Below, in pieces: positions 1 to 64,000 of a DNA stretch of 64,000 nt; position 1 is the first letter of the stretch; every line of letters begins with the position of its first letter. Origin of the DNA: Clostridia bacterium (GTDB taxonomy: Bacteria > Bacillota > Clostridia > Oscillospirales > Acutalibacteraceae); assembly GCA_017516745.1 (NCBI GenBank), contig JAFXBF010000001.1:1-64000 (forward strand), given 5' to 3'. Below the pieces are notes generated by a model. That model was not told where the DNA came from, ran no database searches, and saw nothing but the letters and a program-made list of their open reading frames with translations. The translations under genes were made by a program, and so were the position numbers.

Positions 1-110
1 ATACACAGACCCGTTTACGGGTAAGTAAGTAACAAACCTTTGCGGTTGGTAGTCGTAGGGTGCGCCTCCAGGCGTTGCCAGTATAGGAAGGGCTTTGCCC
101 GCATATGAAG

Positions 111-134
111 AACCCCCGGCTAAGCCGGGGGGTT
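111..134. terminator. GC-rich hairpin in left-edge intergenic region
   Basis: A 10-bp stem (AACCCCCGGC, loop TAA, GCCGGGGGGTT with one extra G) lies in the gene-free stretch 1-264. It is followed by CCTATTT, only a weak U-tract, so it may end a transcript entering from the left or be part of an intergenic repeat. The sequence before it has further short inverted segments (GCGCCT/AGGCG near 62-75), and the sequence after it includes GGCAAACCGTAATTTGC, which resembles repeats near 32.2 and 59.4 kb. Confidence 0.5.
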
Positions 135-206
135 CCTATTTGTCCCCGGCAAACCGTAATTTGCACCAACTGCAAAATACATATCAACTTTTTTCACTTA
201 TTGCCG

Positions 207-235
207 TTGTACTGTCGAAAAAACTGTGATATTAT
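207..235 (+). promoter_or_regulatory. Sigma-A-type promoter of the membrane protein gene
   Basis: TTGTAC (207-212), a 17-bp spacer and TATTAT (230-235) stand about 30 bases before the start codon at 265. Spacing and -10 box match the vegetative consensus well. Confidence 0.6.
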
Positions 236-264
236 AAAAGTCAAAGAAAAGGAGTTGTAAAGCA

Positions 265-1941
265 ATGAAAAAGTTCAAGGTTCTTCCGTACATAATCGGT
301 GTGCTGGTCACGGCTGCTGTTACGGCTTTGTGTCTGTACGCCTTTTGTCCTGCCATCAATGTTCAGAATCCCGTTCTATGGCTGATTGTTTCTTTTGCCT
401 TGCTCATTTTTATTATCACCGTACGCCTTGCAAAGGGCTGTAAGGATTTCGGCTGGGTTACGGTTACGGAAAAAATCGGCTCAAAGGGGCGTACCAAAAA
501 GCACACAACCTTTAATTTCAATATCAAGTACTATATTGCACCATTTGCACTTGTTGCACTTACCGCAGCTATTGCAATTTTCGGCAGTACCGTGTTCAAC
601 GCAACATCCTACGCCGAAATATTAAAGGTCAGCGATGCGGACTTTTCCGAGGATTTGGCAGAGTCGGTCGGTACGGATTCAATTGCGCTTATGGATACCG
701 CTTCCGCACAGATGTTAGGCGACCGTGAAATCGGCGCTTTGTCCGATGTCGTCAGCCAGTTTGATGTTTCCTATGACTACACGCAGATTGATTATAACGG
801 CAAGCCCGTCAAGGTTTCGCCGCTTATGTATGCAGGCTTTTTCAAATGGACGAACAACAGGGAAAACGGCGTTGAAGGCTATGTTACCGTTGACCCCGTT
901 TCAATGTCGGCCTCGTTTGAAAAAACCGAGGGTATGAAGTATGTTCCCTCCGCTTACTTTTCGGAGGATGCCTACCGCCATATCCGTAAAGCATATCCCA
1001 CGCTGTTACTTGACAACCTACACTTTGAGATTGATGAAAGCGGCAAGCCGTATTACGTTGTTTCCGTTGTTGAAAACACGGTTATGCTCTTTGGCGGCAA
1101 AACCGTAACGGGTTGTATTGTGCTTGACCCCGTAAGCGGTGAAACCGTGAAATACGATGTGCAAAGCATACCGAGGTGGGTTGACGTTGTATTCTACGGC
1201 GACCTTATCTGTGAGCAGTACAACTGGTACGGTACATTGCAGAACGGCTATCTCAACAGTCTTTTTGCCAAAAAGGACTGCAAGCAGGTAACCACATATT
1301 ATTCGTCCGACGAAGAAAGCAGCGACGAAAAGCCCGTTTCCGATTACGGCTATGTTGCCAAGGACGGCGATATCTGGATTTACACGGGTGTAACCTCGGT
1401 CAACGGCGACAGCTCAAACATCGGCTTCCTTCTTGCCAACGAAAGAACAGGCGAAAGCCGTTACTATTCCGTTGCGGGTGCAGACGAAAAATCCGCTATG
1501 TCCGCCGCAGAAGGCGAGGTGCAGGAAAAGGGCTATCAGGCTTCTTTTCCGTCACTTATCAATATTGACGGCCACCCCACCTACATTATGGTGCTCAAGG
1601 ATTCGGGCGGTCTTGTGAAGCTTTACGCCGCAGTAAATGTTGAGCAGTACAATATTGTAACCACAGCCGCAACGCAGGCGGAATGTATCAAGAAATATAA
1701 ATCTGCACTCGGAATTGAGAGCAATATAAATTCAGACGATACCGCCGAAACGGAAATTACGGTGGCTGATGTCAAATATATCGATATCGACGGCAACACT
1801 TATATCTATCTTATTGATGCAGACAATAATATTTTCAGGGCAAAAGCGGCTGAAAACGAAAATATGCTCCTCATAAAAGCAGGGGACAGCGTAACGATTA
1901 ACCATTCGGGCAAGGAAATAGTATCCTGTACCATAAAATAA
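265..1941 (+). CDS. Membrane protein with large C-terminal extracytoplasmic region
   Basis: 558 aa, family not recognised. Three hydrophobic helices are visible near residues 7-27, 36-54 and 91-110, separated by a Lys/Arg-rich loop (about 55-80). They are followed by about 440 residues of soluble, mixed alpha/beta sequence rich in Tyr, Asp and Val, with repeated 'D-x-x-S/T-G-x-x-x-Y' style strands (VLDPVSGETVKYDV, LLANERTGESRYY). This part is probably outside the cell and may be a beta-propeller or a PepSY-like fold, but I cannot assign it. The start is supported by AAAGGAG eight bases upstream and a good promoter at 207-235. The gene is 20 bases ahead of a HAD phosphatase and probably co-transcribed with it. 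No enzymatic motif is seen. Confidence 0.85.
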   Translation: MKKFKVLPYIIGVLVTAAVTALCLYAFCPAINVQNPVLWLIVSFALLIFIITVRLAKGCKDFGWVTVTEKIGSKGRTKKHTTFNFNIKYYIAPFALVALTAAIAIFGSTVFNATSYAEILKVSDADFSEDLAESVGTDSIALMDTASAQMLGDREIGALSDVVSQFDVSYDYTQIDYNGKPVKVSPLMYAGFFKWTNNRENGVEGYVTVDPVSMSASFEKTEGMKYVPSAYFSEDAYRHIRKAYPTLLLDNLHFEIDESGKPYYVVSVVENTVMLFGGKTVTGCIVLDPVSGETVKYDVQSIPRWVDVVFYGDLICEQYNWYGTLQNGYLNSLFAKKDCKQVTTYYSSDEESSDEKPVSDYGYVAKDGDIWIYTGVTSVNGDSSNIGFLLANERTGESRYYSVAGADEKSAMSAAEGEVQEKGYQASFPSLINIDGHPTYIMVLKDSGGLVKLYAAVNVEQYNIVTTAATQAECIKKYKSALGIESNINSDDTAETEITVADVKYIDIDGNTYIYLIDADNNIFRAKAAENENMLLIKAGDSVTINHSGKEIVSCTIK

Positions 1942-1961
1942 AAAAATTCAAGGTGATGAGT

Positions 1962-2714
1962 GTGAAAATAATCGGCAGTGATTACGACGGAACCTTAAAC
2001 CACAACGGAATTGACGAAGCAAAGAAGCAGAAGCTTGCACTCTGGCGCAGTAAGGGCAATGTCCTTGCCCTTATAAGCGGCAGATTCCGTGAGGATGTTA
2101 TCGACCTCTATAATGAGCAACAGTTTCCGTGCGATTTTCTTATTGCCGACAATGGTTCTGTTATAATGAAAACGGACGGTACGGTTGTGTCGCAGACACG
2201 GTGTGACGGCTCTCTTGCCGTGCCTTTAATTAAAGCTCTGCTCGGCTGGGGCTGTCGCTGGGCTAAGGCTGATACCAACTTTTGCTGCAAGGTTTATGCA
2301 AAGGAAAGTGACCGTGAGGACGAGGCGGATTTTACCCTTGAAACTATGCCCGAGGTGCCGTATTTCAACCAGATAAGTACAGCTCTGCCCGATTTTGAAA
2401 CGGCGGCAAAGGTGACAAAGCTTATCAGCGAGCATTTCGGCACTCAGCTCAATGCCTTGCAGAACGGTACCTGCATAGATATAGTCAGAGCGGATATGAA
2501 CAAGGCACAGGGACTGCGAATCCTCGCCGATTACCTTGGTGCGGATTATTCGGATATCATTGCCGTGGGCGACAATATCAACGACAGCGATATGATAAGG
2601 GAGTTTCGCTCCTACGCAATGGAAAACGGCGTTGACCAAATCAAAGCGCTTGCCGATTTTATCACCCCCGGTGTCGGTGAACTGATAGAAAAAGAGCTTG
2701 AAATCAATTTCTAA
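1962..2714 (+). CDS. HAD-superfamily phosphatase, Cof-type (class IIB)
   Basis: 250 aa. Motif I is at the very N-terminus (GSDYDGTLN, Asp nucleophile and DxD acid). Motif II is in 'ALISGR', and the late 'GDNINDSDMI' is the motif IV metal site with the usual GDxxND signature. The middle holds the C2B cap typical of Cof/YbjI-type phosphatases, which hydrolyse sugar phosphates or similar small phosphoesters in the cytoplasm. Start choice: the SD-like AAGGTGAT at 1950-1957 sits correctly for GTG at 1962, whereas ATG 1956 lies inside it. It follows the membrane protein by 20 bases and probably shares its transcript. Substrate cannot be told from sequence. Confidence 0.88.
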   Translation: MKIIGSDYDGTLNHNGIDEAKKQKLALWRSKGNVLALISGRFREDVIDLYNEQQFPCDFLIADNGSVIMKTDGTVVSQTRCDGSLAVPLIKALLGWGCRWAKADTNFCCKVYAKESDREDEADFTLETMPEVPYFNQISTALPDFETAAKVTKLISEHFGTQLNALQNGTCIDIVRADMNKAQGLRILADYLGADYSDIIAVGDNINDSDMIREFRSYAMENGVDQIKALADFITPGVGELIEKELEINF

Positions 2715-2719
2715 TTAAA

Positions 2720-2755
2720 TTCTACCCCGTTTTTCTTGCAAAAGCGGGGTAGCTG
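2720..2755. terminator. Hairpin between HAD gene and XRE regulator
   Basis: CTACCCCG ... CGGGGTAG forms an 8-bp GC-rich stem with a 15-base loop just after the HAD stop codon. No clear U-tract follows on the plus strand, so it may be a weak terminator or an RNA-stabilising element. Confidence 0.4.
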
Positions 2756-2784
2756 TGTGTACAATTCCGTTGAGGTGGTAAGCA

Positions 2785-4059
2785 ATGAATATGTACAAAT
2801 TCGGAAACTACATCTGCAAGCTGCGTGAAGAGAAAAACCTGACACAGACCGAGCTTGCAAAACAGCTTGATGTTTCCGACAAATCAATATCCAAGTGGGA
2901 AAACGGTCAGGCTTTTCCGAGAATTGAAACCTTTGAAAAACTTGCCTGTGTTCTCGGCACAACCGTAGAGGATATATTTTCCGCAAGCAAGGACGGCATA
3001 AAACGAATCTGTGTTTCAAATAATTTCTGCTACAATATGCAGTTGACTGTTGACGGAAAACCGTTTTCTGTTGAGGCGGAAGAAAGCAAGTGGATAGAAA
3101 TTGCCGAAAACAGCGACACGGTTACGCTGAAAATAACGGGTGAAATCATAACCGAGGAAGCCTACGGCGAGTTTGAAAGCTTAAACGAAAAACCGAATTT
3201 AAAAGAAAAACTCGTCTTTAAGTTTTTCAAAAAAGCAACGGCTGAAATCCTTGACCTTGTTTTACAGGCGGACTGTACTTATAAGCTTTCGGGAATAACA
3301 GACGGTACGCTTGTTTCGGTTGAGTTTGATGCCTTTGATGTCGGCGACAAAACGCTGATGATGCAGGAATTTCAGATTTGTTACCCGAAAATTGTCTGTG
3401 ACGGTAATATAAAGGTTGAGCTTCTGCACGCAAAAAGCAAAAACGGTGCACAGGTAATTAAAAAATACAAAAAGCTCGGTCTTGCGTCCGACCTCGGCCT
3501 GGGCTTTATACCAATGCTTGTGTTTTATCCCTTAAGGGGAGTGTATTTCAGGCGCCTTTGTTCACCCCGAAGACTAAAGAAAAATATACTCAAAGCCGAT
3601 GAATACAAAGCGAAAACTGACAAGCGTAAAAAAATCGGCTGCTTCGGTGCGGTACTTTCTTTTGTTATACTTTTTGTTATTTGGTTTTTGCTGGATGCAC
3701 TGGTGTTTTCAGTCGCTTTTGTTTCTTCTGAAAGACCATATCTTGTTGCCTCGGATTATTCAAAAATCATATATCATGACAGCGTTTATGTGCGTATAGA
3801 AGAGCTTCCCGAATATGCCTACGAATCAACATTTCTTGGTGCAACAATATGGGAAAAATCAAGAACGGACGGCCTTTCAAAATGGGACCAGTCAATGCAG
3901 GATGATATGGTGAAATTCTATCAGGACGACAGCGGCAGGGCGTACCTGTGGCTTGTGGAAGACTATTCCGATACAATTCTCTTCGCCAAAGATAACGGCG
4001 ACGACAAGGACTACGAGGATTTTGACGAACACTATGTCTATGTCTGCGAAAATCCGTAA
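2785..4059 (+). CDS. XRE-family regulator with membrane-anchored C-terminal domain
   Basis: 424 aa. Residues 8-62 form a classic Cro/CI-type helix-turn-helix (LREEKNLTQTELAKQL, then SDKSISKWENGQAFP), as in many Clostridia regulators. A middle region (about 75-265) has alternating strands and no motif I recognise. A basic stretch is followed by one strong transmembrane helix near 288-310 (IGCFGAVLSFVILFVIWFLL). The last 100 residues, rich in Asp, Tyr and Glu, should then be outside the membrane. The layout suggests a one-component sensor: cytoplasmic DNA binding, membrane anchor, outer sensor part; that role is inferred. RBS AGGTGG lies six bases before the ATG. A 12-bp hairpin follows the gene. 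Confidence 0.8.
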   Translation: MNMYKFGNYICKLREEKNLTQTELAKQLDVSDKSISKWENGQAFPRIETFEKLACVLGTTVEDIFSASKDGIKRICVSNNFCYNMQLTVDGKPFSVEAEESKWIEIAENSDTVTLKITGEIITEEAYGEFESLNEKPNLKEKLVFKFFKKATAEILDLVLQADCTYKLSGITDGTLVSVEFDAFDVGDKTLMMQEFQICYPKIVCDGNIKVELLHAKSKNGAQVIKKYKKLGLASDLGLGFIPMLVFYPLRGVYFRRLCSPRRLKKNILKADEYKAKTDKRKKIGCFGAVLSFVILFVIWFLLDALVFSVAFVSSERPYLVASDYSKIIYHDSVYVRIEELPEYAYESTFLGATIWEKSRTDGLSKWDQSMQDDMVKFYQDDSGRAYLWLVEDYSDTILFAKDNGDDKDYEDFDEHYVYVCENP

Positions 4060-4070
4060 ACAGTAAAAAT

Positions 4071-4110
4071 AAGGACAGAGAATTTCAACGTTCTCTGTCC
4101 TTAAAATATA
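4071..4110. terminator. Perfect 12-bp hairpin downstream of XRE gene
   Basis: AAGGACAGAGAA / TTCTCTGTCCTT with an 8-base loop. The better U-tract (TTATTTTTA) is on the minus-strand side, so it should work at least leftward and possibly both ways. Confidence 0.7.
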
Positions 4111-4292
4111 TTGATTAAAAGGTGAAGTTTTCACTTGCCTTTATGCAAACTTAGTTTATTTGCACGTAACGTTTACCGTATTGGTTTCGTTGGCTGCGGA
4201 GAATTTGGACTTCATTGCCGCATTGTAATGAATGGTATTGTAACAACAAAGTAAAAATAATCAATACCGTCACAGAGCTTTCTTGCTGATGC
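4111..4292. other. Gene-free stretch with a possible gene remnant on the minus strand
   Basis: About 180 bases without an intact gene. Minus strand 4156-4250 reads open for about 30 codons ending in TAA (…YNTIHYNAAMKSKFSAAN…), with coding-like composition but no start signal. It may be a decayed gene end. Nothing else is visible before the promoter at 4293. Confidence 0.3.
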
Positions 4293-4321
4293 TTGACAAA
4301 AATTGTACTTGAGTATATTAT
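4293..4321 (+). promoter_or_regulatory. Strong sigma-A promoter of the thioester surface protein
   Basis: Perfect TTGACA (4293-4298), 17-bp spacer, TATTAT (4316-4321), about 55 bases before the start codon. One of the best consensus promoters in the window. Confidence 0.75.
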
Positions 4322-4377
4322 TTATCTAATTATATATAGATTTATCCCTAAAAATATTAAATGGGAGCAGATTAATT

Positions 4378-6453
4378 ATGAAAAAATTCATTTCGGTTCT
4401 GGCTGTAACTTTATCGTTGATGCTTTTGCTGTCAATGGCGGCTTTCTCTACTTCCGACAGCATAACCGCAATGGGCTCGGGCTTCAGCAACGTTGCGTTT
4501 TCAAACGGCTATTACGGTTTCTGTATCGACCAGAATCTGTCGGGTGCATATTCCGGCGACGCCTTCTCAGTTGCAGACAACACAAGCGTTGCAACCCACA
4601 ACAAAACGCATGTTGATGTTTCACAGAAACTGAAAATTCTGTTTACTCAGTTTTTTGAGGATTTCTTTGTTTCTGACGGCAACGGCGGTTATGTTATGGA
4701 CAGCCTTAAGGCGGACTCTACGGTACAGACAGTTGTGTGGAACCTTACGGACGACCGTTACATCTGGGGCGAGAGCAAGAATATTGTCGACGCAATAAAC
4801 AGTTATACCGGCCCCGAAATTCCCGATGAGGGCTATGCCCGTATGCTTGATAACGGCGATGTAATCACATTCTACTTTATGGTTATCGAGCCTCAGAACA
4901 ACAAGGATCAGCAGTCATTCTTTGCCTATAAAATCACAGTAGGTCAGCAGACTCCCCACGAGCACAGCTACAGCGATAAATGGTCAAGCAACGAAACAGA
5001 ACACTGGCACGAATGTGCTTGCGGCGACAAGAAGGATGTTGCAGAACATGAAGGCAACACACCTGATTGTGTAAATCCGTCAATCTGCGAAGAATGTAAA
5101 AATCAGCTTTCTGGCGTAGATAAAGAAAACCACACAGGCGGCACAGTAATCAAGAACGAGAAGCCTGCACAGGAATTCGAAGAAGGCTACAGCGGTGACA
5201 TTCACTGCGCAGGCTGTGACGAGCTTCTTGAAAAGGGTGAAGTTCTTCCTGCAACACATCAGCACGACCACAGCGACAAATGGTCGAGCAACGAAACAGA
5301 GCACTGGCACGAATGTGCTTGCGGCGATAAGAAGGATGTTGATACACACAACGGTACAACAGCCAACTGTACAACACCTTCAATCTGTGAAGAATGTAAA
5401 AAAGAACTCACAGGCGTAGATAAAAAAAACCACACAGGCGGCACAGTAATCAAGAACGAGAAGCCTGCACAGGAATTCGAAGACGGCTACAGTGGCGACA
5501 TCCACTGCGCAGGCTGTGACGAGCTCCTTGAAAAAGGCGAGGTACTCCCTGCAACTCACGAGCATAACCATAGCAAAGACTGGTCGAGCAACGAAACAGA
5601 GCATTGGCATGAGTGTCCTTGCGGTGACAAGAAGGATGTTGCAGAACATGAAGGTAACACACCTGATTGTGTAAACCCGTCAATCTGCGAAGAATGTGAA
5701 AAGCAGCTCGCTGATAAAGACAAGACAAACCATACAGGCGGAACGGTTGTGAAGAACGCAAAGGAAGCAACCTCCACAGAGGACGGCTACACGGGCGATA
5801 TTTACTGCATGGGCTGTGATACTCTGCTTGAACTCGGTTCGGTTATCCCGATGTCACACGAGCACTCCTATTCCGATGAGTGGAAGAGTGACGACAAAAA
5901 CCATTGGCACGAGTGTTCCTGTAAGGACAGAAAAGACGAGGAAGCACACAGGTTTGTGCTCGGTACCTGCAGTGTCTGCGGTAAGACCTCCTCATCTTTT
6001 GAAATCGATCCCGATGAACTGACAGATGCTGTTGGCTCAATCCTTGATACAATTATCAGTGCTGGTTCAGGTCTTGATTTCGGTGACCTTGGTTTCGGCG
6101 ATATCAATTTGGGCGACCTCGGCTTCGGTTCGGGTAACGGCAACGGCTCAAACGGCGGTTCTGATGGCAGCAACGGTACGGGTTCGGGTTCAGATAACGG
6201 TTCAAATTCAGGTTCTGCTTCCATCCCCGGTACCGACAACAGCACAAAGCCCGGTACGGATAACGGACAGAACAGCGGCAACGGAAATTCCGGCACAAAT
6301 ACCAACACAAACGGCAGCACCGTCAACAAAGACGATAACACCGTAAGCCCCGATACGGGTAACGGTTACGCTCTCGGTCTTGTAATTTCCGTAATGCTTG
6401 TAAGCACCTGCGCTCTCGCAGTAATCAAAAGAAAAGAGAGCCTTACAGCATAA
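4378..6453 (+). CDS. Cell-surface protein with thioester domain, three-plus 100-aa repeats and C-terminal wall anchor
   Basis: 691 aa. A signal peptide covers residues 1-25 (MKKFISVLAV…LLLSMAAFST). Residues 30-190 fit a Gram-positive thioester domain: Cys49 in YGFCI matches the [YFL]-C-hydrophobic box and Gln117 in VQTVVWNLTD matches the hydrophobic-Q-x-x-hydrophobic-W box. In known adhesins these two side chains form an intramolecular thioester that can bind host proteins covalently. From residue 194 come tandem 100-aa Cys/His-rich repeats (NETEHWHECACG … CEEC … CAGCDELL), three full and one partial. A Gly/Ser/Asn-rich linker follows (about 565-650), then SPDTG (657-661), a hydrophobic helix and a Lys/Arg tail. 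This is a sortase-type sorting signal, though SPDTG departs from LPxTG. Strong own promoter and terminator. Function as adhesin is inferred. Confidence 0.85.
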   Translation: MKKFISVLAVTLSLMLLLSMAAFSTSDSITAMGSGFSNVAFSNGYYGFCIDQNLSGAYSGDAFSVADNTSVATHNKTHVDVSQKLKILFTQFFEDFFVSDGNGGYVMDSLKADSTVQTVVWNLTDDRYIWGESKNIVDAINSYTGPEIPDEGYARMLDNGDVITFYFMVIEPQNNKDQQSFFAYKITVGQQTPHEHSYSDKWSSNETEHWHECACGDKKDVAEHEGNTPDCVNPSICEECKNQLSGVDKENHTGGTVIKNEKPAQEFEEGYSGDIHCAGCDELLEKGEVLPATHQHDHSDKWSSNETEHWHECACGDKKDVDTHNGTTANCTTPSICEECKKELTGVDKKNHTGGTVIKNEKPAQEFEDGYSGDIHCAGCDELLEKGEVLPATHEHNHSKDWSSNETEHWHECPCGDKKDVAEHEGNTPDCVNPSICEECEKQLADKDKTNHTGGTVVKNAKEATSTEDGYTGDIYCMGCDTLLELGSVIPMSHEHSYSDEWKSDDKNHWHECSCKDRKDEEAHRFVLGTCSVCGKTSSSFEIDPDELTDAVGSILDTIISAGSGLDFGDLGFGDINLGDLGFGSGNGNGSNGGSDGSNGTGSGSDNGSNSGSASIPGTDNSTKPGTDNGQNSGNGNSGTNTNTNGSTVNKDDNTVSPDTGNGYALGLVISVMLVSTCALAVIKRKESLTA
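4957..5970 (+). repeat. In-frame tandem repeat, exact 300-bp period
   Basis: Units start at 4957, 5257, 5557 and 5857 (the last partial). Each begins with the codons for His-Glu/Gln-His and encodes 100 residues with the same order of HWHEC, CxxC and CxGC motifs. Units one to three are nearly identical over long DNA stretches. Such identity favours recombination and copy-number change within the surface protein gene. Confidence 0.95.
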
Positions 6454-6467
6454 ATAACATTTTTTAC

Positions 6468-6501
6468 AGCGGCATACTCTTTGCGGGTGTGCCGCTTTTT
6501 T
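6468..6501 (+). terminator. Intrinsic terminator after the surface protein
   Basis: GCGGCATAC / GTGTGCCGC stem with one G-U pair and a 9-base loop, followed by TTTTTT. Confidence 0.85.
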
Positions 6502-6561
6502 AGTTTTACTCTTTTCAAATTTGTAAAGATATGTTACTATTATTTGCAGAGGTGATTTTTT

Positions 6562-7926
6562 ATGGCAAAAAACAATAACCCTAAAATAAAAATTGATTAT
6601 AACAATATGGACGGCTTTAACAGCTACCCGTCGGACCTTATGAAGGAATACGTTCAGTCGTTTGAAGAGGGACTTGATGTTGAAAAATATAAGCCTCTCT
6701 TTGAGTCTGTTTCAAAGCTCGATAACGGCGAATATAAAACGAGAATGTCTGACGTGCTTTTTGATGTTGTGCTTAACGCCGATATGCGAAAGGATTATAA
6801 ATACAATGAGCCCAATGACCTTGACGAAATAAAAGCTCTTTGCAAGCCGCACAGCTTTGAGTCAGCTAAGCCCGACGAGGATACGCTGCGTAAAAAGCTT
6901 CTCGGTGCGTGGACGGGCAGAGCCTGCGGCTGTCTGCTGGGTAAACCGGTTGAGGGTATCCGCAGTAATGAGCTTATTCCCTTGCTTAAAGAAACAGGCA
7001 ATTATCCTATGCACAGGTACATTTTAAGCACCGATATCACCAATGAGGTCTGCTCGCATTACAAATTCTGGCTTCGCAATAAGTGCTATGCCGATACGGT
7101 GGACGGTATGCCCGTTGACGATGACACAAACTACGTCGTTATGGCTCAGAAGTTAATTGAAGAATACGACAGGGATTTTGAGTCGGAGGACGTAGCTTCA
7201 ATGTGGCTTAAAAGCCAGTCTGTCCACTCTTACTTTACCGCTGAAAGAACTGCTTATATCAACTTTATCAACTGCATTGTGCCGCCCTCGTCTGCAATGT
7301 ATAAAAACGTTGCCCGTGAGTGGATAGGCGCACAGATTAGAGGTGACTACTTCGGCTATATCAACCCCGGCAAGCCCGGGGAAGCAGCGGAAATGGCATA
7401 TAAGGATGCAAGAATATCCCACACGAAAAACGGCATTTACGGCGAAATGTTTGCTTCGGCTATGCTTGCCACGGCCGCAGTTGCGGATAGTATCGAAGAT
7501 ATAATTATGGGCGGTCTTGCGCAGATTCCGCAGACCTCACGTCTTTATGAGGCTGTTACGGGTATTATGGACGGCTGCAAAAACGGTGTTACCGTTGATG
7601 AATGTTTCGATATCATTCATAAGGCGTATGACGAGCACACCGACCACGGCTGGTGTCACACAATTCCCAACGCTATGATTGTTACTGCTGCACTTTTATA
7701 CGGTGAGGGGGATTTCGGTAAATCAATCTGTATTGCCGTAGGTATGGCTTTCGATACGGACTGTAACGGCGCAACGGTAGGCTCAATTCTCGGTATGCGC
7801 AACACAATTGACGGTATTGACGAATACTGGAAAAAGCCGATTAACGGCAAAATCCATACCTCGCTTTTCGGCTCGGAAACGGTCGATATCGAAAAAGCTG
7901 TCGAATTAACTATGGAACATATATAA
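6562..7926 (+). CDS. ADP-ribosylglycohydrolase-family protein with N-terminal extension
   Basis: 454 aa. The catalytic fold begins near residue 110 (KKLLGAWTGRACGCLLGKPV), the usual N-terminal signature of the DraG/ARH family. The magnesium-binding acidic sites are present as Asp186-Asp187-Asp188-Thr189 (PVDDDTN) and, near the C-terminus, 'AFDTDCNGAT'. The family hydrolyses N- or O-glycosidic bonds to ADP-ribose, but many gut-bacterial members sit in carbohydrate clusters with unknown substrates. The first 105 residues are an unassigned extension. The gene lies 65 bases before a GPH sugar symporter and upstream of an alpha-galactosidase, so a role on a glycoside is plausible but inferred. RBS GAGGTGA precedes the ATG. 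Confidence 0.85.
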   Translation: MAKNNNPKIKIDYNNMDGFNSYPSDLMKEYVQSFEEGLDVEKYKPLFESVSKLDNGEYKTRMSDVLFDVVLNADMRKDYKYNEPNDLDEIKALCKPHSFESAKPDEDTLRKKLLGAWTGRACGCLLGKPVEGIRSNELIPLLKETGNYPMHRYILSTDITNEVCSHYKFWLRNKCYADTVDGMPVDDDTNYVVMAQKLIEEYDRDFESEDVASMWLKSQSVHSYFTAERTAYINFINCIVPPSSAMYKNVAREWIGAQIRGDYFGYINPGKPGEAAEMAYKDARISHTKNGIYGEMFASAMLATAAVADSIEDIIMGGLAQIPQTSRLYEAVTGIMDGCKNGVTVDECFDIIHKAYDEHTDHGWCHTIPNAMIVTAALLYGEGDFGKSICIAVGMAFDTDCNGATVGSILGMRNTIDGIDEYWKKPINGKIHTSLFGSETVDIEKAVELTMEHI

Positions 7927-7932
7927 TTATGC

Positions 7933-7961
7933 TTGTAAAATCTTTTGTGTTATGGTATAAT
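7933..7961 (+). promoter_or_regulatory. Promoter of the GPH symporter gene
   Basis: TTGTAA (7933-7938), 17-bp spacer, perfect TATAAT (7956-7961), about 30 bases before the GTG start. Confidence 0.7.
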
Positions 7962-7991
7962 CAATAAATCAACTTAACGGAGGTATATGCG

Positions 7992-9587
7992 GTGAATTCT
8001 TCTTTTCTTCACAAGCTCTTCGGCACAACTCCCGGTAAGGGTGTTCAGCCCGGAGAAGCAATTGCGTACAGCGTTGCCGGCTTTGGTCAGAACTTTATCT
8101 GTACCATTATCGGCTCGTACATCACAGTATTTATGACAGACGCTCTTCTCTTCGGTGCGGAGGGCGTTCAAATAGGTCACATCAGCGGTGCGGTAGCTGT
8201 TGCTATCCTTATGCTTGCTGCCCGTGTTTTCGACGCTTTTAATGACCCGATTATGGGCAGCGTTGTTGACAAAACCCGTACAAAGTGGGGCAAGTGCCGC
8301 CCTTATCTTAAGTGGATGGCTATTCCCATTGCAATTTCAACAATTCTGTGCTTCCTTCCCGTTTTCAGCGCAGAGTCTGTTTATGACGGCTCCAAAACAA
8401 CACAGACCTTTGTCACAATAGCAGTTCTTTATGTTGTCTGGTCAGTTCTTTACACAATTGCAGACGTTCCTTATTGGGGACTTTCAACCTGCCTTACTAA
8501 CGACACAACTGTCCGTGGTAACATTCTTACGGTTGCCCGTATGTTCTGTACAGTCGGTGCCGGTATTGTTACCGTTTTCGTTCCTATGATAACCGGCGCA
8601 GTAACAGCCAAGTTCAAATACACGGTTGACGATATTGCCGCTATTATGCAGGACAAGGCAGAGGCTATTGCCAATATGGTTGCCAACCAGGGCATTACCG
8701 CTCAAGAAGCCGCAAATACATTCGTCGGCACGGTTATTAAGGGTCAGGAAATTGCAAACGCAGATACCCTCAAAATCGTTTACTTTATCTGTGCTGTTGT
8801 TCTTGTTGTTTCCGCTATTCCGATGTTCTTCTACGGCTTCAAGAACACAAAAGAAAGATTCACTTCAGACGATAATCCGCCCTCATTCGGTCACAACCTC
8901 AAGCTCCTCTTCAGAAACAAAGAGCTTCTTCTTATCGTTCTTTCCGGCGTTCTCGGCGGTGCAAGAATGGTTTACTCCTACACGGGTGGTCTCTACTTCG
9001 CAAAGTACATCCTTCAGAATGAAGGCCTTTACGGTGTAATCACCCTTCTTGTTGTTCCCGGCGGTCTTGTTGCTTCTCTTCTCGTTCCGTGGATGTCCAA
9101 GAAATTCACAAAGAAATGGTCATATATCGTTGTACACCTCTTCGGCGGCGTAGTTATGGCTATAATGTATTTCGTCGGCTACGACGCACCGTGGAAGATT
9201 GCAATCTGTGCAGTCGGTCTTGTTCTCCTCGGTATTCCCCAGGGTGTCAACAACATTATCACCTACGCTATGATTGGTGATACCGTTGACTACCTCGAGT
9301 GGAAAACAGGCGAGAGAGGCGAGGGCATCTGCTTTGCAATGCAGACCCTTATCAACAAAATCGGTATGGCTGTCGGTGCATTCATCGGCGTTATGGCTCT
9401 GAGCATTGCACAGATTGATACCAAAACATACACCGTCGGCAATGCCGATGCACTCTGGAACGTTCTTATCCTTTCCGGTGTTATCAGTATGTTTGCCTGC
9501 GCAGTTCCGATGTTCTTCTACACTATCACAGAAAAGCGCCAGCGTGAAATGGTTGCTGAAATCGAAGCACGCAAAGCAAAGAAATAA
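7992..9587 (+). CDS. GPH-family (MelB-type) sugar:cation symporter
   Basis: 531 aa, major facilitator superfamily, glycoside-pentoside-hexuronide branch. About twelve hydrophobic helices are visible. The motif 'RVFDAFNDPIMGSVVDKT' (near residue 75) is the family's diagnostic helix-2/loop signature, with its Asp residues used in cation coupling, and 'SYTGGLYFAKYIL' belongs to the second half. An inserted soluble stretch near residues 205-255 (AAIMQDKAEAIANMVANQG) is larger than in MelB and is a helical loop common to clostridial members. It should import a sugar or glycoside with Na+ or H+. GTG start is set by ACGGAGG eight bases upstream. Convergent with the GH27 alpha-galactosidase, which suggests galactosides among the substrates (inference). 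Confidence 0.9.
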   Translation: MNSSFLHKLFGTTPGKGVQPGEAIAYSVAGFGQNFICTIIGSYITVFMTDALLFGAEGVQIGHISGAVAVAILMLAARVFDAFNDPIMGSVVDKTRTKWGKCRPYLKWMAIPIAISTILCFLPVFSAESVYDGSKTTQTFVTIAVLYVVWSVLYTIADVPYWGLSTCLTNDTTVRGNILTVARMFCTVGAGIVTVFVPMITGAVTAKFKYTVDDIAAIMQDKAEAIANMVANQGITAQEAANTFVGTVIKGQEIANADTLKIVYFICAVVLVVSAIPMFFYGFKNTKERFTSDDNPPSFGHNLKLLFRNKELLLIVLSGVLGGARMVYSYTGGLYFAKYILQNEGLYGVITLLVVPGGLVASLLVPWMSKKFTKKWSYIVVHLFGGVVMAIMYFVGYDAPWKIAICAVGLVLLGIPQGVNNIITYAMIGDTVDYLEWKTGERGEGICFAMQTLINKIGMAVGAFIGVMALSIAQIDTKTYTVGNADALWNVLILSGVISMFACAVPMFFYTITEKRQREMVAEIEARKAKK

Positions 9588-9603
9588 GATTTTACAAATA
9601 ATT

Positions 9604-9640
9604 ACAGCCTCGGGTGTTGCTCACACCTGAGGCTGTTTTA
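9604..9640. terminator. Bidirectional terminator between symporter and GH27
   Basis: A 14-bp stem, ACAGCCTCGGGTGT / ACACCTGAGGCTGT, with a 5-base loop and TTTT on the plus side. It stands between two convergent genes. Confidence 0.85.
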
Positions 9641-9650
9641 TGTACGAGTG

Positions 9651-10958
9651 TTATTTCAAAGTAATCTTGAAAAGTCTTGCGCCGTGGGAATTTACCTTTG
9701 CGGAAAACTCACCGCAGGTAACGGTATATTCCTCGTGTGCCCACATATCCCACACGCTGTATTCGGTACCGCCTACAGCAATATCGGAAATATCAAAGCT
9801 GATCTCTCTTTCCTTATCATCGGTGTTGAAAAGCGCAACGTATTTGCAGTTCTCACCCTTTGATGTCCAGACTATTTCACCTTTACCGTCGGTTTCCTCA
9901 CGCCTGAACTGCCTTGCACCGCTTGAATTTTTGAGCATATCAATAAGCTCTCTGTTCTGCAGCAGCGAAAGCGTGAATTCGTCGTTTTCACGCATTTCGG
10001 CGCCAATCATGAGCGGCGAGCGGAAAATGCCCCAAAGAGTCATCATTGTTATCTGTTCATCGTGCGTGAAACGGGTGTAGCGGTTGCGGTATTCGGGCAG
10101 CTTTTCGGTTTTCTGAATTCTGCCGATAGGCAGCATATCGCAGTCGGGCCAGGCACCGGGCTGAACATATTCCTGCCAGGCGTAGCAGCGTTCAAACATT
10201 GCGTGAAGCTTAGGCCACTCGTCCCAGAAATCACCCGTCATACGCCACATATTTGCGTTGGCCGCAAGGTGCTCGTGCTCACAAACGGGAGCAGGACCGG
10301 GGGAGAGGCTGAGCACCATATCTCTGCCGCATTTGTCAATTGCCTTGCGCAGCATTTCAATTTCTTTTCTTGCCGAATAGGGGTTGTGGGGGTAAATCTC
10401 CGTGTTGGCAATATCGTCGCATTTAATATAGTCAACACCCCACGAAGCATACAGCTCAAATATCGAATTGTAATATTCCTGTGCGCCTTTTTTCTCTGTT
10501 TCAAGGCCGTACATATCGGGGTTCCACAAACAAACGGAAGACGGCTTTGCAATATCCCGTGCCGTAACGCCTTCACACTTGATTTTTGTGTTGCGGTGTG
10601 CCGCCTGTCTCGGAATACCCCTCATAATGTGAATACCGAATTTAAGACCGAGAGAATGGATATAATCTGCTATCGGTTTGAAGCCCTTGCCGCCTGCGGA
10701 GGAGGGGAAACGCTCAACCGATGGGATAAGACGGGAGTATTCGTCCATACAAAGCTCGGCAAAATAGTGGTAATAAAAGCTGTCTGCGGTAGGCTCTGAC
10801 CACTGAATGTCACAAACGACATATTCCCAGCCGTAGTCCTTCAAGTGTTTCGCCATATAATCGGCATTTGCCAAAAGCTGTTCCTCGTTGACAGCCGCAC
10901 CGTAGCAGTCCCAGCTGTTCCAGCCCATAGGCGGAGTAGGAGCAAGTTTCTTGTGCAT
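9651..10958 (-). CDS. GH27 alpha-galactosidase-like glycoside hydrolase
   Basis: 435 aa, no signal peptide, so probably cytoplasmic. The N-terminal PPMGWNSWDCYG is the hallmark of GH27/GH36-type alpha-galactosidases. The nucleophile strand is 'GVDYIKCDDIA' (first Asp of CDD) and the acid/base Asp is likely in 'RMTGDFWDEW'. 'LSLSPGP' and the SPLMIGAE loop are also family-typical. A C-terminal beta-sandwich (about 340-435) closes the protein, as in family members. It would release terminal alpha-galactose from oligosaccharides such as melibiose or raffinose. RBS AAAGGACT lies ahead of the ATG. Convergent with the GPH symporter, a plausible uptake partner. Related GH27 members can have other specificities (beta-L-arabinopyranosidase, isomalto-dextranase). 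Confidence 0.9.
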   Translation of the reverse strand: MHKKLAPTPPMGWNSWDCYGAAVNEEQLLANADYMAKHLKDYGWEYVVCDIQWSEPTADSFYYHYFAELCMDEYSRLIPSVERFPSSAGGKGFKPIADYIHSLGLKFGIHIMRGIPRQAAHRNTKIKCEGVTARDIAKPSSVCLWNPDMYGLETEKKGAQEYYNSIFELYASWGVDYIKCDDIANTEIYPHNPYSARKEIEMLRKAIDKCGRDMVLSLSPGPAPVCEHEHLAANANMWRMTGDFWDEWPKLHAMFERCYAWQEYVQPGAWPDCDMLPIGRIQKTEKLPEYRNRYTRFTHDEQITMMTLWGIFRSPLMIGAEMRENDEFTLSLLQNRELIDMLKNSSGARQFRREETDGKGEIVWTSKGENCKYVALFNTDDKEREISFDISDIAVGGTEYSVWDMWAHEEYTVTCGEFSAKVNSHGARLFKITLK

Positions 10959-10999
10959 AATTTATCAGTCCTTTGTGTATTTTTTCAAGTGTATTGAAT

Positions 11000-11515
11000 T
11001 TATTCGTACCTGTTTCCGTTGCTGCCGTAATAACAAACTTCAATTGAATAGTCTTTTTCCGGATTTTTAATGTGGATTAAATCCATAGCGGTTGTATTAT
11101 ATTTTAATGCTTCTTTTTTCACGCCATTTACTGTATAGATTATTTCAGCATATTCTGTTTGAGCACCGTTGAACCAAATCAAATCATACCATTCGCCATT
11201 GATAATAGTTCCGCCGGTAATAATATCTGTACTATCCCTGGTGGTAGATGTTAAAAATTCATATTTTCTGCTTGATACCGGCTCGAAAACTGCAATTGTT
11301 GATTTACCGTTTGTACTATAAGCACAACTGATAATATGGTCTTCAATTTTAGTTTCTTTGGCAATTGACCAGTCGGTTTTCGTTGAAATAGCATTCTCCA
11401 GTAATGCTTCTCTGCTTTCTAAAGTATCGCCATTAGGCGATGAGTTTGAAAAATATATTAATGCACCGAAAATACACGCAAGCGGTATCAACACATACAG
11501 TAAGCGTTTATTCAT
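11000..11515 (-). CDS. Small membrane-anchored or secreted protein of unknown function
   Basis: 171 aa. A single N-terminal hydrophobic helix (residues 4-22, LLYVLIPLACIFGALIYF) is followed by a soluble domain rich in Ser, Thr, Tyr and Asn. It reads as an anchored or cleaved extracytoplasmic protein; a Cys at residue 14 is not in a good lipobox. The domain has alternating strands (GGTIINGEWYDLIWFNG, IIYTVNGVKKEAL) with no family I recognise. A strong AAGGAG site precedes the ATG. It is visibly more AT-rich than the GH27 gene 40 bases downstream, and marks the left edge of the AT-rich block that includes the TIR gene. Confidence 0.65.
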   Translation of the reverse strand: MNKRLLYVLIPLACIFGALIYFSNSSPNGDTLESREALLENAISTKTDWSIAKETKIEDHIISCAYSTNGKSTIAVFEPVSSRKYEFLTSTTRDSTDIITGGTIINGEWYDLIWFNGAQTEYAEIIYTVNGVKKEALKYNTTAMDLIHIKNPEKDYSIEVCYYGSNGNRYE

Positions 11516-11643
11516 AATGGTTTACTCCTTAAAATTATTATTTATCTGAACTGATTATATCACAGTTTTATAAGTGTTTCAACAAAAATCAGAGTATGGG
11601 TTTAAAGCAGCGTGTTGATTATTAGGCTGTTATAATTATACCC

Positions 11644-11672
11644 TTGTCATTTTATTGTGATTGTGATAAAAT
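11644..11672 (+). promoter_or_regulatory. Promoter of the TIR-methyltransferase gene
   Basis: TTGTCA (11644-11649), 17-bp spacer, TAAAAT (11667-11672), preceded by TG-rich sequence, 36 bases before the chosen ATG. Confidence 0.6.
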
Positions 11673-11708
11673 TTATCTACAATGCTTAAGAGTAAAGGGG
11701 TTTTGTTG

Positions 11709-13112
11709 ATGAACGATACAGGATATGATTTATTTATTTGTTATCGTCATAGTGGCGGTGTATTGGCAGCAAATATATATAGTGAGATTATGCTTCATTC
11801 AAAAGGTAATATAAAACCTTTTTTTGCACCTAAGAGCGTGAAAAAGGGTGAAAACTTCAAACGAGTTTGTCTAGACGTTGCAAGCAAAGTGCCATTGATT
11901 ATACTCGTGTTGTCGCAAGATTTTTTCGACGAGTGTCGAGAAAATGATGATATCGTCTATGAAGAGATAAAAGCAGCTATGGAAAATGATGAAACTGATT
12001 TTCTGCCAATTGTTTTGCAAGGCTTTGACTACAAGTCAGTAAATCTTTCTGATTTGTTCAACGAAACCGAAATCGATCGCATAAAACACGTTAGTGCATT
12101 ACAATTTAATGATGTGTATTCCTTTAGCGCTTATGATATGCTTTTGCCAATTCTTCGAGATAGAATTGGGACATTGAATGGTGTAGATATAAATGACGAC
12201 ATTATGAAACAACTTGAAAATAAAGAAGTTCAACGCCAACATATATCTGATCCAAACAAAGCAGGGTATTTCAGTGAAAACAACATATCGGAAATTAGAC
12301 GACTTAATGCCCAACAACAGTTGTTGTTAAAGTTTGATTTAGATGTATATGACAAGTATTTAAAAGATAAAACCAGCTTGAAAGTGTTAGATATTGGGTG
12401 TAGCAATGGAAAGGCACTAATGTCACGTTTGGGGAACCGAACTGAGATTTCTACAATTATCGGCGTAGAGTTTGATGAGGCCAGTGTAAAAAAAGCACAA
12501 GAACTGTACAAGGATAGTAAGGCTAAGTTTTATGTTGCAGATCTTGAGTCTGAAGATTTTTTGGATAAAATGTATGAGATCATGGAAGAAAACAATATTG
12601 ATAAATTTGATTGGATAAATGTTCTTGCAGTTGTATCTCATTTGAAATATCCATACAAAGTTTTTAAAAATTTAAAAAAGATATGTAAAAAAGGCGGAGT
12701 CTTCTTTGTTAGAAATATTGATGATGGTATAAATTTAGCATATCCTGATAAGGATAACAACATCAAACGAGCACTTAATATTTTATCAAAATGTGATACC
12801 GTTGGGTACAGATATTCAGGAAGAGCGCTTTATTCAATATTTAAAACGTTAAATTTTTCTGAAATTAAATTAGAAAAATTTGGTCTTAATAATATTGATA
12901 TGGATTATGATGAAAAGTCGGCTTTTTTTGATGTCATTTTTGGATTTATAAAAAATGGCATCAAAAAAGCTATTGAAATGCATCCAGATGACAACGAACT
13001 TGCTGTAGAATATCAATGGTTTATGAAAAATTTCGATGACCTCGAGGAACAGTTCTTATCAATGGAAACTTTTGTCAATTTTGGTTTTTTAACATATGTG
13101 GCAATTATTTAA
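11709..13112 (+). CDS. TIR domain fused to SAM-dependent methyltransferase
   Basis: 467 aa from ATG 11709, chosen because AAAGGGG lies eight bases upstream; an in-frame ATG at 11682 has no such site. Residues 5-150 form a TIR_2-type domain: strand A 'YDLFICYRHSGG', 'IILVLSQDFF' around Ser69, and 'DIVYEEIKAA' placing Glu85/Glu86 where TIR NADases carry the catalytic glutamate. A linker (about 155-215) leads to a class I methyltransferase at about 216-370, with motif I 'VLDIGCSNGKAL' and motif II 'GVEFDEASVKKAQ'. A further 95-residue helical tail follows. TIR domains of bacterial defence systems cleave NAD+ or make cyclic ADP-ribose signals. The fusion with a methyltransferase suggests sensing or modification coupled to NAD depletion, but that is inference. 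Much more AT-rich than flanking genes; likely acquired. Confidence 0.82.
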   Translation: MNDTGYDLFICYRHSGGVLAANIYSEIMLHSKGNIKPFFAPKSVKKGENFKRVCLDVASKVPLIILVLSQDFFDECRENDDIVYEEIKAAMENDETDFLPIVLQGFDYKSVNLSDLFNETEIDRIKHVSALQFNDVYSFSAYDMLLPILRDRIGTLNGVDINDDIMKQLENKEVQRQHISDPNKAGYFSENNISEIRRLNAQQQLLLKFDLDVYDKYLKDKTSLKVLDIGCSNGKALMSRLGNRTEISTIIGVEFDEASVKKAQELYKDSKAKFYVADLESEDFLDKMYEIMEENNIDKFDWINVLAVVSHLKYPYKVFKNLKKICKKGGVFFVRNIDDGINLAYPDKDNNIKRALNILSKCDTVGYRYSGRALYSIFKTLNFSEIKLEKFGLNNIDMDYDEKSAFFDVIFGFIKNGIKKAIEMHPDDNELAVEYQWFMKNFDDLEEQFLSMETFVNFGFLTYVAII

Positions 13113-13379
13113 ATAAAAAATTTAACTATACACTTTTGACTGAATTCATTTAACAAAGAATAGTCGAAACTATTGTTGGGGTTTAATTGAATGGTATAAT
13201 TGTCTTGGTAAATAAGAAATTGACGGTATAATTAGGCTCCTTTGCCAAAGGAGCCTAATGAATTAATAACACGAGTTGACTAATTACTAAACGAAATAGA
13301 AGAACAGAAGAGTCAAGTGTTACAAACAATCAAATATCTCATCTTTTTGAATATGTTATAGTAACACTTGAGTGCTTAA
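13113..13379. other. AT-rich gene-free stretch with inverted repeats
   Basis: No gene is visible. It holds a perfect palindrome at 13231-13259 and an 11-bp inverted repeat, TCAAGTGTTAC at 13313-13323 with GTAACACTTGA at 13361-13371, then runs into the duplicated terminator hairpin beside the insertion sequence. Confidence 0.6.
13231..13259. repeat. Perfect 14-bp palindrome
   Basis: ATTAGGCTCCTTTG, one C, CAAAGGAGCCTAAT. The stem is perfect and practically loopless. No U-tract follows (GAATTAAT), so it is not a normal terminator. It stands about 120 bases after the TIR gene. Confidence 0.8.
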
Positions 13380-13404
13380 AAAGCTCCGTGTTACACGGAG
13401 CTTT
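13380..13404. repeat. Left copy of 25-bp palindromic direct repeat (duplicated terminator hairpin)
   Basis: AAAGCTCCGTG-TTA-CACGGAGCTTT, identical to 14930-14954, directly abuts the left end of the insertion sequence. It is a complete terminator-type hairpin, apparently duplicated at insertion. Confidence 0.85.
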
Positions 13405-14929
13405 CAGCCTGTCGAAAAACCGTGCATCTCGGATTAAGAGAAGCACGGTTTTTTAGTGTGTTGGTATGAACTTTTGAAAAGTGTGTATAAAAAGCGATAA
13501 AAGTCGGTTGGGTTCTCGTTTTTGAACTTCCACATTGCCAGTTTTTTAAGGTTCATTGCAGTGAATTTAAGCCTAACCCAATTTGTAACTTGGTTTAAGC
13601 CTTTGTAATATGTGTACCTCATACCGTGTTTTTCTTTGGCATCGGCAAACACTCGTTCAATTGTCTGACTACGCATCGAGTACGTTTTCTTACCCAACGG
13701 TGAATGTCGTATGTCTTCTGCTCGTTCTATGTATTCTTCCCAGATATGTCTTGTTACGAGCTTCTGTGTATTCTTGCTTTCTGTACACTGTGCTCTGAAC
13801 TCGCATTTTCCACATTTCTGTGGATTACTTTTGTACTCTCTGTAGCCTTCTCGGTTTGTTGTGGAATAACTTAATACTTCGTTGTTCGGACAGATGTAGC
13901 AATCATAGTATTCATCATATACATACTCATATTTTTTGAAATAACCCTTCTTTGTCTGCGGTCTCTTGTACGGCATTGACGGTATTCTTCCGTCATCAAA
14001 TATTCTCTTGCATATCCAAGGTGTTTTGTAGCCTGCATCTGCTGTTACTACTTCTATCTGAGGAAATCTTTTTGTTACTCTGTCATATATCTCATCGAAA
14101 GAAACGCTGTCGTGTACATTGCCCGCAACTACTGCTGTTTCAAGAATAAAGTTGTTTTTATCACATACTGTCTGTGCTTCGTAGGCAAAACATTTCTGGT
14201 GCTCTCCTTTATGGAACAAGCCACTTTCCGGGTCTGTTGTTGATACTGTCTTTTCTACTGTCTCTTCTTTTTCTTTATCTTTCAGCGGTTTCTTTCCGTG
14301 ATCATCTCTATCCTCGTCTATTTCTTTATGCAGCTGCTCCTCGTATTTCTTTACTGCTGCTGGCACATGTACCTTCATTTGCTTCTTTCTGTTTGCATTT
14401 GCTTTGATGTGTGTTGAGTCAACAAATATTACAGATGGCTTTACATATCCGCTGTCGATTCCTTCATTCAATACAAGCGTAAATATTTCTTCAAACATTT
14501 CGCTGTCGAATCTATGTAAGAAGTTTTAGCTGATTGTTGAGAAGTGCGGTATTCTCTCGGTCAGTCCGTAGCCAATAAACCATCTGTATGCTACATTTAC
14601 TTCTATTTCTGCTACTGTTTGTCTTAACGACCTTATTCCGTATATATGCTGTAGCATTACCATTTTTACAAGAACTACAGGATCTACACTCGGTCTGCCG
14701 ATTTTACTGTATTTTCCTTCTACTATGGGGTATATCTTTTTCCAGTCTATTGACCTGTCTATTTTTCTCAACAAGTGAAACTTCGGCACCAATTCATCTA
14801 AACTTACTATTTCTCCGTCGTTTCTGTTGCTTCCCGTTCTCTTTTCTTCAAGCATTTTCATCACCATTTACATTATACCACATACATAACAAAAAGCCCA
14901 GCACAAGCTGGACCTTTTTCGACAGGCTG
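13405..14929 (-). mobile_element. IS1182-like insertion sequence, 1525 bp
   Basis: Bounded by perfect 15-bp terminal inverted repeats CAGCCTGTCGAAAAA (13405-13419) and TTTTTCGACAGGCTG (14915-14929). Both ends are flanked by the same 25-bp palindrome, read as a long target-site duplication. It carries one transposase frame on the minus strand, interrupted by one stop codon. Family assignment rests on the transposase layout (N-terminal DUF772-like region, DDE domain with a zinc-ribbon-like Cys cluster). Confidence 0.88.
13434..14867 (-). pseudogene. IS1182-family transposase interrupted by one in-frame stop
   Basis: Two open segments in the same frame, 14526-14867 (N-terminal 113 aa) and 13434-14498 (C-terminal part), are separated only by a TAA at 14526-14528. 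Reading through gives about 477 aa, a normal length. The N-part has the DUF772 region (YRWFIGYGLTERIPHF). The C-part keeps Asp in FVDSTHIKANANRKK, Asp in TADAGYKTPW and Glu in IERVFADAKEKHGMRY, so the DDE triad looks intact. A Cys cluster (C-x-x-C-x5-C near CGKCEFRAQC) is also present. A single substitution (for example CAA, AAA or GAA to TAA) would explain the break. No programmed recoding signal is evident, so I call it inactive; the ends could still be mobilised by a related enzyme. Confidence 0.88.
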
Positions 14930-14954
14930 AAAGCTCCGTGTTACACGGAGCTTT
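14930..14954. repeat. Right copy of 25-bp palindromic direct repeat (terminator hairpin)
   Basis: AAAGCTCCGTG-TTA-CACGGAGCTTT followed by TTC on the plus strand; see the left copy at 13380-13404. Joined to the left flank, the ancestral site would be AAAAAGCTCCGTGTTACACGG followed by AGCTTTTTC, a bidirectional terminator. Confidence 0.85.
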
Positions 14955-14980
14955 TTCTATATACATCTTAGATATAAAGA

Positions 14981-15027
14981 AAAAATCCGAACTATTTTCC
15001 TATTGGGAAAATTTGGTTCGGATTTTT
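14981..15027 (-). terminator. Terminator of tRNA-Leu
   Basis: A long hairpin with a 12-bp outer stem (AAAAATCCGAAC / GTTCGGATTTTT) and an inner ATTTTCC / GGAAAAT stem. Read on the minus strand it ends in GGATTTTTTC, immediately downstream of the tRNA. Confidence 0.8.
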
Positions 15028-15034
15028 CTATGTT

Positions 15035-15119
15035 TGGTGCGGGTAACAGGGGTCGAACCTGCACGCCTGTGGGCATAAGATCCTAAATCTTACGTGTCTG
15101 CCAATTCCACCATACCCGC
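15035..15119 (-). tRNA. tRNA-Leu, anticodon UAG
   Basis: On the minus strand the sequence starts GCGGGTATGGTGGAATTGGC and ends ACCCGCACCA. The acceptor stem is GCGGGTA/TACCCGC. The anticodon stem-loop is TAAGA-TTTAGGA-TCTTA with anticodon TAG. A long variable arm (class II), a T-arm GTTCGAC and an encoded CCA are present. 85 bases with CCA. A clear promoter lies upstream at 15168-15196 and a terminator downstream at 14981-15027, so it is transcribed alone. Confidence 0.96.
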
Positions 15120-15141
15120 ATATTTGAAGTAATAAGTAAAA

Positions 15142-15162
15142 GTGAATAGTGAATAGTGAATA
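15142..15162. repeat. 7-bp tandem repeat, three copies
   Basis: GTGAATA repeated three times in the tRNA-Leu leader region, between its -10 box and mature 5' end. The change in length would alter the precursor leader only. Confidence 0.8.
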
Positions 15163-15167
15163 GGTGC

Positions 15168-15196
15168 ATTATAACAGAAAAAGTCAGTTAAGGCAA
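15168..15196 (-). promoter_or_regulatory. Promoter of tRNA-Leu
   Basis: On the minus strand TTGCCT (15191-15196), 17-bp spacer, perfect TATAAT (15168-15173), about 48 bases before the mature tRNA. Confidence 0.75.
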
Positions 15197-15303
15197 GACG
15201 GAATTTATATAAATATTTTGTTTTTTTATGTAAACCGAATGATTACAACAGCAATCATTGACAAACAACCACCGGAATGCTATAACATATTTGAGGCAAT
15301 GAT

Positions 15304-15648
15304 ATGAATAAGTATTCTTATTATAAGCATTTCATTTTCAATATAATATTTTCTTTTTTGTACATATTGCCATTTGGTTTTTTACCTATATATGACTATT
15401 TTGTAAGTATTGGTAAGCCGATTGCGGATTCTATATTTGATATATTTACAAGTGTTTTGTTCTTGTTGTTTTTTGTTGGTACTCCGATAATAATTATTAT
15501 AAATATAATTTCTTTGTGTTACAATATTGGTGTTTGTATTAAAGGAAAAGAACACAAAATACAATGTATTATTTTAACTGTAATAAACTTGTTGTTAACA
15601 TTATTTATAGCCCTTATTGCCTATCTATTTGCTGATAGGGCTTGGTAA
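15304..15648 (+). CDS. Small polytopic membrane protein, unknown function
   Basis: 114 aa, very hydrophobic and rich in Ile, Phe and Tyr. Three transmembrane helices are likely (about 10-30, 43-72 and 88-108), with a short charged cytoplasmic loop GKEHKI near residue 80. No family recognised. A weak GAGG site lies eight bases before the ATG. A hairpin with a T-run follows. Its AT-rich composition matches the nearby TIR/IS block rather than the BNR gene to its right, so it may belong to the acquired segment beside tRNA-Leu. Confidence 0.6.
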   Translation: MNKYSYYKHFIFNIIFSFLYILPFGFLPIYDYFVSIGKPIADSIFDIFTSVLFLLFFVGTPIIIIINIISLCYNIGVCIKGKEHKIQCIILTVINLLLTLFIALIAYLFADRAW

Positions 15649-15679
15649 ATATAGTTGCCAAAACGAACAACACAGACAG

Positions 15680-15717
15680 AAAACGACATTCATTGTAAGA
15701 TGGCTGTCGTTTTTTAT
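15680..15717 (+). terminator. Terminator after small membrane protein
   Basis: AAAACGACA / TGTCGTTTT stem with a 16-base loop and a TTTTTT tail. Confidence 0.65.
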
Positions 15718-15731
15718 TTTGCTGTAATATC

Positions 15732-15759
15732 TTGACAATATCCAAAATGAGTATATAAA
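15732..15759 (+). promoter_or_regulatory. Promoter of BNR-like protein gene
   Basis: Perfect TTGACA (15732-15737), 16-bp spacer, TATAAA (15754-15759), 33 bases before the ATG. Confidence 0.65.
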
Positions 15760-15792
15760 ATACTATCAAGCTAAATATTGCGAGGGAAGAAT

Positions 15793-16974
15793 ATGAACGG
15801 AATAGTTTTTTATATTGTAATCGCTTTGCTGACGGTTTTCAGAACGCTGTTCGGCTTTGATGTAAATATCCCGTATGACAAGCTGCCGATTGATTTTGCG
15901 GTGGAAAGTGTCAGCGATATTTTCGTTCCTGCCGATGAAAACGCCAATGTCAGCGAATACCCGACAATCATTAAGCTTCGTCACCAGAAAAACGAGGCAG
16001 ATAACGGCAAGCTGTTTGCAGCCTTTGAAAAATGGGGTGATACATACCCCGTTTTTGAAAGCACGGACGATGCAAAAACCTGGCACTATGTCACCACGGT
16101 AAAGGACAACCTCAACACGGGCTACTGGAACGAGTGGATGCCATTCCTCTACGAATTGCCTGCGGATATAGGCGAATTTGAAAAGGGTACAATCATCCTT
16201 GCCGCAACCTCAATTTACGGCGAGGGTGTTACCGACAGCACGATTACCCTCTATTCAAGCACAGACCTTTGCAGGTCGTTCAACGCCTTCTGCAATGTTG
16301 ATAAGGCAGGCGGCACGGATTGGGGCGTTTGGGAGCCGTACCTGATTTATGAAGAGGAAACGGGCAGGCTTTTCTGCTTCTATTCCGATGATTCCGACCC
16401 CGAGCATTCACAGAAGCTCGTATATAAATACACAACCGACCTTGTCAACTGGAGTGAAAAGAAAGAGTGCGTTGCCTGCGATGACCCGAATCTTCGCCCG
16501 GGTATGGTAACGGTTACAAAAATGGGCAACGGCAAATACTTTATGGCGTATGAAATGTTCAACCTGCCCGGTGTTACGGTTTATTGCAAAACAAGCACAT
16601 CACTTGACGATTGGGGAGATGTTTCCGATTACGGCAAACCGATATCCGCCACAGGCAAGCGCCTGGGCTCATCACCCTATGCCGCATGGACTCCTGCCGG
16701 CGGTGAATGCGGAACGCTTGTAGTGGTCGGACACCATATGGCAAAGGGTGAAAGTCCAACGGGCTCGGATATGTTTCTGAGCTTTGATTACGGTAAAACC
16801 TTTGTGCCCGTCGATAATCCCTTGCCTTATTCACACGACCCGTATGAGCGCTGCGGCTACAGCCCTGCATTGTTCTTCTCCGAAGACGGCTCAACGCTTT
16901 ACTACGCAAACAATCTGCCGTGCTACGCCTCGACCTATAAAATATCCGTTGCAAAAATTAAAATAGGTGAATAA
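15793..16974 (+). CDS. Secreted sialidase-like/BNR beta-propeller protein
   Basis: 393 aa from ATG 15793, which has GAGGGAAG five bases upstream. An N-terminal hydrophobic segment (residues 3-18) is a signal peptide or anchor. The rest reads as a beta-propeller: repeated Asp-box-like turns occur at 'ESTDDAKTWHYV', 'YSSTDLCRSF', 'SFDYGKTFVPV' and 'FFSEDGSTLYY', each near S/T-x-D-x-G/A-x-x-W/F. Such folds occur in sialidases and in exo-acting glycosidases of gut bacteria. The canonical sialidase Arg triad cannot be confirmed by eye, so substrate is open. Own promoter and bidirectional terminator; no operon partner. Probably acts on host or plant glycans outside the cell (inference). Confidence 0.75.
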   Translation: MNGIVFYIVIALLTVFRTLFGFDVNIPYDKLPIDFAVESVSDIFVPADENANVSEYPTIIKLRHQKNEADNGKLFAAFEKWGDTYPVFESTDDAKTWHYVTTVKDNLNTGYWNEWMPFLYELPADIGEFEKGTIILAATSIYGEGVTDSTITLYSSTDLCRSFNAFCNVDKAGGTDWGVWEPYLIYEEETGRLFCFYSDDSDPEHSQKLVYKYTTDLVNWSEKKECVACDDPNLRPGMVTVTKMGNGKYFMAYEMFNLPGVTVYCKTSTSLDDWGDVSDYGKPISATGKRLGSSPYAAWTPAGGECGTLVVVGHHMAKGESPTGSDMFLSFDYGKTFVPVDNPLPYSHDPYERCGYSPALFFSEDGSTLYYANNLPCYASTYKISVAKIKIGE

Positions 16975-16977
16975 ACC

Positions 16978-17013
16978 AACGCCCCGTATCACTCAGGATT
17001 ACGGGGCGTTTTA
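16978..17013. terminator. Bidirectional terminator between BNR gene and hepT
   Basis: AACGCCCCGTA / TACGGGGCGTT, an 11-bp perfect stem with an 11-base loop, TTTT on the plus side. Convergent genes on both sides. Confidence 0.85.
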
Positions 17014-17024
17014 TGTGCTTTTAG

Positions 17025-17366
17025 TTATATGATTTTTTGGCAGAATTCACGCAACAAGTCAACACTTTTGTGTGAAGTTTCCCAAAGTATTTCTTCGTCT
17101 ATGTGACCGTATTCATGAGCCACAATGTTCCTCATTCCTCTTATGGCACGCCAAGGAATGTTGCTGTGTTCTTCTTTGAAATCATCTGTGAGCTTTATTG
17201 AAAGTTCGCCGATTTGGAGCAAACACAACGCTATTGAATTGCGGTACACGGAGTTGTTGCGGAATTCATCATAAGAATCCTTGAACAAATTATGTGCTTG
17301 GGTAATGTCATCACAATATTGCAAGATTTTTTTGACAAGATATGTGTCTCTGTTTTTATCCGGCAT
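17025..17366 (-). CDS. hepT: HepT-like HEPN toxin (RNase)
   Basis: 113 aa, all-alpha HEPN domain of the DUF86/HepT type. The signature R-x4-H-x-Y is present as Arg79-Asn-Ile-Val-Ala-His84-Glu-Tyr86. Arg and His are the RNase active site, and in the characterised Shewanella pair the Tyr of this motif is the residue AMPylated by the partner. Partner MntA-like gene is directly upstream with an 11-base overlap, so the two are translationally coupled. All key residues look intact, so an active toxin-antitoxin module is likely. RNA cleavage here is inferred from family. Confidence 0.88.
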   Translation of the reverse strand: MPDKNRDTYLVKKILQYCDDITQAHNLFKDSYDEFRNNSVYRNSIALCLLQIGELSIKLTDDFKEEHSNIPWRAIRGMRNIVAHEYGHIDEEILWETSHKSVDLLREFCQKII

Positions 17367-17658
17367 AAATCATAATCTCCTCATTCGCAATTTTGCTTAA
17401 AAACTCATTGTCAAGACTGCCGGTTGTAAGTAAATCCAGCTTTTTGTTGAATTTTTCTTCAAGGTCACAGTACATTTCACCGAGTGTGAAAAAATCAAGG
17501 ACTTTACCTTTTTCTATCCGCAGGTCAAGGTCGCTGGTTGCGGTTGCTTCGCCACGTGCATAAGAGCCGAAAAGATAAACACTCTGTACGCCGTAATGAG
17601 TTGCTATAGGAACAATAATGTTTCTGATTTCATCAATCGTGTAAATCTTATCTGACAC
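17356..17658 (-). CDS. mntA: MntA-like minimal nucleotidyltransferase antitoxin
   Basis: 100 aa, the whole protein being a minimal nucleotidyltransferase domain. The motif GSYARGEATATSDLDL holds Gly31-Ser32 and the metal-binding Asp43 and Asp45; the third acidic residue is Asp75 in KKLDLL. In the best-studied pair MntA poly-AMPylates a Tyr of HepT and so neutralises it. Start is GTG with AAAGGAGG nine bases upstream. It precedes and overlaps hepT by 11 bases, the common antitoxin-first order. Related MNT proteins can be resistance nucleotidyltransferases, but the adjacent HEPN gene argues for antitoxin. Confidence 0.88.
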   Translation of the reverse strand: MSDKIYTIDEIRNIIVPIATHYGVQSVYLFGSYARGEATATSDLDLRIEKGKVLDFFTLGEMYCDLEEKFNKKLDLLTTGSLDNEFLSKIANEEIMIYAG

Positions 17659-17771
17659 AGAGCATTCCTCCTTTAAGATAATTATATCCTAATACCTGTA
17701 AAAAATCAAGTGACAGCAGAAATCATCTTGCGTAAACCTACAGTGTCAATTGAGAATAATCATTATGACTA

Positions 17772-17798
17772 TTGACTTGAAACGCACTTTGATATAAA
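17772..17798 (+). promoter_or_regulatory. Possible promoter of CLC gene
   Basis: TTGACT (17772-17777) and TATAAA (17793-17798) with a slightly short 15-bp spacer, 37 bases before the ATG. Confidence 0.45.
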
Positions 17799-17834
17799 AT
17801 ATCCGTCGTTTGGATTAAAGGTAGGAACGAAAAA

Positions 17835-19043
17835 ATGAAATCTGCTTTGTTTGAAAAAAAGACAATTGATATACAGCGTAAGCGCATTACGGTGGCTTTT
17901 GTTTGGGTTGCTTCTGCCGCCGTGATAGGTCTGCTTTGCGGCCTTATAGGTGCGGCTTTTGCCAAGAGTATCGGCTTTGTAACTTATCTGCGTGAAAGCA
18001 ACAGCTTTCTTATTTGGCTTTTGCCGCTTGGCGGTCTTGCTTCGGCAGGAATTTATAAGCTGACCAAAACCGAGGGTATCGGCACGGACAGAGTGCTTGA
18101 AAGCGAAAGAGGCGAGGCGAAGGTTCCGCTTGTTCTCCTGCCCGTAATTTTTGTTGCCTCCTGCATAACCCATCTTTTCGGCGGCTCGGCAGGCAAAGAG
18201 GGCGCAGCGTTACAGTTGGGTGCAGCAATTGCACGAATTGTTTCACGCTTTTCAAAAATTGACAGCCGTGTGCTTACCGCTTGCGGTATGGCAGGCCTTT
18301 TTTCTGCTGTTTTCGGCACACCCGTGGGTGCGTGTGTTTTTGCCGCAGAGGTTGCTATTGTCGGCAGAGTAAGCGTGCGTTCAATTCTGCCCGCTTTCAC
18401 TTCAAGTATTGTTGCACATATTATTTCCGTTGCGCTTGATGTTGCACCCGAGCGGTTTGTTATGGGTCTTGTGCCCGATTTCGGTGTCGGCGTTTTGTGC
18501 AGGGTGCTTGCTGTTACTGCTGCTGTCGGCTTTGCAAGCTTTGTTTTCTGCAATCTTCTTCACGGCGGTGAACATCTTTTTCAGAAAATATTCAAAAATC
18601 CCTTTGTCAGAATTGCTGTCGGCGGCTGTGTGCTTGTTGTGCTCACCCTCATTTTCGGTATGGATTACAACGGCGGCGGTATGACCGTAATCGAGCGTAT
18701 TTTTGATGAATACTATGTAAGACCCGAGGCATTTCTGCTCAAAATTATTTTCACCGTAATTACCGTTGCGGCAGGCTATAAAGGCGGCGAAATTGTTCCG
18801 TCGTTTTTTATCGGCGCATCGCTCGGTGCGGTTTTGTCGCCGATAATCGGGCTGCCTGTCGGCTTCGGTGCCGCTCTGGGTATGACTGCGTTTTTCAGCG
18901 GCGTTACCAACTGTCCGCTTGCGGCGGCGGTTATGAGCGTTGAACTCTTCGGCGAAAAGGGCTTTGTTTTCTTCTTTGCCGCTTCGCTTGTTGCAAAAGC
19001 AGTTTCGGGCAAAATAAGCCTTTATCATAAACAGATAGTGTAA
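17835..19043 (+). CDS. CLC-family chloride channel or Cl-/H+ antiporter
   Basis: 402 aa, about ten to twelve hydrophobic segments. The conserved CLC motif G-K/R-E-G-P occurs as 'GGSAGKEGAALQLG', keeping the gating glutamate but with Ala for Pro. The later selectivity region 'GGEIVPSFFIGASLG' corresponds to GxFxP. The GSGIP motif of classic CLCs is replaced by 'KTEGIGTDRV'. No C-terminal CBS domains. It should move Cl- or a similar anion across the membrane, and the retained Glu suggests proton coupling. Fluoride-type CLCs were considered, but no fluoride riboswitch is seen upstream. AGGTAGG is the RBS. A single-gene unit with a terminator at 19054-19098. Confidence 0.85.
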   Translation: MKSALFEKKTIDIQRKRITVAFVWVASAAVIGLLCGLIGAAFAKSIGFVTYLRESNSFLIWLLPLGGLASAGIYKLTKTEGIGTDRVLESERGEAKVPLVLLPVIFVASCITHLFGGSAGKEGAALQLGAAIARIVSRFSKIDSRVLTACGMAGLFSAVFGTPVGACVFAAEVAIVGRVSVRSILPAFTSSIVAHIISVALDVAPERFVMGLVPDFGVGVLCRVLAVTAAVGFASFVFCNLLHGGEHLFQKIFKNPFVRIAVGGCVLVVLTLIFGMDYNGGGMTVIERIFDEYYVRPEAFLLKIIFTVITVAAGYKGGEIVPSFFIGASLGAVLSPIIGLPVGFGAALGMTAFFSGVTNCPLAAAVMSVELFGEKGFVFFFAASLVAKAVSGKISLYHKQIV

Positions 19044-19053
19044 CAAAAAACAT

Positions 19054-19098
19054 AAAACAGCCACTCTGTGAGCATAACGCTTCCGGAGTGGCTGTTTT
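19054..19098. terminator. Bidirectional terminator between CLC and C39 genes
   Basis: A 13-bp perfect stem AAAACAGCCACTC / GAGTGGCTGTTTT with a 19-base loop. Both ends give U-tracts and the genes converge. Confidence 0.85.
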
Positions 19099-19106
19099 GG
19101 AAATAT

Positions 19107-20063
19107 TTAATTGTACCACACAATTTTGTGCAGATAGGGGAATTCCGTAAAGAATTGTCCAAGGTTTGTTCTGCTTGCCGTGCCCGGGTCGTTGATTTTA
19201 AATGCCGTAGGCTTCAAGGTGCTTGCGCCCGTGTAACCCGTTACAACAACCCAGTGCTGGCTGCCGTTTGCCTTCTTTGCACCAACTATTACAGGCTTGC
19301 CCTGTGCTAACAAGTTGTAGATTGTCTGCATATAGTTTGTGAAATTTGTGGTTGCCGAATAGTTATTCGGCCAGTAAAGCGAACCGCCCGAAGAATAGCT
19401 CAGCCTGCTTTCCATCGTGTCGGGATAAACCGTTTTACCCGTGCGGTAGCTTTCCGTCATTGCAAGTGCCGTGGTAGTACACCCAATCTGACCGATGGTG
19501 TATTTTGTTGAGCCTATTTTCTTGTTTGCCCAGCGTGAGTCGGTCTGCTTGTAGTCGGGCACTTTAAGCGAAATTGCCTTGTAGCTGTTTTGTGTGCCCG
19601 TTACAAGATATTTACTGCTTACCCAACCCGTGCGTATGCCGTGGTAAATAATTCTGCTCCAGTCACCCGAGGTGGAAATTACCGTTACCCTCGTACCGCT
19701 TGCAAGCGAATTTATTATCGTTCCGCCTGCACTGCTTCTTACATTAAGCCCGCCCGATGTGGTCTTAACCGTTGCAGGGTAGCTGTTGAGCAGTGCCTTG
19801 ATAAAGTCAGCCGAGGAATAACCGTATCTGCCGGCAGCATATTCAACCTTGTACCAACCGTTTTCAAGTGAAATCAGGTTGACGTAGCTGTCCTTTTGCA
19901 GGCTTGAAACAATATTGCCGCCTGCACTGCTTCTTACATTCAGGTTGCCCGATGCGGTAGAAACCCTGCCTGCCATCGGGTAGCTTTCCTTTGCAGAAGC
20001 AAAGAACGTACAAAAACTTAAGATTACCGCCGCACACAGTACGGCGCTTATACTTCGTCGCAT
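19107..20063 (-). CDS. Secreted protein with two SH3b domains and C39-like peptidase domain
   Basis: 318 aa from ATG 20063, chosen because GAAAGAGGAAC precedes it and a normal signal peptide then starts (MRRSISAVLCAAVILSF, cleavage near ASA-KE). Two bacterial SH3 domains follow (about 38-95 and 98-160), each with the GNLNVRSSAGG / GGLNVRSSAGG signature; these usually bind peptidoglycan. The C-terminal 150 residues resemble Peptidase_C39_2: Cys in IGQIGCTTTALAM, His in SQHWVVVTGY and Asp/Asn in INDPG form the papain-like triad. It probably acts in the cell wall, on peptidoglycan stem peptides or peptide substrates (inference). Stands alone, divergent from addB, convergent with the CLC gene. 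Confidence 0.85.
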   Translation of the reverse strand: MRRSISAVLCAAVILSFCTFFASAKESYPMAGRVSTASGNLNVRSSAGGNIVSSLQKDSYVNLISLENGWYKVEYAAGRYGYSSADFIKALLNSYPATVKTTSGGLNVRSSAGGTIINSLASGTRVTVISTSGDWSRIIYHGIRTGWVSSKYLVTGTQNSYKAISLKVPDYKQTDSRWANKKIGSTKYTIGQIGCTTTALAMTESYRTGKTVYPDTMESRLSYSSGGSLYWPNNYSATTNFTNYMQTIYNLLAQGKPVIVGAKKANGSQHWVVVTGYTGASTLKPTAFKINDPGTASRTNLGQFFTEFPYLHKIVWYN

Positions 20064-20209
20064 ATAGTTCCTCTTTCTTTTTTGTTGTTTAGGGTGCCTT
20101 TGAATTTTCATCAAGCGCCCAATGTGTCGAAAAAACAGTTCTTTGCCATTTTAACACAGGTGAAGTCCCAAATTCACCCCTCAAAATATGGTAAAAACGA
20201 AATCGGCAA

Positions 20210-20238
20210 TTGATTAACGGTCGCAATTATGGTATTAT
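20210..20238 (+). promoter_or_regulatory. Promoter of addBA
   Basis: TTGATT (20210-20215), 17-bp spacer, TATTAT (20233-20238), about 26 bases before the addB start. Confidence 0.6.
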
Positions 20239-20263
20239 GTTATCAACAAAAACAGGAGAAACA

Positions 20264-23200
20264 ATGATGCTAAAACTCGTTCTCGGCAGAATCAACAGCG
20301 GTAAAACAACATATATACAGACCCTCATCAAGGACTGCGTGCGCAAGGGGGAGAGCAGAGCTGTTCTGCTTGTGCCCGAGCAGTTTTCATTTGAAAGCGA
20401 AAAGCGTATGATACGCCTTCTCGGCGAAAAGGCAGCCCTTGAGGTGGAGGTCTGCGGTTTTTCACGCCTTGCGCAGAACATTGTCGGCGAAAACCAACCG
20501 CTTCGCAGGCTCGATGATGCAGGTATGATTGCGCTTATGAGCACCGCACTTGAACAGACTGCGGATAAGCTGAGCGTTTACGGCAAATATGCCAAAAGCA
20601 CGGCTGTTATCTCCGAAATGCTTACCGTTTCAACCGAGCTCAAGCAGGGCGCTGTTACGCCTGAAATGCTCGAGAAATCTGCACGCAAGCTGCCCGACGG
20701 TATGCTGAAAAATAAGCTGATGGACCTTTCTCTTGTCACCTCTGCCTTTGATTCGCTTGTTGCGCAGAGCTTTTCGGACGAAAGAGATTTGCTGACAGTC
20801 CTTGCACACAAGCTCGAGGAAGAGCATTATTTCAAAAATGCAACCGTCTTTGTGGACGGCTTCAAGGGCTTTACCGCACAGGAAATCGAAATCCTTTCCC
20901 ATATTATTGCGCAGAGCAATGACACTTATATTTCCCTTTGTACCGATAAGATTTACGGTGACGAATACGATATTTCTCCCTTTGCCTGCGTGCGTGCAAC
21001 GGCAAGAAAGCTCATAGATACCGCAAAGAAAAGAAACGTTTCCGTGGGTCAGGTTACACCGCCCGAATTTGAGGGCAGGTACAAATCAAAAGCTATAGAA
21101 GCACTCGAAAAATCGCTTTATTCTTCAAAGCCGAAAGTTTATAACGGTGAGGCTGACGAGGTGTGTGTGTTCAGCGCAAAGACAGCTTACGAAGAATGCG
21201 ATTTTGTTGCGCTGACAATAAAAAAGCTCCTGCGTGAAGAAAACTACCGCTGCCGTGATATAGCGGTTATTTCACGCAGCGAGGGCAGCTATTCAAAGGT
21301 TTTGCGCTCCGCACTGAAAAAGCACGGCGTGCCCGTGTTTGAGGATAAGCGCAGACCTATGGCAGTCTGTCCGCCTGTTGTTGCTGCAAGGGCTTTGGTT
21401 GAAATTGCGGCAAGAGGAATTTCGAGCGATGCCGTTTTCCGTCTGCTCAAAACACAGCTTGCAGGTCTTGACACACAGCAGACAGGCGAGCTTGAAAACT
21501 ATGTCTATCTCTGGCGTATTGACGGCTCAAAGTGGCTCGGTGAATGGGTTGCAAATCCGTCGGGTCTCGGCTCGGGCGTTACCGCAAAGGATGCGCAGGT
21601 GCTTGAGAAACTCAACACACTCAGAGAAAAAAGCATTGCACCGCTTGTCAAATATATCAATGCAACCAAAATGGGAGAAACAGCCCGTGATATGGCGGCG
21701 GCACTTTACAACTGCCTTACCGAATACGGCGTGCAGGATAACCTGAAAACGCTCGCTGTTGCACTCGATGCAAACGGCGAAACAGCCGAAGCCGTTGAGC
21801 TGGGCAGAATATGGGATTCCCTTATGAATATGCTTGACCAGCTTGCAGGCGCTCTGGGTGATTTGAGAATAAACGCCTCAAGGTTTTACGAGCTCTTTAC
21901 TCTTGTACTCGGTGTACAGGATATGGGCGTAATACCTGCAGGTATTGACGAAATTATAATCGGCTCTGCCGATAGAATAAGGGTCAACCGTCCCCGTGCC
22001 GTGTTTGCGGTCGGCGTGAATGACGGCGTGTTCCCGAAAAAGCCTTCCTCGGGCAGGGTGCTCAACGAAGCCGACAGACGAACTCTCACCGATATCGGGC
22101 TTAATATTGTCGAGCCGTTTGAGTACGCCTTCCTTGAAGAAAGACATATTGCCTACAATGCGCTTTGCTGTGCCGATGAAAGGCTCTATGTTTCGTATTG
22201 CTCAACGGATTTCGGCGGCAACGAGTGTGCACCGTCCGAGCTGGTTGTCAAAGTCAAAGCCTGCCTGCCTGATTGCAAACAAACTGATATCAAGGCATAT
22301 TCTCCGCTTGAGCTTATCGAAAGCGAAGCATCTGCCTTCGAGCTTCTGGCGCTGAGCAGAAGCGAAAACAGTTCCCTTGGCAGTACGCTTGAACTTTGCT
22401 TTGAGGACAGGTCGGAGTATGCCGATAAAATAGAAGCACTTAACAGAATAGGAAAATCCGAGAATTTCAGAATTGAGGATGCTTACACCGCAACGAAATT
22501 CTTCGGCAACGATATCCACGCCTCTGCTACGAGAATTGAGGATTTCAACAAGTGTCCGTTTATGTTCTTCTGCCGTCACGGGCTCAAGCTTGGCGAGCTT
22601 AAGCGAGCAGAAATTGACAGCATGTTAAGCGGTACGGTTGTTCATTTTGTGCTCGAAAACCTTGTCGCAAAATTCGGCAAGGGTCTTGTTGAACTTAGTG
22701 AAGAACAGATAAAGAAAGAAATTGAAGAATTGCTCAATATCTTCCTTGAAGAAAATATGGGCGGTACGGGCGAAAAGGATGCACGCTTTGTGTATCTTTA
22801 TTCAAGGCTTGTCAGCTCCCTTTGCGTTGTTGCGGCAAGGCTTGTAAACGAAATGAAGCTCAGCGATTTTGAGCCTGCCGATTTTGAACTGCAGATAGGC
22901 AGCGATACGCCTGAAGTGCCTGCACTTGAAATCAATCTTCCCGACGGCGGCAAGGTAGTGCTAAACGGTAAGGTTGACCGTGTTGACGTGCTGAAAACCG
23001 AGGAGCAGACCTTTGTGCGTGTAATGGACTATAAGACGGGCTCAAAGAGCTTTAAGCTTGTCGATGTCCTTCACGGCCTTAATATGCAGATGCTTCTTTA
23101 TCTCTTTGCCATCAGAGCAAACGGTAAGGAACGCTACGGCAATGTTGTGCCTGCAGGTGTGCTTTATGTGCCTGCAAAGGGTAAGGGCGGAAGAATAAAC

Positions 23201-23614
23201 CATTCCGACTCCAAAGAAGATATATTGAATGCCGTTGTCAAAGAGGGAAGAATGACAGGTCTTGTTCTCGATGATGACAGGGTTATTCATTCAACCGACC
23301 GAGAGTGCACGGGCACCGTAATTGCAGGTAAAAGCGATATGGCGGAAAGCCTTATCAGCCTTGAAGCACTCGGTAAACTTGAGGATACCGTGCTTGATAT
23401 CGTGCGTGAAATGGGCACAAAGCTTCACAAAGGCTTTGTTGAACCGAAGCCTGTCAGCGGCGGCACATATTCTCTGCCGTGCGACTACTGCGCTTATGCG
23501 GATATCTGCCTGCGTGAAGAGGGTGCAGCCGTAAACGATTACCCGTCAATGAAGCACAAGGACTGTATAGAATTACTTATGAAGGAGGGGACAGAGGATG
23601 CCGAAATGGACTGA
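20264..23614 (+). CDS. addB: AddB subunit of ATP-dependent helicase-nuclease AddAB
   Basis: 1116 aa; AGGAGA at 20254-20259 fits ATG 20264 or the adjacent ATG 20267. The Walker A-like GRINSGKTTY is at the N-terminus. The C-terminal nuclease domain has 'VMDYKTGSKSFKL' and 'HGLNMQMLLYLFA'. The four cysteines of the 4Fe-4S staple are seen as one in 'NKCPFMFFCRHGL' (before the nuclease) and three in 'CDYCAYADIC' near the end. AddAB processes double-strand breaks from both strands and loads RecA at Chi sites; AddB supplies one nuclease and Chi recognition. Directly followed by addA with a 17-base overlap. Length and motifs are normal. Confidence 0.95.
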   Translation: MMLKLVLGRINSGKTTYIQTLIKDCVRKGESRAVLLVPEQFSFESEKRMIRLLGEKAALEVEVCGFSRLAQNIVGENQPLRRLDDAGMIALMSTALEQTADKLSVYGKYAKSTAVISEMLTVSTELKQGAVTPEMLEKSARKLPDGMLKNKLMDLSLVTSAFDSLVAQSFSDERDLLTVLAHKLEEEHYFKNATVFVDGFKGFTAQEIEILSHIIAQSNDTYISLCTDKIYGDEYDISPFACVRATARKLIDTAKKRNVSVGQVTPPEFEGRYKSKAIEALEKSLYSSKPKVYNGEADEVCVFSAKTAYEECDFVALTIKKLLREENYRCRDIAVISRSEGSYSKVLRSALKKHGVPVFEDKRRPMAVCPPVVAARALVEIAARGISSDAVFRLLKTQLAGLDTQQTGELENYVYLWRIDGSKWLGEWVANPSGLGSGVTAKDAQVLEKLNTLREKSIAPLVKYINATKMGETARDMAAALYNCLTEYGVQDNLKTLAVALDANGETAEAVELGRIWDSLMNMLDQLAGALGDLRINASRFYELFTLVLGVQDMGVIPAGIDEIIIGSADRIRVNRPRAVFAVGVNDGVFPKKPSSGRVLNEADRRTLTDIGLNIVEPFEYAFLEERHIAYNALCCADERLYVSYCSTDFGGNECAPSELVVKVKACLPDCKQTDIKAYSPLELIESEASAFELLALSRSENSSLGSTLELCFEDRSEYADKIEALNRIGKSENFRIEDAYTATKFFGNDIHASATRIEDFNKCPFMFFCRHGLKLGELKRAEIDSMLSGTVVHFVLENLVAKFGKGLVELSEEQIKKEIEELLNIFLEENMGGTGEKDARFVYLYSRLVSSLCVVAARLVNEMKLSDFEPADFELQIGSDTPEVPALEINLPDGGKVVLNGKVDRVDVLKTEEQTFVRVMDYKTGSKSFKLVDVLHGLNMQMLLYLFAIRANGKERYGNVVPAGVLYVPAKGKGGRINHSDSKEDILNAVVKEGRMTGLVLDDDRVIHSTDRECTGTVIAGKSDMAESLISLEALGKLEDTVLDIVREMGTKLHKGFVEPKPVSGGTYSLPCDYCAYADICLREEGAAVNDYPSMKHKDCIELLMKEGTEDAEMD

Positions 23615-26600
23615 TGACCAGCTGAAAGCCATTGAGGGCAGGGGAGGCTCGCTTGTTGTAAGCGCCGCCGCAGGCTCGGGTAAAACGGCTGTGCTGGTTG
23701 AGCGTGTCATACGCCGCCTGACCGATACTCAAAACCGCTGTCCTGCCGATAAATTAGTTATAGTAACCTTTACAAGGGCAGCCGCTGCACAGATGAAGGA
23801 GCGTATAGAAGCAGCCCTTGAAGCGAAAATTGCCGTGACTGCCGATGCGTGGCTTATGCAGCAGCAACTGCTTTTGCAGTCTGCAAAAATCTGCACGGTT
23901 GACAGCTTCTGTGCAGACATAGTGCGTGAGAATTTTCAGGAAATCGGTATAAGCGCAAATTTCGCCGTTGCCGACAGTGGCGAACAGGAAAGCTACTCCG
24001 AAAAAGCTCTCAAAACCGTGCTCGATGAAATGTATTCAACGGGCGGAGAGGGCTTTACCCTGCTTACCGATATACTTTCTTCGGGTGCAAGTGACAAGGG
24101 GCTTGAGGAAGCCATAAAGCGTATACACACAGTTGTTTCGTCTTATCCTTTCCCGCAGGATGCACTTGACAAGCTCTTTGAGCCTTATTTCGATGAGCTT
24201 CCCGTTGAGGAAAGCTGCTGGGGCAGTTTTCTGCTTGAAGATGCGGCTGTTCGCTTTGATTACTGCCGCAGCCTTATGCAAAGCGCTCAGAATTTACTCA
24301 CCGATATAAATGCCGACAAGGCAACGGTTGATGCGCTGAGTGAAATGGTGCTTGACGAAAAGCAGATGTATGATAATCTCACTTCGCTTGCAAAAGCAAA
24401 GGAATGGGATAAGCTCGTTTCCACCGTCAATTCAAGAAGCTATTGCAGGTTTTCCGCAAAGCGCAATCTTGATTCCGCACTTAAAGCGGATGTCAAAATC
24501 CGCCGTGACAGAGCAAAGAAAACCGCAGACTCCGTTGCGGAAAAATTCTGCTGTACCGCCGAAGAATTTGCCTGTGATATGGCTTTGCTCCGACCCTGTG
24601 CAAAGGTACTTAAAGAGTGCGTATCAAAATATACCGATGAATTGCTGAAAATAAAAAGACAGGCGGAAAAATTCGATTTCAACGATATCGAACACATTGC
24701 TCTTGATTTGCTTGTTAAAAAAGATGAAAACGGCATACCGCAAAAAACGCCTCTTGCGCTTTCTCTTTCCGAGCGGTTTGTTGAAATTATGGTGGACGAG
24801 TATCAGGACACCAACGAGCTGCAGGATATGATATTCTCCGCAATATCAAAGAATGAAAGCAATATGTTCTTTGTCGGCGACGTTAAGCAGAGCATATACC
24901 GCTTCCGTCAGGCTATGCCCGAAATCTTTCTGCGCCGCAGGGACAGTGTGCCTTCCTTTGACGGTGAAAATTATCCTGCAAGAGTCAACCTCGGCGCAAA
25001 CTTCCGCAGTAAGAGCAATGTAACAAAAGCGATAAACTTTGTTTTTAATCAGCTTATGTCACCGCAGCTGGGTGAAATTGATTACAACGAAAACGAACAG
25101 CTCAATGCAATGGCGTCGGGCTTTGCGGAGCAAGCACAGGCGGATGTTGAATTCTATCTGCGTGACGGTTCCGGCCAAATCAGCGAGCCCGAATTTGTTG
25201 CGGACTATGTTGAAAAACTGCTCGCTTCGGGCAGACTTATAAAAGACGGCGATACCCACAGACCCGTTACCCCGGGTGATATATGTATCCTCACCCGTGT
25301 CAAGAAGCCGATGATGCTTTACGCTCAGGCGCTTGAAGAACGGGGAATACCTGCCGTCAGCTTTGTCGAAGGCGAAATCAACTGTGCGGCAGAGGTCAAA
25401 ATGATAATATCCCTGCTGAAAATACTTGATAACCCTCTGCAGGATATTCCGCTTGCGGCTGTTATGATGTCGCCCGTTTTCGGCTTCAATTCAACACAGC
25501 TTGCAAATATCCGAATGGGTGCAAACAGAAGAACTCCGCTTTACCGAAGCGTTGTTACCGCCGCAAATAACGGCGATATTAAATGTAAAAGTTTCCTTGA
25601 TAAAATAGATTCAATAAGGCGTGTGGGCATCGGTATGGGTGCCGCAGAGCTGCTGCGCAGAATTTTTGATGAAACGGGTATTCTGTCAATCGCAAAGGCT
25701 CTTTCTTCACCCGAACAGCGTGTGGCAAACCTGCACTCTCTGCTGGACTGTGCCTCGGGCTTTGATTCCTCCGGCGGCTGCGGTCTTTCCGCATTTCTGC
25801 GTTATATCGAAAAATCAAAAGGTGTAGGTACAGAGTACAGCGTTGCCGAAAATTCCCACGCCGTCAAGGTTATGAACACCCACAAGAGCAAGGGTCTGGA
25901 ATTTCCCGTGTGCATTCTTGCCGACCTTTCGTCAAATCTTGCTCACGGCGAACGCTCGGCAATGTCGCTGAGCCGTAATTTCGGCGCAGGTCTGATTGTT
26001 AAAGACAGCTTGAGCGGTAAAACCGTAAAAACTCTGCCCTTTGTTGCCTGCAACCATGAGTCAATGCTGCGTGACCTTTCCGAAGAAGTCAGAATACTCT
26101 ATGTTGCTTTGACGAGAGCAAAAGAACTTCTCGTTTTTGTAGGTACCGAAAGCAAGCCTGCCGACAAGGCGGCAAACACAAAGCTCGCTTTCTGCAACGG
26201 CACAAAGGCTCTCGATTACGGCTATGCTGTTTCGGCAAGCTCTGCTCTGGATTGGCTGCTGCCCGTTTTCTGCCGCCATTCGGAGGCGGTTGAGCTTTAC
26301 AGCCTTGCCGATATCGACCGTGACCGTCTGCTGCTTTCACCCGATTTCAACCTGAAGGCAGAATACTGCGACGAAGGTTTTACGAAAGCACTCACAACCG
26401 AAGAGGAAACCGAACAGGTTTCAGCCGAGCCCGATATGTCGCTTGCTTTGCAGATAAAGGAAAGAATGGACTACGTTTATCCTTATGCGGCTTTAAGCGG
26501 TGCATCGTCAAAGAAGCTGGCTTCCGTGTTCACTCAGGAGGCTTTTGATGACAGCTTCTTTGCTTCCTCACGCCCTGCCTTTATGAATTCTGGCGGACTC

Positions 26601-27104
26601 ACTGCCGCCCAGAAGGGTACGCTCACTCACAAATTTATGCAGCTTTGCGATGTCAACAACCCCGATGTTAAAGCACAGCTTGAGCGCATGGCTGCCGAGG
26701 GCAAATTCAGCGAGGCTGAAATTAAAGAACTTAAAACCGATGAGCTTGAAGCATTTTTCGCTTCTGACCTTTGCAGGCGTATTCAGTCTGCCGAAAGTGT
26801 TATGCGTGAAAAGAAGTTTGCAATGCTTATGTCCGTTACCGAGGCCTACCCCGAATTACCCGAAAGCTTTGCCGATGAAACAATAGTTGTTCAGGGTATG
26901 CTCGACCTTGCCTTTGTTGAGGACGGCGAAATCGTTATCGTCGATTACAAGACCGACAGAGGAGTTGACGAAACTGAACTTGGCCGTCGCCACCGTGAGC
27001 AGCTTTCCGTCTACAAAACGGCTATGGAGCGCTGTACGGATTATAAGGTAAAAGCGGCATATATCTATTCATTGCCGCTAAAAAAAGCAATAAAAGTCTG
27101 CTGA
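23598..27104 (+). CDS. addA: AddA subunit of ATP-dependent helicase-nuclease AddAB
   Basis: 1168 aa, UvrD-like superfamily 1 helicase plus RecB-type nuclease. Visible motifs in order: Walker A 'SAAAGSGKTAVLVERV' (about residue 20-35), motif Ia region 'VTFTRAAAAQMKERI', motif II 'MVDEYQDTNELQ', motif III/IV 'GDVKQSIYRFRQAMPE', motif V 'MNTHKSKGLEFPVCIL', motif VI 'ILYVALTRAKELL', and nuclease residues 'GMLDLAFVEDGEIVIVDYKT'. It unwinds and degrades DNA ends in recombinational repair with AddB. GGAGGGG precedes the ATG, and the start overlaps the addB end, giving translational coupling. An AT-rich region with the rpmE promoter follows. Confidence 0.96.
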   Translation: MPKWTDDQLKAIEGRGGSLVVSAAAGSGKTAVLVERVIRRLTDTQNRCPADKLVIVTFTRAAAAQMKERIEAALEAKIAVTADAWLMQQQLLLQSAKICTVDSFCADIVRENFQEIGISANFAVADSGEQESYSEKALKTVLDEMYSTGGEGFTLLTDILSSGASDKGLEEAIKRIHTVVSSYPFPQDALDKLFEPYFDELPVEESCWGSFLLEDAAVRFDYCRSLMQSAQNLLTDINADKATVDALSEMVLDEKQMYDNLTSLAKAKEWDKLVSTVNSRSYCRFSAKRNLDSALKADVKIRRDRAKKTADSVAEKFCCTAEEFACDMALLRPCAKVLKECVSKYTDELLKIKRQAEKFDFNDIEHIALDLLVKKDENGIPQKTPLALSLSERFVEIMVDEYQDTNELQDMIFSAISKNESNMFFVGDVKQSIYRFRQAMPEIFLRRRDSVPSFDGENYPARVNLGANFRSKSNVTKAINFVFNQLMSPQLGEIDYNENEQLNAMASGFAEQAQADVEFYLRDGSGQISEPEFVADYVEKLLASGRLIKDGDTHRPVTPGDICILTRVKKPMMLYAQALEERGIPAVSFVEGEINCAAEVKMIISLLKILDNPLQDIPLAAVMMSPVFGFNSTQLANIRMGANRRTPLYRSVVTAANNGDIKCKSFLDKIDSIRRVGIGMGAAELLRRIFDETGILSIAKALSSPEQRVANLHSLLDCASGFDSSGGCGLSAFLRYIEKSKGVGTEYSVAENSHAVKVMNTHKSKGLEFPVCILADLSSNLAHGERSAMSLSRNFGAGLIVKDSLSGKTVKTLPFVACNHESMLRDLSEEVRILYVALTRAKELLVFVGTESKPADKAANTKLAFCNGTKALDYGYAVSASSALDWLLPVFCRHSEAVELYSLADIDRDRLLLSPDFNLKAEYCDEGFTKALTTEEETEQVSAEPDMSLALQIKERMDYVYPYAALSGASSKKLASVFTQEAFDDSFFASSRPAFMNSGGLTAAQKGTLTHKFMQLCDVNNPDVKAQLERMAAEGKFSEAEIKELKTDELEAFFASDLCRRIQSAESVMREKKFAMLMSVTEAYPELPESFADETIVVQGMLDLAFVEDGEIVIVDYKTDRGVDETELGRRHREQLSVYKTAMERCTDYKVKAAYIYSLPLKKAIKVC

Positions 27105-27147
27105 TTGGGCGCCTGATGAAAAAATTTAAAAAAAATTAAAAAATTGC

Positions 27148-27176
27148 TTGCATTTTTAAAAACATTGTGATAAAAT
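27148..27176 (+). promoter_or_regulatory. Promoter of rpmE
   Basis: TTGCAT (27148-27153), 17-bp spacer, TAAAAT (27171-27176), preceded by long A/T tracts that could act as an UP-type element. Confidence 0.6.
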
Positions 27177-27223
27177 CCATACGTTAATGTAATTCCCACA
27201 ATAGCCGAGAGAGGTGAAAAGAA

Positions 27224-27430
27224 ATGAAACAGGGTGTACATCCCAAGTACGAGAAGACCGAAATCCGTTGCGCTTGCGGTGCTGTTTTTGAGACTTCCTC
27301 AACAAAGCCCAACATGCGCGTAGATATTTGCTCCAAGTGCCATCCGTTCTTCACAGGCAAGCAGAAGCTCGTCGATACAGGCGGACGTGTTGACAGATTT
27401 AAGAAGCGCTTTAATCTCGAAAGCAAATAA
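27224..27430 (+). CDS. rpmE: 50S ribosomal protein L31, zinc-binding type
   Basis: 68 aa, typical length. Starts [16 protein letters not shown], and carries Cys16-x-Cys18 and Cys36-x-x-Cys39, the four zinc ligands of the C+ form of L31, which bridges the subunits. The C-terminal [11 protein letters not shown] is family-typical. RBS GAGAGGTG. Own promoter and terminator. Zinc-replete type; no C- paralogue is seen in this window. Confidence 0.97.
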
Positions 27431-27443
27431 TTGCCGGATACAA

Positions 27444-27468
27444 GGCGGTGCATTGGCACCGCCTTAAT
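27444..27468 (+). terminator. Terminator after rpmE
   Basis: AAGGCGGTGC / GCACCGCCTT with a 4-base loop, then AATTTCTT. Confidence 0.75.
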
Positions 27469-27496
27469 TTCTTATTTGTATCAATGGGGGAGAAGT

Positions 27497-28117
27497 ATGC
27501 AGGAATATCTTACCGTTGCAAAAGAAACCGAAGATGAATTTACCGTCAAGCATTCCCGTTTCATCGGCTACATAAAGCCTGTCACAACGCAGGAGGAAGC
27601 GGTTGAATTCATAAATTCAAAAAAATCAAAGCATTGGGATGCAACTCACAATGTTTATGCATATATTCTGCGTGACGGGCAGATACGCCGCTATTCCGAC
27701 GACGGTGAGCCTCAGGGCACTGCAGGCATCCCCGTGCTGGATGTTCTTCAAAAGGAAGGGCTTACCGACTGTGTCGTTGTTGTAACACGCTATTTCGGAG
27801 GCATTCTTCTCGGGGGAGGCGGTCTTGTGCGTGCCTATTCCCATGCCGCAAAGCTTGCCGTTGATGCATCGGGAGTAATTAAAATGTCTATGTGTGTGCG
27901 TGCCGAGTGTGAGTGTGATTACGGCTACTACGGCAGGCTGGTTTCTCTCATCCCCGAGTGCGGCGGTACAATCGAAAACAGCGACTTTACCGAAAACGTA
28001 AAGGTTACTTTTACAATGCCGCAGAATCTTTACGGTTCATTTTGTGCAAAACTCGTTGATTCAAGCCTTGGCAAATATAACGCAACCGAGCTTGAAACAC
28101 TCTTTGCACAGGTCTGA
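27497..28117 (+). CDS. YigZ/IMPACT family protein
   Basis: 206 aa from ATG 27497, set by GGGGGAGA upstream. The N-terminal domain has the UPF0029 signature 'RYSDDGEPQGTAGIPVL' and 'VVVTRYFGGILLGGGGLVRAY' typical of YigZ and IMPACT proteins. A smaller C-terminal ferredoxin-like domain (about 140-206) completes it. Eukaryotic IMPACT regulates GCN2. Bacterial YigZ is a conserved protein often linked to ribosome or translation stress or peptidase activity, without a settled function. Lies between rpmE and dgt. Confidence 0.9.
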   Translation: MQEYLTVAKETEDEFTVKHSRFIGYIKPVTTQEEAVEFINSKKSKHWDATHNVYAYILRDGQIRRYSDDGEPQGTAGIPVLDVLQKEGLTDCVVVVTRYFGGILLGGGGLVRAYSHAAKLAVDASGVIKMSMCVRAECECDYGYYGRLVSLIPECGGTIENSDFTENVKVTFTMPQNLYGSFCAKLVDSSLGKYNATELETLFAQV

Positions 28118-28205
28118 TAAAAATTTTTTTGAAAAAAATAAAGGGTTTTTGCTCTTTTTGTTGTATAAGTAAGTATAAATGAATTTTTACGGGAGGCGGA
28201 ATAAG

Positions 28206-29210
28206 GTGGATATCTGTGTCAGAGAGCTTACGGAAAAGAATGAGCATCTTGTTTTGTCTTCCTTTGCCGCTTTTTCCGATTCTTCAATCGGCAGGAAAAT
28301 TCCCGAAGAACCCTGCTCAATACGCACCTGCTATCAGCGTGACAGAGACAGGATTATTCACTGTAATTCTTTCCGCCGCTTGAAGCACAAAACGCAGGTC
28401 TTCCTCTCACCCGAGGGCGACCATTACCGTACCCGTCTTACTCACACGCTCGAGGTTTCGCAGATTGCCCGTACAATCGCCGTGGGCTTGCGTCTCAACG
28501 AAAGCCTTACCGAGGCTATTTCGCTTGGTCACGATTTGGGTCACACACCCTTCGGCCACGCAGGCGAGCGTGCGCTCAACGATGTTCATCCCGGCGGTTA
28601 CCGCCACTATGAGCAGAGTGTCCGTGTGTGCGAGCACCTTGAAAAAGGCGGTAAAGGTCTTAATCTTACCGCCGAGGTTATAGACGGTATAAAGTGCCAT
28701 ACAAGCGGTGTTGAAGCACAGACTTTAGAGGGCAGAATAGTAAGGCTTGCCGATAAGACGGCATATATTAATCACGATATTGACGATTCGGTGCGTGCAG
28801 GCGTAATGTGCGAAACGGATATTCCGCTTGAGGTGCGTAAAACTCTCGGCGAAAATAAATCACAGCGCATAACAACGGTTATTTGCTCAGCTATCGAAAA
28901 CAGCGGCGAAACGATTTCACTTTCGCCCGAAATTGCCGAAGCGGTCAAAGAGCTTCGTACCTTTATGTTTGACAGGGTCTATACAAACCCCTATTGCAAA
29001 AGTGAGGAGAGCAAGGCGGACACTATGATAAAACAGCTCTATCACTACTTTGCCGAAAACCCTGAAGCATTGCCCAACGCCTACGAAGAAATCTGCTTTC
29101 GTGAGGGTGCGGACAGAGCAGCCTGCGATTATATTGCAGGTATGACGGACAGGTTTGCCGTGAGCACCTTCAACCGTCTTTTTGTTCCGGGCTCGTGGCT
29201 TGCTTACTAA
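28206..29210 (+). CDS. dgt: dGTPase-like HD-domain triphosphohydrolase
   Basis: 334 aa from GTG 28206, which has GGGAGGCGG seven bases upstream. HD-superfamily metal ligands are present: 'TRLTHTLEVSQIAR' (His80), 'SLGHDLGHTPFGHAGE' (His109-Asp110) and 'RLADKTAYINHDIDD' later (Asp). This is the shorter dgt-like group common in Clostridia, which hydrolyses dNTPs to nucleosides plus tripolyphosphate. It lies directly upstream of dnaG and rpoD, the conserved replication/transcription block of Firmicutes. Confidence 0.92.
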   Translation: MDICVRELTEKNEHLVLSSFAAFSDSSIGRKIPEEPCSIRTCYQRDRDRIIHCNSFRRLKHKTQVFLSPEGDHYRTRLTHTLEVSQIARTIAVGLRLNESLTEAISLGHDLGHTPFGHAGERALNDVHPGGYRHYEQSVRVCEHLEKGGKGLNLTAEVIDGIKCHTSGVEAQTLEGRIVRLADKTAYINHDIDDSVRAGVMCETDIPLEVRKTLGENKSQRITTVICSAIENSGETISLSPEIAEAVKELRTFMFDRVYTNPYCKSEESKADTMIKQLYHYFAENPEALPNAYEEICFREGADRAACDYIAGMTDRFAVSTFNRLFVPGSWLAY

Positions 29211-29261
29211 ATGTAGTTATAAATATTTTCAGCATATACACTATATATTGGAGCTAACTCA

Positions 29262-31010
29262 ATGGCAGGAAACAGATTAAGTGAAGATTTCCTTCGTGAG
29301 CTTCGGGAAAAGAACGAAATTTCCGAGGTTATCTCCGCTTATGTCAATCTGCGCCGCAGAGGCTCCACAATGAACGGTCTTTGTCCGTTTCACAACGAAA
29401 AAACACCTTCGTTTACGGTTTATCTCGAAACCCAATCCTATTATTGCTTTGGCTGCGGTGCAGGCGGTGACGTCATAACCTTTGTCCGCAGAATGGACAA
29501 CCTCGGCTATATCGATGCCGTAAAAGCGCTTGCACAGCGTGCAGGCATGGCTTTGCCTGAGGACGGCTTTGACGATATTTTAAGCAAACGCCGCCGCAGA
29601 ATACTCGAAGCCAACCGTGAGGCGGCACGTTTCTTTCATTCCGTGCTTATGAGCGAAAAAGGCAGGGTGTGCCTTGACTATTTCCTCGGCAGGGGTTATC
29701 AGCCTGCCACAATACGCCGCTTCGGTATGGGCTATGCGCCCGACGAATGGCGTGGCCTTTACGACCATTTAAGGGGAAAAGGTTTTACTTCGGGTGAATT
29801 GGTAGATGCCAACCTTGTGCGTAAAAGCGAGAAAGACGGAAAGGTTAATTATTACGACAATTTCCGTAACCGTGCAATGATTCCTATTATCGATGTGCGT
29901 GGCAATGTTGTTGCCTTCGGCGGCAGAGTGCTTGATGACTCCAAGCCCAAGTATATCAACACTTCGGATACTCTCGTTTATAAAAAGGGCGCAGGTGTTT
30001 TTGCACTCAATCTTGCCAAGGATTCGGGCTCCCGAAAGCTGATAATAACCGAAGGCTATATGGACACAATAGCTCTGCACCAGGCAGGCTTCAAAAACAC
30101 CATAGCCTGTCTCGGCACGGCTTTGCCCGATGAGCAGGTTAACCTGATAAGCCGCTATGCAGATGAAGTGCTTTTGTCCTACGATTCGGACGAAGCAGGT
30201 CAGAAGGCCGTGCGCCGTGCGATTGCGGCGTTTGAAAAAACGGGTGTCAAGGTGCGTGTCCTTCAACTCAAGGGCGGTAAAGACCCCGACGAAATAATCA
30301 AAAAATTCGGCCCCGAGCGTTTCCGTATGATAGTTGAGGCGGCGGAAAGCGATGTTGAATATCGCCTGAACGGTATCCGTGCCAACTATAACACTCTTTC
30401 GGATGACGGCAAGATAGGCTTTATGCGAGAGGCTGTCAATGTCCTTGCCGAAATTTCTTCGGAAATTGAACGGGATATATATATCAGCAGGCTTTCAAGC
30501 GAAATGGATATTTCAAAAGAAGCCATCACTGCACAGGTCAATGCCGCAAGGAGAAGCCGAAACCGATATAAGCAGCGTGACGAATTCCGCAAAATCCAGA
30601 CCAACTCTTTCGGTCAGTTCAATTCTGCCGTGCCTGTTAAAAATCTCGGTGCTGTCAGGGCGCAGGAAACCCTGCTTGCCCATCTTCTGCGAAGCCCCGA
30701 AAACTACAAGCGTTTTGCGGACAAGCTTTGTGAAGACATATTCCCGACTGATTTCGGCAAAGCGGTTTTCACGGCTATGAAGCCCTTGCTTGAAAGGGGA
30801 GAGCAGGCGGATTTCACTCTGCTTTCGCAAAGCCTTGACGAGCAGCAGTTAAGCGAGCTGTCAAGAATAAGCGCAACCAACATTATTACCGGCAACAGCG
30901 CCGCCGTATGCGGCGATTGCATAAAGCTCCTGCTTGAGGAAAAAGCTAAAACGGATGTGGCGGACCCCGGAGCAATGAGCGATGAAGATTTCAGAAAACT
31001 GTTTGAGTGA
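29262..31010 (+). CDS. dnaG: DNA primase
   Basis: 582 aa. The N-terminal zinc ribbon uses Cys41, His44, Cys62 and Cys65 (CPFHNEKTPSF … YYCFGCGAGGD). The RNA polymerase core follows, with the TOPRIM part 'LIITEGYMDTIAL' and 'LLSYDSDEAGQKA' supplying the metal-binding acidic residues. The last about 130 residues form the DnaB-helicase interaction domain. It makes RNA primers for lagging-strand synthesis. Separated from rpoD by 15 bases and preceded by TTGGAG. Normal in length and motifs. Confidence 0.96.
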   Translation: MAGNRLSEDFLRELREKNEISEVISAYVNLRRRGSTMNGLCPFHNEKTPSFTVYLETQSYYCFGCGAGGDVITFVRRMDNLGYIDAVKALAQRAGMALPEDGFDDILSKRRRRILEANREAARFFHSVLMSEKGRVCLDYFLGRGYQPATIRRFGMGYAPDEWRGLYDHLRGKGFTSGELVDANLVRKSEKDGKVNYYDNFRNRAMIPIIDVRGNVVAFGGRVLDDSKPKYINTSDTLVYKKGAGVFALNLAKDSGSRKLIITEGYMDTIALHQAGFKNTIACLGTALPDEQVNLISRYADEVLLSYDSDEAGQKAVRRAIAAFEKTGVKVRVLQLKGGKDPDEIIKKFGPERFRMIVEAAESDVEYRLNGIRANYNTLSDDGKIGFMREAVNVLAEISSEIERDIYISRLSSEMDISKEAITAQVNAARRSRNRYKQRDEFRKIQTNSFGQFNSAVPVKNLGAVRAQETLLAHLLRSPENYKRFADKLCEDIFPTDFGKAVFTAMKPLLERGEQADFTLLSQSLDEQQLSELSRISATNIITGNSAAVCGDCIKLLLEEKAKTDVADPGAMSDEDFRKLFE

Positions 31011-31025
31011 TAAAGGAGAAAGACA

Positions 31026-32123
31026 ATGGAAGTAACAGAGAAAAAGAATGCGTTGAGGATGCTCGTCGAAAAAGGTAAGCAGACAGGTAAACTCACAACA
31101 CAGGAAATTGACACCGCAATCGAAGAAATGGATCTCGATATTGATGAGCTTGACGAGCTCTATGAGAGCATAGAGGGTCAGAATATCAAGATTATCGACG
31201 ACCTCGGCGACATTGCGCTTGACAGCCTTTCGTTTGAAACGGAAATTACCAAGGGCGGTTCGGATGCAGCTTCGCAGGAGCTTAAAAACGCCGCAATGGA
31301 TGACCCCGTCAAGGTCTACCTCAAGGAAATCGGTCACGTTCCGCTTCTCACACCCGAGGAGGAAATCGACCTTGCAATCCGTATCACAAACGACGACGAG
31401 GCAGCAAAGAGCAGACTTGCCGAAGCTAACCTTCGTCTTGTTGTAAGTATTGCAAAACGCTATGTCGGCAGGGGTATGCAGTTCCTTGATCTTATTCAGG
31501 AGGGCAACCTCGGTCTTATCAAGGCTGTTGACAAGTTCGACTATACAAAGGGCTTCAAGTTCTCCACTTACGCAACATGGTGGATAAGACAGGCTATCAC
31601 AAGAGCTATTGCCGACCAGGCAAGAACCATCCGTATTCCCGTTCACATGGTTGAAACCATCAACAAGGTCAAAAAGACAAACAGCCAGCTTCTCCACAAG
31701 ATAGGCAGAGACCCGTCTGCAGAGGAAATTGCACAGGAGCTCGATATGCCCGTTGATAAGGTGCGTGAAATTCTCCGTGTGGCACAGGAGCCCGTTTCTC
31801 TCGAAACACCCATCGGTGAAGAGGAAGACAGCCATCTTGGCGATTTCATCCCCGATGATGATGCACTCGCACCTGCCGATGCCGCTTCCAATATCTTGCT
31901 CAAGGAATCTCTTGACGATGTCCTCAAAACTCTCACACCCAGAGAGGAAAAGGTCATTATGCTCCGCTTCGGTCTTGCGGACGGTCACCCGAGAACACTT
32001 GAAGAAGTCGGCAAGGAGTTCAATGTTACAAGAGAGCGTATCCGCCAGATTGAGGCAAAGGCTCTGCGTAAGCTCCGTCACCCCAGCAGAAGCAAAAAGC
32101 TGCGTGACTTCCTCGATTCATAA
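31026..32123 (+). CDS. rpoD: Primary sigma factor of RNA polymerase
   Basis: 365 aa (sigA/rpoD). A short region 1.1 lies at the N-terminus (about 1-60). Region 1.2 is '[17 protein letters not shown]'. Region 2 includes the core-binding and -10 helix '[20 protein letters not shown]'. Region 3 is near '[14 protein letters not shown]'. Region 4 is '[20 protein letters not shown]', the -35 helix-turn-helix. This length and the lack of a non-conserved insert are typical of Gram-positive SigA. AAAGGAG precedes the ATG, 15 bases after dnaG, so they are probably co-transcribed. A terminator follows at 32143. Confidence 0.97.
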
Positions 32124-32142
32124 GTTTATATTGTCCGTTATC

Positions 32143-32170
32143 AGCGAGAGGCTTTGGTCTCTCGCTTTTT
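32143..32170 (+). terminator. Terminator after rpoD
   Basis: AGCGAGAG / CTCTCGCT with an 8-base loop and TTTTT. Confidence 0.85.
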
Positions 32171-32173
32171 GTT

Positions 32174-32340
32174 GGCAAATTACAGTTTGCCGATATGTTG
32201 ATTGTAGGGGCAATTCACGAATTGCCCGCCGTAAAAGCAATATGTCGGTAAATTGCGGTCGATTCGTGAATCGACCTACAGGATAATCAAATTCATATTG
32301 ATATATTGATAACACGGACGACCAAAGGTCGCCCCTACAA
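32174..32340. repeat. Cluster of intergenic palindromic repeats
   Basis: Successive elements: GGCAAATTACAGTTTGCC (32174-32191); GGGCAATTC/GAATTGCCC (32208-32227); GGTCGATTC/GAATCGACC (32257-32276); and GGACGACCAAAGGTCGCCCC (32316-32335). The middle pair is bounded by TGTAGG (32204) and CCTACA (32280). Repeats of this 'TGTAGGGGC' type are scattered in many Clostridia genomes. The first motif recurs near 59.4 and 59.6 kb. No gene is visible in 32124-32549. Confidence 0.75.
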
Positions 32341-32455
32341 ACTCTAATTTGCAAATCTATTTTTCAATTTCGAAACAAACAAACCCGATTGTCCTTTTGT
32401 TACGGTAAAATTACGGTAAATATGCGGAAATTGCTAATTTTTTCTTGGAAATTGC

Positions 32456-32484
32456 TTGACTTGCTTTTTTATTTATAGTAAACT
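32456..32484 (+). promoter_or_regulatory. Promoter of the large secreted protein gene
   Basis: TTGACT (32456-32461), 17-bp spacer, TAAACT (32479-32484). A 65-base leader separates it from the start codon. Confidence 0.55.
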
Positions 32485-32549
32485 TACGGATGAATAGTAT
32501 GCGTTGGTAGAACTATCGGCGTGTATAAATTTTTAAGGAGATGAAAACA

Positions 32550-35513
32550 GTGAAGTCCACCAAAAGAATTCTCTCAGCAATTCTCTCTGTGATTATGATT
32601 CTCGGCTGCCTTACAGTCGGTTTCACAGCACAGGCAAGTGCTTCCGACCTCGTCAAGGCTGTCGCTAACGGCGGCAAAGTTGATTGGACCGGCGGCAACG
32701 TAACACTCGCAGACACACTTGTTATCAACAAGGATGTCGAAATTGACTTCAACGGCGCTGTTATTACAGGTCCTGCCGGCAAAGTCGCAATCCGTGTTGA
32801 CGGCGGTAACGTTACTCTTTACGACGGCGTAGTTCTCGCTGACCAGGGTAGCTACAGCGGCGAAACAGGCTTTGTTAAGGCTCTTATGAACTACAAGCCT
32901 GCTATTTCCATCAACGACGGTGACGTAGAACTCAACTGCATCACAGCAGTAGGTTCTCTCCTTCGTATCCCCAACAGCAGTACAATCGAAGTTCCGATCG
33001 GTAACGGTATCAACGCTAACGACGGTACAGTTGTTCTCGACAACGTTATCGCTATCGGTATGAAGGCTCTCGACAACACCAAGGCTGACGTTACTGTTAA
33101 GGATGCTATCCTTGCAGGTATCTATAAGGCTGTCAACATCTACAAGGCTGTTGACTTCGGTGCTAACTACGAGCAGTACGAGACAGTTGAGCTCCTCGAA
33201 GGCTTCCTTAAGGACGGCGTAAACCTTTCCGCTAACGAGAAGAAGTACATCGCTTCCGCTACAAACAGCCAGGGCGATTTCTCTGTAGGCAGCGTAATCG
33301 TTAACGTTGAAAAGCCCGTATTCACACAGCCCGAAACAACATTTGTCGGTGGCAAGCTCAACGTTATTGCTAATGTCGAGCCCTTTGAGCACGAAGGCGT
33401 TTCCAACAGATACTCCTACTCCTACACTCCCGACTACGCTGTAATCGGCGAAGATGAGCAGGCTTTCACAGCTGACGGTGTTCAGTATGTTGCTTCCTTC
33501 GCAGGTCTCACAGAAGGCGAAGAGTACGATGTAACAGTTAACTACGACCTTTCCATCAAGCTCGGCAAGAAGCAGAAGGAAATCGTAGAAAAGGCATTCG
33601 ATATCCTTGCTCACTATATTGACAAGGCTCCCGAACTCCTCAACCGTTTTGTTGTAGATTTCGATAACCTTTACGAGAAGGCTGAAAACCTTGTAGCAAT
33701 GCTTTACAATGCTTACTTCAGCACCGAACCGATGGTTAAAGAACAGATTGCAAAGATTGCTGACATTAAAGAAGTTATCGGTCTTATCTATGCTCTTGAA
33801 GGCCAGGAGTTTAACGGTTCTGCAGCAGTTGACGGTAAAGAAGAAATTCTTAACAACGGTCTTGTAGCAACCTACGCTTCCATGTCCGGTTCTTATCTCA
33901 AGTATGATTACAGCACAGTTGAAGCAGCTGCCAAGATGTTTGTTGACAGCGCAAAGGCTTCTATGGTAAACAATTACGGTGCAATCTTTGATACCAACGA
34001 TGACGGTATCGCTGACTCCGTTTTCGCATACTTCAACAATGATACATTTGAGAAGGCTGCTTCCTTCGACGAAAGTGGATTTGCAAAGGGTACACCCGGC
34101 TACGGTTCTGGTGTAGGTCTTCTCGATGTATTTGATAATTACTACAAGGAAATCAAGAATCTCGTTTACGGCAACAGCACAACAGAGTTCAACGACCTTG
34201 GCGCAGCAGCTGAGTATGTCGGTGACAACTGGGTAGGTCTTCTTGAGCTTGTTGAAAACGCAGTAGTTGTTCTCGATAAGGCTTATGATATCGTTAACGG
34301 CGATAGCTTCAAGCAGCTTCTTGATGTTGTAAATATGGGTGGCTTTGCTTCCTATGTAAATGCATTCAACACAGCTTACAAGTACCTTGATAAGGTTATG
34401 AGCAGAGTTGATGACTTCAAGGCTTCTTCCTTCTTCAACACCTTCATCGCTGATCCTCAGAAGGCCGGCGATTACTGCAAGAGATACACTCTCAAGGTTT
34501 GGGATATCGCTAACAACCCCACAAAGTACTTCGGTGAAATCCCCGTAAACGGTGACTATGTAACAGTTGACCTTCTCGACGAAGACCTCAACGCAACATT
34601 CACAGTTTCCACAGAAGCTAAGCCTGTTAATGTTAAGGTTACAGTATCCGGTATGGGTGCTGCTCAGCTTAACGAAATTGATGCTGCTAACAGCTACAAC
34701 GAGTGGTTTGCATATGGTAAGGATATTACAGTTAAGCCTGTAGAGACTTACGAAGGTGCAGCATTCAAGTATATGGTTGTTAAGTCAAACGGCAACCAGA
34801 CTGTTGTTGACGGTGGTGTATTTACAGCTAAGGCTGCTACTAACCTTGAAATCGTTCTTGTGTTTGAGCCTACTGTTGCAGAATCTGCTAAAACAGAAGT
34901 TGTCTTTATGACTGACAAGGCTCTTAACTACAAGTATATCGATATGGTTTCTGTTTCTTCCGACAGCATAGCTGATGAGTGGCTTGATTATGTTGAAGAC
35001 ATCGCTGCTCCCAAGTTTGTTGACCTTACATTCAACGGTTGGTCATTGAACAAGGATGGCGCTGCTGCCGATAAGGATATCGCTAACCTTGCTGATGAAG
35101 TTGAAGCTGTAAACTCTGATTTCGTAATTGTTTACGCTTCTTACACTTATAAAGAGCAGGTTGAGGTTGAAACTCAGACTGAAGTTATCAAGATGACCAA
35201 CTATGAGGTTATTGACGGTAAGGGTTACTTTGAGGTTAACATTCAGCTTAAGGGTGCAAAGGCAATCGAAGCAGGTATCATCCTTACAATGACAGAGAGC
35301 TTTGCAACTGAAGATACAATGAAGATTAATCTTTCCGGTACTCCCGGCGTTATCTTCGCTCGTACATCTAAGGTTGATGCAAACGGTTATGTAAATCAGA
35401 ACGTTCAGTATACAGCAGGTGTTAATGCTTCCGGCACAGTTTATGCACGTGGTTATGTTGTATATGAAGACGGTACTGCTGAATATACAAATATCGTTTC
35501 TCTCGATATCTGA
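32550..35513 (+). CDS. Large secreted protein, probably highly expressed; function unknown
   Basis: 987 aa from GTG 32550: AAGGAG directly touches ATG 32541, leaving no spacing, but sits nine bases from the GTG. A clear signal peptide is seen (STKRILSAILSVIMILG, cleavage near ASA-SD). Residues 30-190 show short strand repeats like a right-handed beta-helix (LVINKDVEIDFNGAVI, VDGGNVTLYDGVV, ANDGTVVLDNVIA). The remainder is mixed, with a helical central part (about 340-600) and beta-rich C-terminal modules, ending without a wall anchor. Codon choice is strongly biased (GCT, AAC, CTC, GAC) compared with neighbours, which suggests very high expression. Its stop is only 43 bases ahead of the 52-aa peptide gene. 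Possibly a surface-layer or matrix protein (inference). Confidence 0.75.
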   Translation: MKSTKRILSAILSVIMILGCLTVGFTAQASASDLVKAVANGGKVDWTGGNVTLADTLVINKDVEIDFNGAVITGPAGKVAIRVDGGNVTLYDGVVLADQGSYSGETGFVKALMNYKPAISINDGDVELNCITAVGSLLRIPNSSTIEVPIGNGINANDGTVVLDNVIAIGMKALDNTKADVTVKDAILAGIYKAVNIYKAVDFGANYEQYETVELLEGFLKDGVNLSANEKKYIASATNSQGDFSVGSVIVNVEKPVFTQPETTFVGGKLNVIANVEPFEHEGVSNRYSYSYTPDYAVIGEDEQAFTADGVQYVASFAGLTEGEEYDVTVNYDLSIKLGKKQKEIVEKAFDILAHYIDKAPELLNRFVVDFDNLYEKAENLVAMLYNAYFSTEPMVKEQIAKIADIKEVIGLIYALEGQEFNGSAAVDGKEEILNNGLVATYASMSGSYLKYDYSTVEAAAKMFVDSAKASMVNNYGAIFDTNDDGIADSVFAYFNNDTFEKAASFDESGFAKGTPGYGSGVGLLDVFDNYYKEIKNLVYGNSTTEFNDLGAAAEYVGDNWVGLLELVENAVVVLDKAYDIVNGDSFKQLLDVVNMGGFASYVNAFNTAYKYLDKVMSRVDDFKASSFFNTFIADPQKAGDYCKRYTLKVWDIANNPTKYFGEIPVNGDYVTVDLLDEDLNATFTVSTEAKPVNVKVTVSGMGAAQLNEIDAANSYNEWFAYGKDITVKPVETYEGAAFKYMVVKSNGNQTVVDGGVFTAKAATNLEIVLVFEPTVAESAKTEVVFMTDKALNYKYIDMVSVSSDSIADEWLDYVEDIAAPKFVDLTFNGWSLNKDGAAADKDIANLADEVEAVNSDFVIVYASYTYKEQVEVETQTEVIKMTNYEVIDGKGYFEVNIQLKGAKAIEAGIILTMTESFATEDTMKINLSGTPGVIFARTSKVDANGYVNQNVQYTAGVNASGTVYARGYVVYEDGTAEYTNIVSLDI

Positions 35514-35556
35514 TTTAGTAGAAATTTAAGCTTTTTGAAAAGGAGGTTATTTACCG

Positions 35557-35715
35557 ATGAAACTTTACAATAAGCCCGAACTCAATGTTGAAAAGTTTGA
35601 TGTTGAAGATGTTATTACAGTTTCTGCAGATGCAGATGCTGGTGATTTCGATTTCGCTACCAGTCAGTCCGCAGGCATGGAGTTTGACATCACTGCAGAA
35701 GGCAACGAGTTCTAA
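35557..35715 (+). CDS. 52-aa acidic peptide, candidate RiPP precursor
   Basis: Starts at ATG with a very strong AAAAGGAGG upstream. The N-terminus MKLYNKPELNVEKFDVEDV has Tyr4-x-x-Pro7-x-Leu9, matching the Y-x-x-P-x-L leader motif that RRE/PqqD-type proteins recognise in lasso-peptide precursors. Residues 20-52 are rich in Asp, Glu, Gly, Phe, Ser and Thr, with no Cys, Lys or Arg, for example SADADAGDFDF. It carries no signal peptide. It is followed by a terminator and then by genes for an HPr-kinase-like protein, an ABC exporter, a PqqD-like protein and a peptidase. A modified, exported peptide is the best reading, but no core boundary can be fixed. Codon bias resembles the large protein before it, pointing to high expression. 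Confidence 0.72.
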   Translation: MKLYNKPELNVEKFDVEDVITVSADADAGDFDFATSQSAGMEFDITAEGNEF

Positions 35716-35741
35716 TTTGAAATTCGCATAAGTTCTTTTCA

Positions 35742-35771
35742 GGGCAGGCAGTTATACTGCCTGCCCGTTTT
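35742..35771 (+). terminator. Terminator or attenuator between peptide and kinase genes
   Basis: An 11-bp perfect GC-rich stem, GGGCAGGCAGT / ACTGCCTGCCC, loop TAT, then GTTTTCC. Partial read-through would give much peptide mRNA and little mRNA for the processing genes, a layout usual for precursor peptides. Confidence 0.85.
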
Positions 35772-35797
35772 CCTTAAATTCACTTTCTGGAGTAACA

Positions 35798-36520
35798 ATG
35801 AAATTTTACAACATTGCCGGCGTTACTGTCGGCTACGGCTGCAAGTACCCCGAAACCGAAAAACGCAGCCGACCCTATCTTTGCAAAGAATCGGGCTATG
35901 CCGATTTTACAATTAAAATTAATTATGATGATTTTGAAGATTCGCTGCTTCGGATGCCGCTTATGACACCCGAGCTGCTTGAATATATGCGCATAGGCAG
36001 CTGTTTTTATTCTGCCTTGCTCGATTTCGGCGGTTTTATGCTTCATTCTTCCGCCGTTGTTCTTGACGGAAATGCCTACTGCTTCTCCGCTCACAGCGGT
36101 ACGGGTAAATCCACCCATACAACGCAATGGCTTGAGCATTTCAAGGACAGAAATCCTTACATTATAAATGATGATAAGCCTGCAATCAAGCTTGAGAAAG
36201 ACGGTTTTATGGTGTACGGCACACCTTTCAGTGGCAAGCACGATATCAGCGTGAATACTGCCGCACCGCTTAAAGGAATTGCCTTTATTGAGCGTGCCGA
36301 AACCAACTCAATCCGCCGCCTTGAACCCCGTGAGGTCTTTTCGCTTCTGCTTAATCAGACGGTAAGACCTAAAGACGAAGCAAAGCTTGACAGATTGTGT
36401 GAGCTTATCGACAAGCTTCTTACACAGGTACCCGTTTATCTTCTTCGCTGTAACATCAGCCACGAGGCTGCACAGTTAGCTTATGACGAAATGAGTGGTA
36501 ACAACGAAAATTCTCGATAA
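35798..36520 (+). CDS. HPr-kinase-like (HprK-fold) protein of peptide cluster
   Basis: 240 aa. The Walker A loop is 'FSAHSGTGKSTHTTQW' near residue 96-112, with the neighbouring 'YIINDDKPAIKL' strand as in HprK and its relatives. The C-terminal HprK regulatory half is absent and there is no HPr partner near, so it is a truncated-type kinase. Related small HprK-like proteins occur in lasso clusters, where some phosphorylate a Ser of the peptide. Here it may phosphorylate Ser/Thr in the 52-aa peptide (inference). RBS CTGGAG. Overlaps the ABC gene by 26 bases. Confidence 0.8.
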   Translation: MKFYNIAGVTVGYGCKYPETEKRSRPYLCKESGYADFTIKINYDDFEDSLLRMPLMTPELLEYMRIGSCFYSALLDFGGFMLHSSAVVLDGNAYCFSAHSGTGKSTHTTQWLEHFKDRNPYIINDDKPAIKLEKDGFMVYGTPFSGKHDISVNTAAPLKGIAFIERAETNSIRRLEPREVFSLLLNQTVRPKDEAKLDRLCELIDKLLTQVPVYLLRCNISHEAAQLAYDEMSGNNENSR

Positions 36521-38195
36521 ACTCAAAAGCGATAATAAGGCTGTTTTCCCTTGGCTGCTTGAGCGTGTAAAGCCGTACCGAGTCCGAATCGGCTTGCTTG
36601 TTGTGTTCAATATCATATCCTCTCTGCTTGTTGCCGTTAATGCCTATGTTTCAAAAGCGCTGATGGACACGGCGGTGTCAGGGGATAAGCAACAGCTGAC
36701 AAAAATCAGCATTGCGGTAATTGCGGTGCTTGTTTTTCAGCTGTTTCTGCGCCTTGCGCACAACCTTACGGACACACGCCTGCGCCTTGATATGGAAACA
36801 GATTTCCGCAGCTATTTTATCCGTAATCTTTTCGATAAAGACTACCTTAAAATTACATCATACCACAGCGGCGACCTTATGACCCGCCTTACAAACGATA
36901 CAAACGGTGTCATCAACGGCCTTGTTTCGATTGTTCCCAACACAGTCGGCTTTGCTCTTCGCATAGCCGTTGCTTTTGTTTCGCTGTGCTTTCTTGACAA
37001 GCGCCTTGCCTTTGCTTTCTCGGGTATAGGTCTTGCGATTTTCTTCGGCACACGCCTTTTTCGCAAATTTTTCAAGGATATGTACCATAAATCCCAGAAA
37101 GCGGAAAGTGCTGTCCGTTCATTTTCCCAGGAAATTATCACCAATCTACTTGTTGTAAGCGTTTTTGATGCGGCAGAGGATGTCACAAAAAAAGAGGACG
37201 AACTTCTCAAAGACAGCGCCGATATCCGTTGGCACAGAACGAAGATTTACTCGGGTGCGGGTGCCGTTCTTTCTCTCGGTATGAGGGGCGCATATATGCT
37301 CGTTTGTATTTTCTGCGCATTTAAACTCCTTACTAACTCCATAACCTACGGTACAATTACCGCTATTCTGCAGCTTGTCAACCAGCTTCAGACTCCCTTC
37401 CGCAACCTTTCGGGTGTTATGCCTGCTTATTATCAGTTGCTTGCTTCAAGCGAAAGAATTCTTGAAATTATCTCAATTGAGGGTGAGGAAGAAGTAAACG
37501 AAAAATGCGATGTAAGAGAATTCTATTCTTCGCTTAATTCGGTTGATTTTGACGGTATCAGCTTCAGCTACGGCAACGATGATGTTCTTGAAAACACGTC
37601 ACTTTCGCTTAAAAAAGGCGAATTTGCCGCAATTACGGGCATTTCGGGCATAGGTAAGAGCACAATGATGAAAATGATGCTCGGTGTCCTTCACCCGAGT
37701 GCAGGTACAGTGTATTTCAATACAGAAAACGGTGCGTTTGCACCGGGTAAAAAATACCGTAACCTTTTTTCCTATGTTCCTCAGGGTAATATGCTCCTTT
37801 CGGGTACGATATATGAAAACATAACCTTTATGAGCCCCGATAAAACAGAGGAGGAAATCAAAAATGCAATCCGCCTGAGCTGTTCGGAGGAATTTATCAA
37901 CGAGCTTCCCGACGGCCTTGACACCGTGATAGGTGAGAGGGGACGAGGCTTGTCTGAGGGTCAGGTGCAGCGCCTTGCAATTGCAAGAGCAATCCTGCAC
38001 GATGCACCCATTATTCTGTTTGATGAGGCTACCTCGGCTTTGGATGAAGCAACCGAAGAAAAGGTACTCAACAATATCCGCAGTATTGAGGGTATTACCT
38101 GCGTGATTGTTTCGCACAAAAAGGCTGCACTTGCTGTGTGCGATAAGGAAATCCGTATAGAAAACAAGAAATTCAACGTTATAGATTTAATGTAA
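36495..38195 (+). CDS. ABC exporter, fused permease and ATPase
   Basis: 566 aa from GTG 36495, translationally coupled to the kinase gene (26-base overlap). Six transmembrane segments lie at about residues 25-300 (type I exporter, with 'NDTNGVINGLVSIVPNTVG' as the coupling region). The ATPase follows: Walker A 'GISGIGKSTMM' near 381, Q-loop 'YVPQGN', signature 'LSEGQVQRLAIARA', Walker B 'IILFDEATSAL', H-loop 'VSHKK'. The N-terminal C39 peptidase of bacteriocin exporters is absent, so leader removal would need another enzyme, maybe the S26-like protein two genes on. It likely works as a homodimer exporting the processed peptide (inference from context). Confidence 0.88.
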   Translation: MVTTKILDKLKSDNKAVFPWLLERVKPYRVRIGLLVVFNIISSLLVAVNAYVSKALMDTAVSGDKQQLTKISIAVIAVLVFQLFLRLAHNLTDTRLRLDMETDFRSYFIRNLFDKDYLKITSYHSGDLMTRLTNDTNGVINGLVSIVPNTVGFALRIAVAFVSLCFLDKRLAFAFSGIGLAIFFGTRLFRKFFKDMYHKSQKAESAVRSFSQEIITNLLVVSVFDAAEDVTKKEDELLKDSADIRWHRTKIYSGAGAVLSLGMRGAYMLVCIFCAFKLLTNSITYGTITAILQLVNQLQTPFRNLSGVMPAYYQLLASSERILEIISIEGEEEVNEKCDVREFYSSLNSVDFDGISFSYGNDDVLENTSLSLKKGEFAAITGISGIGKSTMMKMMLGVLHPSAGTVYFNTENGAFAPGKKYRNLFSYVPQGNMLLSGTIYENITFMSPDKTEEEIKNAIRLSCSEEFINELPDGLDTVIGERGRGLSEGQVQRLAIARAILHDAPIILFDEATSALDEATEEKVLNNIRSIEGITCVIVSHKKAALAVCDKEIRIENKKFNVIDLM

Positions 38196-38213
38196 AAGAT
38201 TTAAGGTGAGCTT

Positions 38214-38474
38214 ATGAAGATTAAAGCCGGTTACAAGGTCAGAAAAATGTGCGGCAGCAGTATTGTCGTTGCGGTTGGCACGGGTGACGAGTTCAACGGT
38301 ATGATTACCCTTAACGACAGCGGCGAACTGCTCTGGTCAAGCTTAAGCGCCGGTGCTGAAATTGAAGACCTTACAGCGCTTTTGGTCGCTGAATACGGTA
38401 TAGATGAGGCAACTGCAAAGGCGGATGCCGAAGAATTTGTCGAAAAAATTAAAGGAGCAGGTTTCCTTGAGTGA
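38214..38474 (+). CDS. PqqD-like peptide-recognition (RRE) protein
   Basis: 86 aa, the size of stand-alone PqqD/RRE proteins. The PqqD pattern is visible: three short N-terminal strands with hydrophobic spacing, 'LNDSGELLWSSL', then a helix and the terminal 'DAEEFVEKIKGAGFLE' typical of PqqD C-termini. In RiPP pathways such proteins bind the precursor leader and bring it to the enzyme. This would fit the Y-x-x-P-x-L motif of the 52-aa peptide (inference). AAGGTGAG precedes the ATG. Its end overlaps the next gene by 8 bases. Confidence 0.85.
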   Translation: MKIKAGYKVRKMCGSSIVVAVGTGDEFNGMITLNDSGELLWSSLSAGAEIEDLTALLVAEYGIDEATAKADAEEFVEKIKGAGFLE

Positions 38475-38922
38475 TAAAAAAAGCCTCAGAGAGCTTGAAC
38501 CCGAATTAAGAGCAGTAATAGAGTCGGGCAGAGTTGCCGAGTTTGAAACGCACGGCTTCAGTATGATTCCGCTTCTTCACGACGGAGGCGACAGGGTGCG
38601 CCTTGTCAAACCCCGTGGTAAACTTGCCGTTGGAGATGTTGCGTTTTGTGTTACCGATACGGGCAAATATGTCCTTCACAGAGTTGTTGAACTTAAAGAT
38701 GGCGGATACGTCTTCAAAGGTGATAACTGCATCGGCACGGAATTCTGTAAGGGTGACAGTGATGTTATCGGCGTGGCCTGTGCTTTTATCCGCAGAGGCA
38801 GGCTTATTGAAACGAACTCGTTTCAATATAAGTTTTATTGCCGCTTCAGAAAGCCCATACTTCGTCTCTGGCAGCTTTTCTGGAAGATTGCCGATAAGCT
38901 CGTGACTTTGAAAAACAAATAA
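38467..38922 (+). CDS. S24/S26 signal-peptidase-like protein, Ser/His type
   Basis: 151 aa. Start TTG 38467 is supported by AAAGGAG nine bases upstream; it overlaps the PqqD-like gene by 8 bases. The nucleophile box 'HGFSMIPLLHDGG' has Ser32, and box 'YVLHRVVEL…YVFKGDNC' has His71 where bacterial LepB has Lys, the arrangement of ER-type Sec11/SipW signal peptidases. Unlike those, no N-terminal membrane anchor is seen. The C-terminus is basic and amphipathic (RKPILRLWQLFWKIADKLV), so it could sit on the inner membrane face. It may cleave the precursor leader before or during export (inference). Confidence 0.82.
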   Translation: MSDKKSLRELEPELRAVIESGRVAEFETHGFSMIPLLHDGGDRVRLVKPRGKLAVGDVAFCVTDTGKYVLHRVVELKDGGYVFKGDNCIGTEFCKGDSDVIGVACAFIRRGRLIETNSFQYKFYCRFRKPILRLWQLFWKIADKLVTLKNK

Positions 38923-38950
38923 ACATCTCCCTTATAAGGTGTGTTTTGTG

Positions 38951-39928
38951 ATGCTTAAAAGAATAGCAATTATACTCTTGGTAATATCTCTGCTTGCTGT
39001 TTTCTTTGCGGTGCCTGTCGAAGGACTCGATATTAAAATTGACGGACTTGCGGACGAAAAGGTTTGGCTCAACTGTCATACGCAGGTGCTTGTTTCAAAC
39101 AGGGATGATTCCAATAACGATATCTGCTTTGCCCTTGCCAATGTGCTTTATGACGAGGAAAACAACAGGGTTTATCTGTCTTTTAAGGCTAATGTCAACG
39201 GTGCGGTTTTCTATCCTTCTCAGGTAACAACCGAACCTGTACAATATCTGCACGGTGTACGGATAAATGTTGATAACTCGGGGTTTGTTGAAATATCACA
39301 CAACGGTGTGGAGCCATATAACAGCAATTTGTATTTTATTGAAGCAGCTGTTTCGGAGCATGATTCATCGGCTTTCGGTGCGGAAATATGCCTTGGTGTC
39401 AAGCTTGGCTTACATACATTGCGGAGCATTTCCGTTCAGTTCATTGACGGCAACGGAGTACCCTCAAACGCTTATATGCTTAACTTGCCTTCTTTACCGA
39501 GTGAAGAAACAACCACCGCATATCAGCCCGTTTTTGATGTAACCGAAAAAGAAACCACAACAAAGAATAATACAACCCGTATAACAACTGCAAAGCACAC
39601 AACGACCGAGAAAACAACAAAACCGGAAAAGAGAACTGTGCAAAAAACAACAGCAGTAAAAACTACAAAAGAGAAGACAACCAAACTCAGGACAACCAAG
39701 CCCAAAACCACGGCAAAGGTAGTAACGGTTTATGTCACCGTGCCTGAATACATCGAAACAACTGTAAATGAAGCAACTGTTTCTGAGGTGTCAAGCGAGC
39801 AGATTCAGCAGGAGAAAACCTATAAAGAGCTGAAATATGCAGCAGCGGCAGGTTTGCTGATTTTGATTTTCGGTCTGTGCGTAATCATAAATATGCTCAA
39901 TGACAAGAACAAGAGCAGCAAGAAATAA
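38951..39928 (+). CDS. Membrane-anchored secreted protein with Thr-rich stalk and possible CBM9-like domain
   Basis: 325 aa from ATG 38951, with AAGGTG nine bases upstream. A signal peptide covers 1-26. Residues 28-190 start with 'DIKIDGLADEKVWLNC', the pattern of CBM9/DOMON-like beta-sandwich modules, though the rest of the domain is divergent. Residues about 200-275 form a Thr/Lys-rich stalk with TTTK-type repeats, likely extended or glycosylated. A transmembrane helix follows at about 298-317 (YAAAAGLLILIFGLCVIIN) with a basic tail. Placed at the end of the peptide cluster, 28 bases behind the peptidase gene, so possibly an immunity, receptor or display protein (inference). A hairpin terminator follows. 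Confidence 0.75.
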   Translation: MLKRIAIILLVISLLAVFFAVPVEGLDIKIDGLADEKVWLNCHTQVLVSNRDDSNNDICFALANVLYDEENNRVYLSFKANVNGAVFYPSQVTTEPVQYLHGVRINVDNSGFVEISHNGVEPYNSNLYFIEAAVSEHDSSAFGAEICLGVKLGLHTLRSISVQFIDGNGVPSNAYMLNLPSLPSEETTTAYQPVFDVTEKETTTKNNTTRITTAKHTTTEKTTKPEKRTVQKTTAVKTTKEKTTKLRTTKPKTTAKVVTVYVTVPEYIETTVNEATVSEVSSEQIQQEKTYKELKYAAAAGLLILIFGLCVIINMLNDKNKSSKK

Positions 39929-40375
39929 TATGCAAAAATCCGTTTGGTGAAACGCCGCCGAGTTGCAAGGAATTATTTCTTTAAAATGTGAATTTTAAGC
40001 ACAATAATGCGTCAAACCCCACAGATATGCGCCAGCATTATCTGTGGAGTTTTCTTTTTCTTGTATCTTAAAATTTCATTTTAAAGTGCTTCGCAGTTTC
40101 GTAAGAGTATAAAATTTCTTGTATCGAAGCCAAAAACGCAGCAAGGCTGTCGCCTTGCGAGGCTTTTGTCAAAGATACGGGGAATTTTACTCGAGAAACA
40201 AATACTTCCTTACGACTCGGTGGCGAATGTTCATCAGGCGGATTTTTTGTTTTAGGTGAATAATGCATAAAAATGAAGCTTCATTTTTGTTGATACTTTC
40301 GTCAGTTTCTTGTTGAATTTCATATATGCTTTATGTTAAAATTATACAAAAGAAATAATCAGGAGGTATTATAAT
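39929..40375. other. Gene-poor 447-bp spacer with terminator, inverted repeats and a doubtful small ORF
   Basis: It holds the terminator at 40014-40059, inverted repeats related to CTTTAAAATG…AATTTTAAG (39980-40000 against 40066-40087), a perfect 20-bp palindrome AAAAATGAAGCTTCATTTTT (40268-40287), and a 66-codon minus-strand frame 40068-40268 (MHYSPKTKNPPDEHSPPSRK …) without a clear RBS. The frame looks like part of a repeated element rather than a real gene. Confidence 0.5.
40014..40059 (+). terminator. Terminator after Thr-rich protein gene
   Basis: A 14-bp stem, AAACCCCACAGATA / TATCTGTGGAGTTT, with one mismatch and an 11-base loop, followed by TTTCTTTTT. Confidence 0.8.
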
Positions 40376-41197
40376 ATGACTTTACCAGTAGCATTGCAGC
40401 TTTACACAGTGCGTGACGAGATGGCTGCCGATTTTGAGGGCACCCTCAAAAAGGTCAAGGCTCTCGGCTATGACGGTGTTGAGTTTGCAGGCCTTTTCGA
40501 TAAGACTGCGGCCGAAGCTAAAGCTCTCTGCGAAGAAAACGGCCTGGTTCCGATTTCTGCACACGTTCCGCTTGATGATATGGTGGCAGACCCCGAGGGA
40601 GTGCTGAGCGTTTACGCCGAAATCGGCTGTAAGTACGTTGTTGTTCCCTATCTTACTGAGGAACGCCGCCCAGGTACGGACGGTTGGGAAAAGACAATTG
40701 CCGATATCCGTGTCTGCTGTGAAAAGGCAAAGGCTCTCGGCATGACAATGCTTTATCACAATCACGATTTCGAGTTTGCAAAAATTGACGGCAAATATGC
40801 TCTCGATATCCTTTACGAAGCAATTCCCGCAGACCTTCTTCAGACCGAGCTTGATACCTGCTGGGTCAATGTAGGCGGTGAAGAGCCTGCACCCTATGTT
40901 CTCAAATATTCCGGCCGTGCACCCATTGTTCATCTCAAGGATTTCATTATGAAGGGCAAGGGCGGCAAGCTTTACGAGCTTATCGGCATTGACGATGAGG
41001 ACGAAACAGCCGAAGAAGATGCGTTCAGCTTTATGCCTGTCGGCAGTGGCTGTCAGGATTTACCCGCAATCCTTGATGCAAGCGTTAAAGCAGGTGCACA
41101 GTGGGTTGTTGTTGAGCAGGACAGACCTGCCAAGGGGCACACTCCGCTTCAGTCGGCCGAAATCGGCAGAGAGAATCTTAAGAAGCTCGGCTGGTAA
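40376..41197 (+). CDS. Sugar phosphate isomerase/epimerase-like TIM-barrel protein (I)
   Basis: 273 aa, AP-endonuclease/xylose-isomerase-like fold (IolE/IolI type). The start 'LPVALQLYTVRDEM' and 'LGYDGVEFAG' are typical, 'TMLYHNHDFEF' supplies metal-binding His, 'LDTCWVNVGG' the Asp/Trp, and 'VVEQDRP' the late Glu. Cytoplasmic. It probably isomerises or epimerises a keto-sugar or sugar acid. AGGAGG precedes the ATG. First gene of a nine-gene sugar-catabolism run to 49.2 kb, next to a Gfo/Idh/MocA dehydrogenase as in inositol-like or glucoside oxidation pathways. Confidence 0.88.
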   Translation: MTLPVALQLYTVRDEMAADFEGTLKKVKALGYDGVEFAGLFDKTAAEAKALCEENGLVPISAHVPLDDMVADPEGVLSVYAEIGCKYVVVPYLTEERRPGTDGWEKTIADIRVCCEKAKALGMTMLYHNHDFEFAKIDGKYALDILYEAIPADLLQTELDTCWVNVGGEEPAPYVLKYSGRAPIVHLKDFIMKGKGGKLYELIGIDDEDETAEEDAFSFMPVGSGCQDLPAILDASVKAGAQWVVVEQDRPAKGHTPLQSAEIGRENLKKLGW

Positions 41198-41267
41198 AAT
41201 TAGTAAACCGTCGGCGGTATGCCGATACGATAAATCAAAAATTAAAAACTGAAAGGATTGATATCCA

Positions 41268-42422
41268 ATGGCAAGTATTCTTGATAAATTCAAGGAAGAA
41301 ATCGCTGAAGAAAAGAACTATGATTCCGCAAAGAAAATCCGTGTAGGTATTATCGGTACAGGCTGGATTGCAGAGGCTCACCTCAGAGCTTACCAGCAGT
41401 GCCCCGATGTTGAAATCGTCGGTATGGCAGACCTCGTTCCCGGTAAGGCAGAGGCCTTCTGTGACCAGTTTGAGGTTGATAAGACCAACATCAACTTCTA
41501 CCTCAGCCACAAGGAACTTATCGACAACGAGCCTCTTGACTGTGTAAGCGTTTGTACATACAACGCAACTCACGCAGAGTGTACAATCTATGCTCTTGAG
41601 CACGGCGTAAACGTTCTTCTTGAGAAGCCCATGTGCGTTACTCTTGAAGAGGCTGTTGCTATCTGCAAGGCTGAAAAGGAAAGCGGCAAGATTCTCTCCA
41701 TCGGCTTCCAGCCCCGTTTTGATCCCAATATGCAGATGATCAAGAAGATCGTCGAATCCGGCGAGCTTGGCGAAATCTACTACATCCAGACAGGTGGCGG
41801 CCGCCGCAGAGGTATCCCGACTCCCTTCGGTACATCCTTCATCGAGAAGGAAACAGCAGGTCTCGGTGCTCTCGGCGATATCGGCTGCTACTCACTCGAT
41901 ATGGTTCTCAACGCTATCGGCTATCCCAAGCCCCTTACCGTTTCCGGTTATAAGTCAGACTTCTTCGGCAAGAGCACAAAGTACTCCAACAAGCCCGAAT
42001 ATGCAGATATCTTCGGCGTTGACGACTTTGCAGCTGCTTTTGTACGTCTTGAAGGCGGCATTATCCTTGACTTCAGAATTGCTTGGGCTATGCATCTTGA
42101 TACCTCGGGCGATACAATCATCATGGGTAAGAACGGCGGTCTTCGCATTCCTTCAACAGAGTGCTGGAACGGCTCCATCGGCGGCCCGATGACAATTTAT
42201 CACGATGTTGCAGGCAAGCAGGTTGAAACAATCATCCCCGAGCTTGACAATCCGTACGATAACTTCTACCTTAAGATTCGTTCCTTCCTCGATGCTTCCA
42301 TGAACGGCGGCGAGCCTCCCGTACCGTCCAGCCAGATTATCTACAATCAGGCTATTATCGACGGTATTGCACGTTCCTCCGAGCTTGGCAGAGAGGTCGA
42401 AATCGAAATCCCCGAAATCTAA
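41268..42422 (+). CDS. Gfo/Idh/MocA-family NAD(P)-dependent oxidoreductase (I)
   Basis: 384 aa. The Rossmann domain begins after a 24-residue N-terminal helix: 'RVGIIGTGWIAEAHLRAY', then 'EKPMCVTLEEA' with the conserved Lys of the EKP motif. The C-terminal domain has 'GGRRRGIPT', 'GLGALGDIGCYSLDM' and the D-x-x-x-H-like stretch typical of the GFO family. It oxidises or epimerises a sugar or sugar-alcohol hydroxyl using bound NAD(P). AAAGGAT precedes the ATG. The N-terminal helix is longer than in gene II. Probably the partner of the preceding isomerase. Two tandem hairpins follow before the next gene. Confidence 0.9.
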   Translation: MASILDKFKEEIAEEKNYDSAKKIRVGIIGTGWIAEAHLRAYQQCPDVEIVGMADLVPGKAEAFCDQFEVDKTNINFYLSHKELIDNEPLDCVSVCTYNATHAECTIYALEHGVNVLLEKPMCVTLEEAVAICKAEKESGKILSIGFQPRFDPNMQMIKKIVESGELGEIYYIQTGGGRRRGIPTPFGTSFIEKETAGLGALGDIGCYSLDMVLNAIGYPKPLTVSGYKSDFFGKSTKYSNKPEYADIFGVDDFAAAFVRLEGGIILDFRIAWAMHLDTSGDTIIMGKNGGLRIPSTECWNGSIGGPMTIYHDVAGKQVETIIPELDNPYDNFYLKIRSFLDASMNGGEPPVPSSQIIYNQAIIDGIARSSELGREVEIEIPEI

Positions 42423-42436
42423 AAGCTTTAGTTTGT

Positions 42437-42500
42437 CTTGGTGCACCGCAAGGTGCATCAAGACTATGCCTTTAGCGCAAAGTTGTTCTTTGCGTTAAAG
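42437..42500 (+). promoter_or_regulatory. Two tandem RNA hairpins inside sugar operon
   Basis: Hairpin one: CTTGGTGCACC / GGTGCATCAAG (42437-42462), 11 bp with one G-U. Hairpin two: CTTTAGCGCAAAG / CTTTGCGTTAAAG (42470-42500), 13 bp with one G-U. Neither has a U-tract. They may be processing or stabilising structures within the operon mRNA. Confidence 0.55.
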
Positions 42501-42534
42501 GGATATAAATTAATTCAAAGCGAGGATATATGTT

Positions 42535-43323
42535 ATGAGCGAGATAAAAGTAGGTGTACAGCTTTTTACACTCAGAGACCATATTCAGAATTATGAGGAT
42601 ACAGACAAAACCTTTGCTTATCTTAAAAATGAGCTTGGCGTAGACGTTGTGCAGATTTCCGCTATAGGTAATTTTCCTGCTGAGCAGCACGCAGAGCTTG
42701 TAAAGAAATACGGTTTTGATGTATGTGTTACGCATAAACCGTGGGACAGAATGCTCAACGACCTTGATGCGCTTATTGATGAGCATATTGCATTGGGCTG
42801 TGACCAGATTGGCCTTGGCGGTATGCCCGATGAATACCGTGAAAGCGTAGAGGCTGTGCGTGAATTCATCGCAAAGGCAAACGAAATCGGCAGAAAAATG
42901 AAGGCGAAGGGCATTACCTTCGGCTACCACAACCACGCCTTTGAGTTTGCAAAGCTTCCCGATGGCAGAACGATTATGGATGTGCTTATCGAAGAATCCG
43001 ACCCAGAGGTTTTCTTCTTTATTCCCGACACCTACTGGATTCATATGGGCGGTGTGAACGAGGCGGAATTCCTCAAAAAGCTCAAGGGCAGGGTAAAGGT
43101 CTGCCATTTCAAGGACTGGATGGTTAAAACAGGCGACAATGCAGGCTCAATCACAGAGCTGGGCTGCGGCAACATTGACCTTGATGCCTGCTACCGTACC
43201 TGTAAGGAAATCGGTATTCCCTATATCGTCTATGAGCAGGATATCAATTTCAGAGTTTGTCCCTATGAATCAACTGCGGTAAGCTACAAAAATCTTGTAG
43301 CTATCCACGAAAGAAATAAATAA
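42535..43323 (+). CDS. Sugar phosphate isomerase/epimerase-like TIM-barrel protein (II)
   Basis: 262 aa, same fold as the gene at 40376 but clearly diverged. It begins 'IKVGVQLFTLRDHIQ', has 'ITFGYHNHAFEFAK' (metal His), 'FFIPDTYWIHMGGV' (Asp), 'VCHFKDW' (His) and 'PYIVYEQD' (Glu). Cytoplasmic. AGCGAGGATAT precedes the ATG, giving a weaker RBS than its neighbours. Sits between the two Gfo/Idh/MocA genes, so the operon has two isomerase-dehydrogenase pairs, probably for two steps or two related substrates. Confidence 0.88.
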   Translation: MSEIKVGVQLFTLRDHIQNYEDTDKTFAYLKNELGVDVVQISAIGNFPAEQHAELVKKYGFDVCVTHKPWDRMLNDLDALIDEHIALGCDQIGLGGMPDEYRESVEAVREFIAKANEIGRKMKAKGITFGYHNHAFEFAKLPDGRTIMDVLIEESDPEVFFFIPDTYWIHMGGVNEAEFLKKLKGRVKVCHFKDWMVKTGDNAGSITELGCGNIDLDACYRTCKEIGIPYIVYEQDINFRVCPYESTAVSYKNLVAIHERNK

Positions 43324-43363
43324 ATTTGAGTTGATTCCAATTTTCAGTAAGGAGGCGTGAATT

Positions 43364-44443
43364 ATGAAATATGCATTGATAGGCTGCGGCCGAGTTTCTC
43401 CCAACCATATTGTTGCGGCAACGAAAAACGATCTTGAACTAGTCGGTCTTTGCGACGTGTCCAAGAATGCCGTATATGAGCTGAAAGAGAAATATCCGCT
43501 AATCAAAAACGTTAAGTTTTACAAGGACTATAAAAAAATGCTTGAGGAGCAAAGGCCGGAGCTTGTTGCTATAGCTACCGAAAGCGGCAAACACGCCGAT
43601 ATTGCGGTGGACTGCATAAACGCAGGCTGCAACGTGATTATTGAAAAGCCTATTGCGCTCAGCATAAAAGATGCCGACCGTATAATTGAAGCGGCGGAAA
43701 GAATGGGTGTCAAGGTTGCGGCCAACCACCAGAACCGTTTCAACGCCTCAATTCAGAAAATTCACGAGGCAGTTGCACAAGGCCGTTTCGGAAAAATTTT
43801 TCACGGCACAACGCAGATTCGCTGGAGCAGGGGAGAAAGCTATTATAAGCAGGCACCCTGGCGAGGCACGTGGGAAATGGATGGCGGTGCGCTGATGAAT
43901 CAGTGCATACACAATATCGACTTGCTCAACTGGATGCTCGGCGAAGAACCCGCCGAGGTTATAGCTATGACCGACAATCTCAACCACGGTTATATTGAGG
44001 GTGAGGATATAGGCCTTGCCATTGTCCGCTACAAAAACGGTGCTTACGGCGTTGTTGAAGGCACGGTTAACGTCTATGGCGGCGATATGGAGGAGGCGCT
44101 TTGTCTCTTCGGCGAAAACGGTACGGTCAAGGCAGACGGCACTATAAACAACATTATCGAAAACTGGCGCTTCGCCGACGAAAAGGACGATGAGGAAGAA
44201 GTCAAGCGTGAGTTTTCTGTGCCCGTTGACCATATCTACGGCAAGGGTCATACGGCGCTTTACGCCGATATGATTGACGCTATAGCAAACAACCGCAAGC
44301 CATTGGTCGATATGTATTCGGGCAAGAAGGCACTTGAGCTCGTGCTTGCAATATACAAATCATCCTTTGAAAAATCAGCGGTTAAGCTTCCGCTTGAAGA
44401 TGCTTCAACCCTCGATTTCAAAGGCTTATTTAACAAAGAATAA
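43364..44443 (+). CDS. Gfo/Idh/MocA-family NAD(P)-dependent oxidoreductase (II)
   Basis: 359 aa. The Rossmann motif sits directly at the N-terminus: 'YALIGCGRVSPNHIVAA'. 'IEKPIALSIKDADRII' carries the EKP motif, 'NHQNRFNASIQKIHEAV' and 'MDGGALMNQCIHNIDLLNWM' supply the conserved D-x-x-x-H region (His in QCIHNIDLL). Binds NAD(P) and acts on a cyclitol, sugar or UDP-sugar-type substrate; the WlbA-like sequence pattern is worth noting but not decisive. AAGGAGG precedes the ATG. Downstream gene (GH13) follows after 32 bases. Confidence 0.88.
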   Translation: MKYALIGCGRVSPNHIVAATKNDLELVGLCDVSKNAVYELKEKYPLIKNVKFYKDYKKMLEEQRPELVAIATESGKHADIAVDCINAGCNVIIEKPIALSIKDADRIIEAAERMGVKVAANHQNRFNASIQKIHEAVAQGRFGKIFHGTTQIRWSRGESYYKQAPWRGTWEMDGGALMNQCIHNIDLLNWMLGEEPAEVIAMTDNLNHGYIEGEDIGLAIVRYKNGAYGVVEGTVNVYGGDMEEALCLFGENGTVKADGTINNIIENWRFADEKDDEEEVKREFSVPVDHIYGKGHTALYADMIDAIANNRKPLVDMYSGKKALELVLAIYKSSFEKSAVKLPLEDASTLDFKGLFNKE

Positions 44444-44475
44444 TTACCAAAAATAATTTCACGGAGGATATATTG

Positions 44476-46158
44476 ATGTCAGAAATCAAAAAAGCCTGGT
44501 ATAAGGAAATGTCCGTTTACCAGATATGGACACGCAGCTTCTGCGACGGCAACGGTGACGGTATAGGTGACCTTAAGGGTGTGCTTTCAAAGCTCGACTA
44601 TATCAAGAGCCTCGGAGTTGATGCTATATGGTTTTCACCGATTTACGCTTCGCCGCAGAAGGACTACGGCTACGATATTTCCGATTACAGGGATATTGCG
44701 CCCGAATACGGCACACTGGAAGACTTCAAGGCCGTTCTTGACGGTGCACACGAAAGAGGCCTCAAGGTTATTATGGACCTTGTCGTAAACCACACTTCCG
44801 ACCAGCACAAGTGGTTTAAAGAGAGCCTTAAGGGTGCCGATAACCCTTACCACGATTACTATATCTGGCGTAAGGGCAAGGGCAAGAATCCTCCCAATAA
44901 CTGGAAATCCACCTTTCCGGGCCCTGCATGGGAGTATAACGAGGAGCTTGACGAATACTATCTTCATCTTTTTGCTGTTGAGCAGCCGGACCTAAATATG
45001 GATAACCCCGCTGTCAGAAACGAAGTAAAGGATATTATGCGCTTCTGGCTTGATATGGGTGTTGACGGCTTCCGCGAGGACGTTATCACTTATATTTCAA
45101 AGCGTGAGGGTCTGCCCAACGGCTTCCCGCTTCCCGTTGCCTGCGGTATGGAGCACTTTACCTGCGGACCTCATCTTCACGAATATCTTTCAGAATTCAA
45201 CGATGAAGTGCTCAGCCAGTACGACTGTATGACTGTCGGCGAAGCACCGATGATGACTCCCGACACGGCTCTTAAATTCATTGATGAGAGCGAGGGCAAA
45301 AAGCCTGTTCTTAATATGATGTTCAACTTCCAGCATATGGAAGCTGACTGTATGATTACAAACTTTATAGTCACAAAGTTCAACCTTAAAAAGCTCAAGA
45401 AGGTTATGACTACGTGGCAGACCAAGCTTTACGGCAAGGGCTGGAATGCACTTTACCTGGAAAATCACGACCAGCCTCGTATCATCAGCCGCTTCGGCAG
45501 CGAAAAGTTCCGTGTGGAATCGGGCAAAATGCTTGCAACCATGTACATCTGTCAGAGCGGTACACCCTTTATCTACCAGGGTCAGGAAATCGGTATGACG
45601 AGCATCCGTCTGCCCAACCTTTCAATGTATAAGGACGTTGCAACACACAACACCTACGATATTTTCAAAAAGTTCGGCTTCCCGCACGAGAATATTATGA
45701 AGCGTGCCATGTACGCCTCCCGTGATAACGGCAGAACACCCGTGCAGTGGTCGGATAAGAAGAACGCAGGCTTCACCACCGCAGATGAGCCGTGGTTCTA
45801 TATCAACCCGAATTATACCGAGGTTAACGTTGAACAGGCGGAAAACGACCCGAACTCAATCCTCAACTATTACCGCAAGCTCCTTAAGTTCCGCAAGGAA
45901 AACGAAATCGTAATTTACGGCGATTTCAAGGAGCATTTCCACGACAGCGACAAGCTCTACGTTTACGAGCGTAATTACGAGGGCAAAAGAATGCTTGTTG
46001 TCTGCTCATTCAGCGATACCATTGAGCGCTTTACAGCACCCAAGGGCTTCGACCTTGCAAAGGGCAAGGTTGTTCTCGGCAATTATGATGAGCTTAATTC
46101 GGGCTTCGATTCCTTTAATCTCAGGCCTTACGAAACAAAGGTGTTCCTTTTTGATTGA
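44476..46158 (+). CDS. GH13 alpha-glucosidase (oligo-1,6-glucosidase-like)
   Basis: 560 aa from ATG 44476, set by ACGGAGG upstream. GH13 regions: region I 'DLVVNHTSDQHKWF', region II 'VDGFREDVITYISK' (Asp nucleophile), region III 'MTVGEAPMMTP' (Glu acid/base), region IV 'LENHDQPRIISRF' (His-Asp). Region II and 'NHDQPR' match subfamily 31-type enzymes that cut alpha-1,6 or alpha-1,4 glucosidic bonds of short oligosaccharides in the cytoplasm. A C-terminal beta domain closes it (about 470-560). Trehalose-6-phosphate hydrolase-like and sucrose-type relatives are alternatives. Its place in this operon suggests it frees glucose units for the neighbouring enzymes. Confidence 0.92.
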   Translation: MSEIKKAWYKEMSVYQIWTRSFCDGNGDGIGDLKGVLSKLDYIKSLGVDAIWFSPIYASPQKDYGYDISDYRDIAPEYGTLEDFKAVLDGAHERGLKVIMDLVVNHTSDQHKWFKESLKGADNPYHDYYIWRKGKGKNPPNNWKSTFPGPAWEYNEELDEYYLHLFAVEQPDLNMDNPAVRNEVKDIMRFWLDMGVDGFREDVITYISKREGLPNGFPLPVACGMEHFTCGPHLHEYLSEFNDEVLSQYDCMTVGEAPMMTPDTALKFIDESEGKKPVLNMMFNFQHMEADCMITNFIVTKFNLKKLKKVMTTWQTKLYGKGWNALYLENHDQPRIISRFGSEKFRVESGKMLATMYICQSGTPFIYQGQEIGMTSIRLPNLSMYKDVATHNTYDIFKKFGFPHENIMKRAMYASRDNGRTPVQWSDKKNAGFTTADEPWFYINPNYTEVNVEQAENDPNSILNYYRKLLKFRKENEIVIYGDFKEHFHDSDKLYVYERNYEGKRMLVVCSFSDTIERFTAPKGFDLAKGKVVLGNYDELNSGFDSFNLRPYETKVFLFD

Positions 46159-46178
46159 TTGACAGGGGAGGATAACTT

Positions 46179-46520
46179 ATGCCTTTTATTCAGACGAAAA
46201 CCAACGTCAGTATTTCAAAAGAGCAGGAGATGAGCCTTAAGACTGCCTTCGGCAAAGCGATTGAGCTTATTCCCGGCAAGAGCGAGCGTTGGCTTATGCT
46301 CGGCTTTTCGGACAATGAGCGTATGTGGTTTGTCGGCGATGATGCTTCGCTCGCATATATAAGCGTAAAGCTTTTCGGCTCCGCTTCGGACAGTGCTTAT
46401 GATGCACTTACCGCAAAGCTTACCGAAATCGTTTCGTCGGAGCTGGGAGTTTCCGCTTCACGAATTTACGTAAAATATGAAGAAATTGACCATTGGGGTT
46501 GGAACGGCTCCAACTTTTAA
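46179..46520 (+). CDS. MIF/tautomerase-superfamily protein, MIF-like
   Basis: 113 aa, the size of macrophage migration inhibitory factor. After Met removal the N-terminus is Pro (MPFIQTKTNV), the catalytic base of MIF tautomerases. Lys33-like 'GKAIELIPGKSERWLML', 'FVGDDASLAYISVKLFG' and the C-terminal 'YEEIDHWGWNGSNF' closely follow MIF, whose family ends in NWGWNGxTF. It should form a trimer. The short 4-oxalocrotonate tautomerase type is excluded by length. It lies 20 bases after the GH13 gene and 20 before an alpha/beta hydrolase, so it is part of the operon. Bacterial role unknown; a keto-enol tautomerase step is possible. Confidence 0.9.
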   Translation: MPFIQTKTNVSISKEQEMSLKTAFGKAIELIPGKSERWLMLGFSDNERMWFVGDDASLAYISVKLFGSASDSAYDALTAKLTEIVSSELGVSASRIYVKYEEIDHWGWNGSNF

Positions 46521-46540
46521 ACCCGGGGAGGCTGAAAGAA

Positions 46541-47500
46541 ATGTGGATTATAAAGGCAATTATAGCCGTTGCCGTTATACTTGCCATAGGCTTCTGTACG
46601 ATTGTTGCCGTAGCAATGAAGGAATGTGTTGTCCGTCCCAAGGACACTACGGTTGATTACGATTCCTTAAGCGAAAAACATAAAATCCGCTACAAGCTCA
46701 GACAGCGCAACAATCAGTACCTTTACGATAAAAATCCTGAGGATTTGTCACTTACCGATAAGCAGGGCAATGAGCTCAAGGCGTGGTTTGTTCCTGCGGA
46801 GGGCAGTAAGCGCTTTGTAATTGCTGTTCACGGCTATAAGTGCAACGGCCCCGATGAATGCAGCCACCTTTTCCCGTTCTATAACGAAACGCTTGGCTTC
46901 AATTACCTTTTGCCTGACCACGTTTCTCACGGCAGAAGCGAAGGCAAATATATAAGCTTCGGCGCAACGGAATCGGAAAATCTGCTTTTGTGGGTGGATT
47001 ATCTTATAGACCGCTTCGGCGAGGATATTGAAATCGTTCTTCACGGTATTTCAATGGGTGCGGCAACGGTAATGCTTGCAAATGCAAGCAATCCGCCCGA
47101 CCAGGTCAAGTGTGTTATTGAGGACTGCGGCTACACAAGTGCCTTTGATATCATTGCCTTCAATATGAAGAAGATGACGGGCATTGAAATGCCTCACATC
47201 GCAAAGGGAGTCATATTGGCTTGCCGTCTTTTCCTGGGCTTTAATATGAACGAGGCAGACTGCCTTGGCAGAATGAAGGATATGAAAAATCCCATACTCT
47301 TTATCCACGGCACTGCCGACCCGACCGTTCCGTTTGAAATGGCGGAGCGTCTTTACGAGGCATGTACCGTTCCCAAGGACAAAATGTTCAAGGAAGGACT
47401 TATTCACGCTTATTGCTATTATGATGCAAAGCAGGAATACGAAGAGAAAATGGTTGAGTTTTTCTCAAAGCATCTGACTGATTTCAATGTGGACAATTAA
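46541..47500 (+). CDS. Membrane-anchored alpha/beta hydrolase
   Basis: 319 aa from ATG 46541, preceded by GGGGAGG. A single N-terminal transmembrane helix (residues 3-23, IIKAIIAVAVILAIGFCTIV). The hydrolase fold has 'FVIAVHGYKCNG' (oxyanion region), nucleophile elbow 'LHGISMGAATVML' (G-x-S-x-G), Asp in 'HGTADPTVPFEMA' and His in 'GLIHAYCYYD'. Closest pattern is the YqkD/BAAT-like 'alpha/beta hydrolase of the DUF1749/esterase' group found in Firmicutes. It may deacylate a substrate at the outer or inner face, depending on topology. Follows the MIF-like gene by 20 bases and shares the operon. Confidence 0.82.
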   Translation: MWIIKAIIAVAVILAIGFCTIVAVAMKECVVRPKDTTVDYDSLSEKHKIRYKLRQRNNQYLYDKNPEDLSLTDKQGNELKAWFVPAEGSKRFVIAVHGYKCNGPDECSHLFPFYNETLGFNYLLPDHVSHGRSEGKYISFGATESENLLLWVDYLIDRFGEDIEIVLHGISMGAATVMLANASNPPDQVKCVIEDCGYTSAFDIIAFNMKKMTGIEMPHIAKGVILACRLFLGFNMNEADCLGRMKDMKNPILFIHGTADPTVPFEMAERLYEACTVPKDKMFKEGLIHAYCYYDAKQEYEEKMVEFFSKHLTDFNVDN

Positions 47501-47519
47501 TATATAAAGGGGTGTCAAT

Positions 47520-48485
47520 ATGGCTCTTTATCTTGGAATTGACGGCGGCGGAGTACGCACAACTGCCGTAGCCGCAAACGAAAAGGGTAAGATACTTATA
47601 AAAGTTCTCGGCGGTACAATTGACTATAACGCAGTAGGTATGGCAACTGCCGCCAAAAATCTTAAATACATTATGTCCGAGGTTTGCGCCAAAACCAAGG
47701 AAACCTCTTTCAAATGCGCCTGTATAGGCTCTTCCGCTCTCTCTTCAAGAGCAACCGCTGCCGAAACCCAGGCGCTTGTCGGCGGAATAATTGATGCCGA
47801 AAAAATCGTGATGGACAGCAGTATCGTTATGGCAATGGAGTGTATGACGGGTACAGGCCCTTGTGCACTTGTCATAAGCGGTGTCGATTCAATGGTTGCC
47901 GCACGCAACGAGAAAAACAAGCTTTCCCGTGCAGGCGGCTGGGGTCCCTTCTTCGGCGGTGAAGGCAGCGGCTTTGTAATCGCAATGGAGGCTATCCGTT
48001 ATGCCATCCGTTCTTTTGAGGGCAGCGAGCCGAAAACCGACCTTCTGCCCGATATGCTCGAGTTTTTTGATGTTTATTCACCAGTTGAGCTTGCCGCAAA
48101 GCTTGATGACCCTTACGGCGCACAGAAAAATAAGATTTCGTCCTTTGCAAGCAGAGTTTTCTCCTGTGCCAGCGCAGGTGATGAAGCGGCAAAGGAAATC
48201 ATCGCAAAGCAAGCGAAGCTCCTTGCAGGTACAACCAAAAACCTTATAAAGGGCTATCCCGACAATGCCGTAATCGGTCTGTGGGGCGGTGTTTTTGTCA
48301 ATAACAGACGTTTCAGGAACGAGTTTTCCAAGGCTATGTTTGAGCAGAGCACGGAATACCGTGTGGAAGTGCTCAACTATCCTGCCGAATGCGGTTCACT
48401 TTTCGCCGCATATAAAATGGACAACATACCGCTAACGGATGAGCTTATGAAAAATATTGATATCTACAGGGGTGTCAGGGTATGA
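47520..48485 (+). CDS. BadF/BadG/BcrA-family kinase, N-acetylglucosamine kinase-like
   Basis: 321 aa, ASKHA-fold ATPase. The phosphate loops 'YLGIDGGGVRTTAVAA' and 'GPCALVISGVDSMVAA' (with 'AGGWGPFFGGEGSGF' following) are the hallmark of the NagK-type branch of the BadF family. These phosphorylate GlcNAc, glucosamine or similar sugars, or act as activators; the short length and operon support a sugar kinase. GGGGTG precedes the ATG. Its last four bases overlap the next gene (ATGA), so translation is coupled to a SIS-domain protein, the usual partner for sugar-phosphate handling. Confidence 0.85.
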   Translation: MALYLGIDGGGVRTTAVAANEKGKILIKVLGGTIDYNAVGMATAAKNLKYIMSEVCAKTKETSFKCACIGSSALSSRATAAETQALVGGIIDAEKIVMDSSIVMAMECMTGTGPCALVISGVDSMVAARNEKNKLSRAGGWGPFFGGEGSGFVIAMEAIRYAIRSFEGSEPKTDLLPDMLEFFDVYSPVELAAKLDDPYGAQKNKISSFASRVFSCASAGDEAAKEIIAKQAKLLAGTTKNLIKGYPDNAVIGLWGGVFVNNRRFRNEFSKAMFEQSTEYRVEVLNYPAECGSLFAAYKMDNIPLTDELMKNIDIYRGVRV

Positions 48486-49222
48486 ATAAAGCCGCCGAAT
48501 ACATCGAAAATGTACAGCGACTTATCGAAAAAGTGCTCGAATCGCAGATTCCGTCTATTGAAGCTGCTTCGCAGGAAATGGCACGTGCACTGGCTGAGGG
48601 CAGAAAAATTTTCCTCTTCGGTACGGGTCACTCTAACCTTCTTGCACAGGAAATGTTCTTCCGTGCAGGCGGTCTTGTTAACTTAAGACCCATTTTTGAA
48701 GAGGGTTTGATGCTTCATACCTCTGCTTCAAAGAGCAGCGGCCTTGAACGCTTGAACGGCTATGCAAAGGTTATCTTTGACCACCATCAGCTTAAGAGGG
48801 GAGATATACTCTTCGTTTTCTCCTATTCGGGTCACAGTAGTATCAGCGTTGATATGGCACAGCTTGCAAACGAGCACGGCCTTACCGTTATTGCGCTTAC
48901 TAATACATACCGCTCAAAATACGTCAAATCGCCTCACTCAAGCGGCAGAAGCCTCTATGAGTTTGCCGATATCACAATCGAAAACATAGGCAGCGTAACC
49001 GATGCAAGCATTGAAATTGAAGGCTTTGACCGCCGTGTAGGCCCTACATCGACGGTTATCGGTTCAATGATAGTCAACGCAGTTGTTTCCCGTACGGCAG
49101 AAATCCTCGTGCGTAAGGGCGTTACACCCGAAGTATTCACGGGTAACTCTGTCTATGAAACCGAAGAACCCGAGGACAACCGTTACATCAAAAAATACCT
49201 CGGTAAAATTGAATATCTTTAA
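48482..49222 (+). CDS. SIS-domain sugar-phosphate-binding protein (UPF0309 type)
   Basis: 246 aa with an N-terminal helical segment (about 1-40) and one SIS domain. 'IFLFGTGHSNLLAQEMFF' and 'ILFVFSYSGHSSISVDMA' hold the Ser/Thr-rich phosphosugar loops. The family (UPF0309) is related to MurQ and to phosphosugar isomerases, and 'ADITIENIGSVTDASIE' is typical. Begins within the stop of the kinase gene (ATGA), so it probably acts on the phosphorylated sugar made by it, as isomerase, deaminase-like or etherase-like enzyme. Last gene of the sugar run; terminator follows. Confidence 0.88.
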   Translation: MNKAAEYIENVQRLIEKVLESQIPSIEAASQEMARALAEGRKIFLFGTGHSNLLAQEMFFRAGGLVNLRPIFEEGLMLHTSASKSSGLERLNGYAKVIFDHHQLKRGDILFVFSYSGHSSISVDMAQLANEHGLTVIALTNTYRSKYVKSPHSSGRSLYEFADITIENIGSVTDASIEIEGFDRRVGPTSTVIGSMIVNAVVSRTAEILVRKGVTPEVFTGNSVYETEEPEDNRYIKKYLGKIEYL

Positions 49223-49228
49223 TAAATT

Positions 49229-49256
49229 AAGCGAGTCCCGACGGACTCGCTTTTTT
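49229..49256. terminator. Terminator at end of sugar operon
   Basis: GCGAGTCC / GGACTCGC, 4-base loop CGAC, preceded by AATTAA and followed by TTTTTT. Converges with the TspO gene. Confidence 0.9.
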
Positions 49257-49723
49257 CATCTGTTCAGCAAATATATCCCGATATTCAGATACCCTGCAAA
49301 CGTTACCCACAGCAGGTACGGTATCTGTAAATATGCGGCAGGCTTATCGTATTTGTAAAAGTCTTTTATCATAATTATTATCAGCACCCACAGCAGTATC
49401 AGCCACATGAATGCGAACAAAAACGCTCTCATATTAAAGAATATGATGCTCCAAAAGAAATTAACGGCAAGCTGTATAACGTAAACCGTAAGCGCATTGT
49501 TCCACTTGTAATCGTTTGCGATAAACACCCGTGCCGAGCTTATTCCCATAAGCGTGAAAAGTATTGTCCACACAATGGGAAAAACTACAGACGGGGGAGA
49601 CAGCGGCGGAGTTTCAACGCTTGAATAAATATCCATACTGCCGCTTGTAAGCAATGCGGAAAGTGAGCCGACACCAAGCGCCACGGCTATGCTCACCGCA
49701 TAGGTAATAATTTTTCTGAACAC
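49256..49723 (-). CDS. tspO: TspO/MBR-family membrane protein
   Basis: 155 aa from GTG 49723, which has GAGGTGA five bases upstream; frames further upstream lack an RBS. Five transmembrane helices. The conserved 'PPLSPPSVVFPIVWTILFTL' begins the first loop and second helix, and 'AVNFFWSIIFFNMRAFLFA' and 'YLQIPYLLWVTFAGYLNIGI' carry the aromatic residues of the porphyrin/cholesterol pocket seen in the family. Bacterial TspO binds porphyrins and is linked to stress control. It stands between two convergent and minus-strand units and has no obvious partner; the LysR gene behind it ends in its own terminator at 49761-49795. Confidence 0.9.
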   Translation of the reverse strand: MFRKIITYAVSIAVALGVGSLSALLTSGSMDIYSSVETPPLSPPSVVFPIVWTILFTLMGISSARVFIANDYKWNNALTVYVIQLAVNFFWSIIFFNMRAFLFAFMWLILLWVLIIIMIKDFYKYDKPAAYLQIPYLLWVTFAGYLNIGIYLLNR

Positions 49724-49760
49724 AAAATCACCTCGTAAATAAAATCTATTCAAAAATAAA

Positions 49761-49795
49761 AGCAGATATGCACCTTTCACCGGTACATATCTGCT
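49761..49795 (-). terminator. Terminator after LysR gene
   Basis: AGCAGATATG / CATATCTGCT with a 15-base loop; on the minus strand it is followed by TTTTATTTTTG. Confidence 0.8.
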
Positions 49796-49807
49796 GTCGT
49801 ATTCTGT

Positions 49808-50728
49808 TTAGTTAAATTGATTTTTGATTTTCAGCAGCTCGTTTATAAACATATCGTCAAGCGGGCTGAATTTGTAGTCCTTCTTGTAAATGAGAACATC
49901 CTTATAGGTCTTGGTGTTTTCCTTGCAGGGCTTCGTAATCAGACCGTAGCGGTCAAGCAGCGGCTGCGGTACAGGGGAAACCCACATAAACGAGCTTGTC
50001 ATTTCCGCAAGAATATCCATCTGGCTGGCTCTTTCAAAAACGAATATGTGCTTGTCAACCTTGTCGGAAATTTCGTTCTTCTTTACCGTGCTGTGCGGCA
50101 TTGAAGGCACAAACGGGTCTGCGTGGGCAATTTCCGTATAGCTGTTAAGGTCGTCAAGTGCTATTTCCTTGTCGGCAAGCGGATGCTCTTTTGACATCAT
50201 CAGCTCATAGCTGAATTCGTAAATTGTTTCACCGCTCAATCCCTTTTCCTCAAGCATTGTGCGGAAATTGTTTTCGTAAGCGGACTGGTAACGCAGTATG
50301 CCGAGCTTGTAGTCATTATTGAGTATGTTTGTTATGGCTCGCATGGAGTTGGTTTCTTTGTAGAAAATTTCTGCAGGCATCTGCGTGTCGAGCTGTTTTG
50401 TGAATTCCGTAAATGCACAGGCAATGTAGCTTGCACGTGGCACGGAAATTGAAAAGCTCTGCACCTTTTTCTTTTCGCCTCTGTACATTTCCTCAACAGC
50501 ATCAACCTGCGAAAGAATTTTACGGGCGTAGCCCAGAAACTCATCACCCTCGGGCGTGGGATAAATACCCTTTGGTGTGCGGTTGAAGATAGTAATGCCA
50601 AGCGTGCTTTCAAGCTCCCTTATGGCACGGCTGAGGTTAGGCTGGGAGGTGTAAAGGTTTTCCGCAGCCTTGGTCATGGATGAGGTTTCTGCAATTTCAA
50701 CGGCGTATTTCAAGTGAAGCAAATTCAT
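49808..50728 (-). CDS. LysR-family transcriptional regulator
   Basis: 306 aa. The N-terminal winged helix-turn-helix is complete: 'LHLKYAVEIAETSSMTKAAE', recognition helix 'LYTSQPNLSRAIRELE', wing 'LFNRTPKG' type sequence ('TIFNRTPKGIYPTPEG'). The rest (about 90-306) is a periplasmic-binding-protein-like effector domain with typical spacing, ending in a short helix. It should bind a small ligand as a dimer or tetramer. No gene is divergent from it: the TPM gene upstream also reads leftward, so the target is not obvious. No strong RBS is seen beyond the AGGTAAAGAATA before the ATG. Single-gene transcript with a terminator. Confidence 0.92.
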   Translation of the reverse strand: MNLLHLKYAVEIAETSSMTKAAENLYTSQPNLSRAIRELESTLGITIFNRTPKGIYPTPEGDEFLGYARKILSQVDAVEEMYRGEKKKVQSFSISVPRASYIACAFTEFTKQLDTQMPAEIFYKETNSMRAITNILNNDYKLGILRYQSAYENNFRTMLEEKGLSGETIYEFSYELMMSKEHPLADKEIALDDLNSYTEIAHADPFVPSMPHSTVKKNEISDKVDKHIFVFERASQMDILAEMTSSFMWVSPVPQPLLDRYGLITKPCKENTKTYKDVLIYKKDYKFSPLDDMFINELLKIKNQFN

Positions 50729-50817
50729 TATTCTTTACCTCTGACATACTCAATTAAAATTTATTAAATAAAATAATATCATAGTCATTTTGATAAATCA
50801 ATAATTAAATCGAAAAA

Positions 50818-50843
50818 AAGAAGGCCTGCACGCAGACCTTCTT
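50818..50843 (-). terminator. Terminator of the SPFH/zinc-ribbon/TPM operon
   Basis: AAGAAGGCCTGC / GCAGACCTTCTT with a 2-base loop (one mismatch). On the minus strand it follows the TPM gene and ends in CTTCTTTTTTTCG. Confidence 0.8.
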
Positions 50844-50858
50844 AAAAAAGTTCTAAAA

Positions 50859-51737
50859 TCAGAATTTGCCGCCGGAGCCGCCGTGGCGTGCACCGCCCGA
50901 AGAAACTCTTACACCGCCGCCACCGCCGCCGGGACGGGAGCCTGTGTTGTTGTTTTTCGGAATGGCTCTTCTTGTTGTGTGGCTGCCCACAAAGGCATCA
51001 CGGCTGATTTCAAGATTAAAACTGCCATTTACGACATAATCATCGGCATCATACTTTTTAACGGCTGTGTTCATCTTGCTCTTAAGGAACATAGTTATAA
51101 CGACCGCAATAATAACCGCAACAATAATCAGTATAATTTCTCTTGCAAAAACACTGTCCGTTATTGAGCTTGAGCCGCTTGTGTAAATATAGTCGCCGTC
51201 ATAATCATCGTAATAATATTCGTCGTCCGTGTAATAATCGCCTGCAAATACGCCTTCGCCGTAGTCGCTGTCATAGCTGAAATCCCCGTTCAGGTAGCTG
51301 TCAAGCCTTTTAAGGTATATTTCAAACGCTTCATAATACTGAGCGTTTGAAAGGTAGGGGACTACAGGCTCGCAGATGCTGTCAATATCGTAGGCAGGCA
51401 TACTGTCAACAAGATAGCCGCAGGTGCTCGTGTAATAATCACGCTCGGCCATACTGATGACAAAGACAAGACCGTCTGAATAATAAGAGCCGTTATCGTA
51501 AAAATTATCAGCATAGTCCTCGATATACAGTCCGTCCGTGTCTTCGGTTGTATGGATTACTACGTTTATGTCGTGCTCAAAGTTGATTTTACCGATTATG
51601 TCTGCGAGAATAACCTCTTCTCCTTCGGACAGCAAATCAGCATTGTCAACAACAAAGTCACTGCTGAAGGCAAACGCATTTGCACTTAACGAAAGAGCAA
51701 GTGCAACGGCTGATAGAAGAGCAAAAAATCTTTTCAT
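50859..51737 (-). CDS. TPM-domain membrane protein (YdjH/YgcG-like)
   Basis: 292 aa from ATG 51737, set by GAGGAGG upstream. A signal peptide (1-23) is followed by a TPM domain (about 26-150) with 'FVVDNADLLSEGEEVILADI' and 'YYTSTCGYLVD', the pattern of membrane-tethered TPM proteins that act as phosphatases or chaperones in photosystem repair in plants and of unknown role in bacteria. An Asp/Tyr-rich acidic segment, a transmembrane helix (about 193-215, EIILIIVAVIIAVVITMFL) and a Gly-rich tail (GGGGGGVRVSSGGARHGG) follow. Last gene of a three-gene minus-strand operon. Confidence 0.85.
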   Translation of the reverse strand: MKRFFALLSAVALALSLSANAFAFSSDFVVDNADLLSEGEEVILADIIGKINFEHDINVVIHTTEDTDGLYIEDYADNFYDNGSYYSDGLVFVISMAERDYYTSTCGYLVDSMPAYDIDSICEPVVPYLSNAQYYEAFEIYLKRLDSYLNGDFSYDSDYGEGVFAGDYYTDDEYYYDDYDGDYIYTSGSSSITDSVFAREIILIIVAVIIAVVITMFLKSKMNTAVKKYDADDYVVNGSFNLEISRDAFVGSHTTRRAIPKNNNTGSRPGGGGGGVRVSSGGARHGGSGGKF

Positions 51738-51750
51738 ATCTTCACCCTCC

Positions 51751-52827
51751 TCACAGCACAATGAACTGGCCTATTGCAATAATTGCCGCCGCTATGCCTG
51801 CCAGACAACCCCAAAACTTTTTCTTGTCTGTGGGAAGCTTGCCGACAAGCTTGCCTGTCTGTCCGTTCATTGCAAAGGTGTACATTTCGTTATTGTATTT
51901 TGTGTTGAGTATCCATACGGGAAGCAGCGCATATTTAGCCTTGCCGTTGTAAATGCCTATGTGTTTGTCCGCAACGCTGACAGAGCTGTAACCGTTTACT
52001 GTTTTGCGGAATGCATCAACCGTGCTGTTCTCAATTCTTGCGTTTATACGGGGCGTGTTCTGCGCAATATCCACGTCGTATTTGTCTGCAAGGTAACCCG
52101 AAAGGTAGGCGGCATCAAAATCAACAAGTCCGCTGTAATCAAATGGCTCAATTGCATCCATATAAGCATCGTCCATTTTGGACGAGCCGTCCGCAGGGAT
52201 TTTGTCAAAGGCCATTGAGCCCTTGCGCAGTATTCTGTAGCGGTCGGTTTTGGTGTATTCGTACTTGGAATCACGCCAAACACGAACTCTTGTTGCATTG
52301 TAGCTTATGTTTGCGCCTACGTTGCAGTCAAACAGCCAGAAGGGGATATAAACGCCCTTAATTTCCTTGATTTTGTTTTCGTCCTTGAATTCCTTAGGCA
52401 GGAAGGGCTTGCCCTTGTAAAAGGCTTTTAAAGCCTCAATTGCCTGCTCCTTCTGAATTTTAAACGGAATAACAACGTCGGGTCTGTAGCCGCCTGAAAG
52501 CTGCGGCGCAATTATAATCGGATTGTTACAGTACGGACATTCCGAGGCTGCTGTAGTTTCGTCAGTCACTATTTCGGCGCCGCAGTATTTGCAAACATAG
52601 GTGTTAACATTATCGAGTGTCTGTTCAGCTTCTGCCTCACGCCATTGGTGCTCTTCAACCGTATGAGTGTTTTCGGGCTGAGTGCTGTTGCGCAGTATTT
52701 CGTCGTAATCGCTTAACTGTTCTTTTGTAAAAATGCTGTCGCAGCTTTCGCACTTGAATTCCTGCTTTTCGCTTTCAAAAACAATAGCACCGCCGCAGTT
52801 GGGACACTTATAGGTCATTAATTCCAC
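51751..52827 (-). CDS. Zinc-ribbon membrane-associated protein (YdjG-like)
   Basis: 358 aa. GTG 52827 is placed by AAAGGAGG six bases upstream; ATG 52818 is too far. Two zinc ribbons are seen at the N-terminus: Cys pairs in 'YKCPNCGGAIVF' and 'KCESCDSIF', then 'YVCKYCGAEIV' and 'ECPYCNNPI'. The middle region 'GVYIPFWLFDCNVGANISY' and 'YALLPVWILNTKY' is typical of TFIIB-zinc-ribbon proteins next to SPFH genes. A C-terminal hydrophobic helix (about 337-356) anchors it. Stop is 13 bases from the TPM start. In Bacillus the equivalents sit together with a PspA paralogue; I see no pspA here. Confidence 0.85.
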   Translation of the reverse strand: MELMTYKCPNCGGAIVFESEKQEFKCESCDSIFTKEQLSDYDEILRNSTQPENTHTVEEHQWREAEAEQTLDNVNTYVCKYCGAEIVTDETTAASECPYCNNPIIIAPQLSGGYRPDVVIPFKIQKEQAIEALKAFYKGKPFLPKEFKDENKIKEIKGVYIPFWLFDCNVGANISYNATRVRVWRDSKYEYTKTDRYRILRKGSMAFDKIPADGSSKMDDAYMDAIEPFDYSGLVDFDAAYLSGYLADKYDVDIAQNTPRINARIENSTVDAFRKTVNGYSSVSVADKHIGIYNGKAKYALLPVWILNTKYNNEMYTFAMNGQTGKLVGKLPTDKKKFWGCLAGIAAAIIAIGQFIVL

Positions 52828-52863
52828 AAAAATTCCTCCTTTCAGTTTTTATAGGGGGAAGAA

Positions 52864-54192
52864 TTATTTTGCATCGTTTTCGTCAAATCTGTCGCCGCAT
52901 TCGGGGCAGAACTTCGGCGGATTGTGGGGGTCTTCGGGTTTCCAGCCGCATTTATCACACTGATAAAGCGGTGCTCCCTCGGGCTTTTTCTGTCCGCAGT
53001 TAGGGCAGAATTTGCCTTTGTTTACTGCTCCGCAGGAACAAGTCCAGCCTTCTGCTTCGGGCTTCTTAGCTCCGCATTCCGTGCAGAATTTACCGCTAAC
53101 TGTAGCTCCGCAGGCACATTTCCATCCGTCAGCAGGTGCTGTGGGAGTTGCCTGCTGCTGTGCAAACTGCTGTTGCTGCGCAACACCTGCCTGATACATC
53201 TGTGCCGCATTGAAGCCGCCGTTAGCACCCATAGCCATATTGAAGCCCATAAAGCCGTTCATTGCTCCGTTGGGATTGTTTGCTGCGGCTTCCATTGCGT
53301 TAGCCTGTGCATCGGTCATTCTGCCTGCCATCATAAACGGATTGCTGCCCATTGTTGCGGCATCTTCCATCTGCGTAATCTTCTTCATATCCTCGTCCGT
53401 GAGGGTAATGGGATTAAGCGCAATGGACTCAACGGAAATACCTCTGCGGTCTGTCCACTCGGATTTAAGTGCCGCATTCATGGCATCCTTAAGCTCAGCA
53501 GTGTGTGCAGGAATCTGTGCAGGGCGAAGCTCAAGCTCTGTCAGCCTTGCAAATGCAGGCTGGAGTGCAGAGATGAACTCTGTCTTAAGCTGCATATCAA
53601 TTTCTTCTCGTCTGTATTCATCGTCAACGTTGCCAGCAATCTTTGTGTAGAAAAGAAGCGGGTCAGTGATTTTGTAGGAATATACACCGTTGCATCTTAC
53701 CTGAACGGTTCTTGCCATACCTATTCTCTTGTTGACAACCTCGAACATAAACGGGTTGGGTGTGCCAAATTTATTGTCTAAAATTTCCTTTGTGTTAAAG
53801 TAGTAAACTCTCTGATCCTTGCCCGTATCACCGCCGTAAGTGAATCTCTTACCGACTGTTCTGAAAGTTTCTTTTATTGTGTCGCCGAGCTTGCCTGTGA
53901 AGATTGAAGGCTCTGTTGAAGAGTTGTAAGTAAACTCACCGGGCTCTGCACAGACCTCAACAATCTTGCCCTGCTCGACGATAATCATACACTGACCGTC
54001 TGCAACTGCAATACCCGAGCCGTTTGAAATTATGTTGTCACTCGCCTTGGTATTGGAAGAACGGCCGCTTACACGCTTCTGTCCTTTTACCATCAACACA
54101 TCGTTTTCAAGCGAATCACAGTAGAAAAATTCCTTCCACTGGTCGGCCAATGTTCCGCCGAGTGCTCCTATACCTGCTTTAATAAGTCCCAT
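52864..54192 (-). CDS. SPFH-domain protein with C-terminal zinc ribbons (YdjI-like)
   Basis: 442 aa. The N-terminal part (about 20-300) is an SPFH/Band-7-like domain of the 'virion core protein' (YdjI) group: 'GIAVADGQCMIIVEQGKIVE', 'PGEFTYNSSTEPSIF', 'FNTKEILDNKFGTPNPFMF'. A Met/Asn/Gln/Ala-rich low-complexity linker spans about 300-365. Three or more Cys-x-Cys/Cys-x-x-Cys ribbons follow ('KCACGATVSGKFCTECG', 'TCSCGAVNKGKFCPNCG', 'QCDKCGWKP'). Such proteins scaffold membrane microdomains. First gene of the operon, AAAGGAG before ATG. Together with the two genes downstream it resembles Bacillus ydjGHI, linked to envelope stress. Ordering of the three genes differs from Bacillus. Confidence 0.88.
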   Translation of the reverse strand: MGLIKAGIGALGGTLADQWKEFFYCDSLENDVLMVKGQKRVSGRSSNTKASDNIISNGSGIAVADGQCMIIVEQGKIVEVCAEPGEFTYNSSTEPSIFTGKLGDTIKETFRTVGKRFTYGGDTGKDQRVYYFNTKEILDNKFGTPNPFMFEVVNKRIGMARTVQVRCNGVYSYKITDPLLFYTKIAGNVDDEYRREEIDMQLKTEFISALQPAFARLTELELRPAQIPAHTAELKDAMNAALKSEWTDRRGISVESIALNPITLTDEDMKKITQMEDAATMGSNPFMMAGRMTDAQANAMEAAANNPNGAMNGFMGFNMAMGANGGFNAAQMYQAGVAQQQQFAQQQATPTAPADGWKCACGATVSGKFCTECGAKKPEAEGWTCSCGAVNKGKFCPNCGQKKPEGAPLYQCDKCGWKPEDPHNPPKFCPECGDRFDENDAK

Positions 54193-54416
54193 ATTACATT
54201 TCTCCTTTTATCTTTGAGCTTGTTGACAAAAGCAACAGTTTATCAAATTAATATTATCATAAATTTAGCGGTATTGCAACAAAATAAGGATTATATATTT
54301 ATTAATATTATGTTAAAATCACAAATGCAACCGCCGGTTGCTAAATTTTAAACCGTGGTTGATAGACGAAAGCCGACAAAAGTGGTATAATTCAAACCGA
54401 AGAGGAGGTCTTAATT

Positions 54417-55265
54417 ATGGACATAGGCGAAAAAATATATGCCCTCAGGCGTGAAAAGAATTTATCTCAGGGCGACCTTGCGGATATGCTGGAGGTATCC
54501 CGTCAGTCAGTTTCAAAGTGGGAAAACAACACCGCAGTACCCGATTTGCAGAAGATAATACGTTTAAGCGAAATATTTGAAATATCAGTTGACGACCTTA
54601 TAAAAGGCGAAAAAACTCAGCCCGAAACCAGAACGGAATACATCATAAAGCAAGAGCATATGCCCGGCAGAAAAATTGCAGGAATTATACTTTGCTGTAT
54701 GTCATTTCTGATGACAATTCTTTTCTTGCCTGCGGGTATTATTTATGCTTCTCCGCTCATAATCTGTGCGGTAATCTGCTTTGTCTGCAAAAATGACGTT
54801 CTGCTCAAATGTATCTGGGTGGCTTATATGTTTGCAGATATATTCTTCCGCTTCGCCACTGGAACAAGGCCGTGGAATATCCTGTATATTTTCCGTTGGC
54901 CTGATAATCTGACCTCGCAGAAAATTGCCGCCGTAATCAGCTTTGCGGTTATGATTGCAATAATTGCCGCAACGGTTATTGTGCTTGCCAAAAGACCCGT
55001 TGAGGATATTGCAAAGGCTAAAAAGAATACGGTTAAATACTGGTGTTTGTGGGGCGGAGTAAAGGTGATTTCAAAAATATTAGGTTATCTGATTAATCTT
55101 TGGGTGCGGAGTGAAATTGAGCAAAATGCTTCCATCGTTGCGGCTTCCAATTCCTTTCTTCAGATTCCGAATACCGTGTTGGAAATCGCAGCCTTGATAC
55201 TCTTTGTGTTTGCGGTAACAAACACAATACGCTTTATAAAAGCATTGAAAAATAAAGAAACATAA
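54417..55265 (+). CDS. XRE-family regulator with polytopic membrane domain
   Basis: 282 aa. Residues 1-62 form the helix-turn-helix (LRREKNLSQGDLADMLEVSR, then QSVSKWENNTAVPDL). After a charged linker come about five transmembrane helices (about 85-105, 108-125, 135-150, 180-200, 250-270), for example 'IAGIILCCMSFLMTILFLPA'. A DNA-binding head joined to a membrane domain suggests direct sensing of a membrane signal, as in several clostridial stress regulators; the target is unknown. AGAGGAGG precedes the ATG. A terminator follows at 55271. It is divergent from the SPFH operon and could regulate it (inference). Confidence 0.82.
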   Translation: MDIGEKIYALRREKNLSQGDLADMLEVSRQSVSKWENNTAVPDLQKIIRLSEIFEISVDDLIKGEKTQPETRTEYIIKQEHMPGRKIAGIILCCMSFLMTILFLPAGIIYASPLIICAVICFVCKNDVLLKCIWVAYMFADIFFRFATGTRPWNILYIFRWPDNLTSQKIAAVISFAVMIAIIAATVIVLAKRPVEDIAKAKKNTVKYWCLWGGVKVISKILGYLINLWVRSEIEQNASIVAASNSFLQIPNTVLEIAALILFVFAVTNTIRFIKALKNKET

Positions 55266-55270
55266 TTTGC

Positions 55271-55300
55271 AAGAGGCTGTCACACGACAGCTTCTTTTTC
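55271..55300 (+). terminator. Terminator after membrane XRE regulator
   Basis: AAGAGGCTGTC / GACAGCTTCTT with an ACAC loop and one G-U pair, then TTTTC. Confidence 0.8.
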
Positions 55301-55309
55301 TTATCTTAA

Positions 55310-55338
55310 TTGACACTTATATTTTACTGTGGTATCAT
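55310..55338 (+). promoter_or_regulatory. Promoter of the rhamnosidase gene
   Basis: Perfect TTGACA (55310-55315), 17-bp spacer, TATCAT (55333-55338), about 40 bases before the ATG. Confidence 0.6.
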
Positions 55339-55379
55339 TAGCGCATAATATTTTAATATTAAAATGGCTGGTGGAATAT

Positions 55380-57497
55380 ATGAAATTACCTGAAAAATGG
55401 ATATGGCTGAACAAGGAAAAATATCCCGAAAATCAGACCACTATTAACACTGTGCTCGGCAAAGAAAACGAAGCAAATTATGCCGTTGCAGAGTTTTTTA
55501 AGGAATATATTTTCAGTAAAAAAGCAACGAAAATTGATCTGCGCTTGAGCGGTGATACATACTTTGAGCTTTATATGGACGGCAAAATTGCTGCAACGGG
55601 TCCCGTGCCTATCGGTACGGATTTCATAGGTAATAATTTTCGGCGAGGTCAGCACTACGCAAGTGAGGCTTCCTTTGATTTGCACAGTGAAACCGTGTCG
55701 TTTTTTGCCCGTGTCAAAATGGGCCCTGTAGGCGATTACGAGTATTCTCAGGGCAAGGGTGGATTTATGCTTGGGGCTTATGTCACCTTTGAGGACGGCA
55801 CAAAAACCGTAATCAGCACCGATGAAAGCTGGCTTGCACGCTTAAACCCGGCCTATACGGGCAGATATTCGTTTGATTTTAGAAAAAAGCCCGATGAATA
55901 TTCTTTTGCTCAGCTTACCGAAAATATTTGGCACGCACAGACTGCACCTCTGCCCCTGTTGAGTGAAGAAAAAATCTTTCCCGACTGCAAGGAAATAACG
56001 GTAAGTGCAAATGAAACCAAAACCGTCTGCGTTGAGTTTGATAAAATCTACGCCGCATATCTGAGCATTGCCGCAAAAGCCCGGGGCGAAATTAAAATTA
56101 CCGTAACCGATTACGAAACGGTTGTTGATAACCGTTCAAGAAAGGCAGAAATCACCTTTGACGGTAACGGTGATTACCGCAGCCTTCAGGTGCACAGTGT
56201 CGGCGGTTTGCAGCTTGAAATAACGAACAATTCCGAAGCGGAAGCTGTGGTTTATCCTGCAATAATTGCGGTTAATTACCCCGTAACCGTTCATGCGAAA
56301 ACACGCACAAGCGATGAAGATTTAAACCTTGTGCTCGATGTTTGTGCACACACGCTTAAAATCTGCCGTCAGCACATTCACCTGGACAGCCCGTGCCACT
56401 ATGAGCCTCTTGCCTGTACGGGCGACTACTACATCGAAAGCCTTATGACTGCCTTTTCCTACGGTGATATGCGCTTGGCTGAATTTGACATAATCCGCAC
56501 GGCAGAGCTTCTGCGCAATAACTCAGGCAGAATGTTCCACACAACCTACAGCCTTATCTGGGTTATGATGATGTACGATACATATATGCTTAACGGTAAT
56601 ATCAAAATGCTGGAAGAATGCCGTGATGCACTCATAATGCTGCTCGACCGATTTGATACATATATCGGCGATAACGGTGTTATCGAAAATCCGCCCGATT
56701 ATATGTTTATCGACTGGCTTTATATCGATGAAATTTCGCTTCACCATCCACCCAAAGCCTTGGGTCAGACCTGCCTTAATATGTTTTATTACGGTGCGCT
56801 GACAAATGCCGAAAAGATTTTTGCTGTCCTTGGTGATACCGCAATGGCAGAGGAGTGCAACAAAAAAGCTGAAAGCCTGAAAGCTGCAGTAAATACAGTT
56901 TTGTTTGACGAAGAAAAGCAGATGTATTTTGAGGGACTCAACACTCCCACTCCCGAGCACCTTCTGGGCGGTTGGATGCCGCAGAACACCTCCAAACGCT
57001 ACTACAGAAAGCACGCAAATATCCTCGCCGCCTATGTCGGTATCTGTGAAAAGGAGCTTGCACAGAGCCTTTTGCACCGTATTATGAGCGATGAAATTGA
57101 GGGCGAGTATCAGGCGTATTTTGCGCACTATCTGTTCGAGGCACTTTATAGAAACGGCTTGAGAAACGAATACACACTCACCGTTGCCCAAAGGTGGAAA
57201 CAGCCTGTTAAGGACTGCAGCAAGGGCTTGGCAGAAGGCTTTATTCCGCCTGAACCTACCTACAGCTTTGACCACAGCCACGCTTGGGGCGGTACACCGC
57301 TTTATTCCGTGCCTAAGGCACTTACAGGCCTTGAAATCCTTGAAGCAGGCTACAAAAAAATAAAACTCAATCCGTCACTTTTAGGCCTTGAAGAAGCAAC
57401 AACAGAAATTCCCACACCCCACGGTATAATTACCGTCACACAACAGGGCGGAAAAGTAAATTGCGAAATTCCCAACGGTATAGAGGTAGTACAATGA
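55380..57497 (+). CDS. GH78-like alpha-L-rhamnosidase
   Basis: 705 aa from ATG 55380; the RBS (TGGTGGAA) is weak. No signal peptide, so cytoplasmic. N-terminal beta-sandwich domains (about 1-320) precede an (alpha/alpha)6 barrel. 'LDSPCHYEPLACTGDYYIES' matches the GH78 segment holding the catalytic acid residues (family usually 'DCPqRDErlgWtGD'), here with the Glu and Asp kept but the Arg-Asp replaced. 'FIDWLYIDEISLHHPP' and 'FDHSHAWGGTPLYSVPKAL' correspond to the later conserved blocks. It would remove terminal alpha-L-rhamnose or a related 6-deoxy sugar. Overlaps the TRIC gene by four bases (ATGA), so they are co-translated. Confidence 0.82.
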   Translation: MKLPEKWIWLNKEKYPENQTTINTVLGKENEANYAVAEFFKEYIFSKKATKIDLRLSGDTYFELYMDGKIAATGPVPIGTDFIGNNFRRGQHYASEASFDLHSETVSFFARVKMGPVGDYEYSQGKGGFMLGAYVTFEDGTKTVISTDESWLARLNPAYTGRYSFDFRKKPDEYSFAQLTENIWHAQTAPLPLLSEEKIFPDCKEITVSANETKTVCVEFDKIYAAYLSIAAKARGEIKITVTDYETVVDNRSRKAEITFDGNGDYRSLQVHSVGGLQLEITNNSEAEAVVYPAIIAVNYPVTVHAKTRTSDEDLNLVLDVCAHTLKICRQHIHLDSPCHYEPLACTGDYYIESLMTAFSYGDMRLAEFDIIRTAELLRNNSGRMFHTTYSLIWVMMMYDTYMLNGNIKMLEECRDALIMLLDRFDTYIGDNGVIENPPDYMFIDWLYIDEISLHHPPKALGQTCLNMFYYGALTNAEKIFAVLGDTAMAEECNKKAESLKAAVNTVLFDEEKQMYFEGLNTPTPEHLLGGWMPQNTSKRYYRKHANILAAYVGICEKELAQSLLHRIMSDEIEGEYQAYFAHYLFEALYRNGLRNEYTLTVAQRWKQPVKDCSKGLAEGFIPPEPTYSFDHSHAWGGTPLYSVPKALTGLEILEAGYKKIKLNPSLLGLEEATTEIPTPHGIITVTQQGGKVNCEIPNGIEVVQ

Positions 57498-58159
57498 CAA
57501 CTTTTTTTGAAGTAACCGAATTTGTGGGCATTATAGCCTTTGCAATTTCGGGCGCAATGATATCCATTCAGCGAAAAATGGATGTTTTCGGCGTAATACT
57601 GCTGTCAATGGTAACAGCCCTTGGCGGCGGTGCAATGCGTGATATTTTCCTCGGTGTCTTTCCGCCGAGAAACTTTTTCAATTCCTTTCACCTGTGGTGT
57701 GCGCTGATTACCGCCGTTGTGGTTTTTGTGCTTGCAAAAATATTCAGCAGCTTTTTCTTTGACAATTTCAAAAAAATTAACGAAATAGTAAACATATTCG
57801 ATGCCTTCGGCCTTGCTGCTTTTACAATTTCGGGCGTGCAGGTAACAATTGATGCAGGCTACTCCGACAAGTGGAATTTTGCCATATTTATGGGCGTTTT
57901 CACTGCTGTCGGCGGCGGTCTTCTGCGTGACGTTATGAGCCGTGAAAAGCCTATGATATTCTGCAAGAATGTCTATGCAACCGCCGTTATAATAGGCACG
58001 GTCTGCTACTATTTCCTCGGTAAAATCATCCCCGAAAATATAGCAATAGTTATTACCTTCGCCGTTATTGTTACAATCCGTATACTTGCGGCAAAATTCC
58101 GCTGGGATCTGCCCAAGGTAGAAAGACCCGAAAAAGCGGAAGAAATAACAACCGTTTGA
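57494..58159 (+). CDS. TRIC-like cation channel protein (UPF0126/YicG)
   Basis: 221 aa from ATG 57494, which overlaps the GH78 stop by four bases. Seven hydrophobic helices are arranged as two homologous halves: first 'FAISGAMISIQRKMDVFGVI' and 'TALGGGAMRDIFLGVFPPR', second 'FTISGVQVTIDAGYSDKWNF' and 'TAVGGGLLRDVMSREKPMIF'. The paired GGG-x-x-RD motifs in helices 2 and 5 are the family signature. The bacterial proteins form trimeric K+ or glycine-type channels. Coupling to a rhamnosidase is unusual and without known meaning. Followed by a 115-bp gap with no clear terminator. Confidence 0.88.
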   Translation: MTTFFEVTEFVGIIAFAISGAMISIQRKMDVFGVILLSMVTALGGGAMRDIFLGVFPPRNFFNSFHLWCALITAVVVFVLAKIFSSFFFDNFKKINEIVNIFDAFGLAAFTISGVQVTIDAGYSDKWNFAIFMGVFTAVGGGLLRDVMSREKPMIFCKNVYATAVIIGTVCYYFLGKIIPENIAIVITFAVIVTIRILAAKFRWDLPKVERPEKAEEITTV

Positions 58160-58274
58160 ATTTTTCGCCCGTGGGTTGAGTTTGTTTCAAAAAACGGGTT
58201 ATTGAAAACCAAACGCACAAAAGCTATTATGTAATCAAGCTGATCAGCAATTTCAATTTGAAAAGGTGATAACT

Positions 58275-59378
58275 GTGATTTACATTGGCGAAAACATCAG
58301 AAAATTAAGACGAGAAAACGACATCACACAGGAAATGCTTGCAGACCATCTCGGCGTAACGTTTCAGAGTGTCAGCAAGTGGGAAAGGGGAGAAACCTAC
58401 CCCGATATAACAATGCTGCCTGCAATAGCTTCGTTCTTTAATGTAAGCTGTGACGAGCTTCTCGGCACACAGGCGGCGGAAAACGAAAAGAGAATTCAAG
58501 ATTATATCGACACCTACACCGACCTTCGCACAAAGGACAGTCCTTATGTATTTGAACAGCTTGCAAAAGCAATAAAAGAATTTCCGGGCGATTACCGCCT
58601 GCTTGTGCGATACCTTGAACTGCTGCTGATGGAAAAATCGGGTGCAGACAACGACAGTGAGGCTATTATAGACGAGGTCGAAAGATTATATAACAACATA
58701 ATCAGCCGTTGCACGGATGATATGATAAGAATGTGGGCAAAGCGTTTGGTGTGTATGTACTATAATACCTTGAGCCACAAGACGAAAAAGGACTGTTACA
58801 CCAAGCGGATGCTCGAAATTTTAAGCGGTATGCCGAATATGCTCGACACCCGTGAGTATATTTCAACCCTTGTAAATCTTCCCGAAGATGAGCACTATCA
58901 AGCGTGTTTTGCCGCCTTTGACAGAGAAATGCTCCTGCTTATGAGCACTGTTTCAAATAAGATTTTTTATAAGAATCATTTCTCACCCGATGAGCAGATT
59001 GAAGCACTTGAAAGCTGTAAAACAATAGTTAATACATTTTATAACGACGGCAATTACGGCTCGTGTTACCGTTCAATGATTTATCTTCTCGGCAACCTCG
59101 GTCAGCTTTTTTCAGCCGTTGGCGACGATAAAACAGCTCTGAAATATCTGAAAGAATGTGCCTTGCTTGCCCAAAAGCACGATTCTCTGCCCGAGGAAAC
59201 CGAACACAACGGCATTTTTATGCAGGGCAGTACCTATAAGAAAGCCAAGTACGGCAAAACAATGTGCGAAAGAATGAAACGCATATTCTTGAAAGATTAT
59301 CAGAATTCCCCGTATCCCTTGTCGGAGAAACTGATTTCAAGTGCAGAGTTTAAAGAGATATTGGATGTTTTGAATTAA
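58275..59378 (+). CDS. XRE-family regulator with helical C-terminal domain
   Basis: 367 aa from GTG 58275, with AAAAGGTG six bases upstream. The helix-turn-helix spans residues 4-60 (IRKLRRENDITQEMLADHLG, then TFQSVSKWERGETYPD). The rest is nearly all helical with TPR-like spacing, 'LLMEKSGADNDSEAIIDEVE', 'YKSCYRSMIYLLGNLGQLF'-type helices, as in Rgg/PlcR-like or metabolite-sensing XRE proteins, but no peptide-binding pattern can be proven. Single gene with no partner. About 250 bases of repeats follow. Confidence 0.85.
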   Translation: MIYIGENIRKLRRENDITQEMLADHLGVTFQSVSKWERGETYPDITMLPAIASFFNVSCDELLGTQAAENEKRIQDYIDTYTDLRTKDSPYVFEQLAKAIKEFPGDYRLLVRYLELLLMEKSGADNDSEAIIDEVERLYNNIISRCTDDMIRMWAKRLVCMYYNTLSHKTKKDCYTKRMLEILSGMPNMLDTREYISTLVNLPEDEHYQACFAAFDREMLLLMSTVSNKIFYKNHFSPDEQIEALESCKTIVNTFYNDGNYGSCYRSMIYLLGNLGQLFSAVGDDKTALKYLKECALLAQKHDSLPEETEHNGIFMQGSTYKKAKYGKTMCERMKRIFLKDYQNSPYPLSEKLISSAEFKEILDVLN

Positions 59379-59381
59379 AAC

Positions 59382-59618
59382 AAATTACAGTTTGTCAGGA
59401 TGATTAATTCGTAATTCGTAATGCGTAATGAAAGGGTCGTTACGCTTCGAATATAAAATGCTCCGCATACACCTCATCAGTCACCTGCGGTGACAGCTTC
59501 CCCTCGTAGGGGAAGCCATTAGCTATAGCAGTAACTTTTCTTGCCTTCCCCTTGAGGGGAAGGGGGACCGCCGCACGGCGGTGGATGAGGTGGAAAAGAG
59601 TTAGACAAACTGTAATTT
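59382..59618. repeat. Nested MITE-like inverted repeat element
   Basis: An outer pair AAATTACAGTTTGTC (59382-59396) / GACAAACTGTAATTT (59604-59618) encloses an inner pair CACCTCATC (59470-59478) / GATGAGGTG (59584-59592). The inner element (123 bp) has GC-rich arms, CTTCCCCTCGTAGGGGAAG and CCTTCCCCTTGAGGGGAAGG, plus CCGCCGCACGGCGG, making a highly folded transcript. The AAATTACAGTTTG core also occurs at 32178. No gene is visible in 59379-59632; this element fills it. Its right end lies only 14 bases before the start codon of the next gene. Confidence 0.85.
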
Positions 59619-59632
59619 ACAAGGAGGACGCT

Positions 59633-60529
59633 ATGAACACTAACACGGCAAAGAACTTTGTTTTACAAAATGCACGGCCGCTTGAATTGGCTGTATACGA
59701 GTATTTCTTTGAAAATGAACCGAACAAGGCTGTTGTTGATGAGCTTTTGAAATTCCAAAACCCCGACGGTGGTTTTGGCAATGCCCTTGAGCCTGATTTT
59801 TTCAATCCCAATTCATCTCCCATTGCAACAAATGATGCTATAATCACTCTTTGTCGTGTGAATGCACTTGACAGAAATTCCGAAATTGTAAAAGGAATAG
59901 TCAGATATCTGGAATCTCACGATTCTTTTGATGAAGATAAAAAGCGATGGTTGTTTGCAATTGACAGCAACAAAGATTATCCTCATGCAATCTGGTGGGA
60001 GAAAAAAGGTGACGGTATCAGCGGCTTTAATCCGTCAATATCCTTGGCGTCGTTTATGGTTTGCTACGTCAACCGTAATTCTCTTTATGAGGAAATAATA
60101 AAAGAGGGATTTGAATATCTTGAAACAGCTGAAGAAATCAGCGGCGATTCTTTAAAGTGTTTTCTGCTTACATACGAGCTTTTGAAAATAAATGATATCA
60201 GTAATATAATTGATTTAGAGCATTTTAAGGATTTATTGTGTAAAGCTGTTGATGATTCTATTTGTAAAGATATCTCAAAATACGGTGTTGAATACGTACC
60301 GATGCCATCTGACTTTTTCTCCGGCTCATATTTGGAACTTATAACTCCCGAAATCAAACCATTAATAGCTGCCGAAAAAGATATTTTAGATAAACTGCAA
60401 ATGAAAGATGGCGGCTTTGATATTACCTGGAAATGGTATACTCCGTATCCCGAATTTGAGCAGGCAAGAGCTTGGTGGCGTCCCCGAATTACCATTGAAA
60501 AGCTCCTTTTTAATGAGGTACAGATATGA
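59633..60529 (+). CDS. Terpenoid-cyclase/prenyltransferase-fold (alpha/alpha barrel) protein
   Basis: 298 aa from ATG 59633, set by AAGGAGG. Repeats of the QW-type squalene-cyclase/prenyltransferase fold are visible: 'LLKFQNPDGGFGNALEPDFF' (about 43-62) and 'KLQMKDGGFDITWKWYTPYP' (about 262-281), with helical segments between. No DXDD or DDXXD catalytic motif is evident, so it may be a non-enzymatic scaffold or a distant enzyme. It ends 4 bases inside the methyltransferase gene (ATGA), indicating coupled translation. The pair might modify a small molecule; product unknown. The upstream MITE-like repeat abuts its RBS. Confidence 0.7.
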   Translation: MNTNTAKNFVLQNARPLELAVYEYFFENEPNKAVVDELLKFQNPDGGFGNALEPDFFNPNSSPIATNDAIITLCRVNALDRNSEIVKGIVRYLESHDSFDEDKKRWLFAIDSNKDYPHAIWWEKKGDGISGFNPSISLASFMVCYVNRNSLYEEIIKEGFEYLETAEEISGDSLKCFLLTYELLKINDISNIIDLEHFKDLLCKAVDDSICKDISKYGVEYVPMPSDFFSGSYLELITPEIKPLIAAEKDILDKLQMKDGGFDITWKWYTPYPEFEQARAWWRPRITIEKLLFNEVQI

Positions 60530-61314
60530 AAACCGATATATTAAAACAAAACGAAAAAAGCTGGAATGCCTTGGCGGAGGAATTCTTCGGCGTAACCGCT
60601 TTGCCCGTACTCGGCTGTTCAATCCCGACCGAGGATGAACTGCACCTTTTCCCTGACCTCAACGGCAAGGCTGTTTTTGAAATGGGCTGCGGCAGCGGTC
60701 ATTCGCTGAAATGGTGTGCCGAACACGGCGCAAAAGAGCTTTTCGGTCTTGATATTTCCGAGGAACAGCTTAAAGCCGTAAAAAACTTGCTTACCGAAAA
60801 CGGATATTCCTGCACACTTTTTCACCAGCCTATGGAGGATAACACAAACATTCCAAAGAATTACTTTGATGTTGTTTATTCAATCTATGCAATTGGTTGG
60901 ACAACCGACCTTAAAAAAACAATAAAGAACGCTGCATCTTATCTGAAACAGGGTGGTACATATATTTTCTCCTGGGATCATCCACTTCTGCATTGCGTTG
61001 ATTTGGAAAGTGTCGCAATTTCGGGCGGCAACAGAACTGTTGCAACCCAAGAACGCATAATTTTCAGCGGCAACTATCTTGAAGAAGATTATTATACTTT
61101 CGAGAAATACGGCAACCCCTTAACCCTGCAAAACCGCAAGCTTTCAACATATATCAACACCCTTGCCGAGGCAGGCTTTGCCGTTGAAAGAGTGGTTGAA
61201 GAAACAAGCGAAACCGTTCTTGAAAAATCGTCAGACTTCAGTTCGGGTTATTACGCAGACTTTAAAGCAAAGCATTTTCCGCTGTCAATAGTTATTAAGG
61301 CGAGAAAGCTGTAA
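60526..61314 (+). CDS. Class I SAM-dependent methyltransferase
   Basis: 262 aa. Motif I 'VFEMGCGSGHSLKWC' (about 47-61), motif II 'FGLDISEEQLKAVKNLL', motif IV region 'YFDVVYSIYAIGWT' and 'YLKQGGTYIFSWDHPL' mark the Methyltransf_11/25 core. The last 100 residues form a substrate-binding segment without a clear target. Overlaps the terpenoid-cyclase-fold gene by four bases. Ends before a bidirectional terminator. Substrate unknown. Confidence 0.88.
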   Translation: MKTDILKQNEKSWNALAEEFFGVTALPVLGCSIPTEDELHLFPDLNGKAVFEMGCGSGHSLKWCAEHGAKELFGLDISEEQLKAVKNLLTENGYSCTLFHQPMEDNTNIPKNYFDVVYSIYAIGWTTDLKKTIKNAASYLKQGGTYIFSWDHPLLHCVDLESVAISGGNRTVATQERIIFSGNYLEEDYYTFEKYGNPLTLQNRKLSTYINTLAEAGFAVERVVEETSETVLEKSSDFSSGYYADFKAKHFPLSIVIKARKL

Positions 61315-61390
61315 TTTTCGGTTGAAATTTCCTCAATATAAATAACTCACCGACTACGCAAAAAAATTCAATATCAGTTAGTAAATATTT

Positions 61391-61423
61391 AAGCAGTACA
61401 GTCAAATCGGCTGTACTGCTTTT
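61391..61423. terminator. Bidirectional terminator between methyltransferase and GH95-like gene
   Basis: AAGCAGTACAG / CTGTACTGCTT, 9-base loop, then TTGTG. Convergent genes on both sides. Confidence 0.85.
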
Positions 61424-61426
61424 GTG

Positions 61427-63508
61427 TCATATCAGAATATATGTTTCGTTTGCCTGCGTTTCAAACTCAACCGTATTTCCGTTTTGGCTGTATTCAATTT
61501 CACTGCTGTCGCTTTCTCTTATTATCCGCTTGATACCGTCACATTCCACGGTACACTTTCTGCCTGTAAGGCTCTTTATTTTAAGCGAAGCTATCTGTCC
61601 GTTTTCAAGTGCGGAAGAAACAAGGAATGCGCCGTCTGCACGAAGATTTTCAAACGAAGCGGCTGATTTTTTGTCCCAGCAGGGGAACAGTCTTATAACG
61701 CCCTCGTGGCTTTGCATAAGCATTTCGTTTACGGTTGCCGGAACCATAGTCAGGTGCTCAATGCCGCCGCCGTGGTGGCGGAAAAGTCCGTTGGGCAGGG
61801 CAAATTCTTTTATGTTCTGCTTTATTCCTTCAATCACGAAAGCGGGGTCAACACCTATTCTCGCACCTGCAGGCAGGTATGAATTTGAGCCGTTGTCGTC
61901 AAGACGTCTGTCATTTATGAAATATGAGTTCCTTGCAATTTTGAGCAGCTTTTCGTCTGAATTCAAGCCGATCTGTGAGGCAGGGTATATGTGCTGAAGC
62001 CCTACGGTGTTGTCGTCTCTCCAGCGTATGCCGAAACGGGAATACTTGAAGCACCACTTGCCCTTCTTTATAAATATCGGGAAATCGCTCAGGTTATTGT
62101 TGATATCCTCCCAAAGGGCATATTTTTCGGCGTTCAGACCGAGTTCCTTTGCCATATCGTAAACAGCCTTGAACAGCAGCTTTACAAGGCCGAGTGAGTT
62201 TATGGCGTTTACGGTGTTTACCTGACCGATATGTGTTATGTACCTGAATTTTTCGCCACGGTAGTAGGGGATTTCGTGTGCAGCATCTTTTTTGATTACG
62301 TATCTGCCGTTTTGCTTTACAAGGTAATCTTCCCAGAATTTTGCCGTGTTAAGCACAAAATCGTAGTAGTTTTCCTTTGCGTATTCCTTGTCATAGGTTG
62401 AGTACCAGTGCATTATCGGAATTACGCAGGCATAGGCGGCATGGCTTTTCTGGCCGAGGAAAAGAACACCGTGCTCCTTGCAGTCCTTCTGCGTGAAAAC
62501 GTCAAGCGCCTTCGGGCCGAAGCTGACAGGAAAGGCGTAGCCGCCGCAGCCGAAGAAATTTGCAAATTTCTTGGCGTAATCCCTCATCTCGTTTACGGGC
62601 GTCATATATCCGTCAAACAGCTCGGGGTGATTGGCAGAGAATACGCAGTAATACGGCGCTTCATAGTTGTAATTCATGTGGTAATCTCCGGCCCAGGGGA
62701 AGAAATCGTCCGTTATGAAGTTGCCGAAAAGTCCGGGCGGAAACTGTCTGTTGCCCATACAGCCTGCAAGGTGATAAAGGCTTAAATTGTAGTGCTTTTC
62801 AATTTCCTTGTCTTCAAGCGTTACCCTTGATGCGGAAAAGAACTTCTGCCACTTTGCCTGTGTTCTTGCTTTGTCGCTATCATAGTCACAATTCAGAGCT
62901 GTTTTTACAGCCTTATCGGTGTATTTCTCGCTGTCGAAATTGGTAACAACCGAAACGCAGTAGCGTGAGGCTTTTGCATCTGTATCAATTCTGTTCAGAC
63001 ACACTGCAACAGCCGAGTCTCTTTCAAGATCTTTGCCCTCAAACCTACGGATATAACAAGCAACGCCCTTGTCATTAAAAGAGGAATTTACGGAATTACA
63101 GGTATCGGGAATTTCAATTTCAACACACGGCAAATTTTCGGACTCGTGTGCCTCGATTTCAAAATAAATCTTGTTTTCGGGCGCAACAAAAAACTCGATT
63201 TCAGCGTTTGCAAACTTGCATTCAAGTAAACCCTTGTCAAAATACTGCTTTATGTTATACTCCGACAAATCAACGTTTTTAATGCGGATACTGCCTACGG
63301 TTTTGATGCCGCCGTCATTATGCGCACCGGGAGCGAATTTCCAAAAATCGCACTTTGAAATGTGGATTATAAGGTCGGTGTCATCGTTATCAAAAACAAC
63401 TCCGAGGTCGCCGTTGCCGCACATTGCACCGGCAGGAATTTTGTAAAGAATTTTGCCGTCAACAGTGTTAACGGGCTTTGCGGTTATTTCGTTAAAATAA
63501 GTGTTCAT
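61427..63508 (-). CDS. GH95-like glycoside hydrolase
   Basis: 693 aa from ATG 63508, set by AAAGGTGG five bases upstream. N-terminal beta-domain, then an (alpha/alpha)6 barrel from about residue 240. The C-terminal block 'NEMLMQSHEGVIRLFPCWD' followed by 'ADGAFLVSSALENGQIASLK' matches the GH95 family pattern (EMLLQSH…LLPALP…ARGGF). 'LAGCMGNRQFPPGLFGNFI' matches the GH95 block that begins the barrel (usually QGLWN). GH95 enzymes remove alpha-1,2-L-fucose or alpha-L-galactose. No signal peptide, so it acts on imported oligosaccharides. Catalytic Asn/Asp residues cannot be confirmed by eye. The next gene upstream is an FkbM methyltransferase 21 bases away. Confidence 0.82.
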   Translation of the reverse strand: MNTYFNEITAKPVNTVDGKILYKIPAGAMCGNGDLGVVFDNDDTDLIIHISKCDFWKFAPGAHNDGGIKTVGSIRIKNVDLSEYNIKQYFDKGLLECKFANAEIEFFVAPENKIYFEIEAHESENLPCVEIEIPDTCNSVNSSFNDKGVACYIRRFEGKDLERDSAVAVCLNRIDTDAKASRYCVSVVTNFDSEKYTDKAVKTALNCDYDSDKARTQAKWQKFFSASRVTLEDKEIEKHYNLSLYHLAGCMGNRQFPPGLFGNFITDDFFPWAGDYHMNYNYEAPYYCVFSANHPELFDGYMTPVNEMRDYAKKFANFFGCGGYAFPVSFGPKALDVFTQKDCKEHGVLFLGQKSHAAYACVIPIMHWYSTYDKEYAKENYYDFVLNTAKFWEDYLVKQNGRYVIKKDAAHEIPYYRGEKFRYITHIGQVNTVNAINSLGLVKLLFKAVYDMAKELGLNAEKYALWEDINNNLSDFPIFIKKGKWCFKYSRFGIRWRDDNTVGLQHIYPASQIGLNSDEKLLKIARNSYFINDRRLDDNGSNSYLPAGARIGVDPAFVIEGIKQNIKEFALPNGLFRHHGGGIEHLTMVPATVNEMLMQSHEGVIRLFPCWDKKSAASFENLRADGAFLVSSALENGQIASLKIKSLTGRKCTVECDGIKRIIRESDSSEIEYSQNGNTVEFETQANETYILI

Positions 63509-63529
63509 TTTTACCACCTTTCGTATCTT

Positions 63530-64000
63530 TTAAATACAGTAAATATTCGTATCCCAGAAAGAAATGTGTCTGTGGTGTCGCAGATATATTCTGTATTCGG
63601 GGTTGATTGCGTTAATTTTGTTTATCAGCTCAAAAATATCTTCGCTTCTGTGGTAAGCTGCCATACATATTTTGGGCTTGCGTTTAAGTGCGTTTTGAGC
63701 ACCCTTAAGCATTTCGCTTTCCGCACCCTCAATGTCAATGTTCAGGTATGTGAATTTGCCGTATTTTTCAAAAATTCCGTCAACACATACGGCACTTATT
63801 TCTTCTTTGCCTTCCCTTGCAGCTGCGCCACGTCCTTTGTTGCCGTCAAATTCCAATGTGCAGTCACACGACCACACGGCGTTGTTAAGCAAGGTGCAGT
63901 TTTTTATGCTTTCGCAGTTTGTCTGCAACTTCTTAAAAGTCCTTTTGTCCGGCTCAACCGCGACAATTTTCTCAAAGGACTTTGTTCTTTTCAAAAACTC
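63530..64000 (-). CDS. FkbM-family methyltransferase, 5' end outside window
   Basis: The reading frame stays open to the window edge at 64000, so the N-terminus lies beyond it. Visible part (157 residues): 'IVAVEPDKRTFKKLQTNCES' (the acidic motif of the SAM site), 'YLNIDIEGAESEMLKGAQNA' (FkbM signature), then 'ICMAAYHRSEDIFELINKI'. The family O-methylates sugars or polyketides, or acts on nucleotides. It is 21 bases upstream of the GH95-like gene and probably co-transcribed. Confidence 0.85.
   Translation of the reverse strand, partial: EFLKRTKSFEKIVAVEPDKRTFKKLQTNCESIKNCTLLNNAVWSCDCTLEFDGNKGRGAAAREGKEEISAVCVDGIFEKYGKFTYLNIDIEGAESEMLKGAQNALKRKPKICMAAYHRSEDIFELINKINAINPEYRIYLRHHRHISFWDTNIYCI

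Follow-up and report, generated by a model that had tools for sequence, protein, structure and literature searches.

What is made by a gene cluster that joins a short peptide with a lasso-type leader to a kinase, an exporter and a peptidase, and what might its product be for? This question is raised by consecutive genes of the window, by which we mean the whole stretch of DNA analyzed here (64,000 nt of a Clostridia bacterium). All features described lie on the + strand. The peptide gene (35557..35715), preceded by the ribosome-binding site AAGGAGG (35540..35546), encodes a 52-aa LppA-like precursor with YNKPELNVEKFDVEDVIT in its leader and an acidic core after it. A terminator-like hairpin (35742..35766) lies in the gap before the kinase gene, and a similar hairpin occurs in the four other genus genomes found to hold peptide, kinase, RRE and peptidase together (loci L034, L035, L188 and L189). 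Beyond it follow an HprK-like kinase (LppK-like, 35798..36520) with the P-loop SGTGKSTH, an MsbA-like ABC exporter (LppD-like, 36495..38195) with a GTG start and a 26-nt overlap with the kinase gene, a stand-alone, PqqD-like RRE (LppB-like, 38214..38474), and a SEC11/SipW-like S26 peptidase (LppS-like, 38467..38922) with a TTG start and an 8-nt overlap with the PqqD gene. An earlier note on this DNA had placed these five genes and both overlaps correctly, and its description of an acidic, Cys- and Lys-free C-terminal part is true of the stretch of peptide after ...VIT. That note began the cluster at the peptide and thereby missed a recurrent neighbor one gene upstream, a 990-aa secreted protein (32541..35513) for which a home-made rule predicts a signal peptide and which has no Pfam or NCBIfam match. 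Its C-terminal domain (35181..35510, from alignment A3) is Ig-like in our reading. Downstream, a Thr-rich secreted protein with a hydrophobic segment at its C-terminus (38939..39928) is a neighbor of the cluster within the genus.

The enzyme assignments combine family matches, predicted folds and conserved residues. The PqqD-like protein matched PF05402 (E 1e-14), and the exporter matched ABC_membrane and ABC_tran, with the MsbA model as its best match (E 4e-69, under that model's curated cut-off). Also under curated cut-offs were the matches of the peptidase to sigpep_I_arch (E 4e-5) and of the kinase to HprK-related models (ScmC, E 1e-6). The predicted structure of the kinase (pLDDT 94.6) has PEPCK and HprK/P as fold matches, and that of the peptidase (pLDDT 94.1) has human SEC11A as its top match (E 2e-3). 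P-loop residues are invariant in 43/43 aligned kinases, as are the Ser, His and Asp of the peptidase in 76/76 (S31, H70 and D85 in the window, in a 150-residue numbering that excludes the TTG start); the His-Asp spacing is 15, against 25 for H68-D93 of LppS, and the Asp is therefore assigned from conservation. Alignment to 9x8z, a weak sequence match (E 0.27), equates N34, D71 and F75 of the window RRE with N33, D70 and F74 of LppB, and of 94 RREs, 89 keep the Asn and 83 the Asp, two residues that LppB needs.

The B2 peptidase and cyclase of lasso pathways, reported missing in the earlier note, are indeed not found: PF13471 (B2) had no match at E 0.001 anywhere in the genome, which is 97% complete, and PF00733 (cyclase) had none in the cluster and a single 77-residue partial match on another contig (C5). 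A pathway of similar make-up, that of the linear polyphosphorylated peptides (LPP), was published in May 2026 from the lpp cluster of Paenibacillus alginolyticus (PMC13381572). As described in that experimental study, LppK phosphorylates one Ser and no cyclase is involved, multiple phosphates are carried by a single core Ser (Y+18 in the paper's numbering), the RRE LppB assists the SipW-like LppS in cutting the leader, whose consensus is YxxPxVLxHQxIxFETxxS, and deletion of lppN leaves the detected products unchanged (PMC13381572). On this description, the window shares with LPP the YxxPx[V/L] leader, the HprK-like kinase, the MsbA-like exporter, the SipW-like Ser/His/Asp peptidase, the discrete RRE (whose Asn and Asp hold the Tyr leader in LPP) and the lack of a cyclase. 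It differs in a leader devoid of HQxIxFET, with F at Y+10, DVI at Y+14 to Y+16 and the Ser at Y+19 rather than Y+18, and in having no LppN beside the cluster (two PF14907 matches lie elsewhere in the genome) and no recognized capsule genes adjoining. Also, unlike LPP as far as described there, the window peptide stands behind a secreted protein, and relatives have many unlinked peptides per genome. Because the leader beyond YxxPx[LV] departs from the LPP consensus, the cluster is termed LPP-like, its gene content being that expected of a Clostridia variant of the LPP-type pathway. The linear phosphopeptide previously deduced from a lasso-style leader, RRE, kinase, exporter, an S26-like peptidase in place of B2 and no cyclase thus agrees with LPP, while the proposal of a distinct phosphopeptide-type RiPP class loses its novelty, that class being already described (PMC13381572). 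The genome contains another such cluster, L033, which is part of a polysaccharide locus. It shares kinase, RRE, S26-like peptidase and ABC exporter with the window and has a 93-aa YxxP peptide; its gene order is different, and it additionally encodes an NTP_transf_5 protein and a radical SAM enzyme.

Orthologous peptides precede the kinase in all four related loci. Relative to L188, codon changes were mostly silent, with 5 silent and 1 non-silent among the 23 leader codons and 3 silent and 1 non-silent among the final 14; relative to L189, they were 1 and 1 in the leader and 4 and 0 in the last 14. A precursor profile (A2), derived from 16 precursors, gave 132 matches, which were reduced to 121 peptides on removal of 8 duplicates (L157-L183) and 3 repeated sequences; on 29,208 shuffled small ORFs it gave no match below 0.01. 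The recurrent leader pattern comprises YxxPx[LV], F at Y+10, D-V/I-I at Y+14 to Y+16 and Ser at Y+19, the latter in 84 of 114 anchorable peptides; this conservation is partly selected, since all 16 precursors came from kinase-bearing loci and the orphan peptides, distant from any kinase, were found with A2. In the window the conserved residue is Ser23 (35623..35625), the presumed phosphorylation site. Regions were fetched for 80 matches, roughly down the list, with contig edges, regions already included and several weak matches left out, and given this choice by hand the share of orphans (81/121) is not unbiased.

The occurrence of the peptides was compared with that of the enzymes. At E 0.01 the peptides were detected in 58 of 250 genomes of the family, with a kinase match in 56 of these 58 and in 62 of the other 192. 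In class Clostridia, the kinase occurred in 44/45 peptide-positive and 9/35 negative genomes and the peptidase in 41/45 and 9/35, where the positives exclude G000 and G020 and the negatives, hand-picked at steps through the genome list, are those with no A2 match at threshold. A single genome had as many as 17 detected peptides, many of them distant from any kinase, and many kinase loci had no RRE or peptidase found near.

The position of the peptide behind a secreted protein is recurrent. Homologues of the 990-aa protein immediately precede it in all four related loci, and for 80 of the 121 peptides a same-strand ORF of at least 150 aa lies no more than 100 nt upstream (18 have one at 101-500 nt only, 16 have none within 500 nt, and 7 have no room before the contig end). 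Adjacency also holds in 25/30 cases outside the family. By a home-made and generous rule with a 19% background, signal peptides were predicted in 49/58 complete adjacent ORFs against 300/1584 other genes (p 1e-25), and in 26/33 complete ORFs upstream of orphan peptides alone. Four of the nine complete adjacent ORFs lacking a signal peptide by this rule (L235, L254, L274 and L302) look to us like housekeeping genes; housekeeping names such as UvrC-like, DnaG and RpoD are tentative. The L048 peptide, from an earlier profile and outside the 121, follows ProRS, and in L043 two similar secreted proteins precede the kinase with no peptide found. Elsewhere in the genome of the window, peptide G000:C15:83637 has no same-strand ORF of at least 150 aa in the 500 nt before it, and neither a kinase nor an RRE or peptidase was found in its neighborhood.

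An Ig-like C-terminal domain is common to the 990-aa protein and other upstream partners. A profile of this domain matched in 17/20 peptide-positive genomes and 0/20 counted as negative, one of which (G012) has a weaker peptide (L057). A profile-detected peptide stood behind only 23/54 domain matches; in 6 of 20 further domain regions inspected, a peptide was present that the profile had overlooked, and a 3526-aa protein of the same genome with the domain had none behind it. That the peptide is a domain of the upstream protein is ruled out by its own start, ribosome-binding site and leader, and by the hairpin pattern: a terminator-like hairpin follows the peptide in 54/82 loci and separates it from its partner in 0/82. 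Mimicry of the core by the partner's tail was clear in L256 and L259 and is not general (3/78 pairs at the 99th percentile of mismatched pairs). A search of the open-access literature, bioRxiv's own preprints excepted, brought up no description of a secreted-protein gene placed before the peptide.

The reading that we regard as likely is that of an LPP-type RiPP pathway whose peptide is co-encoded with, and acts with, the upstream secreted protein, and whose machine also serves unlinked peptides. The RRE would bind the YxxPxL leader, the HprK-like kinase would phosphorylate the conserved Ser that directly follows the DVITx motif, the leader would be taken off by the SEC11/SipW-like peptidase, and the MsbA-like pump would export a short, linear, acidic phosphopeptide. 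The large Sec-secreted protein and the peptide would form a two-gene unit, in that order, ended by the hairpin before the enzymes; as the hairpin closes this unit, the two are probably made together and in greater amount than the enzymes. A single machine of this kind may, in related genomes, handle many unlinked peptides, which often follow an exported protein of their own. The frequent placement behind large secreted-protein genes suggests that peptide and protein cooperate, the exported phosphopeptide most likely having an extracellular role jointly with the protein encoded in front of it, whether as a partner bound or attached to it, a linker or an assembly factor.

The partnership is the part that an ordinary LPP cluster would dispense with, its peptide being self-standing (an antimicrobial, a signal or a surface coat) and the secreted protein a mere frequent operon neighbor. 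The Bacilli LPP clusters, which sit in capsule loci and for which the main text of the paper up to its Methods mentions no secreted partner (PMC13381572), are in line with this, as is the lack of co-variation between core and partner C-terminal domain once cargoes differ (17 pairs, 0.038 vs 0.051, p 0.82). We nevertheless consider it unlikely, given that kinase-distant peptides still follow signal-peptide proteins (26/33 complete cases) and that the hairpin often comes after the protein-peptide pair and never splits it. Far less probable is a degenerate lasso cluster that has lost B2 and cyclase. Phosphorylated lasso pathways of the paeninodin type do share RRE, HprK-like kinase, exporter and type of leader motif with the window, with Trp reported for paeninodin leaders (PMC13381572) where the window has Tyr, and lasso PqqD models match its RRE, under their cut-offs; yet neither B2 nor a full cyclase was found, the S26-like peptidase accompanies the peptide in most positive genomes of the class, and the same gene set is known as LPP.

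Homologous loci lacking the peptide, which the earlier note would have counted against its reading, exist in part. In three of 11 genus genomes (G251, G253 and G255, the last on a contig of only 3.5 kb) a close kinase homologue had no detected peptide, RRE, peptidase or exporter adjoining and stood beside a secreted protein (B325-like) resembling, by eye, the product of 38939..39928. These lone kinases may have another substrate. Together with the many kinase loci where RRE or peptidase was not found, they favor the idea that the window kinase, too, has another substrate and that peptide, RRE and peptidase became associated with it secondarily, an idea that we hold improbable in view of the co-occurrence of peptides and kinase in the family and the class.

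The reading of an LPP-type pathway with a secreted partner can be extended, more tentatively and with slightly less than even confidence, to class Clostridia: one RRE/kinase/peptidase machine would act in trans on dispersed RiPP precursors, each forming a dedicated operon pair with a different exported protein, and supply each such protein with its own processed phosphopeptide. Subtilases and cohesin- and repeat-bearing surface proteins would then be so equipped, which might help them to be anchored, to assemble or to bind surface polymers. RiPP precursors usually sit beside their enzymes; here many are away from them and are tied to secreted proteins instead, with as many as 17 detected in a single genome. 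If this proposal is true, a natural-product pathway would become a general means of equipping exported proteins, the LPP family would gain a testable role, and many short ORFs of such bacteria would be accounted for.

The earlier note's five-gene set was recovered at the positions claimed, all on the forward strand: a precursor peptide (35557-35715), a kinase (35798-36520), an ABC exporter (36495-38195), a PqqD-like RRE protein (38214-38474) and an S26-like peptidase (38467-38922), with overlaps of 26 and 8 nt. In profile searches the exporter and the RRE gave clear family matches, and the peptidase and the kinase weak ones only; the identities of the latter two are supported by structure models. 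The kinase model (pLDDT 94.6) matches the folds of PEP carboxykinase and HprK/P, with best E-values of 2e-6 and 7e-6 respectively. The peptidase model (pLDDT 94.1) matches those of human SEC11A, LexA/UmuD and SpsB, all above E 1e-3 and the best at 2e-3. As claimed, the lasso enzymes are missing: the B2 peptidase family (PF13471) has no match anywhere in the window's genome, and the cyclase family (PF00733) has one 77-residue partial match alone. Read by eye, the genes before the cluster are presumably dnaG and rpoD, and those behind it a sugar isomerase and an oxidoreductase.

The pathway is a variant of the published linear polyphosphorylated peptide (LPP) pathway, and not the distinct phosphopeptide RiPP class that had been proposed. 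In the main text of the May 2026 paper (PMC13381572), the LPP set comprises a precursor, the HprK-like kinase LppK, the RRE LppB, the SipW-like peptidase LppS, the MsbA-like exporter LppD and the NTP transferase LppN. Ser3 receives several phosphates from LppK, LppS cleaves behind Thr-1 together with LppB, and the Tyr leader is held by N33 and D70 of LppB, whose equivalents in the window RRE are N34 and D71. Among 94 RREs near such kinases the Asn is kept in 89 and the Asp in 83, and the peptidase Ser, His and Asp are invariant in all 76 sequences aligned. Compared with the LPP set of that paper, LppN is absent beside the window cluster, the neighbours are not capsule genes and the leader sequence differs.

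A profile built from 16 precursors matched in 58 of 250 family genomes, with a maximum of 11 peptides per genome, and in none of 29,208 shuffled ORFs. Eighty regions around matches from this list, pooled with the kinase loci, gave 121 distinct peptides: 40 have two or more of kinase, RRE and peptidase nearby, and the other 81 are counted as orphans. In the 114 that could be anchored, the leader starts with Y (93), followed by P at +3 (89), F at +10 (75), D at +14 (77), T at +17 (58) and S at +19 (84). The conserved Ser is at Y+19 in most of these peptides, whereas the LPP phospho-Ser is at Y+18 (PMC13381572). If cleavage of the window peptide falls behind T21, our guess is that Ser23 would be core residue 2.

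Other elements occur in the same genome. The window's contig carries another YxxP peptide (G000:C15:83637-83800; L156 19487-19801), apparently alone, with neither secreted partner nor kinase nearby. A second kinase cluster (L033, G000:C5:98000-114000, at 4259-10130), inside a polysaccharide locus, encodes ABC, PqqD and radical SAM proteins, a 93-aa YxxP peptide (7464-7745), a kinase, an S26-like peptidase and NTP_transf_5. This cluster seems to be a radical-SAM version of the LPP set, and its enzyme set also occurs in L191 and L192. In the window, the protein encoded at 38939-39928 is secreted, rich in Thr and carries a hydrophobic segment at its C-terminus; proteins that look similar adjoin the kinase in three genus genomes without the peptide cluster.

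In the window, 43 nt separate the peptide gene from the end of an upstream gene that encodes a 990-aa protein bearing a signal peptide. A group of similar proteins spans six of the first loci; in five (window, L034, L035, L046, L069) they directly precede the peptide, and in the sixth (L043) the peptide was not found. Of the 121 peptides, 80 have a same-strand ORF of 150 aa or more ending no further than 100 nt upstream and 18 have one at 101-500 nt; 16 are without such an ORF and 7 without room for one. By a home-made rule, 49 of the 58 complete adjacent ORFs carry a signal peptide (orphans 26/33, cluster peptides 23/25), against 300 of 1584 complete genes (p 1e-25) and 142 of 677 genes of at least 350 aa (p 2e-22). 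Among the nine rule-negative ORFs, two (L232, L262) seem to have a signal peptide masked by a long 5' extension, and another four (L235, L254, L274, L302) look like housekeeping genes. In 54 of 82 loci a terminator-like hairpin lies no more than 150 nt behind the peptide (35742-35766 in the window), and none was found between partner and peptide genes in these 82.

The upstream proteins are dissimilar over most of their length. A scan of ten gave one subtilase containing leucine-rich repeats, two proteins with a cohesin match (one of them below cut-off), one without any match, and Listeria-Bacteroides, InlB-type or PARCEL repeats in the others. Many of the upstream proteins have an Ig-like domain at the C-terminus. 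Among hand-chosen genomes, this domain was detected in 17 of the 20 that are peptide-positive and in none of the 20 scored as negative, a contrast that is partly circular because the domain profile was partly built from the same positive genomes; one genome scored as negative (G012) in fact contains a weaker peptide (L057). A profile-detected peptide lies within 400 nt behind 23 of 54 domain matches. Among 20 further domain regions, six (L311, L312, L317, L319, L320, L321) hold a YxxP peptide missed by the profile, and some of the remainder look like false domain matches. The same domain ends a 3526-aa secreted protein of the window's genome (L304, G000:C26, 1149-11729), and the 500 nt behind it contain no start of a same-strand ORF of 25-400 aa. 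In two loci the peptide tail is nearly identical to the end of the upstream secreted protein (L256, 4496-4802, GWSDWWTPE[YF]; L259, 4488-4791, IELPII[TP]V). Tail sharing was rejected as a general rule, being confined to these two, and no co-variation was found between peptide core and partner C-terminal region.

In a class-wide draw, peptides were found in 47 of 391 genomes at E 0.001. Five of these genomes have 15 to 17 peptides each, with 19 candidates scored there. Leaving aside the window's genome and G020, the kinase occurs in 44 of 45 peptide-positive versus 9 of 35 negative class genomes (p 2e-12), as a single copy in 34 of the 44, and the peptidase in 41 versus 9 (p 1e-9). In the draft assemblies of G381 (16 peptides) and G629 (17), kinase and peptidase are on separate contigs. 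Of 30 peptides in 29 new class loci, 25 have an ORF of 100 aa or more ending no further than 100 nt upstream; most of these ORFs are truncated at 1500 nt, and the count concerns position. On the other side, of the 192 family genomes in which no peptide was detected, 62 still contain the kinase. In three genus genomes the kinase occurs without the other cluster genes, and at many kinase loci the search found no RRE or peptidase. Most named genome records are metagenome-assembled.

A coupling of dispersed LPP-like precursors to secreted proteins was not found in searches of an open-access library, and this coupling is the surprising part of the system. Position and co-occurrence are the sole grounds for its inferred function, and the enzymes would act in trans on the dispersed peptides.
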